64,000 nucleotides of DNA from Dactylosporangium siamense (GTDB taxonomy: Bacteria; Actinomycetota; Actinomycetes; Mycobacteriales; Micromonosporaceae). The stretch covers positions 62,001 through 126,000 of the forward strand of contig NZ_BONQ01000096.1 of assembly GCF_016862795.1 (NCBI RefSeq). Reading direction: 5' to 3'. Below the pieces are notes generated by a model that searched no databases, had not been told where the DNA came from, and saw only the letters and a program-made list of their open reading frames with translations. This document shows, one piece after another, positions 1-64,000 of the stretch (position 1 is its first letter; every line of letters begins with the position of its first letter). The position numbers were made by a program, and so were the translations under genes.

Positions 1-1655
1 CCGGTGTCGGCCTCGCGGTCGCCGGTGGCCCGGCCGCCTGGTTCGACCCGACCGAGCTCGACGCGGCCGACGACGCAGCCGTGGGGCAGTGGCTCGCCGC
101 CGAGGACCGGATCAAGATCCTGCACGACGTGAAGCCGGCCCGGCTCGCGTTCGGCGTCCGGGGCTGGGACCTGCGGGGCGTCGCCAGCGACACCGCCATC
201 GAGGCATATCTGGCCCGCCCCGATCAGCGCTCCTATGAGCTGACCGACCTGGCCCTGCGGTATCTCAAGCGTGAGCTGCGGGTCGACACCCCGGACAACG
301 GCCAGCTGGCGCTGGACGGCCTGGGCGGCAACACCGGGGAGGCGGAGGAGAACCTCATGCTCCGCGCCCGCGCCACGCTCGACCTGGCCGAGGCGATCGC
401 CGAGGAGCTGCGCCGCGACGGCGACTCCTCCGCCCGGCTGCTCGCCGAGGTCGAGCTGCCCCTGGTCACGGTCCTCGCCGGGATGGAGCGGGTCGGCATC
501 GCCGCCGACACCGACTACCTCAGCGAGCTGGAGTCGAGGTTCGCCAGCGACGTCAAGTCCGCCGCGCAGGGCGCCTACGAGGTGATCGGCCGGGAGTTCA
601 ACCTCGGCTCGCCCAAGCAGCTGCAGGAGATCCTGTTCACCGAGCTCGGCCTGCCGAAGACCAAGCGCATCAAGACCGGCTACACCACCGACGCCGAGGC
701 GCTGACGAGCCTGCACAAGGAGACCGAGCACCCGCTGCTGGGGCATCTGCTGCGGCACCGCGACGTGGCCAAGCTCAAGACCACCGTCGACGGGCTGCTG
801 AAGTCGATCAGCGACGACGGCCGCATCCACACCACCTATTACCAGACCGTCGCGGCCACCGGCCGGCTGTCCAGCACCGACCCCAACCTGCAGAACATCC
901 CGATCCGCACCGAGGAGGGCCGGCGCATCCGCCGCGCGTTCGTCGTCGGCGACGGCTTCGAGACCCTGCTCACCGCCGACTACAGCCAGATCGAGATGCG
1001 GATCATGGCCCACCTGTCGAAGGACGCGGCGCTGATCGAGGCGTTCAACTCCGGCTTCGACTTCCACGCCGCGACCGCGTCCTCGGTCTTCTCGATCCCC
1101 GCCGCCGAGGTCGTCCCGGACCAGCGTCGCAAGATCAAGGCGATGAACTACGGCCTCGCCTACGGCCTGTCCTCCTACGGCCTGGGCAGCCAGCTCGGCA
1201 TCACCCCGGCCGAGGCCACGGTCCTCATGGAGGAGTATTTCGCCACGTTCGGCGGGGTCCGCGACTACCTGCGCCAGATCGTGGTGCAGGCCCGCCGCGA
1301 CGGCTACACCGAGACGGTGCTCGGTCGCCGCCGCTACCTGCCGGACCTCAACAGCGACAACCGGCAGCGGCGCGAGATGGCCGAGCGGATGGCGCTCAAC
1401 GCGCCGATCCAGGGCTCCGCGGCCGACATCATCAAGGTCGCCATGCTGCACGTCGACGAGGCGCTGCGCGCCGCCGGCCTGCGCTCGCGCATGCTGCTGC
1501 AGGTCCACGACGAGCTGGTCTTCGAGGTCGCCCCCGGCGAGCGCGAGGCGGTCGAGGCGCTGGTGCGCGAGCAGATGGGCGCGGCGTATCCGCTCGACGT
1601 GCCGCTCGGCGTCTCGGTCGGCTCGGGCCGCGACTGGAACGCCGCCGACCACTGA
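1..1655 (+). CDS. polA: DNA polymerase I, 3' portion (5' end outside window)
   Basis: Template-directed DNA polymerase of repair and Okazaki-fragment processing. The open frame runs in from the left edge without a start, so about 550 C-terminal residues are visible. A full-length enzyme is usually near 900 residues, so the 5'-nuclease domain lies upstream. All three family A polymerase motifs are present: motif A (DYSQIEMRI, near nt 979), motif B (RRKIKAMNYG, near nt 1126) and motif C (QVHDELVFE, near nt 1500). The visible N-terminal part looks like the degenerate 3'-5' exonuclease domain. The gene converges on a methyltransferase across a strong hairpin. Adjacent polA and rpsA are typical of actinobacteria. 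Confidence 0.97.
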   Translation, partial: GVGLAVAGGPAAWFDPTELDAADDAAVGQWLAAEDRIKILHDVKPARLAFGVRGWDLRGVASDTAIEAYLARPDQRSYELTDLALRYLKRELRVDTPDNGQLALDGLGGNTGEAEENLMLRARATLDLAEAIAEELRRDGDSSARLLAEVELPLVTVLAGMERVGIAADTDYLSELESRFASDVKSAAQGAYEVIGREFNLGSPKQLQEILFTELGLPKTKRIKTGYTTDAEALTSLHKETEHPLLGHLLRHRDVAKLKTTVDGLLKSISDDGRIHTTYYQTVAATGRLSSTDPNLQNIPIRTEEGRRIRRAFVVGDGFETLLTADYSQIEMRIMAHLSKDAALIEAFNSGFDFHAATASSVFSIPAAEVVPDQRRKIKAMNYGLAYGLSSYGLGSQLGITPAEATVLMEEYFATFGGVRDYLRQIVVQARRDGYTETVLGRRRYLPDLNSDNRQRREMAERMALNAPIQGSAADIIKVAMLHVDEALRAAGLRSRMLLQVHDELVFEVAPGEREAVEALVREQMGAAYPLDVPLGVSVGSGRDWNAADH

Positions 1656-1664
1656 CCCGCTGTC

Positions 1665-1697
1665 CGCCGCGGCCGCCGATTTCGGGCGGCCGCGGCG
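1665..1697. terminator. Bidirectional hairpin between polA and methyltransferase
   Basis: A perfect 13-bp GC-only stem (1665-1677 with 1685-1697) encloses a 7-base loop GATTTCG. It lies 10 bases after the polA stop and between convergent genes. There is no T tract, which is common for actinobacterial terminators. Confidence 0.75.
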
Positions 1698-1749
1698 AGC
1701 GGGTGCGGCGCGGGCCGGGCCGTCTGGGCCGGTCTGGCCGGTCGGGCCG

Positions 1750-2559
1750 TCAGGTTGGCTTGGTGGCGACGAAGATCGCCGTGCCGGGGAAGATCCGGCC
1801 GCGCAGCGGGCTCCACTGGCCCCATGTGCCCTTGTGGTCGTCGGGCCACTCCGGCTCGACGAGGTCGTCGAGGATGAAGCCGGCCGAGACGAGCTCGCGG
1901 ATGCGGTCGCCGAGCGTGCGGTGCTGCTCCACGTAGGTCGGGACGCGAGCCTCGTCCTGCTCGACGTAGGCGCGGCGGTCGAAGTAGGAGTGCACGGCGA
2001 CCAGGCCGCCCTCACCCGGGTCGTCGAGGAACACCCAGCGCATCGGATGGGTGATCGAGAACGCCCAGCGGCCGCCGGGGCGAAGGACGCGGAACACCTC
2101 GCGCATGACCCGGCCCGAGTCGGCGACGAACGGGACCGCCCCGAAAGCGGTGCACACGACGTCGAATACGCCGTCGGCGAACGGCAGGGCGGTCGCGTCG
2201 GCCTGCAGGAGCGGCACACGTACACCCGATCGGGTGGACCCGGCGCCCGCGTGACGGAGCATCCCGGCGGACAGGTCGCTGGCCACGACCCTCGCACCCT
2301 GCGTGCGCAGCCACCGGGAGCATGACGCGGCGCCGCAGCCGATCTCCAGGACATCCTTGCCGGCGACGGCACCGAGGAGGCGCGCGTCGGCCTCGCGCAG
2401 GCCCTCCGGACACCAGACGAAGTCGACGTCACCGAGGAACGCACCGTGTTCTGCCTGGTAGGCGTCGGCGTCAGCGTCCCACCAGCCCCGGCTCGCGCGG
2501 CGGCTCTCGGCTGGGTTCACTGCGCGTCGTGTGACGCCTGCGTCTGGTGACGTTTCCAT
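1750..2559 (-). CDS. Class I SAM-dependent methyltransferase
   Basis: Predicted cytoplasmic methyltransferase of about 269 residues with unknown substrate. The SAM-binding motif I (VLEIGCGAASCSRWL) lies near residue 75, followed by an acidic strand end (VVASDLS) and motif IV-like DVVCTAFGAVPFV. The ATG at 2559 is preferred because the sequence after it reads as a normal N-terminus, whereas the longer frame to 2676 adds arginine- and proline-rich sequence without domain character. No clear Shine-Dalgarno site precedes it. The gene sits between polA and rpsA and converges on polA. Methyltransferases of this type are common at this position in actinobacteria, but the substrate cannot be inferred. 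Confidence 0.88.
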   Translation of the reverse strand: METSPDAGVTRRAVNPAESRRASRGWWDADADAYQAEHGAFLGDVDFVWCPEGLREADARLLGAVAGKDVLEIGCGAASCSRWLRTQGARVVASDLSAGMLRHAGAGSTRSGVRVPLLQADATALPFADGVFDVVCTAFGAVPFVADSGRVMREVFRVLRPGGRWAFSITHPMRWVFLDDPGEGGLVAVHSYFDRRAYVEQDEARVPTYVEQHRTLGDRIRELVSAGFILDDLVEPEWPDDHKGTWGQWSPLRGRIFPGTAIFVATKPT

Positions 2560-2611
2560 GGACTGCAACGGTAGGCCCCGGCAAAGTCGGCGGATCGGGT
2601 CTGGGGGAGGG

Positions 2612-2642
2612 TTGGACCATGTGGTATTGCGCAGGGTAGGCT
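2612..2642 (+). promoter_or_regulatory. Candidate rpsA promoter
   Basis: TTGGAC (2612-2617) and TAGGCT (2637-2642) are separated by 19 bases, slightly longer than ideal. If used, rpsA would have a leader of about 165 bases. The match is modest and other promoters are possible. Confidence 0.3.
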
Positions 2643-2816
2643 GATCGGTGCACTCGTGGGTTGTGCGCCTCGGCATGGAGCAGGCTCACGGTCGTCCGAC
2701 ACATCCTGAGCTTCCAATGCACTGATCCTGCACTGCGACAGGCAAGTTGTGCCCGACGATGATCCGCGGGAGCACAGGTCCACCGAAGTCACCCACCGAC
2801 CGGAGCAACAACCCAC

Positions 2817-4322
2817 ATGACGAGCAGCATCGAGGCCACCTCGAGCGCCAGCAGCAACAAGGTCGTCGACGAACTCGCGTCTGATGAGGCGTTCCTCGCC
2901 GCGATCGACGAGACCATCAAGTACTTCAACGACGGCGACATCGTCGAAGGCACCGTCGTCAAGGTCGACCGGGACGAGGTCCTGCTCGACATCGGCTACA
3001 AGACCGAGGGTGTCATCCCCTCGCGCGAGTTGTCGATCAAGCATGATGTCGACCCTGCTGAGGTCGTGTCGGTCGGTGACCACATCGAGGCCCTGGTCCT
3101 TCAGAAGGAGGACAAGGAAGGGCGCCTGATCCTCTCGAAGAAGCGCGCGCAGTACGAGCGGGCGTGGGGCACGATCGAGAAGATCAAGGAAGACGACGGC
3201 ATCGTCCGTGGCTCCGTCATCGAAGTGGTCAAGGGTGGTCTCATCCTCGACATCGGGCTCCGTGGCTTCCTGCCGGCGTCCCTGGTCGAGATGCGTCGGG
3301 TCCGCGACCTGCAGCCGTATGTCGGCCGCGAGCTCGAGGCGAAGATCATCGAGCTGGACAAGAACCGCAACAACGTGGTCCTGTCCCGCCGGGCCTACCT
3401 CGAGCAGACCCAGTCCGAGGTGCGCACCGAGTTCCTGCACAAGCTGCAGAAGGGCCAGGTCCGCAAGGGCGTCGTGTCCTCGATCGTCAACTTCGGTGCG
3501 TTCGTCGACCTCGGTGGCGTCGACGGCCTGGTGCACGTGTCCGAGCTGTCCTGGAAGCACATCGACCACCCCTCCGAGGTCGTCGAGGTCGGCCAGGAGG
3601 TCGAGGTCGAGGTGCTCGACGTCGACCTGGACCGTGAGCGCGTCTCCCTGTCGCTGAAGGCGACCCAGGAAGACCCGTGGCGCCAGTTCGCCCGCACGCA
3701 CGCGATCCAGCAGATCGTCCCCGGCAAGGTCACCAAGCTCGTCCCGTTCGGTGCGTTCGTCCGCGTCGACGACGGCATCGAGGGCCTGGTGCACATCTCC
3801 GAGCTGGCCGAGCGCCACGTGGAGATCCCGGAGCAGGTCGTGCAGGTCGGCTCCGACGTCATGGTCAAGGTCATCGACATCGACCTCGAGCGTCGCCGGA
3901 TCTCGCTGTCGCTCAAGCAGGCCAACGAGGGCTTCGTCGAGGGCGAGGAGCACTTCGACCCGACCCTCTACGGCATGTCGGCGACCTACGACGAGCAGGG
4001 CAACTACATCTACCCGGAGGGCTTCGACCCGGAGACCGCCGAGTGGATGGCGGGCTTCGAGAAGCAGCGCGAGGCGTGGGAGCAGCAGTACGCTGAGGCC
4101 CGCCAGCGCTGGGAGGCCCACACCAAGCAGGTGCAGACGGCCCGCCAGGCCGACGCCGCCGAGCCGGCCGCCGCAGCCGCGGCTGGTGGCTCGACGAGCA
4201 GCGGTCCGGTGACCTCGTCGACGCCGACCGCGGCCCGCGCCCCGGAGGAGCCGGCAGGCACCCTCGCGACGGACGAGGCCCTGGCCGCCCTGCGCGAGAA
4301 GCTGGCCGGCGGCAAGAGCTGA
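2817..4322 (+). CDS. rpsA: 30S ribosomal protein S1
   Basis: Ribosome-associated RNA-binding protein that helps recruit mRNA to the 30S subunit. The 501-residue product has four S1 RNA-binding repeats, roughly residues 35-105, 122-190, 207-277 and 293-363. Signatures such as GAFVDLGGVDGLVHVSEL in repeat 3 and GAFVRVDDGIEGLVHISEL in repeat 4 are clear. The C-terminus is a glutamine-, alanine- and serine-rich tail typical of actinobacterial S1, which is shorter than the six-repeat E. coli protein. The ATG at 2817 has a weak GGAG about 12 bases upstream. A strong terminator follows directly. Confidence 0.97.
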   Translation: MTSSIEATSSASSNKVVDELASDEAFLAAIDETIKYFNDGDIVEGTVVKVDRDEVLLDIGYKTEGVIPSRELSIKHDVDPAEVVSVGDHIEALVLQKEDKEGRLILSKKRAQYERAWGTIEKIKEDDGIVRGSVIEVVKGGLILDIGLRGFLPASLVEMRRVRDLQPYVGRELEAKIIELDKNRNNVVLSRRAYLEQTQSEVRTEFLHKLQKGQVRKGVVSSIVNFGAFVDLGGVDGLVHVSELSWKHIDHPSEVVEVGQEVEVEVLDVDLDRERVSLSLKATQEDPWRQFARTHAIQQIVPGKVTKLVPFGAFVRVDDGIEGLVHISELAERHVEIPEQVVQVGSDVMVKVIDIDLERRRISLSLKQANEGFVEGEEHFDPTLYGMSATYDEQGNYIYPEGFDPETAEWMAGFEKQREAWEQQYAEARQRWEAHTKQVQTARQADAAEPAAAAAAGGSTSSGPVTSSTPTAARAPEEPAGTLATDEALAALREKLAGGKS

Positions 4323-4358
4323 CGGCTCGCACCGCGTAGGTCACAGCACGCAAGAAAG

Positions 4359-4390
4359 GCCCCGCAGCCGGTTCCGGCTGCGGGGCTTTT
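4359..4390 (+). terminator. rpsA intrinsic terminator
   Basis: A perfect 13-bp stem (4359-4371 with 4374-4386) with a two-base TT gap at its tip is followed by TTTT (4387-4390). It begins 37 bases after the rpsA stop. Its right arm and T tract are then copied twice more downstream. Confidence 0.93.
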
Positions 4391-4462
4391 CGCTGTTGCT
4401 GTGGCTGGGCTGCGGGGCTTTTCGCTGTTGCTGTGGCTGGGCTGCGGGGCTTTTCGCTGTTG
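4376..4462. repeat. 32-bp tandem repeat of the terminator 3' arm
   Basis: The right arm of the rpsA terminator, its T tract and about 20 following bases recur with an exact 32-bp period: 4376-4407, 4408-4439 and a partial copy 4440-4462. Each copy contains CTGCGGGGCTTTTCGCTGTT. Copies 2 and 3 lack a left arm of their own, but could compete with the first right arm for pairing. Confidence 0.95.
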
Positions 4463-4485
4463 CCGCAGTCGGCGCTGTGCACCGC

Positions 4486-4515
4486 GCTTACTTGACGCCG
4501 GCTTACTTGACGCCG
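4486..4515. repeat. 15-bp tandem duplication at the uvrB 3' end
   Basis: GCTTACTTGACGCCG occurs twice back to back (4486-4500 and 4501-4515). On the minus strand it contains the last codons and TAA stop of uvrB. The gene stops in the first copy read and the second copy is left as a vestigial duplicate downstream. Confidence 0.95.
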
Positions 4516-6656
4516 GCGACGTCCATGGCGCGGAGCTCCTTCTTCAGGTCGGAGACCTCGTCACGCAGCCGCGCGGCGAGCTCGAACTGCAGCTCGCGGG
4601 CGGCGCCGAGCATCTGGTCGCTGAGGTCCTGGATCAGCGTGGCGAGCTCGGCCCTGGCCATGCCCGCGCGGGCCGGGGTGGCGGCGCCGGCAGAGCCCTT
4701 GGTGCCGCCGCCCTTCTGCCGGGCGCGGGTGTTCTCGGGGGACTTGCCGCGACTCATCTGCCGGCCGCCGCCGACCGTGATGGCGCCACCGGGGCCGTGG
4801 CCGGCGACGGCGCCGGCGGTGTCCTCGGCCTCGCGGTAGATGTCGTCGAGGATGTCGCCGAGCTTCTTGCGCAGCGGCTGCGGGTCGATGCCCCTCGCGG
4901 TGTTGTACGCGATCTGCTTGTCCCGCCGACGGTTCGTCTCGTCGATGGCGAGGGCCATCGACGGGGTCATCTTGTCGGCATACATGTGGACCTGGCCGGA
5001 GACGTTTCGCGCGGCGCGGCCGATGGTCTGGATCAGGCTGGTGCCGGAGCGCAGGAAGCCCTCCTTGTCGGCGTCGAGGATCGCGACGAGGCTCACCTCG
5101 GGCAGGTCCAGGCCTTCGCGCAGCAGGTTGATGCCGACGAGGACGTCGAACTCGCCGCGCCGCAGCTCGCGCAGCAGCTCGACCCGGCGCAGCGTGTCGA
5201 CCTCGGAGTGCAGGTAGCGCACGCGGATGCCGTGCTCCAGCAGATAGTCGGTGAGGTCCTCGGCCATCTTCTTGGTCAGGGTCGTCACCAGGACCCGCTC
5301 GTCGAGCTCGACCCGCTGGTTGATCTCGTGCATGAGGTCGTCGATCTGGCCCTTGGTCGGCTTGAGGACGACCTGCGGGTCGATGAGGCCGGTCGGGCGG
5401 ATGACCTGCTCGACGAACTCGCCCTGGGTGCGGCCCAGCTCCCACGGTCCCGGGGTCGCCGACAGGTAGACGGTCTGACCGACCCGCTCCTCGAACTCGT
5501 CGAAGCGCAGCGGCCGGTTGTCCTGGGCGCTGGGCAGCCGGAACCCGTGCTCGACCAGCGTCCGCTTCCGGGAGGCGTCGCCCTCATACATGCCGCCGAT
5601 CTGCGGGACCGTGGCGTGCGACTCGTCGATGACGGTGAGGAAGTCGTCGGGGAAGTAGTCGAGCAGGCAGTGCGGCGGGCTGCCCGCCTCGCGGCCGTCG
5701 ATGTGCCGGGAGTAGTTCTCGATGCCGTTGCAGAAGCCGACCTGGCGCATCATCTCGATGTCATAGGTGGTGCGCATCCGCAGCCGCTGCGCCTCCAGGA
5801 GCTTGCCCTCTCGGTCGAGCTCGGCGAGCCGCTCCTCCAGCTCGACCTCGATCTGGGAGATCGCCCGCTCCATGCGCTCGGGACCGCCGCCGTAGTGCGT
5901 CGCCGGGAAGATCATCAACTGGTCGACCTGACGGATCTCGTCGCCGGTCAGCGGGTGCAGGTAGGACAGTCGCTCGATCTCGTCACCGAAATACTCGATC
6001 CGGATCGCGAGCTCCTCGTAGGCCGGGATGATCTCGAGGGTGTCGCCGCGGACCCGGAACGTGCCCCGGTTGAACGCGAGGTCGTTGCGCGTGTACTGGA
6101 TGTCGACCAGCCGCCGCAGCAGCTTGTCCCGATCCAGCTCCTCGCCGACGGTCACCTTGGCGGCCCGGTCCAGGTATTCCTCGGGCGTGCCCAGACCGTA
6201 GATCGCGGACACGGTCGCGACCACGATGACGTCGCGGCGGGTCAGCAGGCTCATCGTCGCGGAGTGCCGCAGCCGCTCGACCTCCTCGTTGACCGACGAG
6301 TCCTTCTCGATGTAGGTGTCGGTCTGCGGGATGTAGGCCTCGGGCTGGTAGTAGTCGTAGTAGCTGACGAAGTATTCGACCGCGTTGTTGGGCATGAGGT
6401 CGCGGAACTCCTTGGCCAGCTGCGCGGCCAGGGTCTTGTTGTGCGCGAGCACCAGCGTCGGGCGCTGGAGCCGCTCGACGAGCCACGCGGTCGTCGCGCT
6501 CTTGCCGGTGCCGGTCGCGCCGAGCAGCACCGTGTGCCGGTCGCCGGCCCGCACGCGCCGTGCCAGCTGCTCGATGGCGGCGGGCTGGTCACCGGACGGG
6601 ACGTATTCGCTGACCACCTCGAAGCGGTTGTCCAAGCGGGGGATGTCGAGCGCCAT
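4503..6656 (-). CDS. uvrB: Excinuclease ABC subunit B
   Basis: Damage-recognition helicase-like subunit of nucleotide excision repair, acting with UvrA and UvrC. The 717-residue protein has the N-terminal GDQPAAI sequence, Walker A GATGTGKS near residue 46, the beta-hairpin region with [12 protein letters not shown], the DESH box, helicase motifs ([17 protein letters not shown]) and a C-terminal UVR motif (about residues 672-712) for UvrC contact. Length is normal. The ATG at 6656 is supported by a -10 hexamer ending six bases upstream, which implies a leaderless transcript. Upstream sequence resembles the PafBC damage-responsive promoter. coaE lies upstream in the same orientation but 286 bases away. 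Confidence 0.97.
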
Positions 6657-6942
6657 GACCCAACCGTACGCGGAGGGTATGACAACTTTCGGGGTCCTCG
6701 CCCTGGGTGGTTGATCGTATTCAACCTGACGATTGTGTGGGGAAGATCACCGGACTACCGTAGAGCCGTAGGCCGCTCGCGGCGGCCGACCGGAGAGCAG
6801 GCCGGCCACCACACGGTCGGCCCTCCCGGCGCCAGGTTGCTGCCCCGGCCCGTCACGGCCGGCGAGCGCACCGTGGTGGGATCGCGCGACACGCGCGACC
6901 GGCCGCCGCGAGCGCCCCTGCGTCGCAGGGGTGTGCAGCGTC
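6657..6942. other. Intergenic region between coaE and uvrB
   Basis: This 286-base gap separates two same-strand genes. It contains the uvrB promoter and an inverted repeat GGTTGA-N6-TCAACC at 6709-6726, 53 bases upstream of uvrB, that could be an operator. No convincing small gene or RNA was seen in the remainder. Confidence 0.5.
6663..6685 (-). promoter_or_regulatory. PafBC/RecA-NDp-like promoter of uvrB
   Basis: On the minus strand, TTGTCATAC (6685-6677), eight bases, then TACGGT (6668-6663) match TTGTCRGTG-N8-TAN3T in spacing and the -10 element. Six of nine positions of the upstream element match. The -10 ends six bases before the uvrB ATG. The motif is known from mycobacteria as the RecA-independent mitomycin-responsive promoter; its use here is inferred. 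Confidence 0.6.
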
Positions 6943-7542
6943 TCAGGGGTGTGCCCGCCCGGCGATCGCCGGCCAGGCCGCCTCGACCGCCGCGTCCAGG
7001 TCCTCCGGGGTGCCGTCGTTGACGATCGCCACGTCGGCGACCGCCCGCCGCTGCTCGTCGGTGGCCTGCGCGGCGATCCTGGCGCCGGCCTCCTCAGGCG
7101 TCATCCCGCGCAGCCGCACCAGGCGGTCCAGCCGGGTCTGGAGGGAGGCGAAGACGACGACCACCGTCTCGTACAGGCGGGACATCTGCTTCTCGACGAT
7201 GAGCGGCACGTCGTTGACCACCACGGCGCCGTCGGGCGCGGCCGCGATCAGCTCGGCGGTCCGGGCCCGCACGAGCGGGTGCACGATGCCCTCGAGGGTG
7301 GCGCGGGCGGTGTCGTCGCCGAAGATCCGGGCGGCCATCGCGGCCCGGTCGAGCGCGCCGTCGGCGGTGAGCACGCCGTCGCCGAACGCCGCCACGACCG
7401 CGGCCAGGCCGGGGGTGCCGGGCTCCACGACCTCGCGGGCGAGCCGGTCCGCGTCGATGACCACCGCGCCGAGCGCGGCCAGCCGGGCCGCCACGGCACT
7501 CTTCCCGGCGCCGATGCCGCCGGTCAGCCCCACCATTCTCAT
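6943..7542 (-). CDS. coaE: Dephospho-CoA kinase
   Basis: Phosphorylates the 3'-hydroxyl of the ribose in dephospho-CoA, the last step of coenzyme A synthesis. The 199-residue protein starts with the P-loop GLTGGIGAGKS (residues 5-15), followed by DADRLAREV and the LID-region residues in the middle of the chain. Length is typical of a stand-alone bacterial CoaE; some actinobacterial homologues carry an extra C-terminal domain, absent here. ATG at 7542 and the in-frame ATG at 7536 are both possible starts, and neither has a clear Shine-Dalgarno site. The place next to uvrB and rpsA is conserved in actinobacteria. Confidence 0.95.
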   Translation of the reverse strand: MRMVGLTGGIGAGKSAVAARLAALGAVVIDADRLAREVVEPGTPGLAAVVAAFGDGVLTADGALDRAAMAARIFGDDTARATLEGIVHPLVRARTAELIAAAPDGAVVVNDVPLIVEKQMSRLYETVVVVFASLQTRLDRLVRLRGMTPEEAGARIAAQATDEQRRAVADVAIVNDGTPEDLDAAVEAAWPAIAGRAHP

Positions 7543-7628
7543 CGGGCCATCACATCACTGCCGCGCCCGCGGTGCGGCGCCGGGCACCGGACAGGTGACG
7601 GCCCGGCGTGGCCACAAGAAAAGCGGCA

Positions 7629-7634
7629 ATTGTA
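7629..7634 (-). promoter_or_regulatory. Candidate coaE -10 element
   Basis: TACAAT on the minus strand lies in the only AT-rich patch upstream of coaE, about 87 bases before its start. The -35 region at the proper distance is poor. Confidence 0.35.
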
Positions 7635-7689
7635 GAGATAACGTCCGTCCTGGGAAAGACTTCCCGGGGGCGAACGTAACGGGGCGAAC

Positions 7690-7932
7690 ATGACACAGGG
7701 GCGACACTGCATCGGCCGGCCGGGCCTCGGGCGCCGCGACATCACCATGATCGTGGCCGCCGCCGACGTCTCCGGGCGCAGGCCACGGCACCGCCGAGGG
7801 CGCTCGGTGGGCCGGTCGACGGCCGAGGCCGCCGGCATCTTCGCCGCCGCGACCGTCCTCGCCATGCTCGCGGTCAGCGGCTGGTACACGGCGACGGGCG
7901 CCACCGCCGTCGTGCAGATGCTGGCCCGGTGA
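7690..7932 (+). CDS. Small single-pass membrane protein, unknown function
   Basis: An 80-residue ORF with an arginine-rich first half and one hydrophobic segment near residues 47-66 (AAGIFAAATVLAMLAVSGWY). Third codon positions are strongly G/C over most of its length, as in real genes here. An internal ATG at codon 20 is an alternative start. It diverges from coaE. I recognise no family. The competing opposite-strand ORF lacks a plausible protein character. Confidence 0.45.
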   Translation: MTQGRHCIGRPGLGRRDITMIVAAADVSGRRPRHRRGRSVGRSTAEAAGIFAAATVLAMLAVSGWYTATGATAVVQMLAR

Positions 7933-8119
7933 CCGGCGCTGTGTCCGGCACCGTGTTCGGCACCGGGACCGGCAGTGTGACCGGGCCGGCGTCCAAAGGC
8001 TGAGCCATCAGCCGTGGCGCGAGGCGCGGGGTGTCAGCGATACTCTGCCGGGCGAGTGCACGAGTGCCGTGCGCAAGTGCACGAACTGCACCGACGCCAG
8101 GACCAGAAGGACACGCTGC

Positions 8120-9106
8120 ATGGAGCCGGGACACCCCCCACGGCAGGATCCACCGACGGAGCCGGGCCACGACCAGGTCAACGGGTCGCCACCGCGACCC
8201 GGCAGCCGGCGCGGCTGGATGTCGGACTCGCCGCTCGACGGCGGCTCCGGCTGGCCGACGTCGGCGTATGCGATCGTCCCCCGCCAGGCGACCCCACAGC
8301 CCCAGCAGGCGCCCCAGAACCCGCCGGCTCAGAACCCGGTCGCGGACGCGGCGCAGTACACCACCCAACCGATCAGGCACGAGACCTTCGATGACGCCGA
8401 CGCGGTGCCGGCGGTCGCCCCGCACCGGCGGCGGCGGATCGCGGCACTGGTCATCGGCCTGATCGTGCTGCTCGTCGCGGTCGTCGGCGGTGTCCTGGCG
8501 ACCCGCGGCTCCGGCGGCGGCGCCGACCAGCCGGACGGTGAGCGGCGCGCCGTCACCGGACCGGCCGTGGCCGGGACCACCGCCGCGGCCACCTCGGGGA
8601 CCACCGCCACCGCCGGCGCGAGCGGCGGTCCGAGCCTCGACCCCAGTGGATCACCGGTGCCCGGCCTCAGCGGCACCCCCGACCCGAGCGCCGTGGTGAC
8701 CAGCCCGGTGCCGGCGGGCACGGTCACCGACGTGCTGCGGGCCGGCACCGTGCGGCTGGCCGTCCTGGCCGGGCAGCCCGACGAGGCGTTCGACTTCGAC
8801 GGCGGCGTCAAGCAGGCGGCGGGCGCCGACATCGCCGCCGGTGCGCTCGGCCTGACCGCGGTCGGCGGTGCGGCCTTCGCCCCCGTCCTGTCGGCGCCGA
8901 CCCTCGCCGCCTGCTCGGCGGTCCCGGCCGCGCAGTGGACCGACAAGGTCCTGCTCGCCGCCCTGCTGCCCACCGCCAAGGTCTGCCTGCGCACCGGTGA
9001 GCAGCGCTTCGGCTGGTTCAGCCCGCGCTCCGGCGACGCCGTGGTCAGCGGCCAGATCTACACCACGTACCTCGACTTCACGGTGTGGAAGAAGGCCGGC
9101 GACTGA
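8120..9106 (+). CDS. Membrane-anchored extracellular protein, unknown function
   Basis: A 328-residue protein with a disordered proline- and glutamine-rich cytoplasmic N-terminus, one transmembrane helix around residues 103-127 (ALVIGLIVLLVAVVGG), a Thr/Ala/Gly/Ser-rich linker, and a C-terminal domain of about 130 residues. That domain has two cysteines and the sequence AKVCLRTGEQRFGWF, which resembles the VCVRT-E-R pattern of extracellular domains in several actinobacterial membrane proteins. The ATG at 8120 is chosen because AGAAGG lies nine bases upstream; the longer frame begins at 8069. The stop is immediately followed by the stop of the convergent next gene, sharing TGATCA. Confidence 0.8.
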   Translation: MEPGHPPRQDPPTEPGHDQVNGSPPRPGSRRGWMSDSPLDGGSGWPTSAYAIVPRQATPQPQQAPQNPPAQNPVADAAQYTTQPIRHETFDDADAVPAVAPHRRRRIAALVIGLIVLLVAVVGGVLATRGSGGGADQPDGERRAVTGPAVAGTTAAATSGTTATAGASGGPSLDPSGSPVPGLSGTPDPSAVVTSPVPAGTVTDVLRAGTVRLAVLAGQPDEAFDFDGGVKQAAGADIAAGALGLTAVGGAAFAPVLSAPTLAACSAVPAAQWTDKVLLAALLPTAKVCLRTGEQRFGWFSPRSGDAVVSGQIYTTYLDFTVWKKAGD

Positions 9107-9400
9107 TCAGGCGGGCACGTCGACGAAGTGCTCGACCGTGGGCGCGCCGTCGAAGAACGGACCGAGCAGCCCGCGCCACCGCGTGAAGCGGTCGGTGGCG
9201 CGGAAGTTGTCCAGGTGCGCGTCGACGGAGTCCCACTCGACCAGCAGCACGAACCGGCTCGCCGACTCGACGCCGCGCGTCATGCGCACCGACCGGCAGC
9301 CGGGGGTGGTCACGAGCAGCTCGTGGCCCTTGCGATAGGCGGCGGCGAACTCTTCCTCGCGGCCGGCGAGCACGTCGATGAGCGCAACTTCCAAGACCAT
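9107..9400 (-). CDS. Antibiotic biosynthesis monooxygenase (ABM) domain protein
   Basis: A 97-residue dimeric alpha+beta-barrel type protein. The pattern begins VLEVALIDVLAGREEEFAAAY and continues with PGCRSVRMTRGVE and FVLLVEWDSVDAH, as in ABM-domain proteins, which range from quinone monooxygenases to heme-degrading and stress-related proteins. Substrate is unknown. The ATG at 9400 begins the domain directly. It is divergent from pnuC, whose start lies 22 bases away, and convergent with the membrane-anchored protein. Confidence 0.85.
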   Translation of the reverse strand: MVLEVALIDVLAGREEEFAAAYRKGHELLVTTPGCRSVRMTRGVESASRFVLLVEWDSVDAHLDNFRATDRFTRWRGLLGPFFDGAPTVEHFVDVPA

Positions 9401-9421
9401 CCGGAAAGGGTAGAGGACATC

Positions 9422-10036
9422 GTGCTCGACTGGCTCACATCCGCCGCCTTCCATGCTTTCGGTGCGCCGACCACGTGGGCGGAACTGCTCGGGTTCGTGA
9501 CCGGCCTCGGCACGGTCTGGCTGGTGGTGCGGCAGCACATCGCGAACTGGCCGGTCGGGATCGCCAACGTGCTGCTGCTCATGGTCGCGTTCCAGCACGT
9601 CGGCCTCTACGGCGACGCCTGGCTGCAGGTCGTCTACGTGATCCTCGGCGCCTACGGCTGGTGGCGCTGGCGGCCCGGGGCGACCACGGAGGTCCGCCGC
9701 ACGACCCGGGTCGAGTGGGGCGCGCTCGCCGCGGCCGGCGTGGTGCTTACCGTGGCGCTGTGGTGGTACCTGGACCGGTTCACCGGCTCCACCGTGCCGT
9801 GGCCGGACGCCGCGACCACCGCCGTCTCGCTGCTCGCCACCTACGGCCAGACCCGCCGCCTGGTCGAGAGCTGGTGGCTGTGGATCGCCGTCGACGTCGT
9901 GTACGTGCCGCTGTACGGGTACAAGGACCTGTGGCTCACCGCGGTGCTGTACCTCGCCTTCCTCGGCCTGTGCGTGCTGGGCCTGCGGGCCTGGCGGCAG
10001 GCGCTGACGGCGCGGCGGCTCGCGGTGCCGGTGTGA
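9422..10036 (+). CDS. pnuC: PnuC-family nicotinamide riboside transporter
   Basis: Membrane carrier for nicotinamide riboside, which is trapped after phosphorylation by a partner kinase. The 204-residue protein has about seven hydrophobic helices and PnuC-like sequences such as NWPVGIANVLLL near residue 41, GYGWW-type YGWWRW near residue 78 and a C-terminal VYVPLYGYKDLWLTAVLY. The GTG at 9422 is supported by GAGG six bases upstream. Its stop overlaps the GTG of the next gene in GTGA, indicating translational coupling with the NadR-like kinase and adenylyltransferase, its expected metabolic partner. Confidence 0.92.
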   Translation: MLDWLTSAAFHAFGAPTTWAELLGFVTGLGTVWLVVRQHIANWPVGIANVLLLMVAFQHVGLYGDAWLQVVYVILGAYGWWRWRPGATTEVRRTTRVEWGALAAAGVVLTVALWWYLDRFTGSTVPWPDAATTAVSLLATYGQTRRLVESWWLWIAVDVVYVPLYGYKDLWLTAVLYLAFLGLCVLGLRAWRQALTARRLAVPV

Positions 10037-11130
10037 CGCACGGCCTCGTCGTCGGCAAGTTCTACCCGCCGCACGCCGGACACCACCACCTCATCGACAC
10101 CGCCGCCCGCGCCTGCGAGCGGGTCACCGTCGTCGTCGCGCCGTCCAGCGCCGAGTCCATCCCCCTCGAAGTCCGGCTCGACTGGTTGCGCGAGGTGCAC
10201 GCGGCGAGCCCGCACGTGCGGTTCGCCGGCGTGTACTGCGACCTGCCCATCGACTACGACGACCCCGACATCTGGCAGGCGCACTACGAGGTCTTCCGCG
10301 GCGCGGTCGGTCCCGCGACGGTGGATGTGGTCTTCTCCTCCGAGGCGTACGGCGACGAGCTCGCCCGGCGCTTCGACGCCCGGCACGTGGCGGTCGACCC
10401 TCCCCGGGCCGGGGTGCCGGTCTCCGGGACGGCGATCCGCGCGGATCCCGTGGCCAACTGGGCGTTCCTGGCCCCGCCGGTGCGCGCCTGGCTGGCCCGC
10501 CGGGTGGTCGTCGTCGGCGCCGAGTCGACCGGCACCACCACCCTGGCCCGGGCCCTCGCCGCCCAGCTCCGGCTGCGCGGCGGGGCCTTCGCGGGCACGC
10601 GGTGGGTGCCCGAGTACGGCCGGACCCTCACCGAGCTGAAGATGGCCGGCGGGGTGAAGGTCGAGGACCTCGTCTGGGACCGGGACGACTTCCTGACCGT
10701 CGTGCGCGAGCAGAATGCCGCCGAGGACGCCGCCGCCCGGGCCGGCGGGCCGCTGCTGATCTGCGACACCGACGCGTTCGCCACCGCGATCTGGGAGGAG
10801 CGCTACCTGGGTTCCGCCTCGCCGCGGGTCCGCGCCGCCGCCCGCGAACCGGCCCTGTACCTGCTGACCGCGGACGACGGCGTGCCGTTCGAGGACGACG
10901 GGATGCGCGATGGCGAGCACCTGCGCGGCTGGATGACCGGCCGCTTCCGGGCCGAGCTCGCCGCCGGGCGGGTGCCGTGGCTCGAGCTGACCGGGACGTA
11001 CCGCAACAGGCTACGCACCGCGCTCGCGGCCTGCGACGAGTTGCTCGCGCGGGGCTGGTCCTTCGCGGCGCCGCAGTTGCCGCGCCGGCCGCCGGATCGG
11101 GCGCCGGGAATTGTCGGTGGGTCCTGTTAG
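10033..11130 (+). CDS. nadR: NadR-like NMN adenylyltransferase / ribosylnicotinamide kinase
   Basis: Predicted bifunctional NAD-salvage enzyme: an N-terminal nucleotidyltransferase makes NAD from NMN and ATP, and a C-terminal kinase phosphorylates nicotinamide riboside imported by PnuC. The 365-residue protein has the nucleotidyltransferase signature GKFYPPHAGHHHLI at residues 8-21 and VSGTAIR near residue 133. The kinase P-loop reads GAESTGTTTLA near residue 160, where threonine stands at the usual lysine position. This variant appears familiar from actinobacterial homologues, but catalytic competence is not certain. No DNA-binding helix-turn-helix is present, unlike E. coli NadR. The final stop TAG is part of the next operon's -10 element. 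Confidence 0.9.
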   Translation: MTHGLVVGKFYPPHAGHHHLIDTAARACERVTVVVAPSSAESIPLEVRLDWLREVHAASPHVRFAGVYCDLPIDYDDPDIWQAHYEVFRGAVGPATVDVVFSSEAYGDELARRFDARHVAVDPPRAGVPVSGTAIRADPVANWAFLAPPVRAWLARRVVVVGAESTGTTTLARALAAQLRLRGGAFAGTRWVPEYGRTLTELKMAGGVKVEDLVWDRDDFLTVVREQNAAEDAAARAGGPLLICDTDAFATAIWEERYLGSASPRVRAAAREPALYLLTADDGVPFEDDGMRDGEHLRGWMTGRFRAELAAGRVPWLELTGTYRNRLRTALAACDELLARGWSFAAPQLPRRPPDRAPGIVGGSC

Positions 11131-11133
11131 GGT
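11111..11133 (+). promoter_or_regulatory. PafBC/RecA-NDp-type promoter of the STM401x cluster
   Basis: TTGTCGGTG (11111-11119), eight bases, then TAGGGT (11128-11133) match TTGTCRGTG-N8-TAN3T at every defined position. The -10 ends seven bases before the ATG at 11141, predicting a leaderless mRNA. The first three bases of the -10 are the nadR stop codon. The motif is established for RecA-independent DNA-damage induction in mycobacteria; activity here is inferred. Confidence 0.75.
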
Positions 11134-11140
11134 CCCGCGC

Positions 11141-12067
11141 ATGAGGCACATCACGACGTTCGCCGGGCTCCCGGTGGTCCAGTTCGAGCCCGGCGTCGTC
11201 GACCGGCTCGACGCGAAGGGCACCCCGCGCAGCGCCGTCGCCTGGCGCATCGAGACGGACTACGAGGCCGACGAGGAGGCGTTCCGGACCGTCCTGGACC
11301 GGTGCCTCGACGTCGTCGGCGGCGAGTCCGTCCAGGCGCTCGTCGTCGGGCAGTGGGGCGAGGCCTATGACACCCCGCCGCCGCTGCACCTGCTCATCGC
11401 CGCCCGCCTGCGGCTGCCGCACCTGCGGGCGCTGTTCCTCGGCGAGATGACCAGCGAGGAGTGCGAGATCTCCTGGATCAACCACACCGACGTGGCGCCG
11501 CTGCTCGCCGCGTTTCCGGGCCTGGAGGTCCTGCGCATCCGCGGCGCCGACGGGCTGCAGCTGTCCCCGGTGCGGCACATGCGGCTGCGGGAGCTGGCGG
11601 TGGAGAGCGGTGGCCTGTCCGCCGGTGTCGTGCGCGGCATCGCCGACTCGCACCTGCCGGCGCTGACCGATCTGGAGCTGTGGCTCGGCGTCAGCCAATA
11701 CGGCGGCGACGTCAGCGTCGAGGACCTGGCGCCGGTGTTCAGTGGCACGGGCGTGCCCCGGCTGCGCCGCCTCGCCCTGCGCAACGCGGAGATCGCCGAC
11801 CAGGTCGCGGCCGCGCTCGCCGGCGCGCCCGTGGTGCCCCGCCTCGAAACGCTCGACCTGTCCCTGGGCATCCTGTCCGACCAGGGCGCCGAGGCGCTGC
11901 TGCTCGGCCAGCCGCTGACCCACCTGCGCCGGCTCGACCTGTCCCACCACTTCATCTCGGCCGAGCTGGCCGACCGGCTCCGGGCCGAGCTGCCCGGCGT
12001 CGACGTCGACCTGTCCGACGAGCAGGAGGAGGACGACGGCGAGCGATACACGGCAGTGTCGGAATGA
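11141..12067 (+). CDS. STM4015 family leucine-rich-repeat protein
   Basis: A 308-residue cytoplasmic protein of the STM4015 family, function unknown. Residues from about 95 onward form irregular leucine-rich repeats (for example LPHLRALFLGE, FPGLEVLRIRG, MRLRELAVESG, LPALTDLELWLG, VPRLRRLALRNA, VPRLETLDLSLG, LTHLRRLDLSHH), suggesting a curved scaffold for protein contact. There is no signal peptide or membrane helix. It is the first gene of five that overlap by one to four bases, so the group is surely one transcript. The ATG at 11141 is fixed by the leaderless promoter. It ends in an acidic tail (EQEEDDGE). Confidence 0.92.
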   Translation: MRHITTFAGLPVVQFEPGVVDRLDAKGTPRSAVAWRIETDYEADEEAFRTVLDRCLDVVGGESVQALVVGQWGEAYDTPPPLHLLIAARLRLPHLRALFLGEMTSEECEISWINHTDVAPLLAAFPGLEVLRIRGADGLQLSPVRHMRLRELAVESGGLSAGVVRGIADSHLPALTDLELWLGVSQYGGDVSVEDLAPVFSGTGVPRLRRLALRNAEIADQVAAALAGAPVVPRLETLDLSLGILSDQGAEALLLGQPLTHLRRLDLSHHFISAELADRLRAELPGVDVDLSDEQEEDDGERYTAVSE

Positions 12068-13458
12068 GCACCGTCACCGTCACCGTCACCGTCGTCGGCG
12101 TTCCCGGCCACCGGCGCGTCCGGCTGTTCCGCGACGCGGCCGTCGCCGCGGGCCTGCCCGAGCCGGCGGTGGTGAGCTGGCGCGACGTGTGCGCCGGCGA
12201 CTTCGACCTGGACGCCGGCGGCACGGGGGACGGACGAGCGTGGGTGCGGCTGGAGTCGCCCGGCGAGGACGCGGAGATCGACCGGCTGCTGCGCGGTGCC
12301 GCCGTGCCCGCCGCGCACGGTGAGATCGTCGGGCTCGCCGCCTGGCACCGCGGTCTCGTCGCCGCGGCCCGCCGGGTCGAGGCGCGCGGGGTGCCGCTGC
12401 TGACCGCGGTGGACGAGCTCGACGTGATGTTCGACAAGCGTCGCTGCCACGCCCTGCTGCGGTCCCGGGGTGTGGCGGTGCCCGAGGCGTTCGCCGCGGG
12501 CGGCTACGAGGAGATCCGCGACCGGGGCCGGGAGCAGGGCTGGCGCAGGGTGTTCGTCAAACCGCCGCACGGGTCGTCGGCGTCGGGGGTCGTGGCCCTC
12601 GCGTTCGGCGGCGAGCGCGGCGGCGGGCGGGTCAGTGCCTACACCTCCGCGGTGCTCGACGGCGACCGGCTCTACAACGAGCTGCGGGTGCGCCACCACA
12701 CCGACGAGCGGACCGTCGCCACGATCATCGACCGGCTCGCGGCCGAGAGCAGGGTCCTGCCCGCCGTGAGCGGCGCCCTGCCCGCCGAGCGCGGCGCCCT
12801 GCACGTGGAGCGCGGCGTGCTGCCGGCCGTGAGCGGCATCCTGCCCGCCGAGCGTGGCGGCCTGCCGGCCGTGAGCGGCGCCCTGCACGTGGAGCGCGGT
12901 GCCCTGCCCGCCGTGAACGGCGCCCTGCACGTGGAGCGCGGCGTGCTGCCGGCCGTGAGCGGCGCCCTGCCCGTGGAGCGTGGCGTCCTGCCCGCCGAGC
13001 GCGGCGCCCTGCACGTGGAGCGCTGGCTGCCGAAGGCGTCCCACGACGGGCTCACCTTCGACCTGCGGGTGCTCGTCGTCGCCGGGCGGGTCAGCCACGT
13101 CGTCGTGCGCACCGGCCGGTCCCCGATGACCAACCTGCACCTCGGCAACGCCCGCGGTGACCTGGCCGGCGTCCGCGCCGCCGTGGGCGAGGAGCACTGG
13201 GCCGCCGCGATGCGCACCTGCGAGGCCGCCGCCGCGTGCTTCCCCGGCAGCCTGCACGCCGGCGTGGACCTGATGTTCGCCCGCGACCACCGCACACACG
13301 CGGTCGCCGAGGTCAACGCGTTCGGCGACCTGCTGCCGGGCCTGCTCGCCGGTGGGCACGACACGTACGCCGCGGAGATCGACGCGCTGCTGACCGGCCG
13401 GTTCCGCGCCGCTGAGCCCGCCGCTGATCACACAGCCGCCGTGGTCGCCGCCCGGTGA
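12064..13458 (+). CDS. STM4014 family protein, ATP-grasp-like, with heptapeptide array
   Basis: A 464-residue protein of the STM4014 family, related to ATP-grasp ligases; substrate unknown. The ATP-grasp region is suggested by FDKRRCHALL near residue 123, RVFVKPPHGSSASGVVAL near residue 163, and a C-terminal block with DLMFARDHRTHAVAEVNAFGD carrying likely metal ligands (D, E, N). Between the two halves, residues 232-322 are 13 tandem heptads of type L-(P/H)-(A/V)-(V/E)-(S/R)-G-x; the last is the native LHVERWL. The start also has a four-fold ACCGTC repeat (12070-12093). ATG overlaps the upstream stop in ATGA. Confidence 0.9.
   Translation: MSTVTVTVTVVGVPGHRRVRLFRDAAVAAGLPEPAVVSWRDVCAGDFDLDAGGTGDGRAWVRLESPGEDAEIDRLLRGAAVPAAHGEIVGLAAWHRGLVAAARRVEARGVPLLTAVDELDVMFDKRRCHALLRSRGVAVPEAFAAGGYEEIRDRGREQGWRRVFVKPPHGSSASGVVALAFGGERGGGRVSAYTSAVLDGDRLYNELRVRHHTDERTVATIIDRLAAESRVLPAVSGALPAERGALHVERGVLPAVSGILPAERGGLPAVSGALHVERGALPAVNGALHVERGVLPAVSGALPVERGVLPAERGALHVERWLPKASHDGLTFDLRVLVVAGRVSHVVVRTGRSPMTNLHLGNARGDLAGVRAAVGEEHWAAAMRTCEAAAACFPGSLHAGVDLMFARDHRTHAVAEVNAFGDLLPGLLAGGHDTYAAEIDALLTGRFRAAEPAADHTAAVVAAR
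12757..13029 (+). repeat. Coding minisatellite of 13 x 21 bp in the STM4014 gene
   Basis: Thirteen in-frame 21-bp units encode heptads such as LPAVSGA, LPAERGA and LHVERGV. Unit boundaries fall every 21 bases from 12757 to 13029. Three unit types alternate irregularly, which suggests repeated slippage and recombination from an original LHVERWL-encoding segment. The reading frame is kept throughout. Confidence 0.96.
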
Positions 13459-14261
13459 AGGCGCTCATCGGCAGCCACGACCTGCTCTTCGTCACGCTCG
13501 ACACGCTGCGCCACGACGTCGCCGCCGCGCAGCTCGCGGCGGGGCGCACCCCCAACCTCGCGAGGGTGCTGCCCGGCGGGGCGTGGCAGCGGCGGCACAC
13601 GCCGGCGTCGTTCACGTATGCGGCGCACCACGCGTTCTTCGGTGGGTTCCTGCCCACGCCGGTGACGCCGGGCCCGCACGAGCGGCCGTTCGCGGCCAGG
13701 TTCCCGGGCAGCACCAGCGTCGGCGGGGACACCTGGGAGTTCGACGCGGCCGACGTCGTCACCGGGCTGCGCGCCGCCGGGTACCACACGATCTGCATCG
13801 GCGGGGTCGGCTTCTTCGCGATGACCAGCGCGCAGGGCGGGGTGCTGCCGGCGCTGTTCGACGAGGCGCACTGGACCCGCGACTTCGGCGTCACCAACCC
13901 GTCCTGCTTCGAGGCGCAGCTCGACCGGCTCACCACCGTGCTGCGCGAGGAGAAGGACGGGGACGGCCCGCTGTTCACGTTCGTCAACGTCGCCGCCATG
14001 CACCAGCCCAACCGGCACTACCTGCCCGGCGCCGGCGAGGACAGCCTGGCGTCGCACGGCGCCGCGCTGGCGTATGTCGACCGGCACCTGCCGGTGCTGT
14101 TCGGGCTCGTCACGTCCCGTGGCCGGCCCTGCCATGTGATCATGTGCAGCGACCACGGCACCGCCTACGGCGAGGACGGGCACACCGGGCACCGTTTCGC
14201 GCACGAGGTGGTGTGGACCGTGCCGTATGCCGAGTTCACGCTCGAACCGGGGGAGTGGTGA
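13455..14261 (+). CDS. STM4013/SEN3800 family hydrolase (alkaline phosphatase superfamily)
   Basis: A 268-residue protein of the STM4013 family, related to metal-dependent alkaline-phosphatase or sulfatase-type hydrolases. The metal site is suggested by the N-terminal FVTLDTLRHD (residues 12-21, with Asp and Thr in nucleophile position) and the C-terminal MCSDHGTAYGEDGHTGHRFAHE, which holds the Asp-His pair and a further His. It has no signal peptide, so it likely acts in the cytoplasm. The substrate is unknown. GTG at 13455 overlaps the STM4014 stop in GTGA. Its stop is followed at once by the start of the radical SAM gene. Confidence 0.92.
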   Translation: MKALIGSHDLLFVTLDTLRHDVAAAQLAAGRTPNLARVLPGGAWQRRHTPASFTYAAHHAFFGGFLPTPVTPGPHERPFAARFPGSTSVGGDTWEFDAADVVTGLRAAGYHTICIGGVGFFAMTSAQGGVLPALFDEAHWTRDFGVTNPSCFEAQLDRLTTVLREEKDGDGPLFTFVNVAAMHQPNRHYLPGAGEDSLASHGAALAYVDRHLPVLFGLVTSRGRPCHVIMCSDHGTAYGEDGHTGHRFAHEVVWTVPYAEFTLEPGEW

Positions 14262-15571
14262 TGCTCGGTTCCCCGTATCAGGGCTACCTGTATGCGTATC
14301 CGCACAAGACCGCGTACCGGCCGCTGCGGCCCCGGCCGAGGCTCGCCGACGTGTGGGCGGCGGAGCCGACCGGGGCGCTGTTCCTCTACGTCCACGTGCC
14401 GTTCTGCGAGATGCGGTGCGGGTTCTGCAACCTCTTCACCCGCGCGCTGCCGCCCGCCGCGCAGGTCACCGCCTACCTCGACCAGCTGGGGCGGCAGGCG
14501 GAGCGGGTCGCGGCCGCGGTGCCCGCCGCGTCCTACGCCCGGGCCGCGGTCGGCGGCGGCACCCCGACGTATCTGACCGCGGCGGAGCTGACCCGGCTCT
14601 TCGACATCGTCGAACGGGCCACCGGCGCGGACCTGCGGGCCGTGCCGATGTCGGTGGAGACGTCACCGGCGACGGCGACCGCCGACCGGCTCGCGGTCCT
14701 GGTCGAGCGCGGCACGACCCGGGTCAGCATCGGCGTGCAGAGCTTCCTCGACGCCGAGGCGCACGCCGCCGGCCGGCCGCAGCACCGTGCCGAGGTCGAC
14801 CGGGCCCTGGACACGATCCGCGCCGCCGGCCCGGTCGAGCTGAACATCGACCTCATCTACGGCATCCCCGGCCAGACCGCCGAGACCTGGACGAGCTCGC
14901 TGCGGACCGCCCTGACCTGGCGGCCCGAGGAGCTGTACCTGTATCCGCTCTACGTGCGCCCGATGACCGGCCTCGGCCGGCGGGCGCCCGGCGCGCACGA
15001 CCCCGAGTGGGACGCGCAACGGCTCGGGCTCTACCGGCATGCCGTGGACCTGCTCGCCGACGCGGGCTACGAGCAGCAGTCGATGCGTGCGTTCCGGCGG
15101 CGGGACGCGCCACCGCCGGACGACGCCGGAGACCCCGGCTACTGCTGCCAGGACGACGGGATGGTCGGGCTCGGGTGCGGGGCCAGGTCGTACACGTCGT
15201 CGTTGCACTACTCGTTCGACTACGCGGTGAGCGTCCGGCAGGTGCGCGGCATCCTCGACGACTATCTCGCGCGGCCGGCGGAGGACTTCGACGTCGCCGA
15301 GGTCGGGTTCGTGCTCGACGGCACCGAGCAGCGCCGCCGCTGGCTGCTCAAGTCGCTGCTGCGGGCGTCGGGGGTCGTGCCCGGCGACTACCTGGCGCGG
15401 TTCGGCACCACCGTCGACGACGACTTCCCGGCGCTGCGCCGGCTCCGCGAGAGCGGCCACCTCGACGGGCACCGGCTCACCGCCGAGGGGCTCGCGCACT
15501 CCGACGCGATCGGGCCGTGGCTCACCTCCGCCGGCGTCCGCGCCGCCATGGCCGGGCACGTGCCGCGATGA
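14261..15571 (+). CDS. STM4012 family radical SAM protein (HemN-like)
   Basis: A 436-residue radical SAM enzyme of the STM4012 family. The [4Fe-4S] motif is CEMRCGFC (CX3CX2C) near residue 49, preceded by YVHVPF, as in HemN/HemW-like proteins. GGGTPTYL near residue 102 is the SAM-binding glycine region, and SIGVQSF and ELNIDLIYGIPGQT are also HemN-like. The C-terminus has the winged-helix-like region typical of the HemN superfamily. The reaction is unknown; anaerobic coproporphyrinogen oxidation is unlikely in this setting. ATG at 14261 shares one base with the previous stop (TGATG); an in-frame GTG at 14258 is the alternative. Confidence 0.93.
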   Translation: MLGSPYQGYLYAYPHKTAYRPLRPRPRLADVWAAEPTGALFLYVHVPFCEMRCGFCNLFTRALPPAAQVTAYLDQLGRQAERVAAAVPAASYARAAVGGGTPTYLTAAELTRLFDIVERATGADLRAVPMSVETSPATATADRLAVLVERGTTRVSIGVQSFLDAEAHAAGRPQHRAEVDRALDTIRAAGPVELNIDLIYGIPGQTAETWTSSLRTALTWRPEELYLYPLYVRPMTGLGRRAPGAHDPEWDAQRLGLYRHAVDLLADAGYEQQSMRAFRRRDAPPPDDAGDPGYCCQDDGMVGLGCGARSYTSSLHYSFDYAVSVRQVRGILDDYLARPAEDFDVAEVGFVLDGTEQRRRWLLKSLLRASGVVPGDYLARFGTTVDDDFPALRRLRESGHLDGHRLTAEGLAHSDAIGPWLTSAGVRAAMAGHVPR

Positions 15572-16467
15572 GGATCCTGTATCGCGGTCCCCTGGCCAGC
15601 TGCAACTACGACTGTGCGTACTGCCCGTTCGCGAAGCGGCGCGATCCGCCCGAGCTGCTGCGCGCCGACCGGGCCGCCCTGGAACGCTTCGTGGCGTGGG
15701 TCGAGGCCCACCCTGAACCGATCGATGCCGAGCCGATCGAGGTGCTGTTCACGCCGTGGGGTGAGGGGCTGACCCGGTCCTGGTACCGGGAGGCGCTCGT
15801 CCGTCTGTCGCACCTGCCGCACGTCGGGCGCGCCGCGATCCAGACCAACCTCGCCGGCCGGCTCGGCTGGGTCGCCGGCGCGGACCCGGGCACCCTCGCG
15901 CTGTGGTGCACGTTCCACCCGGGCCAGGTGAGCCGGGAGCGGTTCCTGCGCCAGGTCGAGATCCTGCACCGGCACGGCATCCGGCACTCGGTCGGCGTGG
16001 TCGGCCTGCCGGAGCACCTCGCCGAGGCGGTCGCGTTGCGCGAGGCGCTGCCCGGCGACGTGTACCTGTGGGTCAACGCCGCCGAGGGCCACACGTACCC
16101 GGCGGAGCAGGAGGCGGCGTGGACGGCGATCGACCCGCTGTTCGGCTACAGCGTGCGGCCGCACGCGTCCCGGGGCCGGTCCTGCCGCACGGGTGACGAG
16201 GTGATCTCGGTCCTCGGTGACGGCACGGTCCGCCGCTGCCACTTCGTGCCGGAGCCGCTCGGCAACCTGTACGACGGGACCTGGCGGCGGACCACGCAAC
16301 CCTGCCCGAAGGGCGAGTGCGACTGTCACATCGGCTACGTGCACCTGCGGACGCTGCCGCTCTACGACGTGTTCGCCGGCGGCGTCCTGGAGCGGGTGCC
16401 GCACGAGCTGCCGCTGTGGTCCGTGCCGCCGGCCGCGCTCAATGCGGCGGACCCGGGGACCGTGTAG
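15568..16467 (+). CDS. STM4011 family radical SAM protein
   Basis: A 299-residue radical SAM enzyme of the STM4011 family. The cluster-binding motif CNYDCAYC (CX3CX2C) is at residues 12-19. Further cysteines near the C-terminus (RSCRTGDE, RRCHFVPEP, QPCPKGECDCHIGY) are arranged like an auxiliary iron-sulfur site. The reaction is unknown. ATG overlaps the STM4012 stop (ATGA). The final 22 codons (PHELPLW to the end) belong to an 85-86-bp unit repeated twice more after the stop, and the stop codon lies in the loop of a terminator-like hairpin. Confidence 0.93.
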   Translation: MRILYRGPLASCNYDCAYCPFAKRRDPPELLRADRAALERFVAWVEAHPEPIDAEPIEVLFTPWGEGLTRSWYREALVRLSHLPHVGRAAIQTNLAGRLGWVAGADPGTLALWCTFHPGQVSRERFLRQVEILHRHGIRHSVGVVGLPEHLAEAVALREALPGDVYLWVNAAEGHTYPAEQEAAWTAIDPLFGYSVRPHASRGRSCRTGDEVISVLGDGTVRRCHFVPEPLGNLYDGTWRRTTQPCPKGECDCHIGYVHLRTLPLYDVFAGGVLERVPHELPLWSVPPAALNAADPGTV

Positions 16468-16652
16468 CCGGCCCCGGGTCGCGGCCGCACGAGCTGCCGC
16501 TGTGGTCGTGCGGTCGGCCGCGCTCACCGCGGCGGACCCGGGGACCGTGTAGCCGGCCCCGGGTTGCGGCCGCACGAGCTGCCGCTGTCCGTGCCGCCGG
16601 TGGTACTCACCGCAGCGGACCCGGGAGCCGTGTAGCCGGCCCCCGGGTCGCG
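16399..16652. repeat. 85-bp tandem triplication of the STM4011 3' end
   Basis: Three copies at 16399-16484, 16485-16569 and 16570-16652. Copy 1 holds the last codons and stop of the radical SAM gene; copies 2 and 3 are downstream and diverged, with frame-changing differences. All keep the ACCCGGG...CCCGGGT inverted repeat and the embedded TAG. Confidence 0.95.
16451..16479 (+). terminator. Hairpin spanning the STM4011 stop codon (first of three copies)
   Basis: ACCCGGGG (16451-16458) pairs with CCCCGGGT (16472-16479) around a 13-base loop that contains the TAG stop. Equivalent hairpins occur at 16536-16564 and, with a seven-base stem, 16619-16648. No T tract follows. It lies between convergent STM4011 and typA. 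Confidence 0.6.
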
Positions 16653-16659
16653 ACGCTGA

Positions 16660-18525
16660 TCAGGCGTGCGCGCGCTTGCGGGCGGAGCGCTCGCGGTCCT
16701 TCTGGTCGAGCATGACCTTGCGGATGCGGACCGCGGTCGGGGTGACCTCGACGCACTCGTCCTCGCGGCAGAACTCGAGGGCCTGCTCCAGGGTGAGCTT
16801 GCGCGGCGGGATCAGCTTCTCCGTCTCGTCGGAGGCGGAGGAGCGCATGTTCGTGAGCTTCTTCTCCTTGGTGATGTTGACGTCCATGTCGTCGGCGCGG
16901 GAGTTCTCGCCGACGATCATGCCCTCGTACACCTCGGTGGTGGGCTCGATGAACATCGAACCGCGCTCCTGCAGGTTCATCATCGCGAACGGGGTCGCGA
17001 CGCCGGCCCGGTCGGCGACGAGGGACCCCGTCGCGCGCATGCGCAGCTCGCCGAACCACGGCTCGTACTTCTCGAAGACGTGGTGCAGGATGCCGGTGCC
17101 GCGGGTGTCGGTGAGGAACTCGGTCCGGAACCCGATCAGGCCACGGGCCGGGACCAGCCACTCCATCCGGATCCAGCCGGTGCCGTGGTTGACCATCTGC
17201 TCCATGCGGCCCTTGCGGGTGGCCAGGAGCTGGGTGATCGCGCCGAGATACTCGTCGGGGGCGTCGATGGTGAGCCGCTCGACCGGCTCGTGCACCTTGC
17301 CGTCGACCTCGCGGGTGACGACCTGCGGCTTGCCGACGGTCAGCTCGTAGCCCTCGCGGCGCATCTGCTCGACGAGGATGGCCAGGGCGAGCTCGCCACG
17401 GCCCTGGACCTCCCAGGTGTCGGGGCGCTCGGTCGGCAGGATCCGCAGCGACACGTTGCCGACCATCTCGCGGTCGAGCCGGTCCTTGACCAGCCGGGCG
17501 GTGACCTTGGTGCCCTTGACCTTGCCGGCCAGGGGCGACTGGTTGGTGCCGATGGTCATCGAGATCGCCGGCTCGTCGACGGTGATCAGGGGCAGCGCGA
17601 TCGGGTTCTCCGCGTCCGCCAGGGTCTCGCCGATCATGATGTCGGGGATGCCGGCGAGCGCGATGATGTCGCCCTGCGCGGCCTCCTCGGCCGGCTTGCG
17701 CTCCAGGCCCTGGGTCATCAGCAGCTCGGAGATGCGCACGTTCTGCACGGTGCCGTCGGTGCGGATCCAGGCGACGGTCTGCCCCTTGCGGATCTTGCCC
17801 TCGCGGACCCGGCACAGCGCGAGGCGGCCGAGGAACGGTGACGCGTCGAGGTTGGTGACGTGCGCCTGCAGCGGCGCGTCCTGGGTGTAGGACGGGGCGG
17901 GGATCGTGTTCAGCAGCGTCTGGAACAGCGGCTGCAGGTTGTCGCTGTCGGCGGGGACGGTGCCGTCCTCCGGCTGGCTCAGCGAGGCGACGCCGTCGCG
18001 GGCGCAGGCGTAGACGATCGGGAACTCGATCTGGTGCTCGTCGGCGTCGAGGTCGAGGAAGAGCTCATACGTCTCGTCGATGACCTCCTTGATCCGGGCG
18101 TCGGGCCGGTCCACCTTGTTGATCACCAGGATGATCGGCAGGCGGGCCTTGAGCGCCTTGCGCAGCACGAACCGGGTCTGCGGCAGCGGGCCCTCGCTGG
18201 CGTCGACGAGGAGGATCACGCCGTCGACCATGGTCAGGCCGCGCTCGACCTCACCGCCGAAGTCCGCGTGGCCGGGCGTGTCGATGATGTTGATCGTGGT
18301 CGGGGTGCCGCCGTCGGCGGGGACGTAGCGCACGGCGGTGTTCTTCGCGAGGATGGTGATGCCCTTCTCGCGCTCGAGGTCCATCGAGTCCATCACCCGG
18401 TCGACCTGCTCCGCGCGCGCGTGGAACGCGCCGCTCTGCCGCAGCATCGCGTCGACAAGGGTGGTCTTGCCGTGGTCGACGTGAGCGACGATGGCGACGT
18501 TGCGGAGGTCTGAACGGGTCTGCAT
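16660..18525 (-). CDS. typA: Translational GTPase TypA/BipA
   Basis: Ribosome-binding GTPase involved in 50S assembly and stress growth. The 621-residue protein has G1 [10 protein letters not shown] near residue 13, switch sequence EREKGITI, G3 [15 protein letters not shown]4 [12 protein letters not shown]-like domains II, III and V, and a lysine/arginine-rich C-terminus ([11 protein letters not shown]). Start choice: ATG at 18525 gives the normal N-terminus [22 protein letters not shown] at 18534 and GTG at 18567 are in frame upstream, and GGAGG falls between the first two. The gene is convergent with the STM401x cluster and divergent from a transglycosylase gene. Confidence 0.96.
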
Positions 18526-18692
18526 GACCTCCATTGTTCCAGGCGGTTCCAGATCGCCGTCACGCACAGTGCGCGATGTGACGTTCCGCGCCCCCGGTCA
18601 TCGTTTTCACCACCGTGCGGCGTCTGAAAGGACAACGGGGGACAGCGGGCGCCGCCCGTCCGCGATAGCGTGCCAGGACGGGGAGGCCATCG

Positions 18693-19589
18693 ATGAGCTA
18701 CGGCAGTTTCTACGACGACGACACCGCTGAGCAGCCGTGGGGCGTCGAGGAGGACCAGCCGCGCAGGCGGCGCGCTGGGATGATCTTCCTGGTCGGCGGG
18801 CTGGTCGTGGTCGGCCTGATCGCCGTCGGCGGGCTGGCGGTCCTCGTCAAGGGCCAGGACGCGAAGCCGGCGTCGGTCGCGACGGGCTCGTCCAAGTCGC
18901 CGGCGGAGGCGAGCGCCGATCCGGTGGAGGCGGTCGTGGAGACCACGTCGGCGCCGCCGAGCCCGTCGCCGTCGGCCAAGCCGTCGAAGAGCGCCGCGCC
19001 GAAGAAGTCGATCGCGCCGCCGAAGCAGACGGCGCTGCCCCCGCCGCCGCCGAAGGTGAGCACGAAGCCCGGCTGCCAGCCCGAGTACAAGGGCACGCAG
19101 CTGCCGAAGTCGACGGTCCGCGAGTATCTCGACGCCGCCGCCGTGAAGCAGTTCTGGGGCAGTGCCACCCCGGCCGAGGTGCAGGCCATCCGGGTGCCGA
19201 AGCGCCTGCTGTACGGCACCGCCGAGCAGGAGAGCGGCTGGCAGTCCAACATCTACGCCTGCGACGGCGGGGTCGGCGTCATGCAGATCATGCCGAACAC
19301 CGAGACGTGGATGAACCAGCGGTTCGGCACGTCGTGGAAGATCGGCACCCCGAACGACAACGTGATGCTCGGCGGGCAGTACCTCGCCTGGGCGATCCGC
19401 TACTTCGGCGAGCAGCTCGGCACCTTCGACGTCCTGGGCGCCGACCAGACCCTGCTCAACGCGGTGATCTCCGCGTACAACAACGGCGCCGGGGCGGTCG
19501 ACCTCACCAAGGGTGACGCCGGCATCACCAACTGGACATATGTCAACAACGTCAAGGCGCTCATGGGCAGGTGCTGCAACACCTACTAG
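18693..19589 (+). CDS. Lytic transglycosylase, SLT domain, membrane-anchored
   Basis: A 298-residue cell-wall enzyme predicted to cleave peptidoglycan glycan strands. After a short acidic and arginine-rich cytoplasmic segment there is one transmembrane helix (about residues 28-50, MIFLVGGLVVVGLIAVGG), then a Ser/Pro/Lys-rich linker to about residue 122, then an SLT domain. The domain shows TAEQESGW with the likely catalytic glutamate, GGVGVMQIMPNT, and a later AYNNGAGAV. GGGGAGG precedes the ATG by about seven bases. TAGCGT at 18666-18671 is a possible -10. The gene diverges from typA. Confidence 0.9.
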   Translation: MSYGSFYDDDTAEQPWGVEEDQPRRRRAGMIFLVGGLVVVGLIAVGGLAVLVKGQDAKPASVATGSSKSPAEASADPVEAVVETTSAPPSPSPSAKPSKSAAPKKSIAPPKQTALPPPPPKVSTKPGCQPEYKGTQLPKSTVREYLDAAAVKQFWGSATPAEVQAIRVPKRLLYGTAEQESGWQSNIYACDGGVGVMQIMPNTETWMNQRFGTSWKIGTPNDNVMLGGQYLAWAIRYFGEQLGTFDVLGADQTLLNAVISAYNNGAGAVDLTKGDAGITNWTYVNNVKALMGRCCNTY

Positions 19590-19600
19590 CGTAGGGCGGC

Positions 19601-21343
19601 ATGAGGCTCGACCCGGTAGGCCGACTGCTGAAGCTGCCACCCGCGCTGACCGGACGGATCCGCGTCACCAGGGGCATCCCGGTCCGGATGCGGGACGGTG
19701 CGATCCTGCGCGCCGACCACTACGGGCCGGCCCTGGACGCCGCGCTGCCCACGGTGCTGGTGCGCACGCCGTACGGCCGGGGCGCGCCGACGAACCTGCT
19801 CTGCCGGGCCGTCGCCCAGCGTGGCTTCAACGTGCTCATCCAGTCCTGCCGCGGGACCGCCGACTCCGGCGGCACGTTCGAGCCGCTGCTGCAGGAGCGC
19901 GAGGACGGCCTCGACACGCTCGACTGGTTGCGGCTGCAGCGGTGGTACGACGGGCGCCTCCTCACGTACGGCCCCAGCTACGTCGGGTTCGTGCAGTGGG
20001 CCCTGGCCGCCGAGGCCGGCGACGAGCTCAAGGCGATGGCCACGATCGTCACCGCGTCGGACTTCGGCCCGCCCACCTACGCGGGTGGCGCGTTCTCCCT
20101 CGACACCGTCCTCACCTGGTCGGCGCTCCTGGACGCGCAGCGCGGCCCGCGCCTGGACAACGCCGTCGAGCTGCTGCGCGGCCAGCCGAGGCTGCAGCGC
20201 GGGCTGGCCCGGGTGCCGCTCGCCGAGGCCGACCGGATCACCACCGGCGCCGAGATCGAGTTCTTCCAGCGGTGGCTGGCCGAGGCGGACCCCACGTCCG
20301 CGTACTGGACCCAGCGCGGCCACACCCACAGCCTGCCGAAGGTCACCGCGCCGGTGCTCATGATCGGCGGCTGGCACGACATCTTCCTGCCGTGGCAGCT
20401 GGTCGACTACGCCGCGCTGCGGGCCGCCGGCCTCCAGCCGCACCTGACCGTCGGCCCGTGGCACCACGGCAGCGCCGGGCTGTTCCAGCACTCCGCGGCC
20501 GAGGCCGTCGCCTGGTTCCGGGCCCACACCGGCGGGCCCGAGACCATCCGCGAGCACCCCGTCCGGGTCCACGTCGGCGGCATCGGCGCCGGGGCCGAAC
20601 CATGGCGGGAGCTGCCCGAGTGGCCTCCCGTCACGAGCCAACCGCAGCGTTGGTACCTCCAGCGGGACGCCGCGTTAGGTCCGGCACCGGTACCGGACGG
20701 CGAGCGCCTCGACGGCTTCACGTACGACCCGAAACACCCGACGCCGGCGCTCGGCGGCCCGCGGCTCGTCGGCAAGATCGCCGGCCGCCGCGACAACGGC
20801 CCCCTGGAGGCGCGCCCCGACGTGCTGACGTTCACCTCGGCGCCGCTGACGGAGCCCCTCGAGGTGGTCGGCCCGGTGTCGGCCGACATCACCGTCCACG
20901 CGACGTGCGTGCGCCCGGACGGCGCGGCACCCCGGTCCCGGGAGCTCGTGCCGCACTTCGACGTGTTTGTCCGGTTGTGCGAGGTCGACGAGCAGGACCG
21001 GTCGTGGAACATCTGCGACGGCCTGGCCCGCGCCACCGCCGCGGCGGACCATGAGACCGGGACCGAGACCGGCCCCATGACGGTACGGGTGGACCTGTGG
21101 CCGACCGCGTATCGGTTCGCGGCCGGCCGCCGCATCCGGGTCCAGGTCAGCGGGGGAGCGCACCCGCGGTTCTCCCGGAACCCGGGCACGGGCGCGCCGC
21201 TCGGCCATGAGCTGGAGCTGCGCGCCGTCCGGCAGGAGATCCTGGCCCCGTCGTCGATCAGCCTGCCGGTGCTGCCGCCGGATCCGCCGGAGCGGCAGCC
21301 GCCGGCTCAGTCCTCGAACGTGGACGGGCCGACGTCGGTGTAG
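19601..21343 (+). CDS. CocE/NonD family hydrolase
   Basis: A 580-residue alpha/beta hydrolase of the CocE/NonD (X-Pro dipeptidyl-peptidase-like) family, acting on esters or acyl-peptides. The nucleophile elbow GPSYVG lies near residue 125, GGWHDIF near residue 255 supplies the acidic region, and GPWHHGS near residue 285 holds the likely catalytic histidine. The C-terminal jelly-roll domain includes PVSADITVHAT and IRVQVSGGAHPRFSRN. No signal peptide is evident. The ATG at 19601 is 11 bases after the transglycosylase stop; TAGCGT ends eight bases upstream and may be a -10. The 3' end overlaps the convergent next gene by 37 bases. Confidence 0.93.
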   Translation: MRLDPVGRLLKLPPALTGRIRVTRGIPVRMRDGAILRADHYGPALDAALPTVLVRTPYGRGAPTNLLCRAVAQRGFNVLIQSCRGTADSGGTFEPLLQEREDGLDTLDWLRLQRWYDGRLLTYGPSYVGFVQWALAAEAGDELKAMATIVTASDFGPPTYAGGAFSLDTVLTWSALLDAQRGPRLDNAVELLRGQPRLQRGLARVPLAEADRITTGAEIEFFQRWLAEADPTSAYWTQRGHTHSLPKVTAPVLMIGGWHDIFLPWQLVDYAALRAAGLQPHLTVGPWHHGSAGLFQHSAAEAVAWFRAHTGGPETIREHPVRVHVGGIGAGAEPWRELPEWPPVTSQPQRWYLQRDAALGPAPVPDGERLDGFTYDPKHPTPALGGPRLVGKIAGRRDNGPLEARPDVLTFTSAPLTEPLEVVGPVSADITVHATCVRPDGAAPRSRELVPHFDVFVRLCEVDEQDRSWNICDGLARATAAADHETGTETGPMTVRVDLWPTAYRFAAGRRIRVQVSGGAHPRFSRNPGTGAPLGHELELRAVRQEILAPSSISLPVLPPDPPERQPPAQSSNVDGPTSV

Positions 21344-21636
21344 GTGCCGGCGTCGGCGTCCCACTCGAACTGCCGCCCCTCGGAACCGGCGCTGACGATC
21401 TTGCCGAACGCCGGGTAGCGCTCGACGAGCCACTCCAGGTCGGGCATGAGCAGCTCACCCGCGTCGGCGAGCTGCTCGTCGGTCTCGTCGCCGACCAGCA
21501 GGTTCCATCCGCTGGCCTTCCGCCCGTCGGGCGCGGCCGGCAGGGTGGCGTCCTCGGGGTCGTGATACACGTAGCCGGGGAGCAGCGACTCGTCCTCCAC
21601 CAACCGCCGCGACGCGAACGCGATCAAGTAACTCAT
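21307..21636 (-). CDS. Conserved hypothetical protein, acidic, 109 residues
   Basis: A small acidic protein that I do not recognise. It begins SYLIAFASRRLVEDESLLPGYVYHD, contains MPDLEWLVERYPAFGK, and ends in acidic FEWDADAGTYTDVG. It has no membrane segment. The start lies four bases after the stop of the upstream AlkZ-like gene, so the two are probably co-transcribed. The 3' end overlaps the convergent hydrolase gene by 37 bases, with good codon usage on both strands. Confidence 0.75.
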   Translation of the reverse strand: MSYLIAFASRRLVEDESLLPGYVYHDPEDATLPAAPDGRKASGWNLLVGDETDEQLADAGELLMPDLEWLVERYPAFGKIVSAGSEGRQFEWDADAGTYTDVGPSTFED

Positions 21637-21640
21637 GCGC

Positions 21641-22735
21641 TCAAGTATCCCCGCGCCCGACCGTGACCTCGGCGGTGGGGAGTCCCCGCGCCGCCGCCAG
21701 CCACTGTGCCTCCGCCTCGATCGCGGCCCTGCCCCGGGCCGGCAGCTCCGCCCACGGCGTGACCGTCACCGCCAGCCGCTTCCCCGCGGTCTTCGCCCGC
21801 CACGTCCCGGCCAGGTCCCCGTCGAGCAGCAGCGCGCCCGGGTTGCCCAGGATCCGCCACACCTCCTTCTCCCGGGTCTTGTCGGGTGTCAGCACCGACC
21901 GGTCCCGGGCCTGCAGGAACGGGTCCGACGACGGCAGCAGCCGCACGCCGCGCACCGGCTCCGCGGCGAGCAGGCCGGCCAGGGCCTCCTGCGGTATCCA
22001 CGCGGCGCGGCCGTCGACGGTGACCTCGGCGAGCCCGTCCGGCCAGGCCGGCTTGAGCGCGGTCCGGGTCGTGCCCAGGTACTTCGCGACGTCGGCGGGC
22101 GTGGCGGGGCCGAGCAGCCGCAGGTACGCGCGGATGAGCCCGGACGGGTCGCCGGGCCCGGCGGGGATGCTCAGCCCGCCGACCGGCAGCAGCACGCTGC
22201 TCGGCGCGTCCTCGTCGAGCTGGACCCCGCCGGCGAGCCCGGCCTGCTGGAACAGTGAGCCCGAGACGTGCCGCGCCCGGCACGGGCCGCAGTCGTACGT
22301 GAGTGCCTCCGGGACCCGGTCGCTGACGCCGCGGCTCGCGTCGCCCTTCGCGGTCGGGCCGGTGACGACGGCCGCGAACGCCTCGGCGGCCGCCCGGAAC
22401 GCCGCGATCCCCAGCTTCCCGCCGTCCGGGACCTGCTGGCTGCCGAACCGGGCCGCCGCGTCGGCGTCGCTGATCGGCCACAGCGCCGTGACCAGGCCGG
22501 GCAGGTCGCCGGGCCGGTGCAGGTGCCGGGCGCCCCGGGTCGACCAGACCATGCTCAGGGCACCGTCGAACCTGCTCGTCCGCGCCGCCAGGGCCTGCCG
22601 CGCCGTCCCGGCCGGCACGTTGGGCACCCCGAGGTCGAGGATCGCCAGGTCACCGGGGTCGGCGTCGACCCGTTCGTGCAGCTGGTTGGTCACGGTCCGG
22701 TACGCGAGCACCTTCGCCCGCCCGACGGTCGGCAT
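21641..22735 (-). CDS. Winged-helix DNA-binding protein, AlkZ/HTH_42-like
   Basis: A 364-residue protein of the winged-helix HTH_42 superfamily that includes the AlkZ/YcaQ-type DNA glycosylases. Family features are the central GLIRAYLRLLGPATPADVAKYLGTTR winged helix, then LLPSSDPFLQARDRSVL and the C-terminal NPGALLLDGDLAGTWRAK sequence. The N-terminus lacks an obvious catalytic QxQ-type motif at its usual place, so glycosylase activity is uncertain. ATG at 22735 starts the natural protein; the frame continues upstream into repeat DNA that codes low-complexity sequence. It is followed at four bases by the 109-residue gene. Confidence 0.85.
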   Translation of the reverse strand: MPTVGRAKVLAYRTVTNQLHERVDADPGDLAILDLGVPNVPAGTARQALAARTSRFDGALSMVWSTRGARHLHRPGDLPGLVTALWPISDADAAARFGSQQVPDGGKLGIAAFRAAAEAFAAVVTGPTAKGDASRGVSDRVPEALTYDCGPCRARHVSGSLFQQAGLAGGVQLDEDAPSSVLLPVGGLSIPAGPGDPSGLIRAYLRLLGPATPADVAKYLGTTRTALKPAWPDGLAEVTVDGRAAWIPQEALAGLLAAEPVRGVRLLPSSDPFLQARDRSVLTPDKTREKEVWRILGNPGALLLDGDLAGTWRAKTAGKRLAVTVTPWAELPARGRAAIEAEAQWLAAARGLPTAEVTVGRGDT

Positions 22736-22801
22736 CGCCCCATTCTCGTGCCGCCCGCCCGACCCCGCAGCCCGGCTCGCCAGGGCCCGTGAGACCGCGG
22801 T

Positions 22802-22990
22802 GCTCGCGGGACGTACGGCGCTCGCGGGACGTACGGCGCTCGCGGGACGTACGGCGCTCGCGTGACCTACGGCGACGGGACCAAGCGACAGGCCGGCGTC
22901 CTGACGGAGCGCTTGCGGGACGCGCGGCGCTCGCGTTACGTGCGGCGCTCGCGTTACGTGCGGGACGTGCGGCGCTTGCGGGATGTGGCG
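22802..22990. repeat. 18-bp tandem repeat array upstream of the AlkZ-like gene
   Basis: Four units GCTCGCGGGACGTACGGC at 22802-22873 (the fourth with two changes), about 36 bases of other sequence, then degenerate units of the same period at 22910-22963 and 22973-22990. No equal-length unique spacers separate the units, so it is not a CRISPR. It lies between divergent genes. Confidence 0.93.
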
Positions 22991-23011
22991 GCGAGGGCGG
23001 ACGATTGGTGT

Positions 23012-23224
23012 ATGACCACTGAGGTGGACGCGGCCGGGGACGGCGCCGGCGAGATCAGGTTCACCGATCCCGAGCTGGCGTTCCTGCGGCACGCCCGGTT
23101 CGGCGAGCTGCCCGGCAGGGTGCGGCCCGCGGACATGGTCGAGCTCGTCGAGACCGACCCCCGGCGCGACTGGCCCGACGGTCCGAGCCGCGAGCAGCTG
23201 AACGCCTACTGGGCTGGCGGCTGA
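23012..23224 (+). CDS. Small conserved-looking protein, 70 residues
   Basis: A 70-residue soluble, acidic ORF (pattern FTDPELAFLRHARFGELPGRV, then MVELVETDPRRDWPDG and LNAYWAGG) that looks like a folded or helical protein rather than an antisense shadow. Function unknown. The ATG at 23012 follows the 18-bp repeat array without a clear Shine-Dalgarno site. Its stop codon lies inside the first of three repeated hairpin units. Confidence 0.6.
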   Translation: MTTEVDAAGDGAGEIRFTDPELAFLRHARFGELPGRVRPADMVELVETDPRRDWPDGPSREQLNAYWAGG

Positions 23225-23411
23225 CCCCGGGCCGCGCGAGTGGCTCACGCCTGCGTGAGCGCACGTTCGCGGCGCGGGTGGCTGACCGACCCTGGGCCGC
23301 GCGAGTGGCTCACGTCTGCGGCGTGAGCGCACGTTCGCGATGCGGGTGGCTGACCCCAGGCCGCGCGAGCGGCGCACGTTCGCGGCGCGGGCGGCTCACG
23401 TCTGCGTGAGC
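23219..23411. repeat. Tandem ~63-bp hairpin units between convergent genes
   Basis: Three units start at GGCTGACC (23219, 23280, 23348). Units 1 and 2 each include a hairpin: GCTCACGC-CT-GCGTGAGC at 23243-23260, and GCTCACG...CGTGAGC at 23308-23328. A third hairpin at 23394-23411 overlaps the DUF6745 gene's 3' end. Unit 1 carries the stop codon of the 70-residue gene. The hairpins may act as bidirectional terminators. Confidence 0.85.
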
Positions 23412-24688
23412 GGGTGATACTCCTCCTCGGTGAGGCCGAACGTCCAGGCGACGCCCGCGCGGGCGGTCCGGGTCGTCGGCGGGACGCGCAGCCAGTAGAC
23501 GCGGCTGGTGCCGTCGGGCTCCGGCGTGCTGTTGATGACCTCGACCATCGTCAGCGGCTCGTCGTCGTTGAAGGTCAGCTGCCACAGCACGCCGCACGCG
23601 TCGGCGCCGAGGCGCCGGGCGCCGGCCTCGCGCAGGTAGCGCTCGTAGCCGAAGTGCTCGAGCATGACGCGGCGCAGCTCCGCGTTGCGCTCGCCGGCGA
23701 TCTGCGCGTGCGTCAGGTGGGCGAGCCGGTCGACGAGATCCGAGGGGATCGGCATGCCCCGCCAGGCGTGCAACGCGAACCCGTCGCTGTAGCGCAGCGC
23801 CGGCGTGTCCGCGGCGTGCAGCCGGCCGACGTTGTCGCGGTGCAGCTCGTCGGGGCGGTCGGTGAGGATCGCGACGTTGGCATACGGCCACCACCAGCCG
23901 GCGGAGCGGGCCACCCCGGCGAGCCCGGCGAGGCGCTGCGCCGCGCCCAGCACCGCCGCCGGCGTCTCACCCCGTGAGTCGGCCCGGGAAGCGGCGGCGT
24001 CGAACGCGGCGAGCCAGCCCGCGTCGTGCTGACCACCGACGGCGTCGAGGAGCACCGCGCGCACCCGGGTCGGCAGCTCGTTGCGCAGGTGGGTGCGCAG
24101 CGGCGCGGCGACGCGGTCGTTGACCATCCGCCACACGTCGGCGCCGCAGGCCGCCCACAGGCGCGCCCAGCCGTCGGGGCCGAGCAGCCCGTGGACCTCG
24201 GCGCGGGCGGCCGCCCACGGTGCGGTGCGCACGGCCGCGCGGACCGACACCCCTGCGGTGCCCGGGACCGGTGGGCAGCCCTGCGCCCGCAGCTCCTCCA
24301 CGACGGCCCGGTCCTGCACGACCGAGCTGTCCTCGGCGCCGGGGGCCGCGGTGGTGGACACGCCCAGGCGGGCGGTCGGCAGCGTGAGACCGGCCCGGGC
24401 GGCGCGGCGGGCCGCGGTGGTCATGGGCCGGTCGGCGACGGGCGCCGGGCCGGGCAGGTCGCGGCGGCCGGTGAGCAGGGCCGCCGCCCGCGCGCCCGCC
24501 GCCGGTGAGGCGAACCACACCACACGCGCGGGCCCGGGCAGCCCGGCGGAGCGATACGCGAGGCGGACCGCGTCGGCGGCGGCGGCCCGGTCCGCGGGCG
24601 CGGTGGACAGGCCGGCGGCCAGCCACTTCGCCGCGTTGGCGCCGAGCGCCGCGGCGCTGGTCTCGTCGGTGAGCGGGGTCGTGGTCAT
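23396..24688 (-). CDS. DUF6745 domain-containing protein
   Basis: A 430-residue protein that fits the DUF6745 family, function unknown. Recognisable parts are the ATP-independent looking N-terminal alanine-rich region, LHAWRGMPIPSDLV near residue 318, AQIAGERNAELRRVMLEHFGYERYL near residue 340, and GVLWQLTFNDDEPLTMVEVINSTPEPDG near residue 378. There are no membrane segments or obvious catalytic motifs. The ATG shares one base with the upstream stop (TGATG on the minus strand), so it is coupled to a 106-residue partner. The 3' end is inside the hairpin repeat array. Confidence 0.85.
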   Translation of the reverse strand: MTTTPLTDETSAAALGANAAKWLAAGLSTAPADRAAAADAVRLAYRSAGLPGPARVVWFASPAAGARAAALLTGRRDLPGPAPVADRPMTTAARRAARAGLTLPTARLGVSTTAAPGAEDSSVVQDRAVVEELRAQGCPPVPGTAGVSVRAAVRTAPWAAARAEVHGLLGPDGWARLWAACGADVWRMVNDRVAAPLRTHLRNELPTRVRAVLLDAVGGQHDAGWLAAFDAAASRADSRGETPAAVLGAAQRLAGLAGVARSAGWWWPYANVAILTDRPDELHRDNVGRLHAADTPALRYSDGFALHAWRGMPIPSDLVDRLAHLTHAQIAGERNAELRRVMLEHFGYERYLREAGARRLGADACGVLWQLTFNDDEPLTMVEVINSTPEPDGTSRVYWLRVPPTTRTARAGVAWTFGLTEEEYHPLTQT

Positions 24689-25008
24689 CAGTCGGCCACC
24701 GGACGCCACGAGCCCGGCACGTATTCGCGCTGGCGCACGATCCGATACGACCCGGCCGGGATAGTGATCGCGCCGTGCTCCTCGTGCACGACCCTCGCCC
24801 GCGACACGACCTTGACGTAGAGCCGGTCGATGTCGTCGCGGTCGGCGAGCAGCAGCGTGTCGGGGCCGACGATCACGTGGGCGTGGCCGGTCGCCTCGCC
24901 ACGGGCCAGGATCATGCGGCCGGAGCGGTCGCGCGGGGCGGGCACCGCGGTCACGGGCACCTCGCCCGCGGTGACGGGCACCAGCAGGACGTCACCTTGT
25001 CGATACAC
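24688..25008 (-). CDS. Small DUF6745-partner protein, 106 residues
   Basis: A small all-beta-looking protein that begins YRQGDVLLVPV, then has GEATGHAHVIVG, VHEEHGAITIPAGSYRIVRQREY and a PGSWRPV end. The histidine-rich GEATGHAH and EEHG segments could bind a metal; that is inference. I recognise the pattern as recurring beside DUF6745-type genes but know no function. The GTG at 25008 is chosen because GGGAGG lies about eight bases upstream; the open frame extends to 25143 without protein-like sequence. The stop overlaps the DUF6745 start. Confidence 0.82.
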   Translation of the reverse strand: MYRQGDVLLVPVTAGEVPVTAVPAPRDRSGRMILARGEATGHAHVIVGPDTLLLADRDDIDRLYVKVVSRARVVHEEHGAITIPAGSYRIVRQREYVPGSWRPVAD

Positions 25009-25035
25009 GGTCGGACCTCCCAGCGGGACAGACGA

Positions 25036-25051
25036 ACCAACAGATGTTCGA
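25036..25051 (-). promoter_or_regulatory. LexA-box-like sequence upstream of the DUF6745 operon
   Basis: On the minus strand TCGAAC-ATCT-GTTGGT matches the actinobacterial SOS-box form TCGAAC-N4-GTTCGA at 10 of 12 positions. It lies 28 bases before the GTG start. TATCGT (25070-25065) just upstream could be the -10. One mismatch is in the core, so binding is uncertain. Confidence 0.35.
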
Positions 25052-25218
25052 ACCAGCAGATCGCACGATAGCCGGGGGGTACGACATTTCTGCGCGGGGC
25101 CGGGACCCGGGCGACCGCGTTCCAGGGGTGCCCAGGTGGTCAAGTCCCAAAGCGACGTCTATGCGGAGAATGCGTATCAAGACAACAACCATGAATTCGG
25201 GCTGAAGCCATCGAACAG

Positions 25219-25247
25219 GGTCGCGCAAAGCGTGAAAAGACGCGACC
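25219..25247. promoter_or_regulatory. Inverted repeat in the terpene synthase leader
   Basis: GGTCGCG (25219-25225) and CGCGACC (25241-25247) flank a 15-base loop, about 32 bases before the terpene synthase ATG. The surrounding 25141-25245 is unusually AT-rich for this genome, as expected of a promoter region. It may be an operator or mRNA hairpin. Confidence 0.4.
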
Positions 25248-25278
25248 ATGAAGGCCTCGCGGCGCAAGGGGGTGCATC

Positions 25279-26274
25279 ATGCAGGCGACGCTGGCGGTCC
25301 TGTGCCCGTTCACGCCGCGCCTCTCACCGCACGTGGACGTCGTGCAGCGCTGGTCGCTGCACTGGGCCACGCGGCACGGCCTGCTCGACCGGCCGGGCGC
25401 CCGGGCCGCGTTCGCCCGTGCCAGGTTCGCCAACCTCATGGCCCGCACCTACCCGGACGCCGGCGTCGGCGACCTGCAGCTCGCCACCGCGTGGCTGATC
25501 AGCGTCTTCGCCCTCGACGACCGCCTGGAGCGGGCCGGTGACCCGGCCGCGACCCGGCGCCTCGTCGACGAGGTCCTGGCCCTGCTCGTCGAGGACCCGT
25601 CCGAGCCGCCGAAGGGGCACCTGCGGGCACTCGGTGAGGTGTGGCGCCGGACCGGGCCGCGGGTCAGCCCCGCCTGGCGGGAGCGGTTCGCCGGCCACGT
25701 CCGGGACTATCTCGAGGCCACCGTCTGGGAGGCCGGCAACCGGGCCGCGAACCGGCCGCCGCCCGTGGCCGAATACCGCACGATGCGGTTCCGCACCGCC
25801 GCGATCGACATGTTCTTCGACCTCATCGAGCCCATGCACGGCGTCGAACTGCCCGCGGCGGTCTTCGCCGACCACGACTTCGCCGCGATGCGCCGCTCCG
25901 CCGGGATGATCACCGCGATCTTCAACGACCTCGTGTCGTGGCCGAAGGAGGAGGCCGCCGGCGACCACCACAACATCGTCCTCGCGCTGCGGCACGAGCG
26001 GGGCCTGCCGGTCGAGGCTGCGGTGCGGGTCGCCGTCGCCGAGCACGACACCCTCGTCGGGGACTTCGTGGCGGCCCGGGAGCGGTTCGCGGCCGGAGCC
26101 CTCGCCGCGGACCCGGCGGTCACCGCGGTCGCCGGCGACTTCGTGCACTGGGTGCGCGGCAACGTCGACTGGTCGATGGAGTCGGGGCGCTACACGCCGT
26201 CCGACGACACCCCCGCCGGGCACCCGAGCGGCGGGGCGATCGCGATCCCCGCGCAGCGCCGGCCGGTGGACTAA
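25279..26274 (+). CDS. Class I terpene synthase (terpene cyclase family)
   Basis: A 331-residue enzyme predicted to cyclise a prenyl diphosphate, probably C10 or C15. The aspartate-rich metal motif is FALDDRLE near residue 78. The NSE-type motif is NDLVSWPKEEAAGD near residue 218, and the RY pair is in GRYTPS near residue 306. Length and motif spacing fit bacterial sesquiterpene synthases. No P450 or prenyltransferase is adjacent, so the product cannot be named. AAGGGGGTG provides a strong ribosome site before the ATG. A methyltransferase gene follows after a structured 187-base gap. Confidence 0.92.
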   Translation: MQATLAVLCPFTPRLSPHVDVVQRWSLHWATRHGLLDRPGARAAFARARFANLMARTYPDAGVGDLQLATAWLISVFALDDRLERAGDPAATRRLVDEVLALLVEDPSEPPKGHLRALGEVWRRTGPRVSPAWRERFAGHVRDYLEATVWEAGNRAANRPPPVAEYRTMRFRTAAIDMFFDLIEPMHGVELPAAVFADHDFAAMRRSAGMITAIFNDLVSWPKEEAAGDHHNIVLALRHERGLPVEAAVRVAVAEHDTLVGDFVAARERFAAGALAADPAVTAVAGDFVHWVRGNVDWSMESGRYTPSDDTPAGHPSGGAIAIPAQRRPVD

Positions 26275-26332
26275 TCCGGTTCGCGGCGGCGCCGGACGCT
26301 GGTACCGTCGGCGCAGCTTTTCATCTTGGAGG

Positions 26333-26461
26333 ATGCCATGCCTGCCCGGGACCCAGTCCCGGGTCGCCGGTGACCACGGACCGCTGCGGTCCGCTGGTGC
26401 GCCGAGGTGTGCCCGGGCAACGACGACCATTCCGTTGCACACCCGAGATGGGAACCCTCAG
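26333..26461 (+). promoter_or_regulatory. Structured leader with an 11-codon ORF before the methyltransferase
   Basis: TTGGAGG precedes an ATG at 26338 that opens an 11-codon ORF (MPARDPVPGRR, stop 26371-26373). Two perfect hairpins follow: CCCGGGAC-CCA-GTCCCGGG (26345-26363) and GGACCG-CTG-CGGTCC (26378-26392). The methyltransferase start is about 90 bases further on. This arrangement resembles a translation-dependent leader or attenuator. I could not match it to a known riboswitch. Confidence 0.45.
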
Positions 26462-27229
26462 TTGTCAGAGCACAAAGGGTCCGCCTGGTACGCGGACTTC
26501 TTCACCGAACTGCCCAACGAGTTCTGGCGCCGCGCCGCGGTGCCGGAGCTGACCACCGCCGACGTCGGGTTCGTGCAGGAGCGGCTCGGGCTGGCACCCG
26601 GCTCGCGCCTGCTCGACGTGCCGTGCGGCAGCGGCCGGCACAGCCTCGCCCTCGCCGCGCTGGGGCACCGGGTCACCGGCGTCGACATCTCCACGGAGGC
26701 GATCGGGCACGCCCGCCGTACCGCGGAAGAAGCAACAGTGGAAGCAGAGTTCATCGTCGCCGACATGCGGGACATCCCGCGGACCGGCGACTTCGACGCG
26801 GTGCTCTGCCTCGGCAACAGCTTCGGCTACCTGGAGCCCGCCGACCTGACCGTGTTCATCGCGGCGGCCGCCGCGGCGCTGCGGCCCGGCGGCGGGCTCG
26901 TCGTCGACTTCAGCGCGACGGCGGAGACCGTCCTGCCCGGCTTCACGGGGCAGGACCGGGTGATGCGCACCGGCGACATCACCGTCGAGGCGGCCATCGA
27001 GTACGACGTGCTCACCAGCCGGATGCTCAGCCGGTACACCTTCATCCGCGGCGACGAACGGCTCGACGCGACGGCCGTGCACCACGTCTACACCAGCGGG
27101 CACATCGGCGCCCTGCTGCGCGACGGCGGGTTCACGGACGTGACGCTGTTCGGCGGGCCGGACGGTGCGCCGTACACGGTGGGCAGCGACCGCCTGCTCG
27201 TCACCGCCCGGCGGGGCACGGTCCAGTGA
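26462..27229 (+). CDS. Class I SAM-dependent methyltransferase
   Basis: A 255-residue methyltransferase of unknown substrate. The N-terminus SAWYADFFTELPNEFWRRA is typical of one actinobacterial subfamily. Motif I is LLDVPCGSGRHSLAL near residue 51, followed by VTGVDIS, VADMRDIP and DAVLCLGNSFGY. The start is inferred as TTG at 26462 because homologous-looking sequence begins there; the frame is open back to an ATG at 26333, which would add 43 unstructured residues. It may serve the terpene pathway or be independent. A textbook terminator follows. Confidence 0.85.
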   Translation: MSEHKGSAWYADFFTELPNEFWRRAAVPELTTADVGFVQERLGLAPGSRLLDVPCGSGRHSLALAALGHRVTGVDISTEAIGHARRTAEEATVEAEFIVADMRDIPRTGDFDAVLCLGNSFGYLEPADLTVFIAAAAAALRPGGGLVVDFSATAETVLPGFTGQDRVMRTGDITVEAAIEYDVLTSRMLSRYTFIRGDERLDATAVHHVYTSGHIGALLRDGGFTDVTLFGGPDGAPYTVGSDRLLVTARRGTVQ

Positions 27230-27234
27230 CACGG

Positions 27235-27274
27235 GCCGGCCGGTCAGCGCGCGAACGCTGACCGGCCGGCTTTT
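27235..27274 (+). terminator. Intrinsic terminator after the methyltransferase
   Basis: A perfect 15-bp stem (27235-27249 with 27256-27270), a six-base CGCGAA loop and TTTT (27271-27274). It lies between the methyltransferase and the convergent SRPBCC gene. Confidence 0.95.
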
Positions 27275-27296
27275 CCGGTGCGGTGGAGAGGAATGC

Positions 27297-27923
27297 TCAG
27301 ATGGCGTGCCGGGAGTCGTCGGGGTCCGGCATGCGGTGCACGTCGGTCGACTGCGTCAGGTCCGGGGCGGCCTGGACGGCGTCGGAGGAGCGCACCGCCG
27401 CGCCGGGCGGCGTGCTCCCCGGCGAGATCCACGAACCCGGCTTCGGGACGGCGCCGAACCCGGCCGCGTCGGGCTGCTCCACGTCGCCGCGCCACGCACC
27501 GGTCTCGGCGCCGCGCTGCTCGATGAACTCGCGGAACTTCGCCATGTCGGACTTGACCAGCCGGTCCACGATGCCGACCTTGTCGGCGACGTTCTCGACG
27601 AAGCCCTCGGGGTCGATGTCGAGCTGCGCGGTGACCCGGCTGTGCGTGTCGTCGAGCCGGTGGAAGGTGACCACACCGGCGTGCTTCGGTCCCTCGGTCG
27701 ACGTCCACGCGACCCGCTCGTCCGGGTGCTGTTCGGTGATCCGGGCGTCGAACTCACGGCGCACCCCGCCGAACTCCACCACCCAGTGCAACCTGGTGTC
27801 GTCCAGCTGGCGGATCTCCCGCACGCTGTTCATGAACGCGGGGAACTGCTCGAACTGGGTCCACTGGTTGTATGCGGTGCGGACGGGCACGGCGACGTCG
27901 ACGGTCTCCACAACCTGGCTCAT
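27297..27923 (-). CDS. SRPBCC family (polyketide cyclase/dehydrase-like) protein
   Basis: A 208-residue protein whose first 145 residues fit the START/Bet v1-like SRPBCC fold: VVETVDVAVPVRTAYNQWTQFEQFP at the start, then HWVVEFGGVRREFDARITEQ and HSRVTAQLDIDPEGF. This fold binds hydrophobic ligands; many actinobacterial members are stand-alone proteins of unknown role. The C-terminal 55 residues are low complexity. The ATG at 27923 has AGGAAGGGAAG upstream, which favours it over the longer frame. It converges on the methyltransferase across the terminator. Confidence 0.88.
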   Translation of the reverse strand: MSQVVETVDVAVPVRTAYNQWTQFEQFPAFMNSVREIRQLDDTRLHWVVEFGGVRREFDARITEQHPDERVAWTSTEGPKHAGVVTFHRLDDTHSRVTAQLDIDPEGFVENVADKVGIVDRLVKSDMAKFREFIEQRGAETGAWRGDVEQPDAAGFGAVPKPGSWISPGSTPPGAAVRSSDAVQAAPDLTQSTDVHRMPDPDDSRHAI

Positions 27924-28032
27924 GCGCTTCCCTTCCTTTCGGTGCTCACCCTCAGCTACCCCCTCGGGGTGAGGGCAAACCCGCACAAGATGTCCGACCG
28001 GCTCACCCATCGGGCTGGCTGAATGGGCGTCC

Positions 28033-28872
28033 GTGGAGCACTTCGCCTACGGCGCCATCACGCCCGCGCTCGCCCTCACCCTGTCGTTCCTCGGTTGCCT
28101 GCTCGGCGTGTTCATCGCCGCCCGGTCCAGGGCGTCCAGCGGCGGCAGCAGAGCCAGGTGGCTGACCCTGTCCGCGGTCGCGATCGGGGGAGCGGGCACC
28201 TGGGTGCCGCACTTCATGGCGTTGCTCGGCACCGACGTGCCGAACTCGGTGGTGCGCTACGACGTGCCGATCACCGCGCTCGGTTTCGGCATCGCGGTGG
28301 TGGTGTACTGCCTGGGCCTGTACATCGTCGGGTTCGGCCGCCCGTCGCTGTGGAAGGTCGTGCCGGCCGGGATCGTCACCGGCCTGGGCCTGACCGCCGT
28401 GTACAGCACCGCGCCCCTGGCGATGCGGCTGGCCGGCACGGTCGGATACGACCCGGCGACCGCGATCGCCGGCACCGTCGCGGCGGTCGTGGGGGCGACG
28501 GTGACACTGTGGTGCGTGTCGACGGTCCGCGGCAACAAGGCCCTCGTCGTCGCCGCGGCGATCATGGCCGTGGCCGCGTGCAGCACCCATTACACGGTGT
28601 TGTCCGCGGTACGGGTACAGGCCGCCCCGCTCACCGCGGAGATCCGGGGGACGAGCCTGCTGGAACTGCTCACGCCGGTGTGCGTCCTGGCGTGCCTGCT
28701 GCTGAGCGTCCTCGCGTACGCGACGGTGGGGTTCTCGGTCCGCCAGAACACCGCGTCGGAGGAGGAACTGCTGCGCCGGGCGAGGGACATGTACTCGATC
28801 GCCACCCTGCACCGCGCCGCCGCGGCCCGGCACGAGGAGAGGGACCGCGGCAAGGCCGCGGTCCCTCAGTGA
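28033..28872 (+). CDS. MHYT-domain integral membrane sensor
   Basis: A 279-residue protein with about seven transmembrane helices and a short basic cytoplasmic tail. MHYT domains are proposed to bind copper and to sense oxygen, CO or NO. The first motif reads WVPHFMALLG near residue 57 and the second STHYTVLSAVRV near residue 189. In the second the usual methionines of MHYTGM are replaced (T and L), so metal binding may be altered. No GGDEF, EAL or kinase domain is attached, and the partner is unknown. GTG at 28033 is the start. Its last codons form a terminator hairpin. Confidence 0.85.
   Translation: MEHFAYGAITPALALTLSFLGCLLGVFIAARSRASSGGSRARWLTLSAVAIGGAGTWVPHFMALLGTDVPNSVVRYDVPITALGFGIAVVVYCLGLYIVGFGRPSLWKVVPAGIVTGLGLTAVYSTAPLAMRLAGTVGYDPATAIAGTVAAVVGATVTLWCVSTVRGNKALVVAAAIMAVAACSTHYTVLSAVRVQAAPLTAEIRGTSLLELLTPVCVLACLLLSVLAYATVGFSVRQNTASEEELLRRARDMYSIATLHRAAAARHEERDRGKAAVPQ
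28839..28867. terminator. Terminator hairpin within the 3' coding end of the MHYT gene
   Basis: GAGGGACCGCGG (28839-28850) pairs perfectly with CCGCGGTCCCTC (28856-28867) around CAAGG. It ends three bases before the MHYT stop codon and serves the junction with the convergent LolA-like gene. There is no T tract. Confidence 0.75.
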
Positions 28873-28891
28873 CCGGTTGTTCGGTGATCGC

Positions 28892-30019
28892 CTACTTCAG
28901 TGCGGCTGCCGGGTCGGCGGCCACCTGCGAGAGGCGCTCGGGGCTCACGGCGCCGACCAGGACCCGGCCGTCGTCGGTGAGCAGCACGCTGAACAGCTTG
29001 CTGTTGAAGGTCCGGCCGCCGTTGCCCAGCGGGAGCTGGTTGATGGCGTCCTGTGCCTTCTTCGCCGCCTCCGCGTCGGTGCCCGCGGCCTGCGCCGGGG
29101 TGCCCGTCCGGAGGACGAAGACCGAGGTCCAGCCCGTACCGATGACGGTGCTCTTGGGCTTTTCACCGGAGGCCGACTCGTCGACCTTCGGCTGTCCCTC
29201 GGCGCCGGCCTTCGCCGGGTCCGCCTCCTCGACCTTGGTGCCGGCCGGCGGGTTGAACACGAACTGGCTGTCGTCCGGCCGGGCGAAGCTCACCTGCGTG
29301 AACGTCACCTCGAACGCCGGGTTCCCCTGCCCCTTCGCGAAGACCTGCACGCGCAGTGGCAGCTTCTCCTGGGCGTCGATGGCCAGGCGGACCTGACCGA
29401 TGAGCGACGCCGTGTCGCGCGGGCGCAGGATGAGCTCGTAGGCGTCCCGGCCGGCGATCTTCGCCGAGTTGCCGATGGAGACCTGCGTGGTCGGGTCGAT
29501 CGCCTTGAGGGCGAGGTCGGCCGCTTCCTGCGGGCTCTTCGGCATCTCGCTCGGGATCGCGCCGGGACCCTTCGTGGTCGGGTCCTGCTCGCCGCTGTTC
29601 TTGAAGTGCTTCGCCGAGCCGGACTTGCTGTTCCAGGTCCAGGTGTCGACGCCGTTGTGGATGATGTCGCTCTGCCCCTGCGTGCCCAGCAGCGACACGC
29701 GGGCCTTGTCCGGGCCCGAGTACCACACGCGCAGGGTGTGCTTGCCCGACACGAGCGACGTGAGCTCCGAGCTCTGCTCGCCCAGCAGGGACGGCAGGGC
29801 CGGCAGGCCCAGGTCGGCGCGCTCCACGACGGTGCCGGACAGTCCGTCCAGCTGCGCGGTCTGCAGGTCGACCAGCAGCTGCGCGGCGGTGCGCGGCGGC
29901 AGGTTCGGCTCGGCGGCGACGGCGAGGGTCTTTGCGGCCACGCCCGCACCTACCACAGCGACCGCGGCAATCGCGGGCACCGCCCACCGTAGGACAGGTC
30001 GTGACGTGAACTTCGACAT
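28892..30019 (-). CDS. LolA/MucB-like secreted lipoprotein-carrier-fold protein
   Basis: A 375-residue exported protein. The N-terminus is a signal peptide or anchor (RPVLRWAVPAIAAVAVVGAGVAA, about residues 7-30). The body resembles the LolA/RseB-like half-barrel seen in actinobacterial outer-membrane-lipoprotein-carrier family proteins: LVDLQTAQLDGLSGTVVERA, VWYSGPDKARVSLLG, NGVDTWTWNSKSGSAKHF, RLAIDAQEKLPLRVQVFAKG. Its ligand in a Gram-positive envelope is unknown. AGGAGGTG sits eight bases before the ATG. It is divergent from a two-component system by about 100 bases, which may regulate it or be regulated by it. Confidence 0.82.
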   Translation of the reverse strand: MSKFTSRPVLRWAVPAIAAVAVVGAGVAAKTLAVAAEPNLPPRTAAQLLVDLQTAQLDGLSGTVVERADLGLPALPSLLGEQSSELTSLVSGKHTLRVWYSGPDKARVSLLGTQGQSDIIHNGVDTWTWNSKSGSAKHFKNSGEQDPTTKGPGAIPSEMPKSPQEAADLALKAIDPTTQVSIGNSAKIAGRDAYELILRPRDTASLIGQVRLAIDAQEKLPLRVQVFAKGQGNPAFEVTFTQVSFARPDDSQFVFNPPAGTKVEEADPAKAGAEGQPKVDESASGEKPKSTVIGTGWTSVFVLRTGTPAQAAGTDAEAAKKAQDAINQLPLGNGGRTFNSKLFSVLLTDDGRVLVGAVSPERLSQVAADPAAALK

Positions 30020-30118
30020 TGGGTAACACCTCCTGCCGACCATGGTGCGCGGGGTCGGCTGTGACATCGCTGAGACCGCCTGTGCGTTCCCACAGCACAG
30101 CGTGCCACGCTGGTGCAC

Positions 30119-30778
30119 GTGAGGCTGCTGGTGGTCGAGGATGAGATCCGCATGGCGGGGGCGCTGCAGCGCGGCCTGCAGGCGGAGGGGTTCGCCGTGG
30201 ACGTCGCCGGGGACGGGCCGACCGGCCTGGAGCTGGCCAGACACGGCGGCTACGACGCGGTGATCCTGGACATCATGCTGCCCGGGCTGTCCGGGTATCG
30301 CGTGGTGTCGGCGCTGCGCGCCGAGAAGAACTGGGTGCCGGTGCTGATGCTGTCGGCCAAGGACGGCGAATACGACCAGGCCGACGGGCTCGACTGCGGC
30401 GCCGACGACTACCTGACCAAGCCGTTCTCCTACGTGGTGCTGGTCGCCCGGCTCCGCGCGCTGCTGCGCCGGGGCGCGCCGGAGCGGCCGAGCGTGCTGA
30501 CCGTCGGTGAGCTGACCCTCGACCCGGCGCGGCGGCGGGTCACCAGCGGCGGCGAGGAGATCGTGCTGACGGCGCGGGAGTACGCGCTGCTGGAGTACCT
30601 GATGCGCCGCCCGGGGCAGGTGGTGTCCAAGACGGAGCTCCTCGATCACGTGTGGGACGCGAGCATCGACACCGCGCCGAACGCCGTCGAGGTGTACGTC
30701 GGCTACCTGCGCCGCAAGCTCGGCCGTGACGCCCTGGAGACCGTGCGCGGGGCCGGATACCGGCTGCGATCCGCATGA
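30119..30778 (+). CDS. OmpR-family response regulator
   Basis: A 219-residue DNA-binding regulator. The receiver domain shows VVEDE near residue 5, phosphoacceptor Asp in LDIMLPG near residue 50 and TKPF near residue 101. The C-terminal winged helix (about 125-219) includes [22 protein letters not shown] and [16 protein letters not shown] at 30119 gives the canonical MRLLVVEDE start; GTG at 30113 adds two residues. Its stop overlaps the kinase ATG (ATGA). Likely targets include the divergent LolA-like gene; this is inferred from location only. Confidence 0.93.
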
Positions 30779-32118
30779 ACTGGTGGTCGCGGCTGTCGTT
30801 GCGGGGGCGGCTGGTGCTCCTGGGCACCAGCGGGCTCATTGTCGGGCTCGCGATCGCCGGCGTGGCGATGGCGACCGCGATGACGTACAGCTTCCGGGGC
30901 ACCCTGGACCGCTCGGCCGACGCCACCATCACGGAGATCGCCGCGCTGCTGGACGAGGGTTCGACGCTGCCGTCGCCGCTGCCGGCGCCCGCCGGCCAGG
31001 TGGTGCAGGTGCTCGACACCCAGCACAGCGTCGTCGCCGCTGATCGCAACGCCGACCTGCTCGTGTCGCTGCTGCATGACGATGAGATCGCCAGGGCCCA
31101 GCGCGAGCGGATCACCGTGCCCGGTGACCGGGCGCTGCAGCCGGACCCGCTGCGGGTCACGGCCCGGAAGGTCGCGGACGGCCGGGTCGTCGTGGTCGCG
31201 GTGCCGCTCGGGGACTACAACCGCAGCCTGGAGCTGCTGAAGACGTCGTTGTGGGTGACGTACCCGGCGCTCATCACGATCCTCGTCGCCATCGCCTGGC
31301 GGGTGGTCGGGCAGGCCCTGGCGCCCGTCGACCGGCTCAGCGCGTCCGCGGAGCGGATCACGGGCGCGGCGACCGACGAGCGGCTGCCGGTGCCGCCGTC
31401 CAGCGACGAGATCCAGCGCCTGGCGGTGACGCTCAACCACATGCTGGACCGCCTCGCCACGACCCGCGCCCGGCAGCGCTCGTTCATCGCGGACGCCGCG
31501 CACGAGCTGCGCAGCCCCCTGGCCAGCATGCGCATCCAGGTCGAGGTGGCGCAGAAGCTGGGCGACTGGCAGTCCGCCGGCGACGACCTGCTGACCGACC
31601 TGGACCGGCTGTCGCGGCTGGTCGACGACCTGCTGCTGCTCGCGAGGGCGGACGAGCGCGACGGGCGGCGGGTGGCGCGGGAGCCGGTCGAGATGCGGAG
31701 CCTGCTGACGAACCTGGCGAAGCGGTTCGCCACCGTGACCGTCGAGGAGTCCGACCGGTCGCTGTGGGTGGAGGGCGAGCAGGACGCGCTGATCAGGGTC
31801 GTGCTGAACCTCGTCGACAACGGGGTGCGGCACGCCCGCACGGGGGTCGTGCTGCGGGCGGAGGCGGAGGGGCAACAGGTCCTGGTCACCGTCACCGACG
31901 ACGGGGAGGGCATCCCCGGTCCGCTGCGGGAGCGGGTGTTCGACCGGTTCACCCGCCTCGACGACGGTCGCGCCCGCGACGCCGGCGGCACCGGGCTGGG
32001 GCTGGCGATCGTCCGGGAGCTGGTGCGGCGGCACGGCGGCACGGTCCGCCTGCTCGACGCGCGCCCCGGGGTGCGGGCCGAGGTGCGGCTGCCCCGCTTT
32101 GTTGACAGTGTCATGTGA
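30775..32118 (+). CDS. HAMP-domain sensor histidine kinase
   Basis: A 447-residue membrane kinase paired with the preceding regulator. Transmembrane helices lie near residues 14-38 and 158-178, enclosing an extracellular sensor of about 115 residues. HAMP follows to about residue 235, then the H-box [16 protein letters not shown] near residue 240, N-box [13 protein letters not shown]1 [10 protein letters not shown] and G2 [14 protein letters not shown]. All catalytic motifs are intact. Its last codons contain the promoter and operators of the downstream MerR gene. Confidence 0.94.
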
Positions 32119-32130
32119 CAGTGTCATAGT
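32102..32130 (+). promoter_or_regulatory. MerR-VIT operon promoter with two palindromic operators
   Basis: TTGACA (32102-32107), a 17-base spacer, then CATAGT (32125-32130), ending six bases before the GTG at 32137, so the mRNA is probably leaderless. Two identical 11-bp palindromes TGACAGTGTCA (32103-32113 and 32116-32126) lie 13 bp apart over the -35 and spacer. This is well placed for autoregulation by the MerR-like product. The promoter overlaps the kinase stop codon. Confidence 0.75.
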
Positions 32131-32136
32131 TGTCGT

Positions 32137-32721
32137 GTGACCGCGACAGGATGGACGCTCGACGAGCTGACGGCACGGGTTGCCGCCGCGCTCGAAGGCA
32201 CCGCCTACGCGGGCGCACCCAACGGTCGGGTGCGCGACGTTCCCGACGCCCGTGCCATCAGGTGGTATGCGACGATCGGGCTCGTCGACCGCCCGACCAT
32301 GCGGGGCCGCACCGCGCTCTACGGTCCGCGACACCTTGCGCAGCTGGTGGCGATCAAACGCCGCCAGTCGGAAGGACGGCGGATCGCCGACATCCAGATC
32401 GAGCTTGCCGAAGCACCCGACGCGGTCCTGTGGGAGATCGCCGACCTGCCGAAGCACGACCAACCCCGCAACAGGTTCTGGACCGAGCCGCCCGCACCGC
32501 ACGCACCGCCTCCGGCGCCGCCGCCCGCACTGCTCAGCGGGGTGCCGCTGAGTGGTGACGTGACGTTGCTGCTGCCCGGCACTCCCGGACCCGACGACGT
32601 GGCCGCGATCCAGGCGGCCGCCAAGCCGCTGCTGGACCTGCTGGCAGCACGTGGACTGACGCGTGATCCGAGCCCCGATGTGAGCCCCGATGTGAGCGCC
32701 GAGCGAGGGAGTGTGCAATGA
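32137..32721 (+). CDS. MerR-family-like transcriptional regulator
   Basis: A 194-residue regulator. Residues about 5-90 form a winged helix of MerR type: the recognition region IRWYATIGLVDRPTMRGRTALYGPRHLAQLVAIKRRQ contains the usual arginine/tyrosine pattern. The rest is a proline-rich linker and a helical segment (DVAAIQAAAKPLLDLLA) with no cysteine-based metal site. The tail has a 12-bp coding duplication (PSPDVSPDVS). GTG at 32137 is set by the leaderless promoter. Its stop overlaps the VIT/vWA gene start in ATGA, and it probably controls that operon. Confidence 0.88.
   Translation: MTATGWTLDELTARVAAALEGTAYAGAPNGRVRDVPDARAIRWYATIGLVDRPTMRGRTALYGPRHLAQLVAIKRRQSEGRRIADIQIELAEAPDAVLWEIADLPKHDQPRNRFWTEPPAPHAPPPAPPPALLSGVPLSGDVTLLLPGTPGPDDVAAIQAAAKPLLDLLAARGLTRDPSPDVSPDVSAERGSVQ
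32670..32700. repeat. 12-bp tandem repeat near the MerR gene 3' end
   Basis: GAGCCCCGATGT occurs at 32670-32681 and 32682-32693, with a partial third unit to 32700. It is in frame and encodes the repeated SPDV. Confidence 0.85.
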
Positions 32722-35240
32722 GAGTCGCCACCATGAGTGAGGCGGAGGCCCTGCGGGTCGCCGCGCCGAAGGACGACGCCGGTCTCGGCGCGCTGCGCAC
32801 CGCGCGGGGCAACCTGCCGCTCGACCGGATCGACGTGCACACGGCCATCACCGGTCTGGTCGCGCGGATCGACCTCACCCAGGAGTTCGTCAACGTCCAC
32901 GACGAGGCCCTCGAGGCGACCTACGTCTTCCCGCTGCCCGACCGGGCCGCGGTGATCCGCATGGCGATGACCGCCGACGGCCGGGTCGTCGAGGCGGAGC
33001 TGCAGGAGCGCGGTGCCGCCCGCGAGACCTACGACCGGGCGATCGCCGCCGGTCAGCGCGCCTCGATCGCCGAGGAGGAGCGGCCCGACGTGTTCACCAT
33101 GCGGGTCGGCAACATCCTGCCGGGCGAGCGGGTCAGCGTGTCACTGTCACTGGCCGGGCCGCTGTCGTTCGAGGACGGCGAGGCCACGTTCCGGTTCCCG
33201 CTCGTCGTCGCGCCGCGGTACATCCCCGGCGGGGCCCTCGACGGTGACAGTGTCGGCGTCGGGCACACGCTCGACACCGACGCGGTCCCCGACGCGTCCC
33301 GGATCACGCCGCCGGTGCTGCTGCCCGGGTTCCCCAACCCGCTGCGGCTGGGCATCACCGTCGACATCGACCCCGCGGGACTGCCGCTCGGCGAGGTCCG
33401 CTCCAGCCTGCACACCGTCCACCAGACCGAGCGGACCGTCACCGTCGTGCCCGGCGCGCGGGCCGACCGGGACTTCGTGCTGCGCCTGGCGTATGGGTCC
33501 GGCGAGGCCGGGCTGGCGCTCGTGCCCGACAGCTCCGGTGAGGAGGGCACCTACCGGCTGACCGTGCTGCCGCCGGCGTCGCAGGCGCCGCCGAAGCCCA
33601 AGGACGTGGTGCTGCTGCTGGACCGCTCCGGCAGCATGGGCGGCTGGAAGATGGTCGCCGCCCGCCGCGCCGCGGCCCGCATCGTCGACACGCTCACCGA
33701 CGGCGACCGGTTCGCCGTCCTCACCTTCGACGACCGGGTCGAGACGCCGAAGTCGCTGCCGTCCGGGCTGGCCGACGGCACCGACCGGCACCGGTTCCGG
33801 GCCGTGGAGCACCTGGCGCGGGTCGACGCCCGCGGCGGCACCGAGCTGCTCCAGCCGCTCATCGACGGGCTGAAGCTGCTCGACGCCACCGCCACCGCGA
33901 ACGGTGGCCGCGACCGGGTCCTGGTGCTGGTCACCGACGGCCAGGTCGGCAACGAGGACCAGATCCTGCGGACCGTCGCCACGGCGCTGCGCGGGGTGCG
34001 GGTGCACACCGTCGGCATCGACCAGGCCGTCAACGCCGGGTTCCTCGGCCGGCTCGCGATCGCCGGTGGTGGCCGCTGCGAGCTGGTGGAGAGCGAGGAC
34101 CGGCTCGACGAGGCGATGGACCGCATCCACCGGCGCATCGGCGCGCCGGTCGTCAGCGGCGTCACCGTCACCGCCGAAGGACTCGACCTGATCGACGGCA
34201 CGCAGGCCCCGGCCCGGCTGCCCGACGTGTTCCCCGGCGTGCCGTTCGTGGTCACCGGGCGGTATCGGGCCGCGGCGGACGGTGCGACCGGGGGCTCGCT
34301 GACCGCCGGCGGCACCATGCGCGACGGCACGCCCTGGTCGGCCACGGTCACCGCGACCCGGCACGACAACCCGGCGCTGACCGCGATCTGGGCCCGCGCG
34401 CTGCTGCGTGACCTCGAGGACGCCTATGTCTCCGGACCCGCCGGCGGCGACGAGCTCGAACGGCGGATCACCGGGGTGTCGCTGCGGTTCCAGGTGCTGT
34501 GCCGCTTCACCGCGTATGTCGCGGTGGACAAGCGGGTCGTCACCGAGGGCGGCGAGCCGCGCCAGGTGGTGCAGCCCGTCGACCTGCCGGCCGGCTGGGA
34601 GCTGCCGACGGCGGTGCCACCGCCGCCGCTGCACCCGACGGCGATGCCGATGGCCCCGCCCGCCAGCGCGCCCTACCGGAGCCGGTCCGCGGCGATGCCG
34701 TCGCCCGGCGGTCCGCCGCCGATGATGCCGCCGATGCCGCAGATGACGCCACCCCCGCCGCCGATGTCCGGCGCGCCGGCGGGAGCGCCGGCGCGGGACA
34801 TGACGGAGCGGGAAGAGGTGTCGAGCCGCACGTCGGTGCCGGTCCGGCCCGGCAGCGGGGGCGGGGTCGCCCGGTTGCTGCGCGGCCGGGGACCCGTGCG
34901 CCCGCAGGCGCCAGCGGCGGCGCAGCCGTCGGTCGAGGCGGAGCGGCGCCGGGCCGACACGGCGGAGCTGCGGGAGCTCGCGGCGGGCGAGGCGCGGCGG
35001 CTGCGGGAGGCCCAGGACCGGCCCGACTTCGAGCGGCGCGAGCTGCTCGAGGACCTCGGGTCGCGGCTGGCGGTGCTCGGCATCGGCGTCCTGCGGACCC
35101 TCGCGGAGCGGCTCACCCCGGCGGCGATCGCGGCCCGGCCCCTGGAGGAGCTGTGGCGTGAGGTCCTGACCGAGCTCGACGCGGTGGCCGGCGACCAGCC
35201 GGAGCCGCCCGCCACCCGCGGGGCGTTCTGGAAGCGCTGA
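32718..35240 (+). CDS. VIT and von Willebrand factor A domain protein
   Basis: An 840-residue protein combining an N-terminal VIT domain (about residues 30-165, RIDLTQEFVN, ATYVFPLPDRAAV, ERPDVFTMRVGNILPGE) with a vWA domain (about 295-470). The MIDAS motif DRSGSMGGW near residue 302 is intact, as are later Thr and Asp positions (VTDGQVGNED). A proline-rich linker (about 630-700) leads to a charged helical C-terminus. There is no signal peptide, so it is probably cytoplasmic, unlike eukaryotic inter-alpha-trypsin inhibitor proteins. Function is unknown; the coupled MerR regulator suggests an inducible system. Confidence 0.92.
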   Translation: MRVATMSEAEALRVAAPKDDAGLGALRTARGNLPLDRIDVHTAITGLVARIDLTQEFVNVHDEALEATYVFPLPDRAAVIRMAMTADGRVVEAELQERGAARETYDRAIAAGQRASIAEEERPDVFTMRVGNILPGERVSVSLSLAGPLSFEDGEATFRFPLVVAPRYIPGGALDGDSVGVGHTLDTDAVPDASRITPPVLLPGFPNPLRLGITVDIDPAGLPLGEVRSSLHTVHQTERTVTVVPGARADRDFVLRLAYGSGEAGLALVPDSSGEEGTYRLTVLPPASQAPPKPKDVVLLLDRSGSMGGWKMVAARRAAARIVDTLTDGDRFAVLTFDDRVETPKSLPSGLADGTDRHRFRAVEHLARVDARGGTELLQPLIDGLKLLDATATANGGRDRVLVLVTDGQVGNEDQILRTVATALRGVRVHTVGIDQAVNAGFLGRLAIAGGGRCELVESEDRLDEAMDRIHRRIGAPVVSGVTVTAEGLDLIDGTQAPARLPDVFPGVPFVVTGRYRAAADGATGGSLTAGGTMRDGTPWSATVTATRHDNPALTAIWARALLRDLEDAYVSGPAGGDELERRITGVSLRFQVLCRFTAYVAVDKRVVTEGGEPRQVVQPVDLPAGWELPTAVPPPPLHPTAMPMAPPASAPYRSRSAAMPSPGGPPPMMPPMPQMTPPPPPMSGAPAGAPARDMTEREEVSSRTSVPVRPGSGGGVARLLRGRGPVRPQAPAAAQPSVEAERRRADTAELRELAAGEARRLREAQDRPDFERRELLEDLGSRLAVLGIGVLRTLAERLTPAAIAARPLEELWREVLTELDAVAGDQPEPPATRGAFWKR

Positions 35241-35259
35241 GCGGCACGACAACCGGGAC

Positions 35260-35302
35260 CGCCGGCCGATGTACTGCAAACGCAGGAGTGCATCGGCCGG
35301 CG
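35260..35302 (+). terminator. Hairpin after the VIT/vWA gene
   Basis: CGCCGGCCGATG (35260-35271) pairs perfectly with CATCGGCCGGCG (35291-35302); the 19-base loop itself contains CTGC-AAAC-GCAG. It lies 20 bases after the stop and 12 bases before the next -10. Confidence 0.7.
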
Positions 35303-35313
35303 TCGCTCTTCTG

Positions 35314-35319
35314 TACGGT
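35314..35319 (+). promoter_or_regulatory. -10 element of a leaderless PAP2 gene
   Basis: TACGGT ends six bases before the GTG at 35326, the same hexamer and spacing as at uvrB and at the kinase gene starting at 51185. No convincing -35 is visible. Confidence 0.5.
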
Positions 35320-35325
35320 ACTGCG

Positions 35326-35907
35326 GTGATCTCCCAGCGCATCGCCCGTGCCGTCACCGAACTCCTCGCACCGGCGGTGCTGGTGTCGGTGCTCCTCGTG
35401 CTGCTCGCCGTGCACGGCGAGCCGAACCTGGGCCGGGGGCTGCTGCTCGGGGTCGTCGCCGCGCTGTTCGAGAGCGTGCTGCCGTTCCTGTACATCCTGC
35501 GCGGCGTGCGGCGCGGCGACCTGACCGACATCCACGTCGGTGACCACCGGCAGCGGCGCGGCCCGCTGCTCGTCGGGCTGGCGTCGGTCGCGGTCGGCTT
35601 CGTCGTGCTGCTCGGCCTGGACGCGCAGCGGGAGCTCCTGGCGGGTGTCGCCGCCGGCGGGGTCGGGCTCGTCGTCGCCGCCGCCGTCAACCACTGGTGG
35701 AAGATGTCGATCCACACCGCGGTCGCGGCCGGCGCGCTGGTCATCCTCGTCCTCGTCTTCGGCTGGCTCCTCGCCGCCACGGCGCCGCTGGTCGCGGCCG
35801 TCGGATGGTCCAGGGTGGCGCTGAAGGACCACACCGTGGCGCAGGTCGTCGTCGGCGCGCTCGTCGGCGCGGTCGTGGCGGGCGGGGTGTTCGCGGGCCT
35901 GCGGTAG
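35326..35907 (+). CDS. PAP2-family membrane phosphatase
   Basis: A 193-residue integral membrane protein with about five or six helices. The PAP2 signatures are KMSIHTAV near residue 125 and SRVALKDHTVAQVVVGALVG near residue 164, the latter matching the SRxxxxxHxxxD/Q catalytic block. The first basic motif (HVGDHRQRRGP near residue 66) is present in form. Substrates of the family are lipid or isoprenoid phosphates. GTG at 35326 is supported by the -10 hexamer six bases upstream. It precedes thrS by 54 bases. Confidence 0.87.
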   Translation: MISQRIARAVTELLAPAVLVSVLLVLLAVHGEPNLGRGLLLGVVAALFESVLPFLYILRGVRRGDLTDIHVGDHRQRRGPLLVGLASVAVGFVVLLGLDAQRELLAGVAAGGVGLVVAAAVNHWWKMSIHTAVAAGALVILVLVFGWLLAATAPLVAAVGWSRVALKDHTVAQVVVGALVGAVVAGGVFAGLR

Positions 35908-35961
35908 TGCGGCGGATAGAGTTCTGGAGGAATCAGACCTCTTCACGCTTGGGAGCAGACC

Positions 35962-37950
35962 GTGTCCACAGTGCGCTCGAACACCCTCGTGATCGCGGCC
36001 GGCACGACCGCCGGTGCCGCGGTCGCCGAGGCCGGGCTGCCGACCAGCGGGCCCAAGGCGATCGTCGTGGTCCGGGAAGACGGTGGACGGCTGCGCGACC
36101 TCGACTGGACGCCGGAGCAGGACACCGAGGTCGAAGCGGTCGACCTGTCCTCACCCGACGGGCTCAACGTGCTGCGCCACTCGACCGCGCACGTGCTCGC
36201 CCAGGCCGTCCAGGACCTGTTCCCCGAGGCGAAGCTCGGCATCGGCCCGCCGATCGAGCACGGCTTCTACTACGACTTCCAGGTCGACAAGCCGTTCCAC
36301 CCCGATGACCTGGACAAGCTCGAGAAGCGCATGCAGGAGATCATCAAGTCGGGTCAGCGGTTCCGCCGCCGCCGGTTCGACTCGGTCGAGCAGGCCAAGG
36401 CCGAGCTCAAGGACGAGCCGTTCAAGCTGGAGCTCGTCGACGTGAAATCGGATGTCGACCAGAGCGAGGTCATGGAGGTCGGCGGCGGCGAGCTGACGAT
36501 CTACGACAACCTCGACGCCCAGTCGGACAAGGTCTGCTGGTCGGACCTGTGCCGGGGGCCGCACCTGCCGACGACCCGGATGATCCAGGCGTTCAAGCTC
36601 ACCCGCGTCGCCGCCGCCTACTGGCGCGGCTCGGAGAAGAACCCGCAGCTCCAGCGGGTGTATGGGACCGCCTGGCCGACCCGCGACGCGCTCAAGGAAT
36701 ACCAGAAGCTGCTCGAGGAGGCGGCCCGCCGGGACCACCGCAAGCTCGGCGCCGACCTGGACCTGTTCAGCTTCCCCGACGAGATCGGCTCCGGCCTCGC
36801 GGTCTTCCACCCCAAGGGCGGCATCATCCGCCGGGAGATGGAGGCGTACTCGCGCCAGCGGCACGAGGAGGCCGGCTACGAGTTCGTCAACACGCCGCAC
36901 ATCAGCAAGGCGCACCTGTTCCAGACGTCGGGCCACCTGCCGTACTACGCCGACACCATGTTCCCGCCGATGGAGATGGAGGGCGCGGAGTACTACCTGA
37001 AGGCGATGAACTGCCCGATGCACAACCTCATCTTCCGGGCCCGCGGCCGGTCCTACCGTGAGCTGCCGCTGCGCATGTTCGAGTTCGGCACGGTGTACCG
37101 CTACGAGAAGTCCGGCGTGGTCCACGGCCTCACCCGGGTGCGCGGCCTGACGCAGGACGACTCGCACATCTACTGCACCAAGGAGCAGATGCCGGGCGAG
37201 CTGCGCGGGCTGCTGCAGTTCGTGCTCAACCTGCTGCGCGACTACGGCCTGCCCGACTTCTACCTGGAGCTGTCGACCCGCGACGACTCGCCGAAGTTCA
37301 TCGGTGAGCAGGCCGACTGGGACGAGGCCACCGAGGCGCTGCGCGCGGCGGCCATCGACTCCGGCCTGGAGCTGGTGCCCGACCCGGGCGGCGCCGCGTT
37401 CTACGGCCCGAAGATCTCCGTGCAGGCCCGCGACGCGATCGGCCGCACCTGGCAGATGTCCACGATCCAGGTCGACTTCAACCAGCCGAAGCGGTTCGAG
37501 CTGGAGTACCAGGCCTCCGACGGCACCCGGCAGCAGCCGGTGATGATCCACCGGGCGCTGTTCGGCTCGATCGAACGGTTCTTCGGTGTGCTCACCGAGC
37601 ACTACGCGGGCGCGTTCCCGGCGTGGCTGGCCCCGGTGCAGGTGGTGGGCATCCCGGTCCGCGCCGATCACGGCGACTACCTCGCCGAGTTCGCCGCGCG
37701 GCTGCGCAAGGAGGGCATCCGGGTCGAGGTCGACCACTCCGACGAGCGGATGCAGAAGAAGATCCGCACCGCGCAGCAGCAGAAGATCCCGTTCATGGCG
37801 ATCGCCGGCGACGACGACGTCAGCGGCGGCACCGTGTCGTTCCGCTACCGGGACGGCTCGCAGCGCAACGGGGTCGCCCTCGACGACGCCGTGGCGCACG
37901 TGGTGGAGGTCGTCCGTTCCCGCACGAATGTGGGACCCTCAGCGGCATGA
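35962..37950 (+). CDS. thrS: Threonyl-tRNA synthetase
   Basis: Charges tRNA-Thr. The 662-residue enzyme contains a TGS-like N-terminus, the editing domain with [10 protein letters not shown] near residue 73 and the HxxxC-type [11 protein letters not shown] near residue 195, class II motifs 1-3 (including [19 protein letters not shown] and [14 protein letters not shown]), and the C-terminal anticodon-binding domain. Catalytic-zinc ligands are represented by MNCPMH. GTG at 35962 has GGGAG six bases upstream. No T-box leader was seen. Its stop overlaps the HIT gene start (ATGA), as in the mycobacterial thrS locus. Confidence 0.97.
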
Positions 37951-38459
37951 CGGGCACCCCGGATGATCTGGAACGGTTGTGGACGCCGCACCGGATGGCC
38001 TACATCAAGGAGGACCGGGCCGGCGACCACGACGAGCCGACCGGGTGCCCGTTCTGCCGGGCGCCCGGCCTGCCGGACGAGGAAAGCCTCGTCGTGGCGC
38101 GGGGTGAGCTCGTGTTCGCGGTGCTCAACCTGTACCCGTACAACCCGGGGCACCTGATGGTCTGCCCGTATCGGCACGTGGCCGACTACACCGACCTCAC
38201 CCCGGGGGAGACGGTGGAGCTGGCGACGTTCACGCAGACCGCGATGCGGGTGATCCGCCGGGCCAGCGGCGCCCACGGGTTCAACCTGGGCATGAACCAG
38301 GGGTCGGTGGCCGGTGCCGGCATCGCCGCCCACCTGCACCAGCACATCGTGCCGAGGTGGGGCGGCGACACCAACTTCATGCCCGTCGTCGGCCGGACCA
38401 AGGTCCTGCCGCAGCTGCTCACCGACACCCGGAAGCTCCTGGCCTCCGTCTGGGACTGA
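37947..38459 (+). CDS. HIT-domain protein, probable diadenosine tetraphosphate phosphorylase
   Basis: A 170-residue HIT protein. The catalytic triad motif [10 protein letters not shown] lies near residue 131, and CPFC near residue 34 suggests a zinc site. Its place directly after thrS matches the mycobacterial gene Rv2613c, which encodes an Ap4A phosphorylase; that assignment is by family and synteny. Ap4A is a by-product of aminoacyl-tRNA synthetases, so coupling to thrS makes sense. ATG overlaps the thrS stop. Confidence 0.93.
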
Positions 38460-38463
38460 AGCG

Positions 38464-39486
38464 TCAGGACAGGTGCGCCACGGCCTCGAACCCGGGGTCG
38501 TGGGCGCGCCCCACCTGCGCCCGGCCGAGCTGCCAGGTGGCCGCCGCGGCGGCGAGGTCCGCGCCCGCGCTGGTGGTGCCGTCGACGTAGTAGTGCAGGG
38601 TCCGCACGCCGTCGCTGCTCTCGTGGGCGACGAGCTCGCCGTCGCCGTGCAGCGCCGCGGCGAGGGGACCGTCCTCGAAGTCCCGCAGCGCCTCCAGGGA
38701 GGCGGTGTCCGGCAGCCCTTCGTCGGTGCGGTGCGGAAACGGCAGCGACACCGGGACGTGCGTGTCGAAGCGGGGCCAGCGCACCGACCGCAGCGGCCGC
38801 ACGGCGAGCGCGAGGATCATCGGCGCGCCCGGCGGGGTGGCCCGCATGATGACCCACTGCGGCTCGCGGTACTCCTCCCGCAGCGTGTCGACGGCGGCGA
38901 CGAGGTCGAGCGGGTCCCGGGCGCCGGCGGGCTCGTCGGCCGCGAACTCGACCGCGCCGACCCACGTCTCGACGCCCTCCTCGCCGAGGAGCCAGTCGAG
39001 CGCCAGGAACGTCACCTGCCCCCGGACGGTCTCCTGCAGCTTGCGGAACATGGGGTGGTAGCCGACGACGTCGATCGCGGCGGCGCCGTCGTCGCGCTGG
39101 AACGCGAACCGCAGCTGCGACATGTCGAGCTTCACGCCGCCGCCGATCTCGATCGTCGCGGTGAGCGTCGAATGGTCCGGCTGGCGGCTGGTGTGGTATT
39201 CGAACTCGGGGTCGGCGGCGGGCGCGAGAGCGGCCCAGCGGGCGGCGACGGCCCGCAGCTCGGCGTTGCCGGAGGGGGAGACGACCAGCGCGTGCCGGGA
39301 CTCACGGCCAGCGCTGAACTCCCACGCGAGCTCCTTGTGGATCGCGGCGACCCGCTTGCTGACGTCCTCGGCGATCGAACCCCAGCCACCGCCGGCGATG
39401 GCGGCGACGACGGCGGGGCGGATCGTCGGCCACCAGGCCCAGAACTCGACGATCGGGTCCTGCTTCCTGCCCCGCGAGAAAATCAT
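38464..39486 (-). CDS. Conserved hypothetical protein, 340 residues
   Basis: A soluble protein that I do not recognise with certainty. It begins IFSRGRKQDPIVEFWAWWP, has ISPSG-like VVSPSGNAELRAVAARWAALAP and later LALDWLLGEEGVETWVGAVEF and a C-terminal VRTLHYYVDG. The opening WxWW region and the pattern of paired halves resemble actinobacterial DUF695-like proteins, but this is tentative. ATG at 39486 is preferred over the longer frame; TAGACT seven bases upstream may be a leaderless -10. It converges with the HIT gene, with a gap of four bases, and diverges from an acetyltransferase. Confidence 0.78.
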   Translation of the reverse strand: MIFSRGRKQDPIVEFWAWWPTIRPAVVAAIAGGGWGSIAEDVSKRVAAIHKELAWEFSAGRESRHALVVSPSGNAELRAVAARWAALAPAADPEFEYHTSRQPDHSTLTATIEIGGGVKLDMSQLRFAFQRDDGAAAIDVVGYHPMFRKLQETVRGQVTFLALDWLLGEEGVETWVGAVEFAADEPAGARDPLDLVAAVDTLREEYREPQWVIMRATPPGAPMILALAVRPLRSVRWPRFDTHVPVSLPFPHRTDEGLPDTASLEALRDFEDGPLAAALHGDGELVAHESSDGVRTLHYYVDGTTSAGADLAAAAATWQLGRAQVGRAHDPGFEAVAHLS

Positions 39487-39523
39487 GCCGCGCAGTCTAG
39501 GCGGACCTGCGAGGGTCTGGGTC

Positions 39524-39997
39524 ATGCGAGTGGACCTGTACGGCGGCGACCGGGCCGCGCTGCGGTGGTCGTTCGAGCTGGCCGAGGACTCCGCCGAGCT
39601 CCTCGACGGTTACCTGGACCAGGGCCGGGTCCTGGTGGCGCTGGAAACGGCGCCGGACGGCGGGCACGTCGTGGGCCACCTCCAGCTGGTCGGCCTGGAG
39701 ATCAAGAACATGGCGGTCGTGCCGCGGCGGCGCGGGTCCGGTGTCGGTGCCGCGCTCATCTCGGCGGCCGCGGCGTTGGTACGGGCGGAGGGCGGCGGCA
39801 CGATCCTCGTCGCGACCGGTGCCGCCGACGTCGGCAACCTGCGCTTCTACCAGCGGCAGGGGTTCCGGTTCCGGTCGGTCGAGCGGGACGTGTTCACCCC
39901 GGCGAGGGGGTATCCGGAGGGCATCATGGTCGACGGCATCGAGCTGCGCGACCAGGTCTGGCTGGACCGGGAGATCCAGCCAGACCCTCCACGGTGA
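39524..39997 (+). CDS. GNAT-family N-acetyltransferase
   Basis: A 157-residue acetyltransferase of unknown substrate. The acetyl-CoA-binding motif A is IKNMAVVPRRRGSGVGAALISAAAAL near residue 61, followed by ATGAADVGNLRFYQRQGFRF, as in the family. ATG at 39524 starts 37 bases from the divergent gene. The stop codon TGA is in the first of three 12-bp palindromes shared with the convergent EF-G-like gene. Confidence 0.9.
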   Translation: MRVDLYGGDRAALRWSFELAEDSAELLDGYLDQGRVLVALETAPDGGHVVGHLQLVGLEIKNMAVVPRRRGSGVGAALISAAAALVRAEGGGTILVATGAADVGNLRFYQRQGFRFRSVERDVFTPARGYPEGIMVDGIELRDQVWLDREIQPDPPR

Positions 39998-40027
39998 TCA
40001 CCGCGGTGATCACCGGGCTGATCACCG
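39992..40027. repeat. Three 12-bp palindromes carrying stop codons on both strands
   Basis: CGGTGATCACCG at 39992-40003 and 40004-40015, then GGCTGATCACCG at 40016-40027. The central TGATCA reads TGA on both strands. Unit 1 ends the acetyltransferase gene and unit 3 ends the convergent EF-G-like gene. Confidence 0.95.
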
Positions 40028-42184
40028 GGTCGCGGCGTGCTCCTTCTTCACCGCGTCGGCCAGGTGCGCCGGCATCGGGTCGTGCCGGGCGAAGGCCCGG
40101 CTGAACGTGCCCGAGCCCGACGTCATCGCCCGCAGCTCGACCGCGTAGCGGACCAGCTCGGTCGCGGGGACCTCGGCGCGGACCAGGGTCCGCTCCTGCC
40201 CGGCGGGGTCCGGCTCGTTGCCCAGGACCCGGCCGCGACGGCCGGACAGGTCGCTCATCACCGCGCCGACGAACTCGTCGGGGACCCGGATGGTGACCTC
40301 GTCGATCGGCTCGAGCAGCGTCGTCTGGCCCTGCTCGGCGGCCTCGCGCAGGGCCAGGGCGCCGGCGGTCTGGAAGGCCGCGTCGGACGAGTCGACGGAG
40401 TGGGCCTTGCCGTCGACCAGGGTGACCCGCACGTCGACGACGGGGTAACCGGCGACCATGCCGCGCTCCATCTGGTGGCGGACGCCCTTCTCCACCGACG
40501 GGATGTAGTTGTGCGGGACGACCCCGCCGACGATCTTGTCGACGAACTCGAAGCCGGTGCCGCGCGGCAGCGGCTCGACCTTGATGTCGCAGACCGCGTA
40601 CTGGCCGTGGCCGCCGGACTGCTTCACGTGCCGGCCGTGGCCGTGGCTGGGCGCGGCGAACGTCTCGCGCAGCGCCACCTTCACCGGCTCGGTGTCCAGT
40701 TCGACGCCGCCGGTGCGCAGCCGGTCCAGCACCACGTCGGCGTGCGCCTCGCCCATGCACCACAGCACCAGCTGATGGGTCTCGGCGTTGCGTTCCAGGC
40801 GCAGCGTCGGGTCGCCGGCGACGAGCCGGCCGAGGTTCTTGGCGAGGGCGTCCTCGTCGGAGCGGGTCTTGGCGACGATCGCGATCGGCAGCAGCGGCTC
40901 CGGCATCTCCCAGGGCGCCATGAGCATCGGGTCGTCCTTGCCGGAGATCGTGTCCCCGGTCTCGGCCGTCGTCGACTTGGTGATCGCGACGATGTCGCCG
41001 GCGACCGCGTACGGCACCTCGCGCAGGGTCGCGCCGAGCGGGGAGAACAGGTGCGCGAAGCGCTCGTCGGCGTCGTGGTCGGGGTGGCCGCGTTCGGCCA
41101 TGCCGTGCCCGGAGATGTGCACCGGGTGGTCGGGGCGCAGCGTGCCGGAGAAGACCCGCACGAGGGAGACCCGGCCGACGTACGGGTCGATCGTCGTCTT
41201 GACCACCTCGGCGATCAGCGGACCGGCGGGGTCGCAGCGCAGCGGGGCGTGCGGGTTGCCGTCGACGTCGGTGACGGGCGGCACCACGTGCTCCAGGGGC
41301 GACGGGAATCCGCTGGTCAGCACCTCGAGGAGGGCGTCGATGCCGAGGCCGGTCTGGGCGCAGACGGGCACGACGGGGTAGAAGGTGCCGCGGGCGACGG
41401 CCTTCTCCAGGTCCTCGATGATGACCGACGTCTCGATGATCTCGCCGCTGACGTAGCGCTCCATGAGCGTCTCGTCCTCGCTCTCGGCGATGATGCCCTC
41501 GAGGAGGCTGTTGTGCGACTCCTCGATCGCCGGCAGGTGCTGCGGCTCCGGGTCGCGGACCACCGGCGGGTAGCCCGCGGAGTAGTCGAAGATCCGGTGG
41601 GTGATCAGGCCGATCAGCCCTTCCACCGCCGCGCCGTCGTCGCCGAGCATCGGCAGGTACAGCGGCAGCACGTTGTCGCCGAACACGTCCTGACAGTGGT
41701 CGAGGGTGTCCTGGAAGTCGGCCCGTGGGTGGTCGAGGCGGGTGACGGCGACCGCACGGGGCATCCCGACGGCGGCGCACTCCTCCCACAGCGCCGCGGT
41801 GGCGGCGTCCACGCCGTCCACCGACGACACGACGAACAGCGCCGCGTCCGCGGCCCGCAGGCCGGCGCGCAGCTCCCCGACGAAGTCGGCGTAGCCGGGG
41901 GTGTCGAGCAGGTTGACCTTGATCCCGTCGTGCACGAGCGGGGCGCACGACAGCGTCACCGACCGCTGCTGCCGCACCGCCGCCGGATCGTGGTCGGTCA
42001 CCGTGGTGCCGTCGGCCACCGTGCCGGTCCGCCCGATCGTCGCGGTCGCCGCGAGCAGCGCCTCCACGAGGGTGGTCTTCCCGGCGCCGGAGTGCCCGAC
42101 GACGACCACGTTGCGTACCCTGCCGGGGTCATCAACCGCCGGCACCGGGCCGGCGACACCCTTCTCCTGGACCTTCTGCGCCAT
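40022..42184 (-). CDS. fusA2: Elongation factor G-like GTPase (EF-G2)
   Basis: A 720-residue EF-G paralogue. G1 is GHSGAGKTTL near residue 31 (AHVDHGKTT in true EF-G), G3 is DTPGYADFVGE and G4 reads TRLD rather than NKxD, so nucleotide specificity may differ. Domains II to V are all present, with RHVKQSGGHGQYAV and the domain IV VVPHNYIPSVEKG. Mycobacterial FusA2 (EF-G2) is the nearest known relative; it lacks normal translocase function. GGGAGG lies six bases before the ATG at 42184; GTG at 42187 is an alternative. The gene is inserted in the thrS-HIT-pgsA block. Confidence 0.93.
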   Translation of the reverse strand: MAQKVQEKGVAGPVPAVDDPGRVRNVVVVGHSGAGKTTLVEALLAATATIGRTGTVADGTTVTDHDPAAVRQQRSVTLSCAPLVHDGIKVNLLDTPGYADFVGELRAGLRAADAALFVVSSVDGVDAATAALWEECAAVGMPRAVAVTRLDHPRADFQDTLDHCQDVFGDNVLPLYLPMLGDDGAAVEGLIGLITHRIFDYSAGYPPVVRDPEPQHLPAIEESHNSLLEGIIAESEDETLMERYVSGEIIETSVIIEDLEKAVARGTFYPVVPVCAQTGLGIDALLEVLTSGFPSPLEHVVPPVTDVDGNPHAPLRCDPAGPLIAEVVKTTIDPYVGRVSLVRVFSGTLRPDHPVHISGHGMAERGHPDHDADERFAHLFSPLGATLREVPYAVAGDIVAITKSTTAETGDTISGKDDPMLMAPWEMPEPLLPIAIVAKTRSDEDALAKNLGRLVAGDPTLRLERNAETHQLVLWCMGEAHADVVLDRLRTGGVELDTEPVKVALRETFAAPSHGHGRHVKQSGGHGQYAVCDIKVEPLPRGTGFEFVDKIVGGVVPHNYIPSVEKGVRHQMERGMVAGYPVVDVRVTLVDGKAHSVDSSDAAFQTAGALALREAAEQGQTTLLEPIDEVTIRVPDEFVGAVMSDLSGRRGRVLGNEPDPAGQERTLVRAEVPATELVRYAVELRAMTSGSGTFSRAFARHDPMPAHLADAVKKEHAATR

Positions 42185-42206
42185 CACGCGCCTCCCGTCC
42201 TGCCAG

Positions 42207-42224
42207 CTGTGAGCAGTCTCACAG
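42207..42224. promoter_or_regulatory. Inverted repeat upstream of the EF-G2 gene
   Basis: CTGTGAG-CAGT-CTCACAG is a perfect 7-bp inverted repeat 22 bases before the EF-G2 start. It could be an operator or a 5' mRNA hairpin. Confidence 0.4.
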
Positions 42225-42372
42225 TCACGACCTGTTCACCGATCCCACACCCGAACCATCACCGACACAAGCCCGACGTACCCCACCGGCGCCATACGGT
42301 TTACTCAAGCACCGTGAGCAGGCCCACGCGCAGGTATCCGGCAAGCTCCGCCGCCGTTATCGTGGGAGCGCC

Positions 42373-43023
42373 ATGGCGAAGATCCTCAGCGTAGACATCA
42401 AGGCCGGACTGGCCCGCATCGTCAGCCCCGTCGCGGCCGCATTGCTGCGCGCCAAGATCACCCCTAATGCGGTGACCGTCGCCGGCACGGTCGGCGTGCT
42501 CATCGGCAGCGTCGGCTTCGCCACGCGTGGCCACATGGTCATCGCGCTCGTTATCGTCACCGTGAGCTGCCTCACCGACATGCTCGACGGGGCCATGGCC
42601 CGGCAGCTCGGCGTCAGCAACAAGTTCGGCGCCCTGCTCGACTCGACCATGGACCGCGTCTCCGACGGCGCCATCTTCGGTTCCGTGGCGTTCTGGTTCG
42701 CCTCGCAGGGGCAGCTGCGCGAGTGCGCCGCGGCGCTGCTGTGCCTGCTGACGGGGCAGGTCGTGTCCTACGTGAAGGCCCGCGCGGAGGGCCTGGGCAT
42801 GACCGCCAACGTCGGGCTGGCCGAGCGGACCGAGCGGCTCATCCTCGTCGGCATCGGCGGCCTGCTGTTCGGCTTCGACGTGAAGTACGGCATGGAGGCG
42901 GCGCTGTGGCTGCTGGTGCTGTTGTCGGTGATCACCATCTGGCAGCGGATGTCGCACGTGTACCGGCAGGCCGGCGAGATCGCCGCCGCCGCATCCTCCT
43001 CCGGCGATCGGGACAGTCTGTGA
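42373..43023 (+). CDS. pgsA: Phosphatidylinositol phosphate synthase (CDP-alcohol phosphatidyltransferase)
   Basis: A 216-residue membrane enzyme that joins CDP-diacylglycerol with inositol phosphate, the first step towards PIMs. The CDP-alcohol signature DMLDGAMARQLG...GALLDSTMDR spans about residues 72-99. About six helices are visible. GGGAG lies six bases before the ATG. It begins the conserved actinobacterial order pgsA, PIM acyltransferase, pimA, and its stop overlaps the next GTG (GTGA). Confidence 0.93.
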   Translation: MAKILSVDIKAGLARIVSPVAAALLRAKITPNAVTVAGTVGVLIGSVGFATRGHMVIALVIVTVSCLTDMLDGAMARQLGVSNKFGALLDSTMDRVSDGAIFGSVAFWFASQGQLRECAAALLCLLTGQVVSYVKARAEGLGMTANVGLAERTERLILVGIGGLLFGFDVKYGMEAALWLLVLLSVITIWQRMSHVYRQAGEIAAAASSSGDRDSL

Positions 43024-43952
43024 ACCTGGCGGAACTCGGCTACGGAGCCGCCTTCACGCTCATCCCGAAGCTGCCGCGGTCCGTGGTGTGGCCGCTCTTC
43101 GCGGCCGCCGCGGCGCACGGCGCCCGCCGGTACCGCGGCGGAACCGGTGGCAAGGGCACCGTGCGGCTCGCGTCCAACCTGCGACGGGTGGTCGGTCCCG
43201 CGGTCAGCGACGCGGAGCTCGCCGACCTGGTCCGGCGTGGGCTGCGGTCCTACGCGCGCTACTACCTGGACGCGCTGGGGCTGCCGGGCCGCTCCAGGGC
43301 GCAGCACCTGGCGGGGTTCCGGCTGGAGCGCGGCGAGCTGCTCGGCCAGCACGTCGCGGACAAGGTCGGCGCGGTCATCGCCCTGCCGCACGCCGGCAAC
43401 TGGGACGCGGCCGGCGCGTGGGTCGCCGCGAACGGGTGGCCGATCGTGACGGTGGCCGAGCGGCTCAAGCCGGAGAGCGCCTACCGGCGGTTCCTGAATT
43501 TCCGGCGCTCGCTGGGTATGGAGATCCTGCCGACGACCGGCGGCGACCGGCCCGCGTTCGACGTGCTGGAGGAGCGCCTGCGAGCCGGTTACGTGGTGCC
43601 GCTGCTCGCCGACCGGGACCTGACCGCCAGGGGTGTCGAGGTCGACTTCTTCGGCGGCCGGACCAGGATGCCGGCCGGTCCGGCGCTGCTCGCGCTGCGC
43701 ACCGGCGCGCCGCTCTACGTGGTGTCGATGTGGTTCGACCCGGACGCGGCCGCCGGTCGCCTCGAAGGGCCGATCCCGCTGCCGGGGGCTGGCGAGGGGG
43801 CCCTGGACGTGCGGGTCCGGCTGCTCACCCAGCGGATCGCGGACGGCCTGGCCGAGGGCATCGCCCGCAACCCGCAGGACTGGCACATGCTGCAGCGGCT
43901 CTGGATCGACACCCCCGCCGCCGCGGACCCAGCCGTCGTGAACCCGGCGTAG
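43020..43952 (+). CDS. patA: Phosphatidylinositol mannoside acyltransferase
   Basis: A 310-residue LpxL/HtrB-superfamily acyltransferase. The catalytic HX4D motif is HAGNWD near residue 124, and the acyl-binding region includes DRDLTARGVEVDFFGG. In mycobacteria the enzyme between pgsA and pimA acylates mannose of PIMs at the inner face of the membrane. The N-terminus is hydrophobic. GTG at 43020 overlaps the pgsA stop. pimA starts six bases after this gene. Confidence 0.92.
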   Translation: MNLAELGYGAAFTLIPKLPRSVVWPLFAAAAAHGARRYRGGTGGKGTVRLASNLRRVVGPAVSDAELADLVRRGLRSYARYYLDALGLPGRSRAQHLAGFRLERGELLGQHVADKVGAVIALPHAGNWDAAGAWVAANGWPIVTVAERLKPESAYRRFLNFRRSLGMEILPTTGGDRPAFDVLEERLRAGYVVPLLADRDLTARGVEVDFFGGRTRMPAGPALLALRTGAPLYVVSMWFDPDAAAGRLEGPIPLPGAGEGALDVRVRLLTQRIADGLAEGIARNPQDWHMLQRLWIDTPAAADPAVVNPA

Positions 43953-43957
43953 GAGGC

Positions 43958-45100
43958 GTGTTGCGTATCGGGATCGTGTGCCCGTACTCGTTCGACGTGC
44001 CCGGCGGGGTGCAGAACCACGTCCGCGACCTGGCGGAGACGCTCATCGCGCTCGGCCACCACGTCAGCGTCCTGGCACCCGGCGACGAGGAGAGCGGCGA
44101 GCAGCCCTACGTCGTGCCGGCCGGCCGGGCGGTGCCGGTGCCGTACAACGGCTCGGTCGCCCGGGTGTCGTTCGGCCTCATCTCCGCGACCCGGGTCCGG
44201 CGCTGGATGGCGGCGGGCCGGTTCGACGTGCTGCACGTGCACGAGCCGCTCATCCCGAGCCTGTCGATGCTCGCGGTGCTGTCGGCGCGCGGGCCGGTGG
44301 TCGCCACGTTCCACACCGCGATGACCCGCTCCCGGGCCCTCGCGGCCGCGCAGGGGCTGCTCCAGCTGGTCCTGGAGAAGATCACCGGGCGGATCGCGGT
44401 GAGCGAGCTGGCGCGCAAGGTGCAGGTCGAGCACCTCGGCGGCAGCGCGTGGGAGATCCCGAACGGCGTGCAGGTGTCGCGGTACCGGACCGCCGTGCCG
44501 CTGCCGGGGTGGCCGGGTCCGGGTGGGACGCTCGGGTTCCTCGGGCGGTTCACCGAGCCGCGGAAGGGATTCCCGTTCCTGCTGCAGGCGTTCGCGACGC
44601 TGGCACGCTCGCGGCCCGACCTGCGGCTGCTGGTCGCCGGTCCGGGTGACGTCGACGAGGTGATGGCCGATTTTCCGGACATTTCGCCTTATAGGGATCG
44701 GATCGTGTTCCTCGGGAAGGTGTCCGAGGAGGACAAGGCGCGGATGCTGCGCAGCGTCGACCTGTACATCGCGCCCAACACCGGCGGCGAGTCCTTCGGG
44801 ATGATCCTCACCGAGGCGATGTCGGCCGGCACCACCGTCGTGGCCAGCGACCTCGACGCCTTCCGGCGGGTCCTGGACGGCGGCCGGGCCGGCGCGCTCT
44901 TCCCCGTCGGCGACAGCGCGGCCCTGGCCTCGACGATCGGTGGGCTGCTCGACGACCCCACCCGGCGGGCCGCCCTCGCCGCCAGGGCGACCGAAGTCGT
45001 CGCCGCCTACGACTGGCCCGTCGTCGCCGAACGCGTCCTCGAGGTCTACTCCACGGTGATCGAGGTCGCGGGCGCGGTGGTGGAGCAGCCCGTCCCGTAG
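43958..45100 (+). CDS. pimA: Phosphatidylinositol alpha-mannosyltransferase PimA
   Basis: A 380-residue GT4 glycosyltransferase transferring mannose from GDP-mannose to phosphatidylinositol. The N-terminal LRIGIVCPYSFDVPGGVQNHV is characteristic of PimA. The nucleotide-sugar region includes LGRFTEPRKGFPFLLQAF and the E-x7-E motif in GESFGMILTEAMSAG near residue 285. GTG at 43958 (after AGGAGG) or TTG at 43961 may be the start; spacing slightly favours TTG, family N-termini favour GTG. It closes the PIM operon core. Confidence 0.95.
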   Translation: MLRIGIVCPYSFDVPGGVQNHVRDLAETLIALGHHVSVLAPGDEESGEQPYVVPAGRAVPVPYNGSVARVSFGLISATRVRRWMAAGRFDVLHVHEPLIPSLSMLAVLSARGPVVATFHTAMTRSRALAAAQGLLQLVLEKITGRIAVSELARKVQVEHLGGSAWEIPNGVQVSRYRTAVPLPGWPGPGGTLGFLGRFTEPRKGFPFLLQAFATLARSRPDLRLLVAGPGDVDEVMADFPDISPYRDRIVFLGKVSEEDKARMLRSVDLYIAPNTGGESFGMILTEAMSAGTTVVASDLDAFRRVLDGGRAGALFPVGDSAALASTIGGLLDDPTRRAALAARATEVVAAYDWPVVAERVLEVYSTVIEVAGAVVEQPVP

Positions 45101-45118
45101 GCCGCCCGGCCGGTCCGG

Positions 45119-45628
45119 GTGACCGCTGCGCGTACCGTAGGCTTCCGCCCTGTGTGGTGGGTGATCACGGTGGTGGCGGTGGTGGTCCTGGTGGCCACCT
45201 ATCTCACCTGGCTCGCGGCCCGCGTCGACCGGCTGCACGCGCGGGCGGTCGCGGCCTACGCCACCCTCGACGCCCACCTGCTGCGGCGCGCGGTCGTCGC
45301 GGTCTCCCTGGCCGAGGCCGCGCAGCTGCCCACCCTCGTCTACGCGGCCCGCATCGCCGTGGACGCCCAGCCCGAGGACCGTGAGGTCGCCGAGAACGAC
45401 CTGACCCGGCACCTGCGCGACGCGCACGAGGACGCGGCCGTGCCGGAGCCGGAGCTCAGCGGGCTCGTGCAGGTCAGCCGCCGGGTGGCGCTCGCCCGGC
45501 AGGTGCACAACGACGTGGTCCGCGACGCCCTGGCGGTGCGGCGGCGGCTCTTGGTGCGGCTGTTCCGGCTGGCGCGCAAACACCCGCGGCCGGCGTACTT
45601 CGACGTCGACGACCCGTCGCTGTCCTGA
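45119..45628 (+). CDS. Single-pass membrane protein downstream of pimA
   Basis: A 169-residue protein with an N-terminal transmembrane helix (WWVITVVAVVVLVATYLTW) and a helical cytoplasmic domain (RVDRLHARAVAAYATLDAHLLRRAV). In mycobacteria the gene at this position has a similar N-terminal part fused to a NUDIX domain. No NUDIX box is present here, so it is a NUDIX-less version or a homologue of only that part. Start is uncertain: GTG at 45119, or GTG at 45152, which has TAGGCT eight bases upstream. Function unknown. Confidence 0.75.
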   Translation: MTAARTVGFRPVWWVITVVAVVVLVATYLTWLAARVDRLHARAVAAYATLDAHLLRRAVVAVSLAEAAQLPTLVYAARIAVDAQPEDREVAENDLTRHLRDAHEDAAVPEPELSGLVQVSRRVALARQVHNDVVRDALAVRRRLLVRLFRLARKHPRPAYFDVDDPSLS

Positions 45629-45657
45629 TTCGTGGGCCGCGGGGTTGCCATTGGACG

Positions 45658-45687
45658 TCGGACGCAGCCCACCCGCGGGCGTAAACT
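45658..45687 (+). promoter_or_regulatory. Candidate pdxST promoter
   Basis: TCGGAC (45658-45663) and TAAACT (45682-45687) are 18 bases apart, about 40 bases before pdxS. The -10 is good and the -35 fair. Confidence 0.45.
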
Positions 45688-45727
45688 GAGGGTGAATCCC
45701 GCTCACCCCTGTTAGGAGTGCTCCGTC

Positions 45728-46636
45728 GTGTCCGAGTCGCCCACCACCAGCACGTCAGTCACCGGCACCGCGCGCGTGAAGCGGGGCATGGCAGAGATGC
45801 TCAAGGGTGGCGTCATCATGGACGTCGTCACCCCCGAGCAGGCAAAGATCGCCGAGGACGCCGGCGCCGTCGCCGTCATGGCCCTGGAGCGCGTCCCCGC
45901 CGACATCCGCGCGCAGGGCGGGGTCTCCCGGATGAGCGACCCCGACATGATCGACGGCATCATCGCCGCCGTCTCGATCCCCGTCATGGCGAAGGCCCGC
46001 ATCGGCCACTTCGTCGAGGCCCAGGTCCTGCAGGCGCTCGGCGTCGACTACGTCGACGAGTCCGAGGTCCTCACCCCGGCCGACTACAGCAACCACATCG
46101 ACAAGTGGGCCTTCACCGTGCCGTTCGTCTGCGGCGCCACCAACCTCGGCGAGGCCCTGCGCCGCATCACCGAGGGCGCCGCCATGATCCGCTCCAAGGG
46201 TGAGGCCGGCACCGGCGACGTCTCCAACGCCACCACCCACATGCGCAAGATCCGCGGCGAGATCCGCCGGCTGACGTCCCTGCCCGAGGACGAGCTGTTC
46301 GTCGCCGCCAAGGAGCTCCAGGCACCGTTCGAGCTGGTCAAGGAGATCGCCGAGACGGGCAAGCTGCCGGTCGTGCTGTTCACCGCCGGCGGCATCGCCA
46401 CCCCGGCCGACGCCGCGATGATGATGCAGCTCGGCGCCGAGGGTGTCTTCGTCGGCTCCGGCATCTTCAAGTCCGGCAACCCCGAGCAGCGCGCCGCCGC
46501 CATCGTCAAGGCCGTCACCTTCCACGACGACCCCGACGTCCTCGCCAAGGTCTCCCGCGGCCTCGGTGAGGCCATGGTCGGCATCAACGTCGAGGAGATC
46601 CCGCAGCCGCACCGTCTCGCCGAGCGCGGCTGGTGA
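45728..46636 (+). CDS. pdxS: Pyridoxal 5'-phosphate synthase lyase subunit
   Basis: A 302-residue TIM-barrel enzyme that forms PLP from ribose 5-phosphate, glyceraldehyde 3-phosphate and ammonia delivered by PdxT. Hallmarks are [17 protein letters not shown] near the start, the catalytic lysines in [10 protein letters not shown] and RSKGEAGTG, and the VGSGIFKS phosphate site. GTG at 45728 has GGAG about ten bases upstream. The 3' end overlaps pdxT in GTGA. The pair follows the PIM block as in mycobacteria. Confidence 0.97.
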
Positions 46637-47256
46637 CCGCCGGCATGATCATCGGTGTGCTCGCCCTGCAGGGCGATACCCGCGAACACCTGCACGCCCT
46701 GGCCGAGCTGGACGTCATCGCCCGTCCGGTGCGCCGCCCCGACGAGCTCGACTCCGTGGACGCGCTGGTCATCCCCGGCGGCGAGTCGACGGCGATGAGC
46801 AAGCTGGCGCTCGAGTTCGGCATGACCGAGCCGCTGCGCAAGCGGATCGCCGGCGGCATGCCCACCTACGGCTCCTGCGCCGGCATGATCATGCTGGCCG
46901 GCACGATCCTGGACGGCCGCGCCGACCAGGTGCCCTTCGGCGGGATCGACATGACCGTCCGGCGCAACGCCTTCGGCCGGCAGGTCGACTCGTTCGAAGG
47001 CTCCGTGGACATTTCCGACATCGACGGCGGCCCGTTCTCCGCCGTCTTCATCCGCGCGCCCTGGGTCGAAGAGGTCGGACCGGACGTGCGGGTGCTGGGG
47101 CGTGTGACCGCCGGACCGGCCGCCGGTAGGATTGTCGCGGTTCGGCAGCAGCACCTGCTCGCGACCGCCTTCCATCCCGAGCTCACCGGCGACCTCCGAG
47201 TTCATCGGTACTTCGTGGAGATGGCGCGTGAGGCGGGCCAGACGACGGAGGGTTAG
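46633..47256 (+). CDS. pdxT: Pyridoxal 5'-phosphate synthase glutaminase subunit
   Basis: A 207-residue class I glutaminase that supplies ammonia to PdxS. The N-terminal [13 protein letters not shown], substrate loop [11 protein letters not shown], catalytic Cys in [10 protein letters not shown] near residue 82, and the His-x-Glu pair in AFHPELTGD near residue 181 are all intact. GTG at 46633 overlaps the pdxS stop. The yebC gene follows by three bases. Confidence 0.96.
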
Positions 47257-47259
47257 GCC

Positions 47260-48015
47260 ATGTCCGGGCACTCAAAATGGGCGACGACCAAGCACAAGAA
47301 GGCGGTCATCGACGCCAAGCGCGGCAAGCTCTTCGCCCGCCTGATCAAGAACGTCGAGGTCGCCGCCCGCACCGGCGGCGGCGACGTCAACGGCAACCCC
47401 ACGCTCTTCGACGCCATCCAGAAGGCGAAGAAGAACTCCGTGCCCAACGACAACATCAACAACGCGGTCAAGCGCGGCTCGGGCCAGATCGGCGGCGGCG
47501 CCGACTGGCAGACCGCCATGTATGAGGGCTACGGCCCCAGCGGCGTGGCGATCCTCATCGAATGCCTCACCGACAACCGCAACCGCGCGGCGACCGAGGT
47601 CCGGGTCGCGCTCACCCGCAACGGCGGCAACCTCGCCGACGCCGGCAGCGTCTCGTACATGTTCACCCGGAAGGGTGTCATCATCGTGCCCAAGGCCGGC
47701 GAGCTGACCGAGGACGACCTGCTCCTCGCCGTCCTGGACGCCGGCGCCGAAGAGGTCAACGACCTCGGCGAGGCCTTCGAGGTCATCAGCGAGGCCACCG
47801 ACCTCGTGCCCGTCCGCACCGCCCTGCAGGACGCCGGCATCGACTACGAGTCCGCCGACTCCTCCTTCGTCCCCAGCGTGACCGTCCCCCTGGACGAAGA
47901 GGGCGCCCGCAAGGTCTTCAAGCTCATCGACGCCCTGGACGACTGCGACGACGTGCAGAACGTGTACGCCAACTTCGACATCTCCGACGAGGTCATGGCG
48001 CTCGTCGAAGCCTGA
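47260..48015 (+). CDS. yebC: YebC/PmpR family (TACO1-like) protein
   Basis: A 251-residue protein of the YebC family, described as transcriptional regulators and more recently as translation factors helping ribosomes at difficult sequences. [22 protein letters not shown] is diagnostic, and the three-domain length is normal. It is co-oriented and nearly contiguous with pdxT. In many actinobacteria ruvC-ruvA-ruvB follow directly; here they do not. Confidence 0.96.
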
Positions 48016-48027
48016 CCATCGACGCGC

Positions 48028-48057
48028 GGGGCGGGGGCCGGACGGCTCCCGCCCTTC
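48028..48057 (+). terminator. Candidate terminator after yebC
   Basis: GGGCGGG (48029-48035) pairs with CCCGCCC (48048-48054), a 12-base loop between, followed by TTCT. It is moderate in strength. Confidence 0.5.
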
Positions 48058-48075
48058 TGTGTCGTGAGGAGCCAC

Positions 48076-48528
48076 GTGTCCGAGGCTCTTGCCGCGCTGG
48101 TGCGGTCGTTCCTGGACGAGCCGCTGCGGCTGACCCCGGACGACCCCGCCGCGGAGTGGCACGCCAACACCGTGTGGTTCGGGGTTCCCGACGAGCCGGT
48201 CGATCCGGCGGCGGTGGCCGCGGCGCTGGAGGAGGTCGGCCGGCGGCTGCGGGTCCGCTTCGGCGCCGGACCGGGACCGGTCACCTTCTACGCCTGGCAC
48301 GACGGGCAGGCCGGCCAGCTCCGCTGCGCGCTGCGCTCCGTGCCGCCGGACGAGTTGCCGTTCGGTGGGCGGCACGTGGTGCTCGAGCGGCCGGACGCGG
48401 TGGTCGCCCTGATCGCCGCCGACAGGCACCCCGGCGTTGTGCTGTGGGAGGAGCTCTCCCCGGCCACCGCCGAGCCGGCTCCGGAACCGCCGCCGTTCCC
48501 GGTCTTCGCGGTGCCGATCGCTGTCTGA
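48076..48528 (+). CDS. Hypothetical protein, 150 residues
   Basis: A soluble acidic protein that I do not recognise. It begins SEALAALVRSFLDEPLRL and contains FYAWHDGQAGQLRCALRS and ERPDAVVALIAADRHPG, with a proline-rich end. No membrane segment or catalytic motif is visible. GTG at 48076 is favoured by AGGAG upstream; GTG at 48064 adds four residues. It stands alone between yebC and vapBC. Confidence 0.7.
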   Translation: MSEALAALVRSFLDEPLRLTPDDPAAEWHANTVWFGVPDEPVDPAAVAAALEEVGRRLRVRFGAGPGPVTFYAWHDGQAGQLRCALRSVPPDELPFGGRHVVLERPDAVVALIAADRHPGVVLWEELSPATAEPAPEPPPFPVFAVPIAV

Positions 48529-48571
48529 TGTCTTGCTCGTAAGCTGGTCGGGAAGGACCGCACCGCACTAA

Positions 48572-48601
48572 TTGCCGTGTGGCCACATGGTGGACTAGTG
48601 T
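48572..48601 (+). promoter_or_regulatory. vapBC promoter with palindromic operator
   Basis: TTGCCG (48572-48577), an 18-base spacer and TAGTGT (48596-48601). The spacer begins with the perfect palindrome TGTGGCCACA (48578-48587), within a 16-bp imperfect palindrome 48575-48590. This fits autorepression by a VapBC complex. Confidence 0.6.
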
Positions 48602-48619
48602 TCGGAGAGGAGGTGGAAC

Positions 48620-48868
48620 ATGACCGAAACCGTCATCAAGGCAGACGCCGAGACGGCCGCCGGGGACGAACCGGCGATCGACGAGGAACTGCTCGAGGAG
48701 GCACAGCGACACTTGGGCACGTCATCACGCAACGAAGCGATCAACGAAGCCCTCCGGGAGTTCGTCGACCAGCAACGCGCCCGCCGCAGGCAGGCGCTGC
48801 AGGACCTGCGACGAATGTCAGACGAGGGTGCGTTCAACTACGACGCGCTTGACGAGGTGGACACATGA
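48620..48868 (+). CDS. vapB: VapB-type antitoxin
   Basis: An 82-residue antitoxin partner of the PIN toxin. The segment IDEELLEEAQRHLGTSSRNEAINEALREFVDQQ resembles the ribbon-helix-helix DNA-binding fold of VapB, followed by a charged toxin-binding tail. A strong GGAGGTGG precedes the ATG. The stop overlaps the toxin start (ATGA). Confidence 0.9.
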   Translation: MTETVIKADAETAAGDEPAIDEELLEEAQRHLGTSSRNEAINEALREFVDQQRARRRQALQDLRRMSDEGAFNYDALDEVDT

Positions 48869-49272
48869 GGTACCTCGTCGACACCAGTGCACTTGTCCGG
48901 CTTCAGCGGAACCAGGTCGCGGCGGCATGGGACGATCTGGCCGAACGTGGGCTGATCGCGGTGTGTGAGCCGGTTCTCGCCGAGATGCTGTCAATCGCTG
49001 ACGCGAAGACCTACCTTGCCGTTGAAGAGCGCATTCTTGCGCTGTACCCGTGGGCGGCCGTTCCCGACGGCATCTGGTCTCTGACCAAGGCCATTCGGCA
49101 CGAACTGATTTTGCCGAGCGCCTATCAGGGCGTGTCCGTGGCGGATCTGGTGATCGCGGCAACCGCGATCCGGCTCAAACTCGCGGTCCTGCACGAGGAC
49201 GGCGACTTCGAAACCATCGCCAGGCATGTCCCTGAACTCCGCCAGCAGCGGATCAGCGCCGACCCTGAGTAG
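48865..49272 (+). CDS. vapC: VapC-type PIN-domain ribonuclease toxin
   Basis: A 135-residue PIN-domain toxin expected to cleave tRNA or rRNA. Acidic active-site residues appear at YLVDTSAL (Asp 6), CEPVLAEML (Glu near 40), VSVADLVIAA (Asp near 93) and LHEDGDFE (Asp near 111). All are intact. GC content and codon use are slightly less extreme than in neighbours, which would fit a mobile toxin-antitoxin module, but no mobile element was seen. Confidence 0.92.
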   Translation: MRYLVDTSALVRLQRNQVAAAWDDLAERGLIAVCEPVLAEMLSIADAKTYLAVEERILALYPWAAVPDGIWSLTKAIRHELILPSAYQGVSVADLVIAATAIRLKLAVLHEDGDFETIARHVPELRQQRISADPE

Positions 49273-49377
49273 GACGCAGACCCTGTCGCCGCCCTCCCCG
49301 GCGTCGACTTTCGATGGCTTCCCGCCGCTCGTCCCGTGTCCGCTTGCCGGGACGCCACCCCACCCCCTGTCGCAGGA

Positions 49378-50052
49378 TTACTGGCCCGGGCGGATCAGGC
49401 CTGACTCGTAGGCGTAGACGACGGCCTGGACGCGGTCGCGGAGGGCGAGTTTCATCAGGACGCGGGCCACGTGGGTCTTCACCGTGGCCTCGCCGACCGT
49501 GAGGGCGGCCGCGATCTCGCCGTTGGACCGGCCGCGCGCCATGAGGCGCAGGACGTCGGTCTCGCGTGGGGTGAGGTCGGCGAGCTCCGGGGGCGGCTGC
49601 GGGCCCGGGGTGCCGGCGTAGGAGGCGATGACCCGGGTCGTGACCGCCGGGTCGAGCAGGGCCTCACCGGCGGCGACCACGCGGATCGCGGTGATGAGGT
49701 GCTCCGGGGAGGAGACCTTCAGCAGGAAGCCGCTGGCACCGGCGCGGAGCGCCTCGTACAGGTTGTCATCGGTGTCGAACGTGGTGAGCACGATGACGCG
49801 GGGCGGGTTCGGGGCGGCGAGGAGGGCGCGGGTCGCGGTGAGGCCGTCCTGGCGGGGCATGGCGATGTCCATGAGGACCACGTCGGGGCGCAGGCGGCGA
49901 GTCAGGGCGACCGCGTCGACGCCGTCGCCGGCCTCGCCGATGACCTGCATGTCCGGCTCGGTCTCGATGACCATGCGCAGGCCGGCCCGGACCATGCGCT
50001 GGTCGTCGGCGATGACGACGCTGATCCGCGACAGGGAATGCACCGGGGTCAC
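49378..50052 (-). CDS. NarL/FixJ-family response regulator
   Basis: A 224-residue regulator with receiver motifs IADDQ near residue 12, phosphoacceptor Asp in VLMDIAMPRQDG near residue 59, TTFD and LLKVSSP. The LuxR-type helix-turn-helix is LTPRETDVLRLMARGRSNGEIAAAL near residue 160 with VKTHVARVLMKL. GTG at 50052 overlaps the kinase stop (GTGA), so the two genes are coupled. The lysine is in LLKVS where many have LLKD. Targets unknown. Confidence 0.94.
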   Translation of the reverse strand: MTPVHSLSRISVVIADDQRMVRAGLRMVIETEPDMQVIGEAGDGVDAVALTRRLRPDVVLMDIAMPRQDGLTATRALLAAPNPPRVIVLTTFDTDDNLYEALRAGASGFLLKVSSPEHLITAIRVVAAGEALLDPAVTTRVIASYAGTPGPQPPPELADLTPRETDVLRLMARGRSNGEIAAALTVGEATVKTHVARVLMKLALRDRVQAVVYAYESGLIRPGQ

Positions 50053-51185
50053 GACGCCACCAGCAGGGGGAGGCGGGCGTGCACGGCGAAGCCGCCGCCG
50101 GGGCGGGGGCCGGCGTCGAGGTCGCCGCCGAAGAGGGTGGCGCGTTCGCGCATGCCGATCAGGCCCTGGCCGGTGCCGGGCACGGGGACGACGGCGCGGC
50201 CGCCGGAGTCGACGACCGACAGGTGCACGCCGTCTCCGGCGTAGCGCAGTTCGACGGTGACGGCGGCGGGGCCGGCGTGCTTGAGGACGTTGGTGAGGGC
50301 TTCCTGGACGATGCGATACGCCGACAGGTCCGCCGCGGGCAGCAGCGTGACCGGGGTGCCCTCGCGCCGGAAGTCGACGGTCAGGCCGGCCTCGCGGACC
50401 TGGGCGAGCAGCTCGTCGAGGCGGTCCAGGCCGACCGGGACGATGGTGGAGCCGGCCGTGGTGCCGGTGTCGCCGCGCAGCAGGCCCAGGGTGCGGCGCA
50501 GCTCGCCGACGGCGTCGCGGCCCGAGGACTCGACGCTGCGCAGCAGGTCCGTCTCGACGGTGAGGCCGGCGTCGAGGCGGCGGCGGACCACGCCGGCCTG
50601 GATCACCATGACGGTGACGCTGTGCGCGACCATGTCGTGCAGCTCGCGGGCGATACGGACGCGTTCCTCCATGACCGCCTCGCGGACCCGTTGCTCGCGG
50701 ATCGCGGCGCGGGCCGCGGCGGCGTCGCTGCTCTGCCGGTGCTGGACGGCGAAGGCGGCGCCGAGGATCCACGGGGCGACGGGGAAGAAGAACGCGCCCA
50801 TCGGGTCGACCGGGTCGACCTGCCAGAAGGCCGTTCCGGTGGCGACGGCGAGGACCAGGCCGGCGACGCCGCGGGTGCGGGCGGGCCAGCCGGCGGCGCC
50901 GAGGAGCGGCACGTGCCGGCCGACCGTGTAAGCGGCGATGATCATCGCGGCGAGCTGCCAGAGGCGGTAGTTGACGATCTGGTCCGGATACCAGTACTTG
51001 AGGCCGGCGACGCAGTTGGCGAGCAGCGCGGTGAGCGGGGCGGCCCGGCGCAGGGCGACGAGCGGGACGAACGCGGCGAGGACGAACGGCCACCAGCTGC
51101 CCGGCTGGTGCGCGACCACCTCCTCCGTCAGCGCGAACGCCACGAACGCGCCCGCCAGCCCGAGGTCCGTCCGGCTCATGTTCAC
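50049..51185 (-). CDS. NarL-type sensor histidine kinase
   Basis: A 378-residue kinase. The N-terminal 150 residues hold about five or six hydrophobic helices. The dimerisation and phosphoacceptor motif is RIARELHDMVAHSVTVMVIQAG near residue 175, and the ATPase domain includes IVQEALTNVLKHA and GTGQGLIGMRERA. GTG at 51185 is chosen because TACGGT ends six bases upstream, implying a leaderless mRNA; ATG at 51179 is the alternative. It is divergent from the duplicated membrane protein. Confidence 0.93.
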   Translation of the reverse strand: MNMSRTDLGLAGAFVAFALTEEVVAHQPGSWWPFVLAAFVPLVALRRAAPLTALLANCVAGLKYWYPDQIVNYRLWQLAAMIIAAYTVGRHVPLLGAAGWPARTRGVAGLVLAVATGTAFWQVDPVDPMGAFFFPVAPWILGAAFAVQHRQSSDAAAARAAIREQRVREAVMEERVRIARELHDMVAHSVTVMVIQAGVVRRRLDAGLTVETDLLRSVESSGRDAVGELRRTLGLLRGDTGTTAGSTIVPVGLDRLDELLAQVREAGLTVDFRREGTPVTLLPAADLSAYRIVQEALTNVLKHAGPAAVTVELRYAGDGVHLSVVDSGGRAVVPVPGTGQGLIGMRERATLFGGDLDAGPRPGGGFAVHARLPLLVAS

Positions 51186-51191
51186 CCGCTG

Positions 51192-51197
51192 ACCGTA
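51192..51197 (-). promoter_or_regulatory. -10 element of the leaderless kinase gene
   Basis: TACGGT on the minus strand is followed by six bases and the GTG at 51185. A divergent TACGGT for the opposite gene lies at 51306-51311, and an inverted repeat TCCCCC-TCGC-GGGGGA (51244-51259) sits between the two promoters. Confidence 0.5.
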
Positions 51198-51341
51198 GAG
51201 GCTGATCCGGGGTGGGTGAGCCCGTCCGGCGGATGACGGGGCGTCCCCCTCGCGGGGGATGGAGGTTCCGTCGCGGTGCGGGCGACCGGTGCGCCCGCGG
51301 GTCCGTACGGTGCCGGTCCGACTTCGAATCAGGGGTACCAG

Positions 51342-52598
51342 ATGCGGCTCTTTCTTTTGCGTTTCCTGCTCTTCCTGGCGCCGGCCGTCCTCGCCGTCGC
51401 GACCGCCGTCGACCCCGCCCTGGGCGACGCGCAGGGCACCGGCGTCTACCGGGCGCACCCGGACGCGACCCAGTGGCACTCGCTGCTGCTGCACTGGTCG
51501 TGGCTGCTGTTCGCGCCGGCGTTCCTGGGGCTGCTCGCGCCGATCCGGCGGCGGGGTGCGGTGCTGGCCCGGATCACCTGGTGCGCGGTCGTGTTCGGGC
51601 TGGTGACGTTCGCCGCGTTGATGGCGTACGACCTGGCGCTGCTCGCGATGGAGCAGACACTGCCCGACGGCGACGTGGCGCGGGTCGACGCGACGTTCCA
51701 GGGGATGGGCTGGGCGGTGTGGGGCTGGCAGGTGCCGGGCCTCGCCGGCTGGGCCGTCGCGCTGCTGCTGACCCCGGTCACGGCGGCGTACGCGAAGGTC
51801 ATCTCGTGGTGGACGGCGGGCGCGGCGCTGCTCGGCTCGGTGCTGTACCTGCAGTTCGCGATCTCCCCGCTGCCGGTCAACCTCGCCGGCCCGGTGGTGA
51901 TGGTCGTCGCGTACACGATCGCGGGGTGGGAGGTCGGCCGGTTCCGCACGCCGGCCGAACCGGCGACGTTCGGCGTGTTCCAGGACCGGGTCGGGCGCTT
52001 CGGCCTGGTCGCCGCGCCGGTGGTCTTCGGGGCGGGCCTGCTGACCGTGCCGGGCCTGACGCCGGACGTCGCGGCGGCGGTGCGGCAGCCGGGGCTGGCG
52101 CAGGCGAGCGCGTGGCTGCTGCACGTGGCGTGGCTGCTGTTCGTGCCGGGGATGCTGCTGCTGATGCGGCGCGGCCGGCGGTTCACGACCGTCGCGGCGG
52201 CGGTCACGGCGTTCGCGCTGATGCACTTCAGCGGGCTGATGGTCGGCGACTACAGCGACCTGGCGGTGCGCCTCACGGTGCCGGAGGACGCCGCCGTGAA
52301 GGTCGGCGACACGTTCGGTGGCTACGCGCTGTTCACGGTCGGCTGGGCGGTCCCGGCGATGCTGCTGAGCCTGCTCGGGCTGATCGCGGTGCCGATCGGC
52401 GCGGCCGCCGACGGCCTGGTCCGCTGGTGGGTGCCGGTGCTGACCGGGCTCGGGGTGGTGGCGTTCCTCGCCGTCGGGGTCGGTCCGCTGTCGGTGCTCA
52501 GCCCGCTGCTGCTCCTCGCCGGGTACGGTCTCCTGGCCCGGGCGCTGCCCCCACGCCGGGAGGCGCCGGTGGCCGAGCCGGCGCCGGTGGCCGCCTGA
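51342..52598 (+). CDS. Polytopic membrane protein with internal duplication
   Basis: A 418-residue integral membrane protein with roughly ten or more helices, function unknown. Two halves share a pattern: LLLHWSWLLFAPAFLGLL (about residue 48) with LLHVAWLLFVPGMLLLM (about 264), and DLALLAMEQTLPDGDVARVDATFQGMG with DLAVRLTVPEDAAVKVGDTFGGYA. The repeated LP-x-(D/E)-AV-x-D-x-TF segments are probably matching loops. AGGGG lies a few bases before the ATG at 51342. The stop codon is in the loop of a strong hairpin. It is divergent from the two-component system, a possible target. Confidence 0.82.
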   Translation: MRLFLLRFLLFLAPAVLAVATAVDPALGDAQGTGVYRAHPDATQWHSLLLHWSWLLFAPAFLGLLAPIRRRGAVLARITWCAVVFGLVTFAALMAYDLALLAMEQTLPDGDVARVDATFQGMGWAVWGWQVPGLAGWAVALLLTPVTAAYAKVISWWTAGAALLGSVLYLQFAISPLPVNLAGPVVMVVAYTIAGWEVGRFRTPAEPATFGVFQDRVGRFGLVAAPVVFGAGLLTVPGLTPDVAAAVRQPGLAQASAWLLHVAWLLFVPGMLLLMRRGRRFTTVAAAVTAFALMHFSGLMVGDYSDLAVRLTVPEDAAVKVGDTFGGYALFTVGWAVPAMLLSLLGLIAVPIGAAADGLVRWWVPVLTGLGVVAFLAVGVGPLSVLSPLLLLAGYGLLARALPPRREAPVAEPAPVAA

Positions 52599-52610
52599 GC
52601 GGCCACCGGC
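52583..52610 (+). terminator. Hairpin with the stop codon in its loop
   Basis: GCCGGTGGCCGC (52583-52594) pairs perfectly with GCGGCCACCGGC (52599-52610); the four-base loop CTGA contains the TGA stop of the membrane protein. It lies between convergent genes. No T tract follows. Confidence 0.75.
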
Positions 52611-52638
52611 CGTCAGCCGGCCGTCAGTCAGCCGTCAG
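52609..52638. repeat. 11-bp tandem triplication at the P450 3' end
   Basis: GCCGTCAG recurs at 52609, 52620 and 52631 with an 11-bp period. On the minus strand each unit reads CTGACGGC and contains TGA. The P450 gene ends in the rightmost unit; the other two are downstream duplicates. Confidence 0.85.
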
Positions 52639-53789
52639 TCCAGGGCGACGCGCAGGTGGCGGGGGCCGCGCAGGACCGCGCTCGGGCGGTATTCCGGCGG
52701 GTCCTCCAGGAGGCGGGCCCGGGCCAGGACCGGGGCGAGGGCCCGCAGCGCCACCTGCGCCTCCAGGCGGGCCATGGGCGCGCCGAAACAGTAGTGGATG
52801 CCGTCGCCGAAGCCGAGGTGCTGCACCGGGCGGCGGTCCGGGTCGAAGCGGTCCGGGTCGCTGACGTGGCCCGGGTCGCGGTTGCCGGCGGCGAGGACCA
52901 GGGTGATCGAGGCACCCGCCGGGATGGTGGTGCCGCCGATCGGGATGTCGTCGAGCGCGGTGCGCCACGGCAGGAACTGCACCGGCGGGTCCCAGCGCAG
53001 CACCTCCTCGACGAAGGGGACCACGAACGCCGGGTCGTCGAGGATCCGGTCCAGCCAGCGCGGCTGGCGCAGCAGGAGCAGCGACGAGTTGGCGATCAGG
53101 TTGACGGTCGTCTCGTGGCCGGCGATGAGCAGCAGCAGCGCGGTGCTGACCAGTTCGTCGCGGGTGAGGCGGCCGTCGGGGCCGTCGTCGTTGGCGAGGG
53201 CGCGCAGCAGGCCCGGCTCCGGGTCGGCGTCGACGAGGTCGCCGAGGTAGTCGGCGAGCTCGCGGAACGCCGCCGACTGCCGTGGATGCTCGGCGGTGGC
53301 GAGGGCCTCGTCGATCCACGCCTTGAAGCGGGGCTCGTCGGCCAGGGGCACCCCCAGCAGCTCGCAGATGACGAGGACCGGCAGCGGGTAGGCGAACTGG
53401 TCGACGAGGTCCGCGGTGGAGGCCGGCAGGTCCGCGACGAGCCGGTCGACGATGCCCTCGAAGGACTGCTGCAGGTCGGCGACGAGCGTCGGGCGGTGCG
53501 GCGGGCCGAACTGCCGGGTGGCGAGGCGGCGCAGCCGGTCGTGCTCGGGCGGGTCGGTCCGCAGGAAGCTCGGCACCAGCCCGATCGGGTCGGTGGACGG
53601 GTCGTACGCGGAGCTGACCCTCGGGTCGTGCAGCAGCGCGGAGATCTCCTGGAACGTGGTCACCAGCCAGGTGCCGTCGGGTTCCCGGCCGACGGGGGTC
53701 CGCCGCAGCGACGTGTACAGCGGATACGGGTCGTGCCGGTTCACCGGGTCCAGGACCGCGCCGAAGACGGAGCCGACGGAGATCGTCAT
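52635..53789 (-). CDS. Cytochrome P450
   Basis: A 384-residue class I bacterial P450 monooxygenase. The I-helix oxygen-activation motif is LLIAGHETTVNL near residue 223, ExxR is FVEEVLRWDPP near residue 267, and the heme-thiolate loop is LGFGDGIHYCFGAPMARLE with Cys near residue 333. The substrate is unknown. ATG at 53789 overlaps the stop of the upstream ferredoxin/reductase gene (ATGA), so electron donor and acceptor are made together. The 3' end is within an 11-bp triplication. Confidence 0.95.
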   Translation of the reverse strand: MTISVGSVFGAVLDPVNRHDPYPLYTSLRRTPVGREPDGTWLVTTFQEISALLHDPRVSSAYDPSTDPIGLVPSFLRTDPPEHDRLRRLATRQFGPPHRPTLVADLQQSFEGIVDRLVADLPASTADLVDQFAYPLPVLVICELLGVPLADEPRFKAWIDEALATAEHPRQSAAFRELADYLGDLVDADPEPGLLRALANDDGPDGRLTRDELVSTALLLLIAGHETTVNLIANSSLLLLRQPRWLDRILDDPAFVVPFVEEVLRWDPPVQFLPWRTALDDIPIGGTTIPAGASITLVLAAGNRDPGHVSDPDRFDPDRRPVQHLGFGDGIHYCFGAPMARLEAQVALRALAPVLARARLLEDPPEYRPSAVLRGPRHLRVALD

Positions 53790-55444
53790 CGGGTCCCCCC
53801 GACGAACGCCGCGGACCGGGAGCTGGGATCGTGCCCGGTGACCACGACCGTCGCGTCGCGGGCCAGGAACTTCGGGTCCGGCACGTCGGCGGCCACCGGC
53901 ACCATCGTCTCCGGCTGGTCCACGGTGGTGAACCGGGGCGGGAACGGCGCGGCCTGCTCGATCAGCCGCTCGTAGAACGGCAGCCACTTGCCGTGGTTGA
54001 AGGTGACCGCGCCGGTCAGCCGGCCCTTGTACCCGTACGCGGCGGCGAAGCGGCGTTGCTCCACCGAGCCCTGGGTGACGACGACCTCATCGGCGAACGT
54101 GGGCACGCCGACGGCCTTGATGTTGGTGCCGAACTGCAGCGACCAGAACGTCGGCATGTGCAGGTGCGGCCAGCGGTCCGACTCGTCGCTGACCATGTTG
54201 TGCGCGGCGACCTCGGCCTGGGCGACCGCGTTGGCCCAGTGCTCCAGGGCCAGGAACTGGTAGCCGAACATCGCGTTCGGTGCCCGGGCCACGTCGCCGG
54301 CGACGAACACGTCGTCGAGGACGAGCCCGTTGACGTCGAAGGCGCGGCAGCCGGCGTCGCAGGCGAGCCCCCACGGGCCGACCGCGAGACCCGAGTCGCG
54401 GAGCCACTCGACGTTGCGGACCCCGCCGAGCGCGGCGACGACGACGGCGACGTCGGCCTGGGTGCCGTCGGAGAAGCGGGCCCGGCGGACCCGCCCGTCG
54501 GGGTCGCCCTCGATCGCCTCGACGGTGACCCCGCAGCGCAGGTCGACGCCGTGCTCCCGCTGCAGGTCGGCGGCGACGGCACCGATGACCCCGCCGAGCG
54601 CGCCGGCGAGGGGCGTCGCGGCGGCCTCCGCGACGATGACGTCCAGGCCCATCGACCGGCAGGTGGAGGCGACCTCGGAACCGGCGAACCCGGCCCCGAT
54701 GACCAGCACCCGCGGCGCCGGGCCGGAGGGCCGGTCGGGGTCGCCGGCCGGCGGCGGCACGGTGCTGAGGTGGGCGGCGGCGCCGTACGGGGCGATGGCC
54801 GCGAGGCGTTCGTGCAGGTGCATGGCGTCGTCGCGGGTGCGCAGCACGAACATGCCGTCCAGCGCCGCCTCGACCGGGTCGGGCCACGGCCGGGCCCGGA
54901 CACCGGTGGTGATCAGCAGCCGGTCGAACGGCACGGACGTGTTGTCGTCCAGGCGGACCCGGCGTTCGGCGAGGTCCAGGCCGACGGCGGTGACGCCGAG
55001 CCGCCAGGTGGCGTCGAGGTCGCCGCGGTGCGGCAGCGCGGTCCCGTGCGGCGCGACCCGGCCGCTGAGCGCCTGCTTCGACAGCGGCGGCCGGTCGTAC
55101 GGTTCGCAGTCCTCGCAGTCGACGAGGGTCAGCGACCCGGTGAACCCCTCCTCCCGCAGCGCCTCGGCGGCGCGCAGCCCGGCGAGGGACGCGCCGACGA
55201 TCACGATGCGGTTCGGGCGGTCCTCGACGTGCACCGGCGGCATGTCCTGCACCGACAGCCGGTCGATCTGGATCGCCTGCACGGGGCAGGCGGCCGCGGC
55301 CCGGTGGACGCGTTCGCGCTGGTCCTCGGCGGGGGACGGGTCGTACATGAGGGCCTCGTCGCCCTGCATCTGGAACGACGACGGCGCGAGGAACGCGCAC
55401 TGGGCGTAGCCCTGACACTTGGTGAGATCAACTACCACGCGCAT
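53786..55444 (-). CDS. Fused ferredoxin and FAD-dependent ferredoxin reductase
   Basis: A 552-residue redox protein. Residues 1-65 are a 3Fe-4S-type ferredoxin (cysteines in KCQGYAQC and AAACPVQ). From about residue 77 a pyridine-nucleotide-dependent FAD reductase follows, with IVIVGASLAGLRAAEALR (FAD site), VLVIGAGFAGSEVAS (NAD(P)H site) and DVFVAGDVAR. It would pass electrons from NAD(P)H to the P450 encoded immediately downstream, making a two-protein system. Separate ferredoxin and reductase are more usual. The gene heads the operon and is divergent from nothing close; a kinase gene ends 34 bases upstream. Confidence 0.94.
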   Translation of the reverse strand: MRVVVDLTKCQGYAQCAFLAPSSFQMQGDEALMYDPSPAEDQRERVHRAAAACPVQAIQIDRLSVQDMPPVHVEDRPNRIVIVGASLAGLRAAEALREEGFTGSLTLVDCEDCEPYDRPPLSKQALSGRVAPHGTALPHRGDLDATWRLGVTAVGLDLAERRVRLDDNTSVPFDRLLITTGVRARPWPDPVEAALDGMFVLRTRDDAMHLHERLAAIAPYGAAAHLSTVPPPAGDPDRPSGPAPRVLVIGAGFAGSEVASTCRSMGLDVIVAEAAATPLAGALGGVIGAVAADLQREHGVDLRCGVTVEAIEGDPDGRVRRARFSDGTQADVAVVVAALGGVRNVEWLRDSGLAVGPWGLACDAGCRAFDVNGLVLDDVFVAGDVARAPNAMFGYQFLALEHWANAVAQAEVAAHNMVSDESDRWPHLHMPTFWSLQFGTNIKAVGVPTFADEVVVTQGSVEQRRFAAAYGYKGRLTGAVTFNHGKWLPFYERLIEQAAPFPPRFTTVDQPETMVPVAADVPDPKFLARDATVVVTGHDPSSRSAAFVGGTR

Positions 55445-55478
55445 GAGCCAACGGTCACCCCCGGCCGCGGCGGTCGCC

Positions 55479-56573
55479 TCACCCCACGAGGACGGCGGCG
55501 GAACTGGGCAGGATCGCGCGGACGACGGTGCCGGCGCCCGGCGCGCTCATCACGTCGAGGGTGCCGCCGACGAGCTCGGCCCGTTCCCGCATGGAGCGCA
55601 GCCCGAGCCGGCCGGGCCGCCCCGCCGCGCCGCCCGCCGCGCCGCCTGATTTGCCGCCTGACGCGCTCAGCCGGAACCCGACGCCGTCGTCGACGACCTC
55701 GAGGACCACCCGGGTGTCGTCGCCGGCGAGGCGCACCGTCACCTGGGAGGCACCCGCGTGCCGGGCGGCGTTGCCGAGGGCCTCCAGGGCGATGCGGTAC
55801 AGCGCCTCCTCCACCTGCGGGCTGACGGCCGGTTCGGCGTCCAGTTGCAGGCCCCAGCCGGGCGGGACGGCACCGGTGCCGGGCGCGAAGTGCAGCGCGT
55901 CGACGATGCGCCGCAGCGCCGCGGCGAGGCCGGCGCCGACCAGGGTCTCCGGGCGGAGCCGGACGATGATGCCGCGCAGGTCGCTCAGCCCGGCGCTGGC
56001 CGTCTCCTGGATCCAGGCGAGGGACGCCTGCGCGTTGGCGGGATCGCCGTGCACCAGCTCCGCCGCGGTGCCGGCGCCGAGGCTGATGCCGTACAGGGTC
56101 TGCACCACCGAGTCGTGCAGCTCCCGGGCGAGCTGCTCACGCTCGCGGGTCGCCCGGGGGGCGTCGGTGCCCAGCGCCAGGGCGGCCGCCGCGGCGAACG
56201 CCTCCAGCCGGCGCGGGTGCGGCGGGCGGCGGTGCCCGGTGGCGACGAGCGCGCCGGGGACGCCGGCCTGGCCGGGCAGCGGCACGCAGCAGACCGCGCC
56301 GCGCCGCACCGGCCGCCCGGACCGCATCGCCGCGCCCGCGATCTCGGCCACGATCCCGGCGATCCCGGCCACGGTCCCGTCGACCGCCTCCTCCCCAGCC
56401 CGGTTCGGGCGGGCGGGGAAGGTGGAGGCGGCCCGGACGCGGCCGGTCGCGTCGACGACCAGGACCGCCGCCGCCGGCAGGGCGAGGGCGGCCCGGTCGC
56501 ACACCGACCGCAGGACCTCCTCCGCCGGCGTGCCGGCGCGCAGGGCCGTGTGCAGCGCCGTGAGGTGCCTCAA
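55479..56573 (-). CDS. GAF-domain NarL-type sensor histidine kinase
   Basis: A 364-residue soluble kinase. A GAF-like domain covers about residues 10-155, then the phosphoacceptor motif REQLARELHDSVVQTLYGISLGAG near residue 158 and the ATPase domain with IALEALGNAARHA and GRLGLRSMRERAELVGG. A Gly/Ala-rich insert (SGGKSGGAAGGAAG) lies in the ATP-lid region. The start is inferred as TTG at 56573, which overlaps the upstream regulator's stop as TTGA; no ATG or GTG begins the domain. No membrane helices, so it senses a cytoplasmic signal. Confidence 0.87.
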   Translation of the reverse strand: MRHLTALHTALRAGTPAEEVLRSVCDRAALALPAAAVLVVDATGRVRAASTFPARPNRAGEEAVDGTVAGIAGIVAEIAGAAMRSGRPVRRGAVCCVPLPGQAGVPGALVATGHRRPPHPRRLEAFAAAAALALGTDAPRATREREQLARELHDSVVQTLYGISLGAGTAAELVHGDPANAQASLAWIQETASAGLSDLRGIIVRLRPETLVGAGLAAALRRIVDALHFAPGTGAVPPGWGLQLDAEPAVSPQVEEALYRIALEALGNAARHAGASQVTVRLAGDDTRVVLEVVDDGVGFRLSASGGKSGGAAGGAAGRPGRLGLRSMRERAELVGGTLDVMSAPGAGTVVRAILPSSAAVLVG

Positions 56574-57217
56574 CTGGGTGCCGCCGCGTGGACCGGCACG
56601 AGCCCGACCCGCATCGCGTACAGGGCGGCCTGCGTGCGACTCTCCGCGTTGAGTTTCTGCAGGATGTTGCTCACGTGCGTCTTCACCGTCTGCGGCGCGA
56701 TGTGCAGCTCCCGGGCGATCTGCCCGTTGGCGCGGCCCCGGGCCAGCAGCACCAGGACCTCCTCCTCGCGGCGGGTGAGCTGCGGCGGCGCGGCGGGCAC
56801 GTGCACGTCCCGGACCAGGCGGGCGGCGACCGCCGGCGACAGCTGCACCTGGCCGGCCGCCGCGGCCCGCACGGCCCGGTGCAGCTCCTCCGAGGAGGTG
56901 TCCTTCAGCAGGTACCCGACCGCGCCGGCGTGCAGGGCGTCGGCGATGAGCTGCGGCTCGAGATAGCCGCTGAGGGCGACGACCTCGACCCCGGGCAGCT
57001 CGCGGCGGATCACGGTGGTCGCGGAGATACCGTCGAGGACCGGCATGAGCAGGTCCATCAGGACGAGGTCGGGTCGCAGCTCGTGGGCCAGGCGCACGGC
57101 CTCGCGCCCGTCGCCGGCGAGGCCGACGGTCTCCAGGTCGCCGCTGAGGGACAGGAAGCCGCGCAGGCCCTCGCGGACCATGGCGTGGTCGTCGGCGATC
57201 AAGATCTTGATACTCAT
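56570..57217 (-). CDS. NarL/FixJ-family response regulator
   Basis: A 215-residue regulator cotranscribed ahead of the GAF kinase. Receiver motifs are IADDH near residue 7, Asp in LVLMDLLMPVLDG near residue 54, and LLKDTSSEE. The LuxR helix-turn-helix is LTRREEEVLVLLARGRANGQIAREL with VKTHVSNILQKL. All key residues are intact. The stop overlaps the kinase TTG start. The regulator-first order is the reverse of the other NarL systems here. Confidence 0.94.
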   Translation of the reverse strand: MSIKILIADDHAMVREGLRGFLSLSGDLETVGLAGDGREAVRLAHELRPDLVLMDLLMPVLDGISATTVIRRELPGVEVVALSGYLEPQLIADALHAGAVGYLLKDTSSEELHRAVRAAAAGQVQLSPAVAARLVRDVHVPAAPPQLTRREEEVLVLLARGRANGQIARELHIAPQTVKTHVSNILQKLNAESRTQAALYAMRVGLVPVHAAAPS

Positions 57218-57363
57218 CGCCGCGCGCTATACCCCGGTGCGGCGGCGAATCACCACGTCCCAGGTGCCGTTCGGAGTACGCCGAATGGGGGAGGACCAAG
57301 GTCGCCGCCACCGACCGACCGTGGCGTGATGTAAGGCACCGAGAAGGCGGGCACCGTTGCACC

Positions 57364-58002
57364 GTGACGCCCAACTTGCGCCGGCTGGGCCGGTTTTCGC
57401 TGGTGGGAGCCGGCGGTGTGGTGGTCAACAACAGCGCGTTGCTCGTGCTGCACGGGGGGTTCGGACTGGCGCTGCTGCCCGCCACCGTCGCCTCGGTCGA
57501 ACTCGCGATGGTCACCAACTACGTGCTGCACGAACTGTGGACGTTCCGGCACCAACGCAGTTCCGACAGACCCAACGGCCGCCGGCTGTCGCTGCAGCGC
57601 TTCGCCTACTTCAGCCTGGCCGGCCTCGCCGCGTTGCCCGTCAACGTCGTAGCGGTCCAGCTGCTGGTCGCCCTCGGCATGCACTACCTGCCCGCGAACC
57701 TGATCGGCATCGTCGCCGGGTTCGCCGTCAACTTCGCCGTCAGCTCGAAGTGGATTTGGAGTGAACGCACCGATGGAACAGCTGGTGTTGACCATTCTCA
57801 CCCTGATCTCGCTGGTGCTGACAGTGCAGGCGGCGCATGCGTTGTACCTCATGATCTATACGTGGGACCGGCCGGAGGCCGGCGACAGGGCGCGGGTGCC
57901 CGATCGACGTGCTACGCCGGCACTCTCCTTCACCGCCATCCTCCCGGCACGGCACGAGGAGGAGGTCATCCAGCACACCATCGCCCGCGCCGCGTCCGCT
58001 GA
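57364..58002 (+). CDS. GtrA family membrane protein with overlapping C-terminal extension
   Basis: GtrA proteins are small four-helix membrane proteins that assist glycan or lipid-linked sugar translocation. Residues 1-132 match this: FSLVGAGGVVVNNSALLVL, AMVTNYVLHELWTFR, and NFAVSSKWIW as the usual end. In this frame no stop follows, and 80 more residues (His-, Gly- and Arg-rich) are read in overlap with the next gene for 242 bases. Those codons are shaped by the other frame, so the tail is probably accidental. GTG at 57364 starts the gene. It heads a surface-glycan gene group. Confidence 0.82.
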   Translation: MTPNLRRLGRFSLVGAGGVVVNNSALLVLHGGFGLALLPATVASVELAMVTNYVLHELWTFRHQRSSDRPNGRRLSLQRFAYFSLAGLAALPVNVVAVQLLVALGMHYLPANLIGIVAGFAVNFAVSSKWIWSERTDGTAGVDHSHPDLAGADSAGGACVVPHDLYVGPAGGRRQGAGARSTCYAGTLLHRHPPGTARGGGHPAHHRPRRVR

Positions 58003-59068
58003 CTACCCGCCGCACCTGGTGCAGATCCTCGTGGTCTGCTCCGCCGACGACGTCGGCACGATCGAACAGGCCCAGGCGCAGGTGAACCGGCTGCGCGCGA
58101 TGGGCCGCACCAACGTCGAGGTGGTCGTCTTCGACGACGGGCCGATCAACAAGCCGCACGGGCTCAACACCGCGCTGCGGTACGCCACGAACGACGTCGT
58201 CGCCATCTTCGACGCGGAGGACGAGGTCCAGCCGCAGCTGTTCGACATCGTCAACACCATCATGTCGGAGGAGGACGTCGGCTGTGTGCAGGCCGGCGTG
58301 CAGCTGATGAACTTCCAGTCCAACTGGTACTCGACGTTCAACGTCCTGGAGTACTTCTTCTGGTTCCGCAGCCGGCTGCACTACCACGCGAAGAACGGCG
58401 CGATCCCGCTCGGCGGCAACACCGTCTTCTTCAAACGGACGCTGATCGAGCGCCTCGGCGGCTGGGACGAGTCGAACCTGACCGAGGACGCCGACATCGG
58501 CCTGCGCCTGTCCAGCATGGGGGAGAAGGTCCGGGTGGTCTACGACGACCGCTACGTCACGAAGGAGGAGACGCCACCGACGCTGCAGAGCTTCATCAAG
58601 CAGCGGACCCGGTGGTGTCAAGGCTTCATGCAGACCCTCGGCAAAGGCACCTGGAAGCTGATGCCGACCCGCCGCCAGCGGTTCCTCGCCTGGTACACCC
58701 TGGCGTTCCCGCACGTGCAGGCGATGCTCGGGGTGTACCTGCCGGTGGCGCTGCTCAGCGCGTTCGTGCTGACGGTGCCGGTGCCGATCGCGATGCTGTC
58801 GTGGCTGCCGGTGCTCATGCTCGGCGCCCACTTCGTGATGAGTGTCGTCGGGCTGTACGAGTTCACCGGCGCGCACGGGCTGAAGGCCACCCCCGGCACG
58901 GTCGTGAAGATGGCGATCACCTGGTTCCCGTACCAGATGGTGCTGTCCTACGCGGCGGCCCGCGCCCTGTGGCGGCAGGTCAAGGGCGAACGCAACTGGG
59001 AGAAGACGGCCCACGTCGGTGCGCACCGCACCGCGGCGGAGACAGCGGAGCTGACCAATGTCGGCTGA
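57761..59068 (+). CDS. Processive family 2 glycosyltransferase (BcsA-like)
   Basis: A 435-residue membrane glycosyltransferase. The N-terminal helix is followed by a GT-A domain with AIFDAED (DxD-type), NLTEDADIGLRL (TED) and KQRTRWCQGFMQT (QxxRW), the signature of cellulose-, hyaluronan- or chitin-synthase-like enzymes. Three or more helices follow in the C-terminal part. Product unknown. GTG at 57761 and ATG at 57773 are both plausible starts. It overlaps the GtrA frame upstream and the next gene by 11 bases. Confidence 0.93.
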   Translation: MNAPMEQLVLTILTLISLVLTVQAAHALYLMIYTWDRPEAGDRARVPDRRATPALSFTAILPARHEEEVIQHTIARAASADYPPHLVQILVVCSADDVGTIEQAQAQVNRLRAMGRTNVEVVVFDDGPINKPHGLNTALRYATNDVVAIFDAEDEVQPQLFDIVNTIMSEEDVGCVQAGVQLMNFQSNWYSTFNVLEYFFWFRSRLHYHAKNGAIPLGGNTVFFKRTLIERLGGWDESNLTEDADIGLRLSSMGEKVRVVYDDRYVTKEETPPTLQSFIKQRTRWCQGFMQTLGKGTWKLMPTRRQRFLAWYTLAFPHVQAMLGVYLPVALLSAFVLTVPVPIAMLSWLPVLMLGAHFVMSVVGLYEFTGAHGLKATPGTVVKMAITWFPYQMVLSYAAARALWRQVKGERNWEKTAHVGAHRTAAETAELTNVG

Positions 59069-60665
59069 TGTCCTGAACCGGCCGGAGACCCACAAGGGGA
59101 CCGGCGCCCAGAAGCCCCCGCAGACCCGCGGGTGGCCGCTCATCGTGGTCAGCCTCGTCATCGGCCTGGCGACGCACGGCTGGAACATGTTCCGCTACCC
59201 GCTGTACCTCACCGACGAGGGCATCTACATGGAGCAGGCGTGGTCCGTGCTCCGTGAGGCGAAGCTGTCGCCGTACACGTACTTCTACGACCACGCGCCG
59301 TTCGGCTGGCTCACGATCGCGGGCTGGGTCGCGATCCTGCCCGGCGGCTTCAACGCCTTCGGCAACGCGATCAACACCGGGCGGGTGTTGATGCTCATCG
59401 TGCACCTGGTGTCGGTGTTCCTGCTGTACGAGATCATCCGGCGCTTCACCGGCAGCAAGGCGGGCGCGTTCCTGGCGGCGTTCGTGTTCAACGTGTCGCC
59501 GCTCGGCGTGTACTACCAGCGCCAGGTCCTGCTGGACAACCTGATGATGCTGTGGATCCTGCTGGGCCTGTACCTGCTGGCCCGCAAGGACGGCCGGATC
59601 GTCACCGTCATGGGCGCCGGGCTGTGCTTCGGCCTGGCCCTGGTGACCAAGGAGAACGCGCTGTTCATCCTGCCCGGCTGCGCGTACCTGCTGCACCGCG
59701 CGATCAAGTCCCAGCCGAACCGGCGCTTCGGGGTGTCGTTCTGGTGGTTCGCCGCCCTCGCCCCGGTCGTCGGCTACCTGCTCTTCGCCCAGATCAAGAA
59801 CGAGCTGTTCCCGCAGAACTTCAACTTCAACCTCGCCGCGGCCACCCCCGGCGACCACGTGTCGCTGCTCTACACCGTGTGGTGGCAGCTGCACCGCAAC
59901 TCCAACAGCAGCAACGGCCTGTCGTTCACCACGCTGCTGCAGGCCAGCTGGCTGTTCAAGGACCGCTACCTGCTCATCGCCGGCACCGCCGTGACGGTGC
60001 TCGGCCTGTTCGCGGGGCGGCGCAACAAGCGGCTGCGCGGCCCGATGCTGGCCTGCGCGCTGATGGGCGTGGGGTACGGCTTCTACCTGACCCGCAGCGC
60101 CCTGCTCGACTTCTACATCGCGCCGATGGTCCCGCTGTTCGCGCTGAACCTCGGGATGTTCTTCGGCTGGCTCACCCGGCGCACCAAGCCCGCCGGCGCG
60201 GCCGTGCTCGTCGCCTGCCTGCTGGTGCCGGTGGTGGTCATGCCGGGCGGCTTCATGGTCAAGTACAACACCAAGGGTGAGCTGGAGTTCAGCGACGCGT
60301 ACCGGCTGCCGCTGACCCGCCTGCAGGAGCAGCAGGTCGCCTGGATCAAGGCGAACGTGCCGCCCGACGCGAAGCTCATCATCGACGACGACATCTGGGT
60401 CGCGCTGCACGACAACGACCCGCCGTACAAGAACGCGCACCCGCACTACAAGGCCACGTCGGACCCGGACGTGCGGGACAAGGTGTTCGCCTCCAGCTGG
60501 CAGAACGTCGACTACGTCGTGATGTCGAACAAGATGCGCGACGCCCTCGAACGCGGCGGCGAGACCTGGATCATCGAGGCGATCGACCAGCACGGGGAGA
60601 CCGTGTGGCAGGCGACCCGCGGCGACGTCTCACTGCAGATCATCAAGATCGGTGGAACATCGTGA
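59058..60665 (+). CDS. GT-C family (ArnT/PMT-like) glycosyltransferase
   Basis: A 535-residue polytopic enzyme using a lipid-linked sugar donor on the outer face of the membrane. The first extracytoplasmic loop has TDEGIYMEQAW with the acidic catalytic pair near residue 54. About ten or more helices follow, including VTKENALFILPG, and a C-terminal soluble domain (about 410-535). Together with GtrA and GT2 it suggests synthesis and transfer of a surface glycan. ATG at 59058 overlaps the GT2 end by 11 bases. Confidence 0.9.
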   Translation: MSADVLNRPETHKGTGAQKPPQTRGWPLIVVSLVIGLATHGWNMFRYPLYLTDEGIYMEQAWSVLREAKLSPYTYFYDHAPFGWLTIAGWVAILPGGFNAFGNAINTGRVLMLIVHLVSVFLLYEIIRRFTGSKAGAFLAAFVFNVSPLGVYYQRQVLLDNLMMLWILLGLYLLARKDGRIVTVMGAGLCFGLALVTKENALFILPGCAYLLHRAIKSQPNRRFGVSFWWFAALAPVVGYLLFAQIKNELFPQNFNFNLAAATPGDHVSLLYTVWWQLHRNSNSSNGLSFTTLLQASWLFKDRYLLIAGTAVTVLGLFAGRRNKRLRGPMLACALMGVGYGFYLTRSALLDFYIAPMVPLFALNLGMFFGWLTRRTKPAGAAVLVACLLVPVVVMPGGFMVKYNTKGELEFSDAYRLPLTRLQEQQVAWIKANVPPDAKLIIDDDIWVALHDNDPPYKNAHPHYKATSDPDVRDKVFASSWQNVDYVVMSNKMRDALERGGETWIIEAIDQHGETVWQATRGDVSLQIIKIGGTS

Positions 60666-60681
60666 GCGAGCGGGAGTGACC

Positions 60682-62199
60682 ATGCAGACCCTGAAGCGTC
60701 GCCTGGCCCCGGCGAAACGCCGTCCGGCATCCGCGGGCCTGGCCGGCAAGCGCCGGTCCCGGAAGCGGCTGGCCCGTCCGAAGATCTCCGGCCGCCGGAT
60801 CCTGGTGGCCGTGGTCGCCGTGTTCCTGCTGTTCAGCGTCGGCCGGTCGGTGCTGCCGGCGCTCGGCATCGAGACGCCGGGGCTGCCGTCGTTCGGCGGC
60901 GGCGGGGACACGCCGACCGACGCGCCGACGACCAAGGCGCCGAAGGCGCCGACCGTCGACCTGAACGGGGTCATGGTGCCCGGCGGCGGCGAGCCGATGA
61001 TCACGCTGAACCCTGGCCTGGTCCGGCTCGGCGGCACGGTCACGGTCAACGGCTCCGGCTTCGACCAGGGGTCCGTTGTCGAGGTGTACCTGGGCCCGTC
61101 CGCCACCGCGGCCCAGCCGTCGGGCAAGTCCAAGCCGTCCAAGGCCGCCGCCGGGAAGCCGGTCATGGTGGGCACCGCGAAGGCCGGCAAGTACGGCATC
61201 TTCACGCTCAACTTCCCGTTCCCCACCAAGATGACCACGCCGGTGTTGGAGGTGACCGCCCAGGCGCGCGGCAGCGACAAGGTCGCCAAGGCCGACGCGG
61301 CGGTCGCGCAGGGCGCCGGGCAGGCGGCGCTGTCCGCCGTGGTCGGCAAGCCCGGCGACGTCATCAACCTGACCGTGAAGGGCTTCTCCCCGGGCGAGGA
61401 GCTGCAGGTCTTCTGGGGCCGCATCAATGGTGACCCCGCCCTCACCCTCAAGGCCGACGAGGATGGCTCGGTGGGTAAGACCCCGATCAAAGTAGGGGTC
61501 ACGGCGGTCGGGACGACCAGTCTGGTGGTCGTGGGCAAGACGAGTGGCGCGGCGGCGAGTGCCCCGTTCCAGGTGCTGCGGCTGTACCCGTCGATCAAGC
61601 TCGCGCCGTACGCGGTGAAGGCGACCCAGTCGATCACCTTCTCCGGCGCCGGCTTCGCGCCGGGCGAGCGGGTCCTGGTGCGGCTGAACGCGGCCGGCGG
61701 GCAGCCGGTCATGGCGGTGACGACCGACGGCGCCGGCGGGTTCAAGGGCGCCGGGCTGACCATGCCCTACCAGCTCAAGGGCGCCCAGTCGCTGGTGTTC
61801 ATCGGCGAGCAGAGCCGGGCCGCGACCTCGACCGGGTTCACGATCCTGCCCTACACGCCGCAGGCCCGCACCAACGCCTACGGTGGCCTGCCCGGCACGG
61901 TGGTCAACTTCTACGCCACCCAGTTCGCGCCGAACGAGGCCGTGCACGTCTACGCCAAGACGTCCAAGGGCGCCAAGGGTGACCTGGTGTCGGCGTTCCG
62001 GGTCGACAAGAAGGGCACGGCCCGCGCGGTCGGCCAGTACACGATCCCGGGCAACACCGAGAACAGCGTCATCTTCGAGCTGCGCGGGCAGCTCAGCGGC
62101 TCCACCGCGACGGTCAACTTCAAGGTCGACAGTTCCGGCGGGCCGGTCGACATCCCGACGCCGAAGCCGTATGTCCTGCCGAAGGATCTGGAGAAGTAA
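60682..62199 (+). CDS. Membrane-anchored surface protein with repeated Ig-like modules
   Basis: A 505-residue protein. A strongly basic N-terminus leads to one transmembrane helix (about residues 39-58, ILVAVVAVFLLFSVGRSVL), a Thr/Pro/Lys linker, and four modules of about 95 residues. Each begins with a phrase such as LGGTVTVNGSGFDQGSVVEVY, PGDVINLTVKGFSPGEELQVF, ATQSITFSGAGFAPGERVLV or PGTVVNFYATQFAPNEAVHVY, like IPT/TIG-type beta-sandwiches. GGGAG precedes the ATG. It is likely the glycan's protein partner or a wall structure protein; this is inferred from the operon. Confidence 0.85.
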   Translation: MQTLKRRLAPAKRRPASAGLAGKRRSRKRLARPKISGRRILVAVVAVFLLFSVGRSVLPALGIETPGLPSFGGGGDTPTDAPTTKAPKAPTVDLNGVMVPGGGEPMITLNPGLVRLGGTVTVNGSGFDQGSVVEVYLGPSATAAQPSGKSKPSKAAAGKPVMVGTAKAGKYGIFTLNFPFPTKMTTPVLEVTAQARGSDKVAKADAAVAQGAGQAALSAVVGKPGDVINLTVKGFSPGEELQVFWGRINGDPALTLKADEDGSVGKTPIKVGVTAVGTTSLVVVGKTSGAAASAPFQVLRLYPSIKLAPYAVKATQSITFSGAGFAPGERVLVRLNAAGGQPVMAVTTDGAGGFKGAGLTMPYQLKGAQSLVFIGEQSRAATSTGFTILPYTPQARTNAYGGLPGTVVNFYATQFAPNEAVHVYAKTSKGAKGDLVSAFRVDKKGTARAVGQYTIPGNTENSVIFELRGQLSGSTATVNFKVDSSGGPVDIPTPKPYVLPKDLEK

Positions 62200-62204
62200 C
62201 CCCG

Positions 62205-63281
62205 GTGTACTGGCAGGCTTTTCGGGCCGCCCCGGAGGCGTTGATCGTGCTCGACGCCGCCGGGGTGGTCCGGCTCGCCAGCAGCGCCGCGGAGGGGCTC
62301 TTCGGCCGGGTGACCGCCGACCTCGTCGGCCGCCGGGTCGACGAGCTGCTCATCAGCGATCCGCGGGGAGCCCTCCCCGAACCGTCCGGGGGTCAGGAGT
62401 CCGACGGGGAGCCGATCTACACCACGTCCGCGATCCGCCAGCCCGACGGGGCGGAGCTGCCGGTGGACGTGCGGCTGCGGACCCTGCCGGGTGACCCCAG
62501 CGGCCTGGTCGTGCTCGCCGTCGACGACCAGGGGTCCGGCGGGCTGTCCCGGGCCAGCCTCGAACACCGCGTCGCCCGCCTGCAACAGGCGGGCGTCGCG
62601 CAGGAGCAGGCGCTCGGCGACGTCATCCTCAACCAGGAACGGGAACGGGCCCGCATCGCCGCCGGCGTGCACGACGACAGCCTGCAGGTGATCACCGCGG
62701 CGATGCTGCGGCTGCAGCACCTGCGCCGCCGGCTGCGCGAGCCGCGGGACCTGGAGCTGCTCGGCAAGCTGGAGGACAGCCTGGCGCTCGCGGCCGACCG
62801 GCTGCGCCGCCTGATCTTCGACTTCCGGCCGCCGAAACTGTCCAGCGAGGGGCTCGCCGCGGCGACCCGCGATCTCCTGGACGGGCTCGCGGAGGACCAT
62901 TCGCTGGTCGTGCACCTGGACAACCGGCTGCGTGACGAGCCGGCGCTGCCCACGCGGCTGCTGCTGTTCCGGATGCTGCAGGAGGCCGTCGCCAACGTCG
63001 CCAAGCACGCCGACGCCGACGAGTGCACGGTCGTCCTCGGCGAGCAGGACGACGGCTACCTGGTCCGGGTCGTCGACGACGGGATCGGCGCGGAGAATGT
63101 CGAAGGGCACGTCGAGGCCGACTTCGAGACCCCCGCCGGGCATCTCGGCCTGATCCTCATGCGGGAGCGTGCGGCGCTCGCCGGCGGCTGGATCCGGATC
63201 AGCAGCGTCGCCGGCAGCGGCACCACCGTCACGTTCTGGGTGCCGCGCGGCGCCGACCTGCAATCCAAAGGAGCCGCCTGA
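62205..63281 (+). CDS. PAS-domain NarL-type sensor histidine kinase
   Basis: A 358-residue soluble kinase. The N-terminal PAS-like domain (WQAFRAAPEALIVLDAAGVVRLASSAAEGLFG) covers about residues 3-110. A coiled-coil leads to the H-box ERARIAAGVHDDSLQVITAAM near residue 148, then an ATPase domain with LLQEAVANVAKHA-type sequence and GHLGLILMRERA. It lies five bases after the surface-protein gene and shares one base (TGATG) with the regulator gene, so it is part of the same operon. Confidence 0.92.
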   Translation: MYWQAFRAAPEALIVLDAAGVVRLASSAAEGLFGRVTADLVGRRVDELLISDPRGALPEPSGGQESDGEPIYTTSAIRQPDGAELPVDVRLRTLPGDPSGLVVLAVDDQGSGGLSRASLEHRVARLQQAGVAQEQALGDVILNQERERARIAAGVHDDSLQVITAAMLRLQHLRRRLREPRDLELLGKLEDSLALAADRLRRLIFDFRPPKLSSEGLAAATRDLLDGLAEDHSLVVHLDNRLRDEPALPTRLLLFRMLQEAVANVAKHADADECTVVLGEQDDGYLVRVVDDGIGAENVEGHVEADFETPAGHLGLILMRERAALAGGWIRISSVAGSGTTVTFWVPRGADLQSKGAA

Positions 63282-63940
63282 TGCGTTACCGCGTGCTGAT
63301 CGTCGAGGACCACCAGGTGGTCGCCGAAGGGCTCGCAGCCCTGCTCAACGAGCACCCCGAGCTGCGGGTGGTGGCGATCGCCGGCGGGGTCGGGGAGGTC
63401 GAGCACCTCGCCGACGTCGAGCGAGTCGACGTGGTGCTGTGCGACTACTGGCTGCCCGACGGGACCGGCCCGGAGGCGGTCGCCGCGCTGCGGCTGCACC
63501 TGCCGGACGTGGCGATCGTGTTCCTCAGCGCCGACAGCAGCGACGAGGTGGTCCTCGCCGCCCTGGAGGCCGGGGCCGCCGGCTACCTGGTGAAGAGCTC
63601 GGCCGGGGCCGACGTCGCCGACGCGGTCCGCCGGGCCGTCGACGGGGAGATCCTGGTGCCGGCCCGCCAGCTGGCGAAGCTCCTGGCGCGGCGGCGGGAG
63701 CGCTCGCACCGCTCCGCCGAGCACGCCCGGCGGCTGGACAGCCTCACCCCGCGGGAGCGGCAGATCCTGAGCCTGATGACGGCCGGGATGGACAACCGGG
63801 ACATCGCCCGGGAGCTGAGCATCAGCTACACCACGGTCCGCAGCCACGTGCGGCACCTGTTGTCGAAGATGGGTGCCCGATCCAAGCTGGAGGCGGTGGT
63901 ACGCGCGGCCGACTGGGACGCTCCTACAGTTGCACCATGA
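63281..63940 (+). CDS. NarL/FixJ-family response regulator
   Basis: A 219-residue regulator. Receiver motifs are IVEDH near residue 6, Asp in VVLCDYWLPDGTG near residue 52, and YLVKSSAG. The C-terminal helix-turn-helix is LTPRERQILSLMTAGMDNRDIARELSISYTTVRSHVRHLLSKMG. It partners the PAS kinase immediately upstream. A strong AAAGGAG precedes the ATG. It probably controls the surface-glycan operon or the gene beyond the window edge. Confidence 0.94.
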   Translation: MRYRVLIVEDHQVVAEGLAALLNEHPELRVVAIAGGVGEVEHLADVERVDVVLCDYWLPDGTGPEAVAALRLHLPDVAIVFLSADSSDEVVLAALEAGAAGYLVKSSAGADVADAVRRAVDGEILVPARQLAKLLARRRERSHRSAEHARRLDSLTPRERQILSLMTAGMDNRDIARELSISYTTVRSHVRHLLSKMGARSKLEAVVRAADWDAPTVAP

Positions 63941-64000
63941 GCATTTCGGACATTCGTACGCTGACCTGAAATTTCCGAATCCGTAATGTTTTGACCTGCC
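63937..64000 (+). other. AT-richer tail with a 10-codon ORF
   Basis: ATG at 63937 overlaps the regulator stop (ATGA) and opens a 10-codon ORF (MSISDIRTLT, stop 63967-63969). TTCGGA (63945-63950) and TCCGAA (63974-63979) form a loose inverted repeat, and TTGACC at 63991-63996 could be the -35 of a gene beyond the window. The coding value of the small ORF is doubtful. Confidence 0.3.

Follow-up and report, generated by a model that had tools for sequence, protein, structure and literature searches.

Which condition switches on the STM4011-STM4015 gene cluster, and on what do its enzymes act? The question arises from a stretch of 64,000 nucleotides of Dactylosporangium siamense (the window), in which the cluster lies directly behind a sequence resembling a DNA damage promoter of mycobacteria. 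The original prediction described five overlapping genes, encoding a leucine-rich repeat (LRR) protein, an ATP-grasp protein, a hydrolase and two radical SAM enzymes, and a promoter motif matched at every defined base and placed seven bases before the first ATG. Both statements turned out to be correct: all five proteins score above the cut-offs that NCBIfam sets for the respective STM40xx families, and seven bases separate the last T of the -10 hexamer (11133) from the ATG of STM4015 (11141). The link between such a cluster and a damage promoter had been called undescribed, and our search of the open-access literature likewise returned no description of it. No functional description of the STM4011-STM4015 families was found.

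The gene cluster and the element ahead of it

Adjacent genes overlap by 4 nt (STM4015/4014 and STM4014/4013), 1 nt (STM4013/4012) and 4 nt (STM4012/4011). Clusters of this kind occur in many soil bacteria. The complete order 4015-4014-4013-4012-4011 was found in 89 of 108 actinobacterial loci, 69 of them with one STM4015 and 20 with two or three. The same order is seen in records of these NCBIfam families (NF038073-NF038076, NF006067) from Deinococcus, Methylobacterium, Paenibacillus and Salmonella. The Bacteroides record differs: it has no annotation for STM4012 or STM4013, and its STM4015 carries a WGR domain. The five genes include no peptidase and no transporter or exporter. A scan of ten proteins with PADLOC models gave no match to a known anti-phage system beyond partial ones, namely of STM4012 residues 112-231 to the candidate PDC-M51A (29 bits) and of a DUF6745 protein, discussed below, to Cas12f (18 bits); the other eight proteins had none. 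With partial matches only, an identity as anti-phage defence was set aside.

Table 1. Features of the cluster region, in positions of the window.
Feature	Position	Strand	Evidence or remark
Upstream nadR-like gene, outside the conserved cluster	10030..11130 (start approximate)	+	TIGR01526 (below cut-off) and AAA_28 matches
RecA-NDp/PafBC-type promoter, TTGTCGGTG-N8-TAGGGT	11111..11133	+	12/12 match; conserved upstream of orthologous clusters
TGTCG box of the STM4015 promoter	11112-11116		about -28 to -24
Extended -10 TG	11125-11126		
-10 hexamer	11128-11133		
STM4015 family leucine-rich repeat protein	11141..12067	+	NF038076 365 bits, cut-off 275; AF2 mean pLDDT 91.7; nearest solved structure 2ra8
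Codons of the conserved STM4015 C-terminal tail RYTAVSE	12044..12064	+	last-residue Glu conservation; low pLDDT
STM4014 family ATP-grasp protein (RimK/LysX-like)	12064..13458	+	NF038074 377 bits, cut-off 175; weak LysX/RimK profile matches
In-frame minisatellite inside the STM4014 gene	about 12742-13031	+	tandem repeat
STM4013/SEN3800 family hydrolase, sulfatase/phosphodiesterase type	13455..14261	+	NF038075 380 bits, cut-off 250
STM4012 family HemN-like radical SAM protein (CX3CX2C)	14261..15571	+	NF006067 601 bits, cut-off 380
STM4011 family radical SAM protein (CX3CX2C and five further invariant Cys)	15568..16467	+	NF038073 379 bits, cut-off 200

The consensus of RecA-NDp/PafBC promoters is given in PMC5656591 as tTGTCRgtg-8 nt-TannnT. 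The element ahead of STM4015 agrees with it at 12 of 12 defined bases and is the sole exact match in the window. The position of its -10 lets transcription begin before or at the STM4015 start codon, as RecA-NDp placement demands, and the predicted mRNA is leaderless, with its 5' end at the ATG or right beside it. The motif begins at position 11111, where a longer open frame also has its TTG; the STM4015 gene does not start there. In Actinomadura loci, an inverted repeat around the promoter was noticed by eye.

The motif overlaps the 3' codons of the upstream nadR-like gene (stop TAG at 11128-11130). Next to the cluster, nadR was found in only five Dactylosporangium genomes and at one other locus, and a shared role with NAD salvage (nadR/pnuC) was rejected since the neighbour is not conserved.

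Conservation of the promoter and other sites of the motif

The motif is among the most constant features of the orthologous clusters across Actinomycetes. Its core, GTCR-N8-TGnTA, precedes STM4015 in 91 of 105 loci of the family set (the 108 loci less L080, L120 and L162, whose STM4015 N-terminus is missing) and in 44 of 46 named loci of other families, which were drawn from the best 80 of 588 confirmed loci by leaving out 33 Micromonosporaceae that overlap with the family set and one MAG. In a hold-out it was found in 22 of 23 loci (the best-scoring 30 class loci among 56 genomes over the cut-off, less seven); TGn was picked for the core after inspecting loci, and this hold-out, drawn from the best-scoring loci of the class, is the only count that the choice does not affect. 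The original prediction had named absence of the motif upstream of orthologous clusters as evidence against it, and these counts show its presence. The core occurs in 0 of 151 reverse strands, in 6 of 3020 shuffles, at 0 of 367 starts of STM4014, STM4013, STM4012 and STM4011, and before 1 of 20 second STM4015 copies.

Within the family set, the core precedes STM4015 in 90 of 98 loci with enzyme genes and in one of seven with a lone STM4015 (Fisher p 1.2e-5). It is missing from 14 of the 105 loci, eight of which have enzyme genes (three of g17, all three of g41 and two of g4). The published consensus is reached at 9 or more of 12 bases in 82 of the 105 loci, as against 1 of 105 on the reverse strand and 99 of 2100 shuffles, and also in 73 of the 80 named loci (the best 80 of 588 confirmed) and in 19 of the 23 hold-out loci. 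Among those best 80 named loci the -10 hexamer of Streptomyces is mostly TAGAAC or TACAAC, and the final T of the consensus is therefore missing there. Outside Actinomycetota none of eight STM4015 genes has the core, and one scores 9/12. The idea that the element is a chance product of the 3' coding sequence of nadR in a GC-rich genome is ruled out, because STM4015 genes of other genera have the motif in front of them as well, and nadR was found only in the few places named above.

In the whole D. siamense genome the exact motif has seven matches, against none for the reversed pattern; at one mismatch or fewer there are 49 against 12, only fourfold over the control. Across 11 genomes, 27 exact sites were found against one for the reversed pattern. 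A coding-like start lies 6-8 nt after 15 of these 27, compared with 47 of 2160 random positions judged by the same criterion. The exact site occurs in none of G009, G016 and G079, three of the ten relatives searched, though each carries the cluster. The genes behind exact sites in D. siamense and related genomes include the DNA replication and repair genes dnaX, polA, ligA, tag and SRAP, and those behind one-mismatch sites include dinB, a UvrD/PcrA-type helicase gene, a yloV-recG operon and relA. Of 42 one-mismatch sites in D. siamense, 18 selected for an intact box and TA were inspected, and several of them stand before no gene or before genes without an evident repair link. PMC5087735 describes RecA-NDp in Streptomyces coelicolor too, at recA and SCO6735; the recA promoter of D. 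siamense scores only 9/12. Two adjacent genes of the D. siamense genome, downstream of a Pup-ligase family gene (L350), encode PafB- and PafC-type proteins with WYL/WCX and HTH_PafC domains.

The STM4015 promoters thus resemble the RecA-NDp/PafBC promoters of Mycobacterium in the 12 defined bases, the spacing, the non-palindromic layout and the repair genes at other exact sites, but they add a near-fixed extended -10, and the Streptomyces hexamer mostly ends in C. The motif class is also found upstream of DUF4132/MoxR/DUF5682 operons and of WGR proteins in Dactylosporangium genomes and in G051. The genes of these operons differ from those of the cluster, and only the regulation and a WGR/LRR theme are common. 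PMC8533742 reports higher levels of DUF4132 and WGR proteins in Deinococcus radiodurans depleted of DdrO and names MolR as regulated by LexA.

Enzymes, tails and partner proteins

In profile searches STM4014 was closest, weakly, to LysX and RimK structures; these enzymes act on carboxylates of proteins. STM4013 led to NPP and sulfatases, and its D16, T54, D233, H234, H246 and H250 are invariant in seven aligned sequences. STM4012 matched HemN (1olt) and NocN (9p2u). For STM4011, in which C12, C16, C19, C206, C224, C246, C251 and C253 are invariant in eight aligned sequences, the only match among solved structures was SkfB (6efn), in the C-terminal part; SkfB is a peptide-modifying radical SAM enzyme. 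The resemblance of STM4013 to sulfatases and of STM4011 to SPASM proteins prompted the idea of sulfatase activation by an anSME-like pair. It was set aside because what we take, from related families, to be the nucleophile position of STM4013 holds an invariant Thr.

The C-terminus of STM4015 has the conserved form RYxAVxE, and 245 of 248 distinct copies end in Glu. In the AF2 model pLDDT falls below 50 at residues 299-301 and 306-308, and the tail is of low confidence in both models made, that of STM4015 and that of the YRQGD partner protein. The latter gave no structural match at E 0.001 or better. The YRQGD protein ends in VAD in 92 of 92 actinobacterial loci and DUF6745 in Thr in 80 of 81; outside Actinomycetota the tails of both differ (VLD, VQD and VTD; VEA, VET and IEA). 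A partner gene has a motif of its own; in Streptomyces and Kitasatospora this matches at 12/12 in 15 of 29 divergent loci. The two partners, YRQGD and DUF6745, may be further tail substrates. STM4012, an enzyme, ends in Arg or Lys in 141 of 145 cases, and a fixed last residue alone therefore does not mark a substrate.

Like those RiPP systems that employ SPASM radical SAM enzymes such as SkfB, HemN-like radical SAM methyltransferases such as NocN, and ATP-grasp ligases, the cluster has enzymes of these types and a C-terminal peptide that is conserved and seems flexible. It differs from them in that the presumed precursor is a folded protein, some 300 residues long and almost invariant in its tail, and in that no peptidase or exporter is encoded among the five genes. 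Nothing in particular spoke for a role in nucleotide or stress metabolism, which had also been suggested; the features of the proteins argue more for an alteration of protein tails.

Proposed explanation, alternatives and significance

We propose that the five genes form one operon, which would be read as a leaderless mRNA from a sigma-A promoter of the RecA-NDp/PafBC class. The STM4015 promoter very probably belongs to this class. When DNA is damaged, PafBC would be switched on by single-stranded DNA, attach to the TGTCR box around -26 and bring in RNA polymerase, a mode of action known from mycobacteria as sigma adaptation. With such a PafBC-driven promoter, the cluster would be an operon of Actinomycetes that damage induces independently of LexA, and its induction by damage through PafBC is probable. 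The LRR protein STM4015 would present its flexible tail ending in Glu, the RimK-like ligase STM4014 would act on a tail carboxylate, the SPASM-like STM4011 and HemN-like STM4012 may alter the tail, and the phosphodiesterase-like hydrolase STM4013 may process it. That the enzymes modify protein tails is a tentative assignment. As a whole, a PafBC-class damage-inducible operon coupled to a tail-modification system is given a probability of about 0.6. Its most detailed version appears possible but doubtful: a damage-induced system, under PafBC control across Actinomycetes, in which the four enzymes modify the RYxAVxE core of STM4015, leaving it as an altered tail or releasing it as a cofactor, and in which YRQGD and DUF6745 are further tail-bearing partners.

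The conserved element might instead be mainly a constitutive sigma-A promoter with an extended -10, or serve another WYL-type or an unrelated regulator, PafBC being a minor input at most. This is considered unlikely, although TGn, near-fixed at STM4015 promoters, is present at only two of the 27 exact motif sites, both STM4015, and absent from the other 25; the STM4015 promoters are therefore atypical members of the class and may need no activator. An initial motif search reported in PMC9380542 suggested a lack of conservation of the mycobacterial PafBC motif in S. venezuelae, and SiwR, another WYL regulator, responds to genotoxic stress in mycobacteria (PMC10693628). The SiwR site, however, is described there as an imperfect palindrome, whereas the window element is not palindromic. 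The agreement at all 12 bases, seen in the window and again at 15 of the 29 divergent partner promoters, and the exact sites before repair genes also speak for the PafBC class.

On the protein side, the fixed tails of STM4015, YRQGD and DUF6745 could be docking or degradation signals or assembly contacts, the enzymes having their substrate elsewhere, for example in a small molecule or nucleic acid. We regard this as a serious possibility, if somewhat short of an even chance. LRR proteins commonly bind partners, the C-terminus of STM4012 is fixed as well, no peptidase is found among the five genes, and the WGR-LRR fusion of Bacteroides could point to nucleic-acid binding, in which WGR domains have a role. 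Tail modification is favoured by the peptide-modifying SkfB as the only solved relative of STM4011 and by the weak affinity of STM4014 to the carboxylate-acting LysX and RimK.

In general, a widespread and uncharacterised radical SAM cluster gains a likely inducing condition, and its substrate and product therefore become testable, with concrete protein tails named for mass spectrometry. The findings also bear on the RecA/LexA-independent damage response in Streptomyces, whose existence PMC9380542 leaves open: STM4015 and partner promoters of this genus carry the motif, and in 15 of the 29 divergent partner loci of Streptomyces and Kitasatospora the partner promoter does so exactly.

Predicted promoter of the STM4015 gene and its conservation

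The original prediction placed a RecA-NDp (PafBC-type) promoter upstream of STM4015, and the site indeed turned out to match the consensus TTGTCRGTG-N8-TAN3T, as quoted in a passage of PMC5656591, exactly and to be the sole exact match within the window. The gap between the -10 element and the STM4015 ATG is seven bases, as proposed, and the five genes overlap by 1–4 nt, each scoring above the cut-off of its own STM40xx family. The genome holding the window is 12.7 Mb in size; its nearest named relative by STM4015 is Dactylosporangium aurantiacum (90% identity).

Features of the cluster and its surroundings (window coordinates)
Feature	Position	Strand	Remark
RecA-NDp/PafBC-type site	11111-11133	+	
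STM4015-STM4011 cluster	11141-16467	+	LRR, ATP-grasp, hydrolase, two radical SAM proteins
Minisatellite inside STM4014 gene	12742-13031		in frame, 21/42-bp units
Imperfect copies of STM4011 3' end	16467-16650		past its stop codon; read by eye
typA-like gene	16660-18567		convergent, after STM4011

STM4015 was over the cut-off in 94 of the 250 Micromonosporaceae genomes searched. Besides the window, 107 loci were read (106 of the family, one from another family of the same order), and promoter counts in this family set refer to the 105 loci (104 from the family itself) where the start of STM4015 is intact. At least 9 of the 12 consensus bases are found within ~150 nt upstream of STM4015 at 82/105 loci, vs. 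1/105 on the reverse strand and 99/2100 in shuffles; among named organisms, such a site precedes STM4015 in 73 of 80 loci (the best 80 of 588). The best-conserved part is the core GTCR-N8-TGnTA, i.e., a box near -26 and an extended -10 element. This core lies upstream of STM4015 at 91/105 family-set loci (17 of 18 genera) and, outside the family, at 44/46 named loci (7/7 genera), with 0/151 on the reverse strand and 6/3020 in shuffles as controls. It is absent at the starts of STM4014, STM4013, STM4012 and STM4011 (0/367) and occurs at one of 20 second STM4015 copies. In the family set, the core is present at 90/98 loci with the enzyme genes vs. 1/7 with a lone STM4015 (Fisher p 1.2e-5). Outside Actinomycetota it precedes 0/8 STM4015 genes, one of which scores 9/12. 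When gapped 4-mer pairs were counted upstream of STM4015 in the family, GTCG-N8-TGCT and GTCG-N9-GCTA ranked top (12/18 genera); the coding sequence preceding the other cluster genes gave different pairs in 14–18 genera, as expected of coding DNA.

The TGn part of the core was picked post hoc, after inspection of the loci, hence a hold-out test on 23 class-level loci unused before: the core was present in 22/23, with 0/23 on the reverse strand. By the published consensus (at least 9/12), the same loci gave 19/23 forward and 12/23 reverse, the latter being similar to the 22/46 reverse matches in named loci. These reverse counts are taken to be largely due to a divergent gene for a partner, the YRQGD protein; this origin was read at the named loci, where a few matches (e.g., in Actinomadura) are unassigned to that gene.

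Separately, the sole match in genome G173 (locus L165) is a solitary STM4015 gene that falls short of the family cut-off; it has neither the core nor the terminal Glu. At two Actinomadura loci (L220, L272), an inverted repeat was seen by eye around the STM4015 promoter; its arms vary from one species to the other yet remain complementary.

Other genes under the motif

Exact sites number 27 in 11 genomes, the reversed pattern occurring once; three of ten relatives searched (G009, G016, G079) have none, each carrying the cluster. A coding-like start follows the -10 by 6–8 nt at 15/27 exact sites vs. 47/2160 random positions. Exact sites precede, among others, dnaX, polA, ligA, tag and an SRAP gene, a DUF222/HNH gene (L172; two resembling genes likewise at L180 and L182), a WGR protein gene and a DUF4132 gene heading an operon (L174/L344). 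Ordinary genes also follow sites, such as serine hydroxymethyltransferase, ispH and a glyoxalase-like gene (L166, L175, L204; L170 by resemblance), the ispH site at L204 being one-mismatch. One-mismatch sites were read before a UvrD/PcrA-type helicase, dinB, a yloV-recG operon and relA, and also before genes with no evident repair link. In the window's own genome, recA has a 9/12 site with box and TA in register. Genes with PafB- and PafC-type domains come after the Pup-ligase locus. Among the 27 exact sites, TGn is seen at just the two STM4015 sites, which counts against a simple PafBC-class reading.

Large proteins sharing VPxSWxRxIxPRRGG (by eye) are also coded under motif sites, at L327, L328, L336 and L339 of the own genome, L344 (genome G051) and L345 (G004). 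The L344 copy is the DUF4132 protein, whose operon includes a MoxR-like ATPase and DUF5682. In Deinococcus radiodurans, DUF4132 and WGR proteins are reported to increase when DdrO is depleted, and MolR is named as LexA-regulated (PMC8533742).

A second promoter belongs to the YRQGD gene, coding for a small protein (YRQGD...GEVTGHAH...QREY) divergently from STM4015 in Streptomyces and Kitasatospora. Upstream of it, 29 loci show a 12/12 site in 15 cases, 10/12 in 13 and 9/12 in one. Micromonosporaceae that have the gene carry it downstream of the cluster, in most cases with a TGTCGTACC-type site. Across 49 such downstream loci, some from other families, the replacement of GTG brings most scores to 8 or 9, and a few loci have no such site. 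According to PMC9380542, a first search for the motif in S. venezuelae suggested a lack of conservation there; the Streptomyces and Kitasatospora sites bear on this statement.

Cluster proteins, tails and neighbours

The predicted STM4015 structure is an LRR solenoid (mean pLDDT 91.7) with a conserved C-terminal tail of low predicted confidence. Among solved structures it is best matched by 2ra8, from Bacteroides fragilis, at a TM of 0.77 normalised to query length. Among 248 distinct copies, the last residue is Glu in 245, position -3 is Val in 236 and position -6 is Tyr or Phe in 242. The last Glu recurs in ten copies from Deinococcus, Methylobacterium, Paenibacillus, Calothrix, Salmonella and Bacteroides. 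Tandem arrays reach seven copies, and at loci with at least two STM4015 genes 107/108 copies end in Glu. Tails differ within the seven-gene arrays of Actinomadura L240 and L272. Among distinct sequences from actinobacterial loci, VAD closes the YRQGD protein in 92/92 and Thr closes DUF6745, another partner, in 80/81; outside these loci both ends differ. STM4012 ends in Arg or Lys (141/145), while the ends of STM4014, STM4013 and STM4011 are variable.

Profile searches of solved structures matched STM4011 to SkfB only (E 8.9e-5), STM4012 to HemN and NocN, STM4013 to NPP/sulfatases and, weakly, STM4014 to LysX/RimK and other ATP-grasp enzymes. The STM4014 minisatellite is inserted just ahead of a conserved HVERWLPKA stretch and was not found in seven aligned non-actinobacterial homologues. 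In a Bacteroides finegoldii plasmid (L324), STM4015 has an N-terminal WGR domain, and STM4011 is annotated longer, its C-terminal part appearing HAD hydrolase-like.

YRQGD homologues and DUF6745 flank the cluster in Deinococcus and Methylobacterium records. A nadR-like neighbour occurs in five Dactylosporangium genomes and otherwise at one locus. Among the loci searched, a typA-like gene is elsewhere found near the cluster only in two other Dactylosporangium genomes, a Virgisporangium locus and a Salmonella plasmid (L323).

A candidate account

In the open-access titles, abstracts and passages covered, STM40xx names occur as table entries, and no description of a PafBC/RecA-NDp link to the cluster was found, nor was one found in work on ATP-grasp, on DUF6745, DUF4132 or DUF5682, or on radical SAM combined with leucine-rich repeats. 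The most economical candidate account holds that the operon would be induced by damage and that its enzymes would modify protein tails. Its regulatory half, the predicted PafBC-type induction, rests on sequence conservation, and its enzymatic half, the putative tail modification, on family resemblance and tail conservation.
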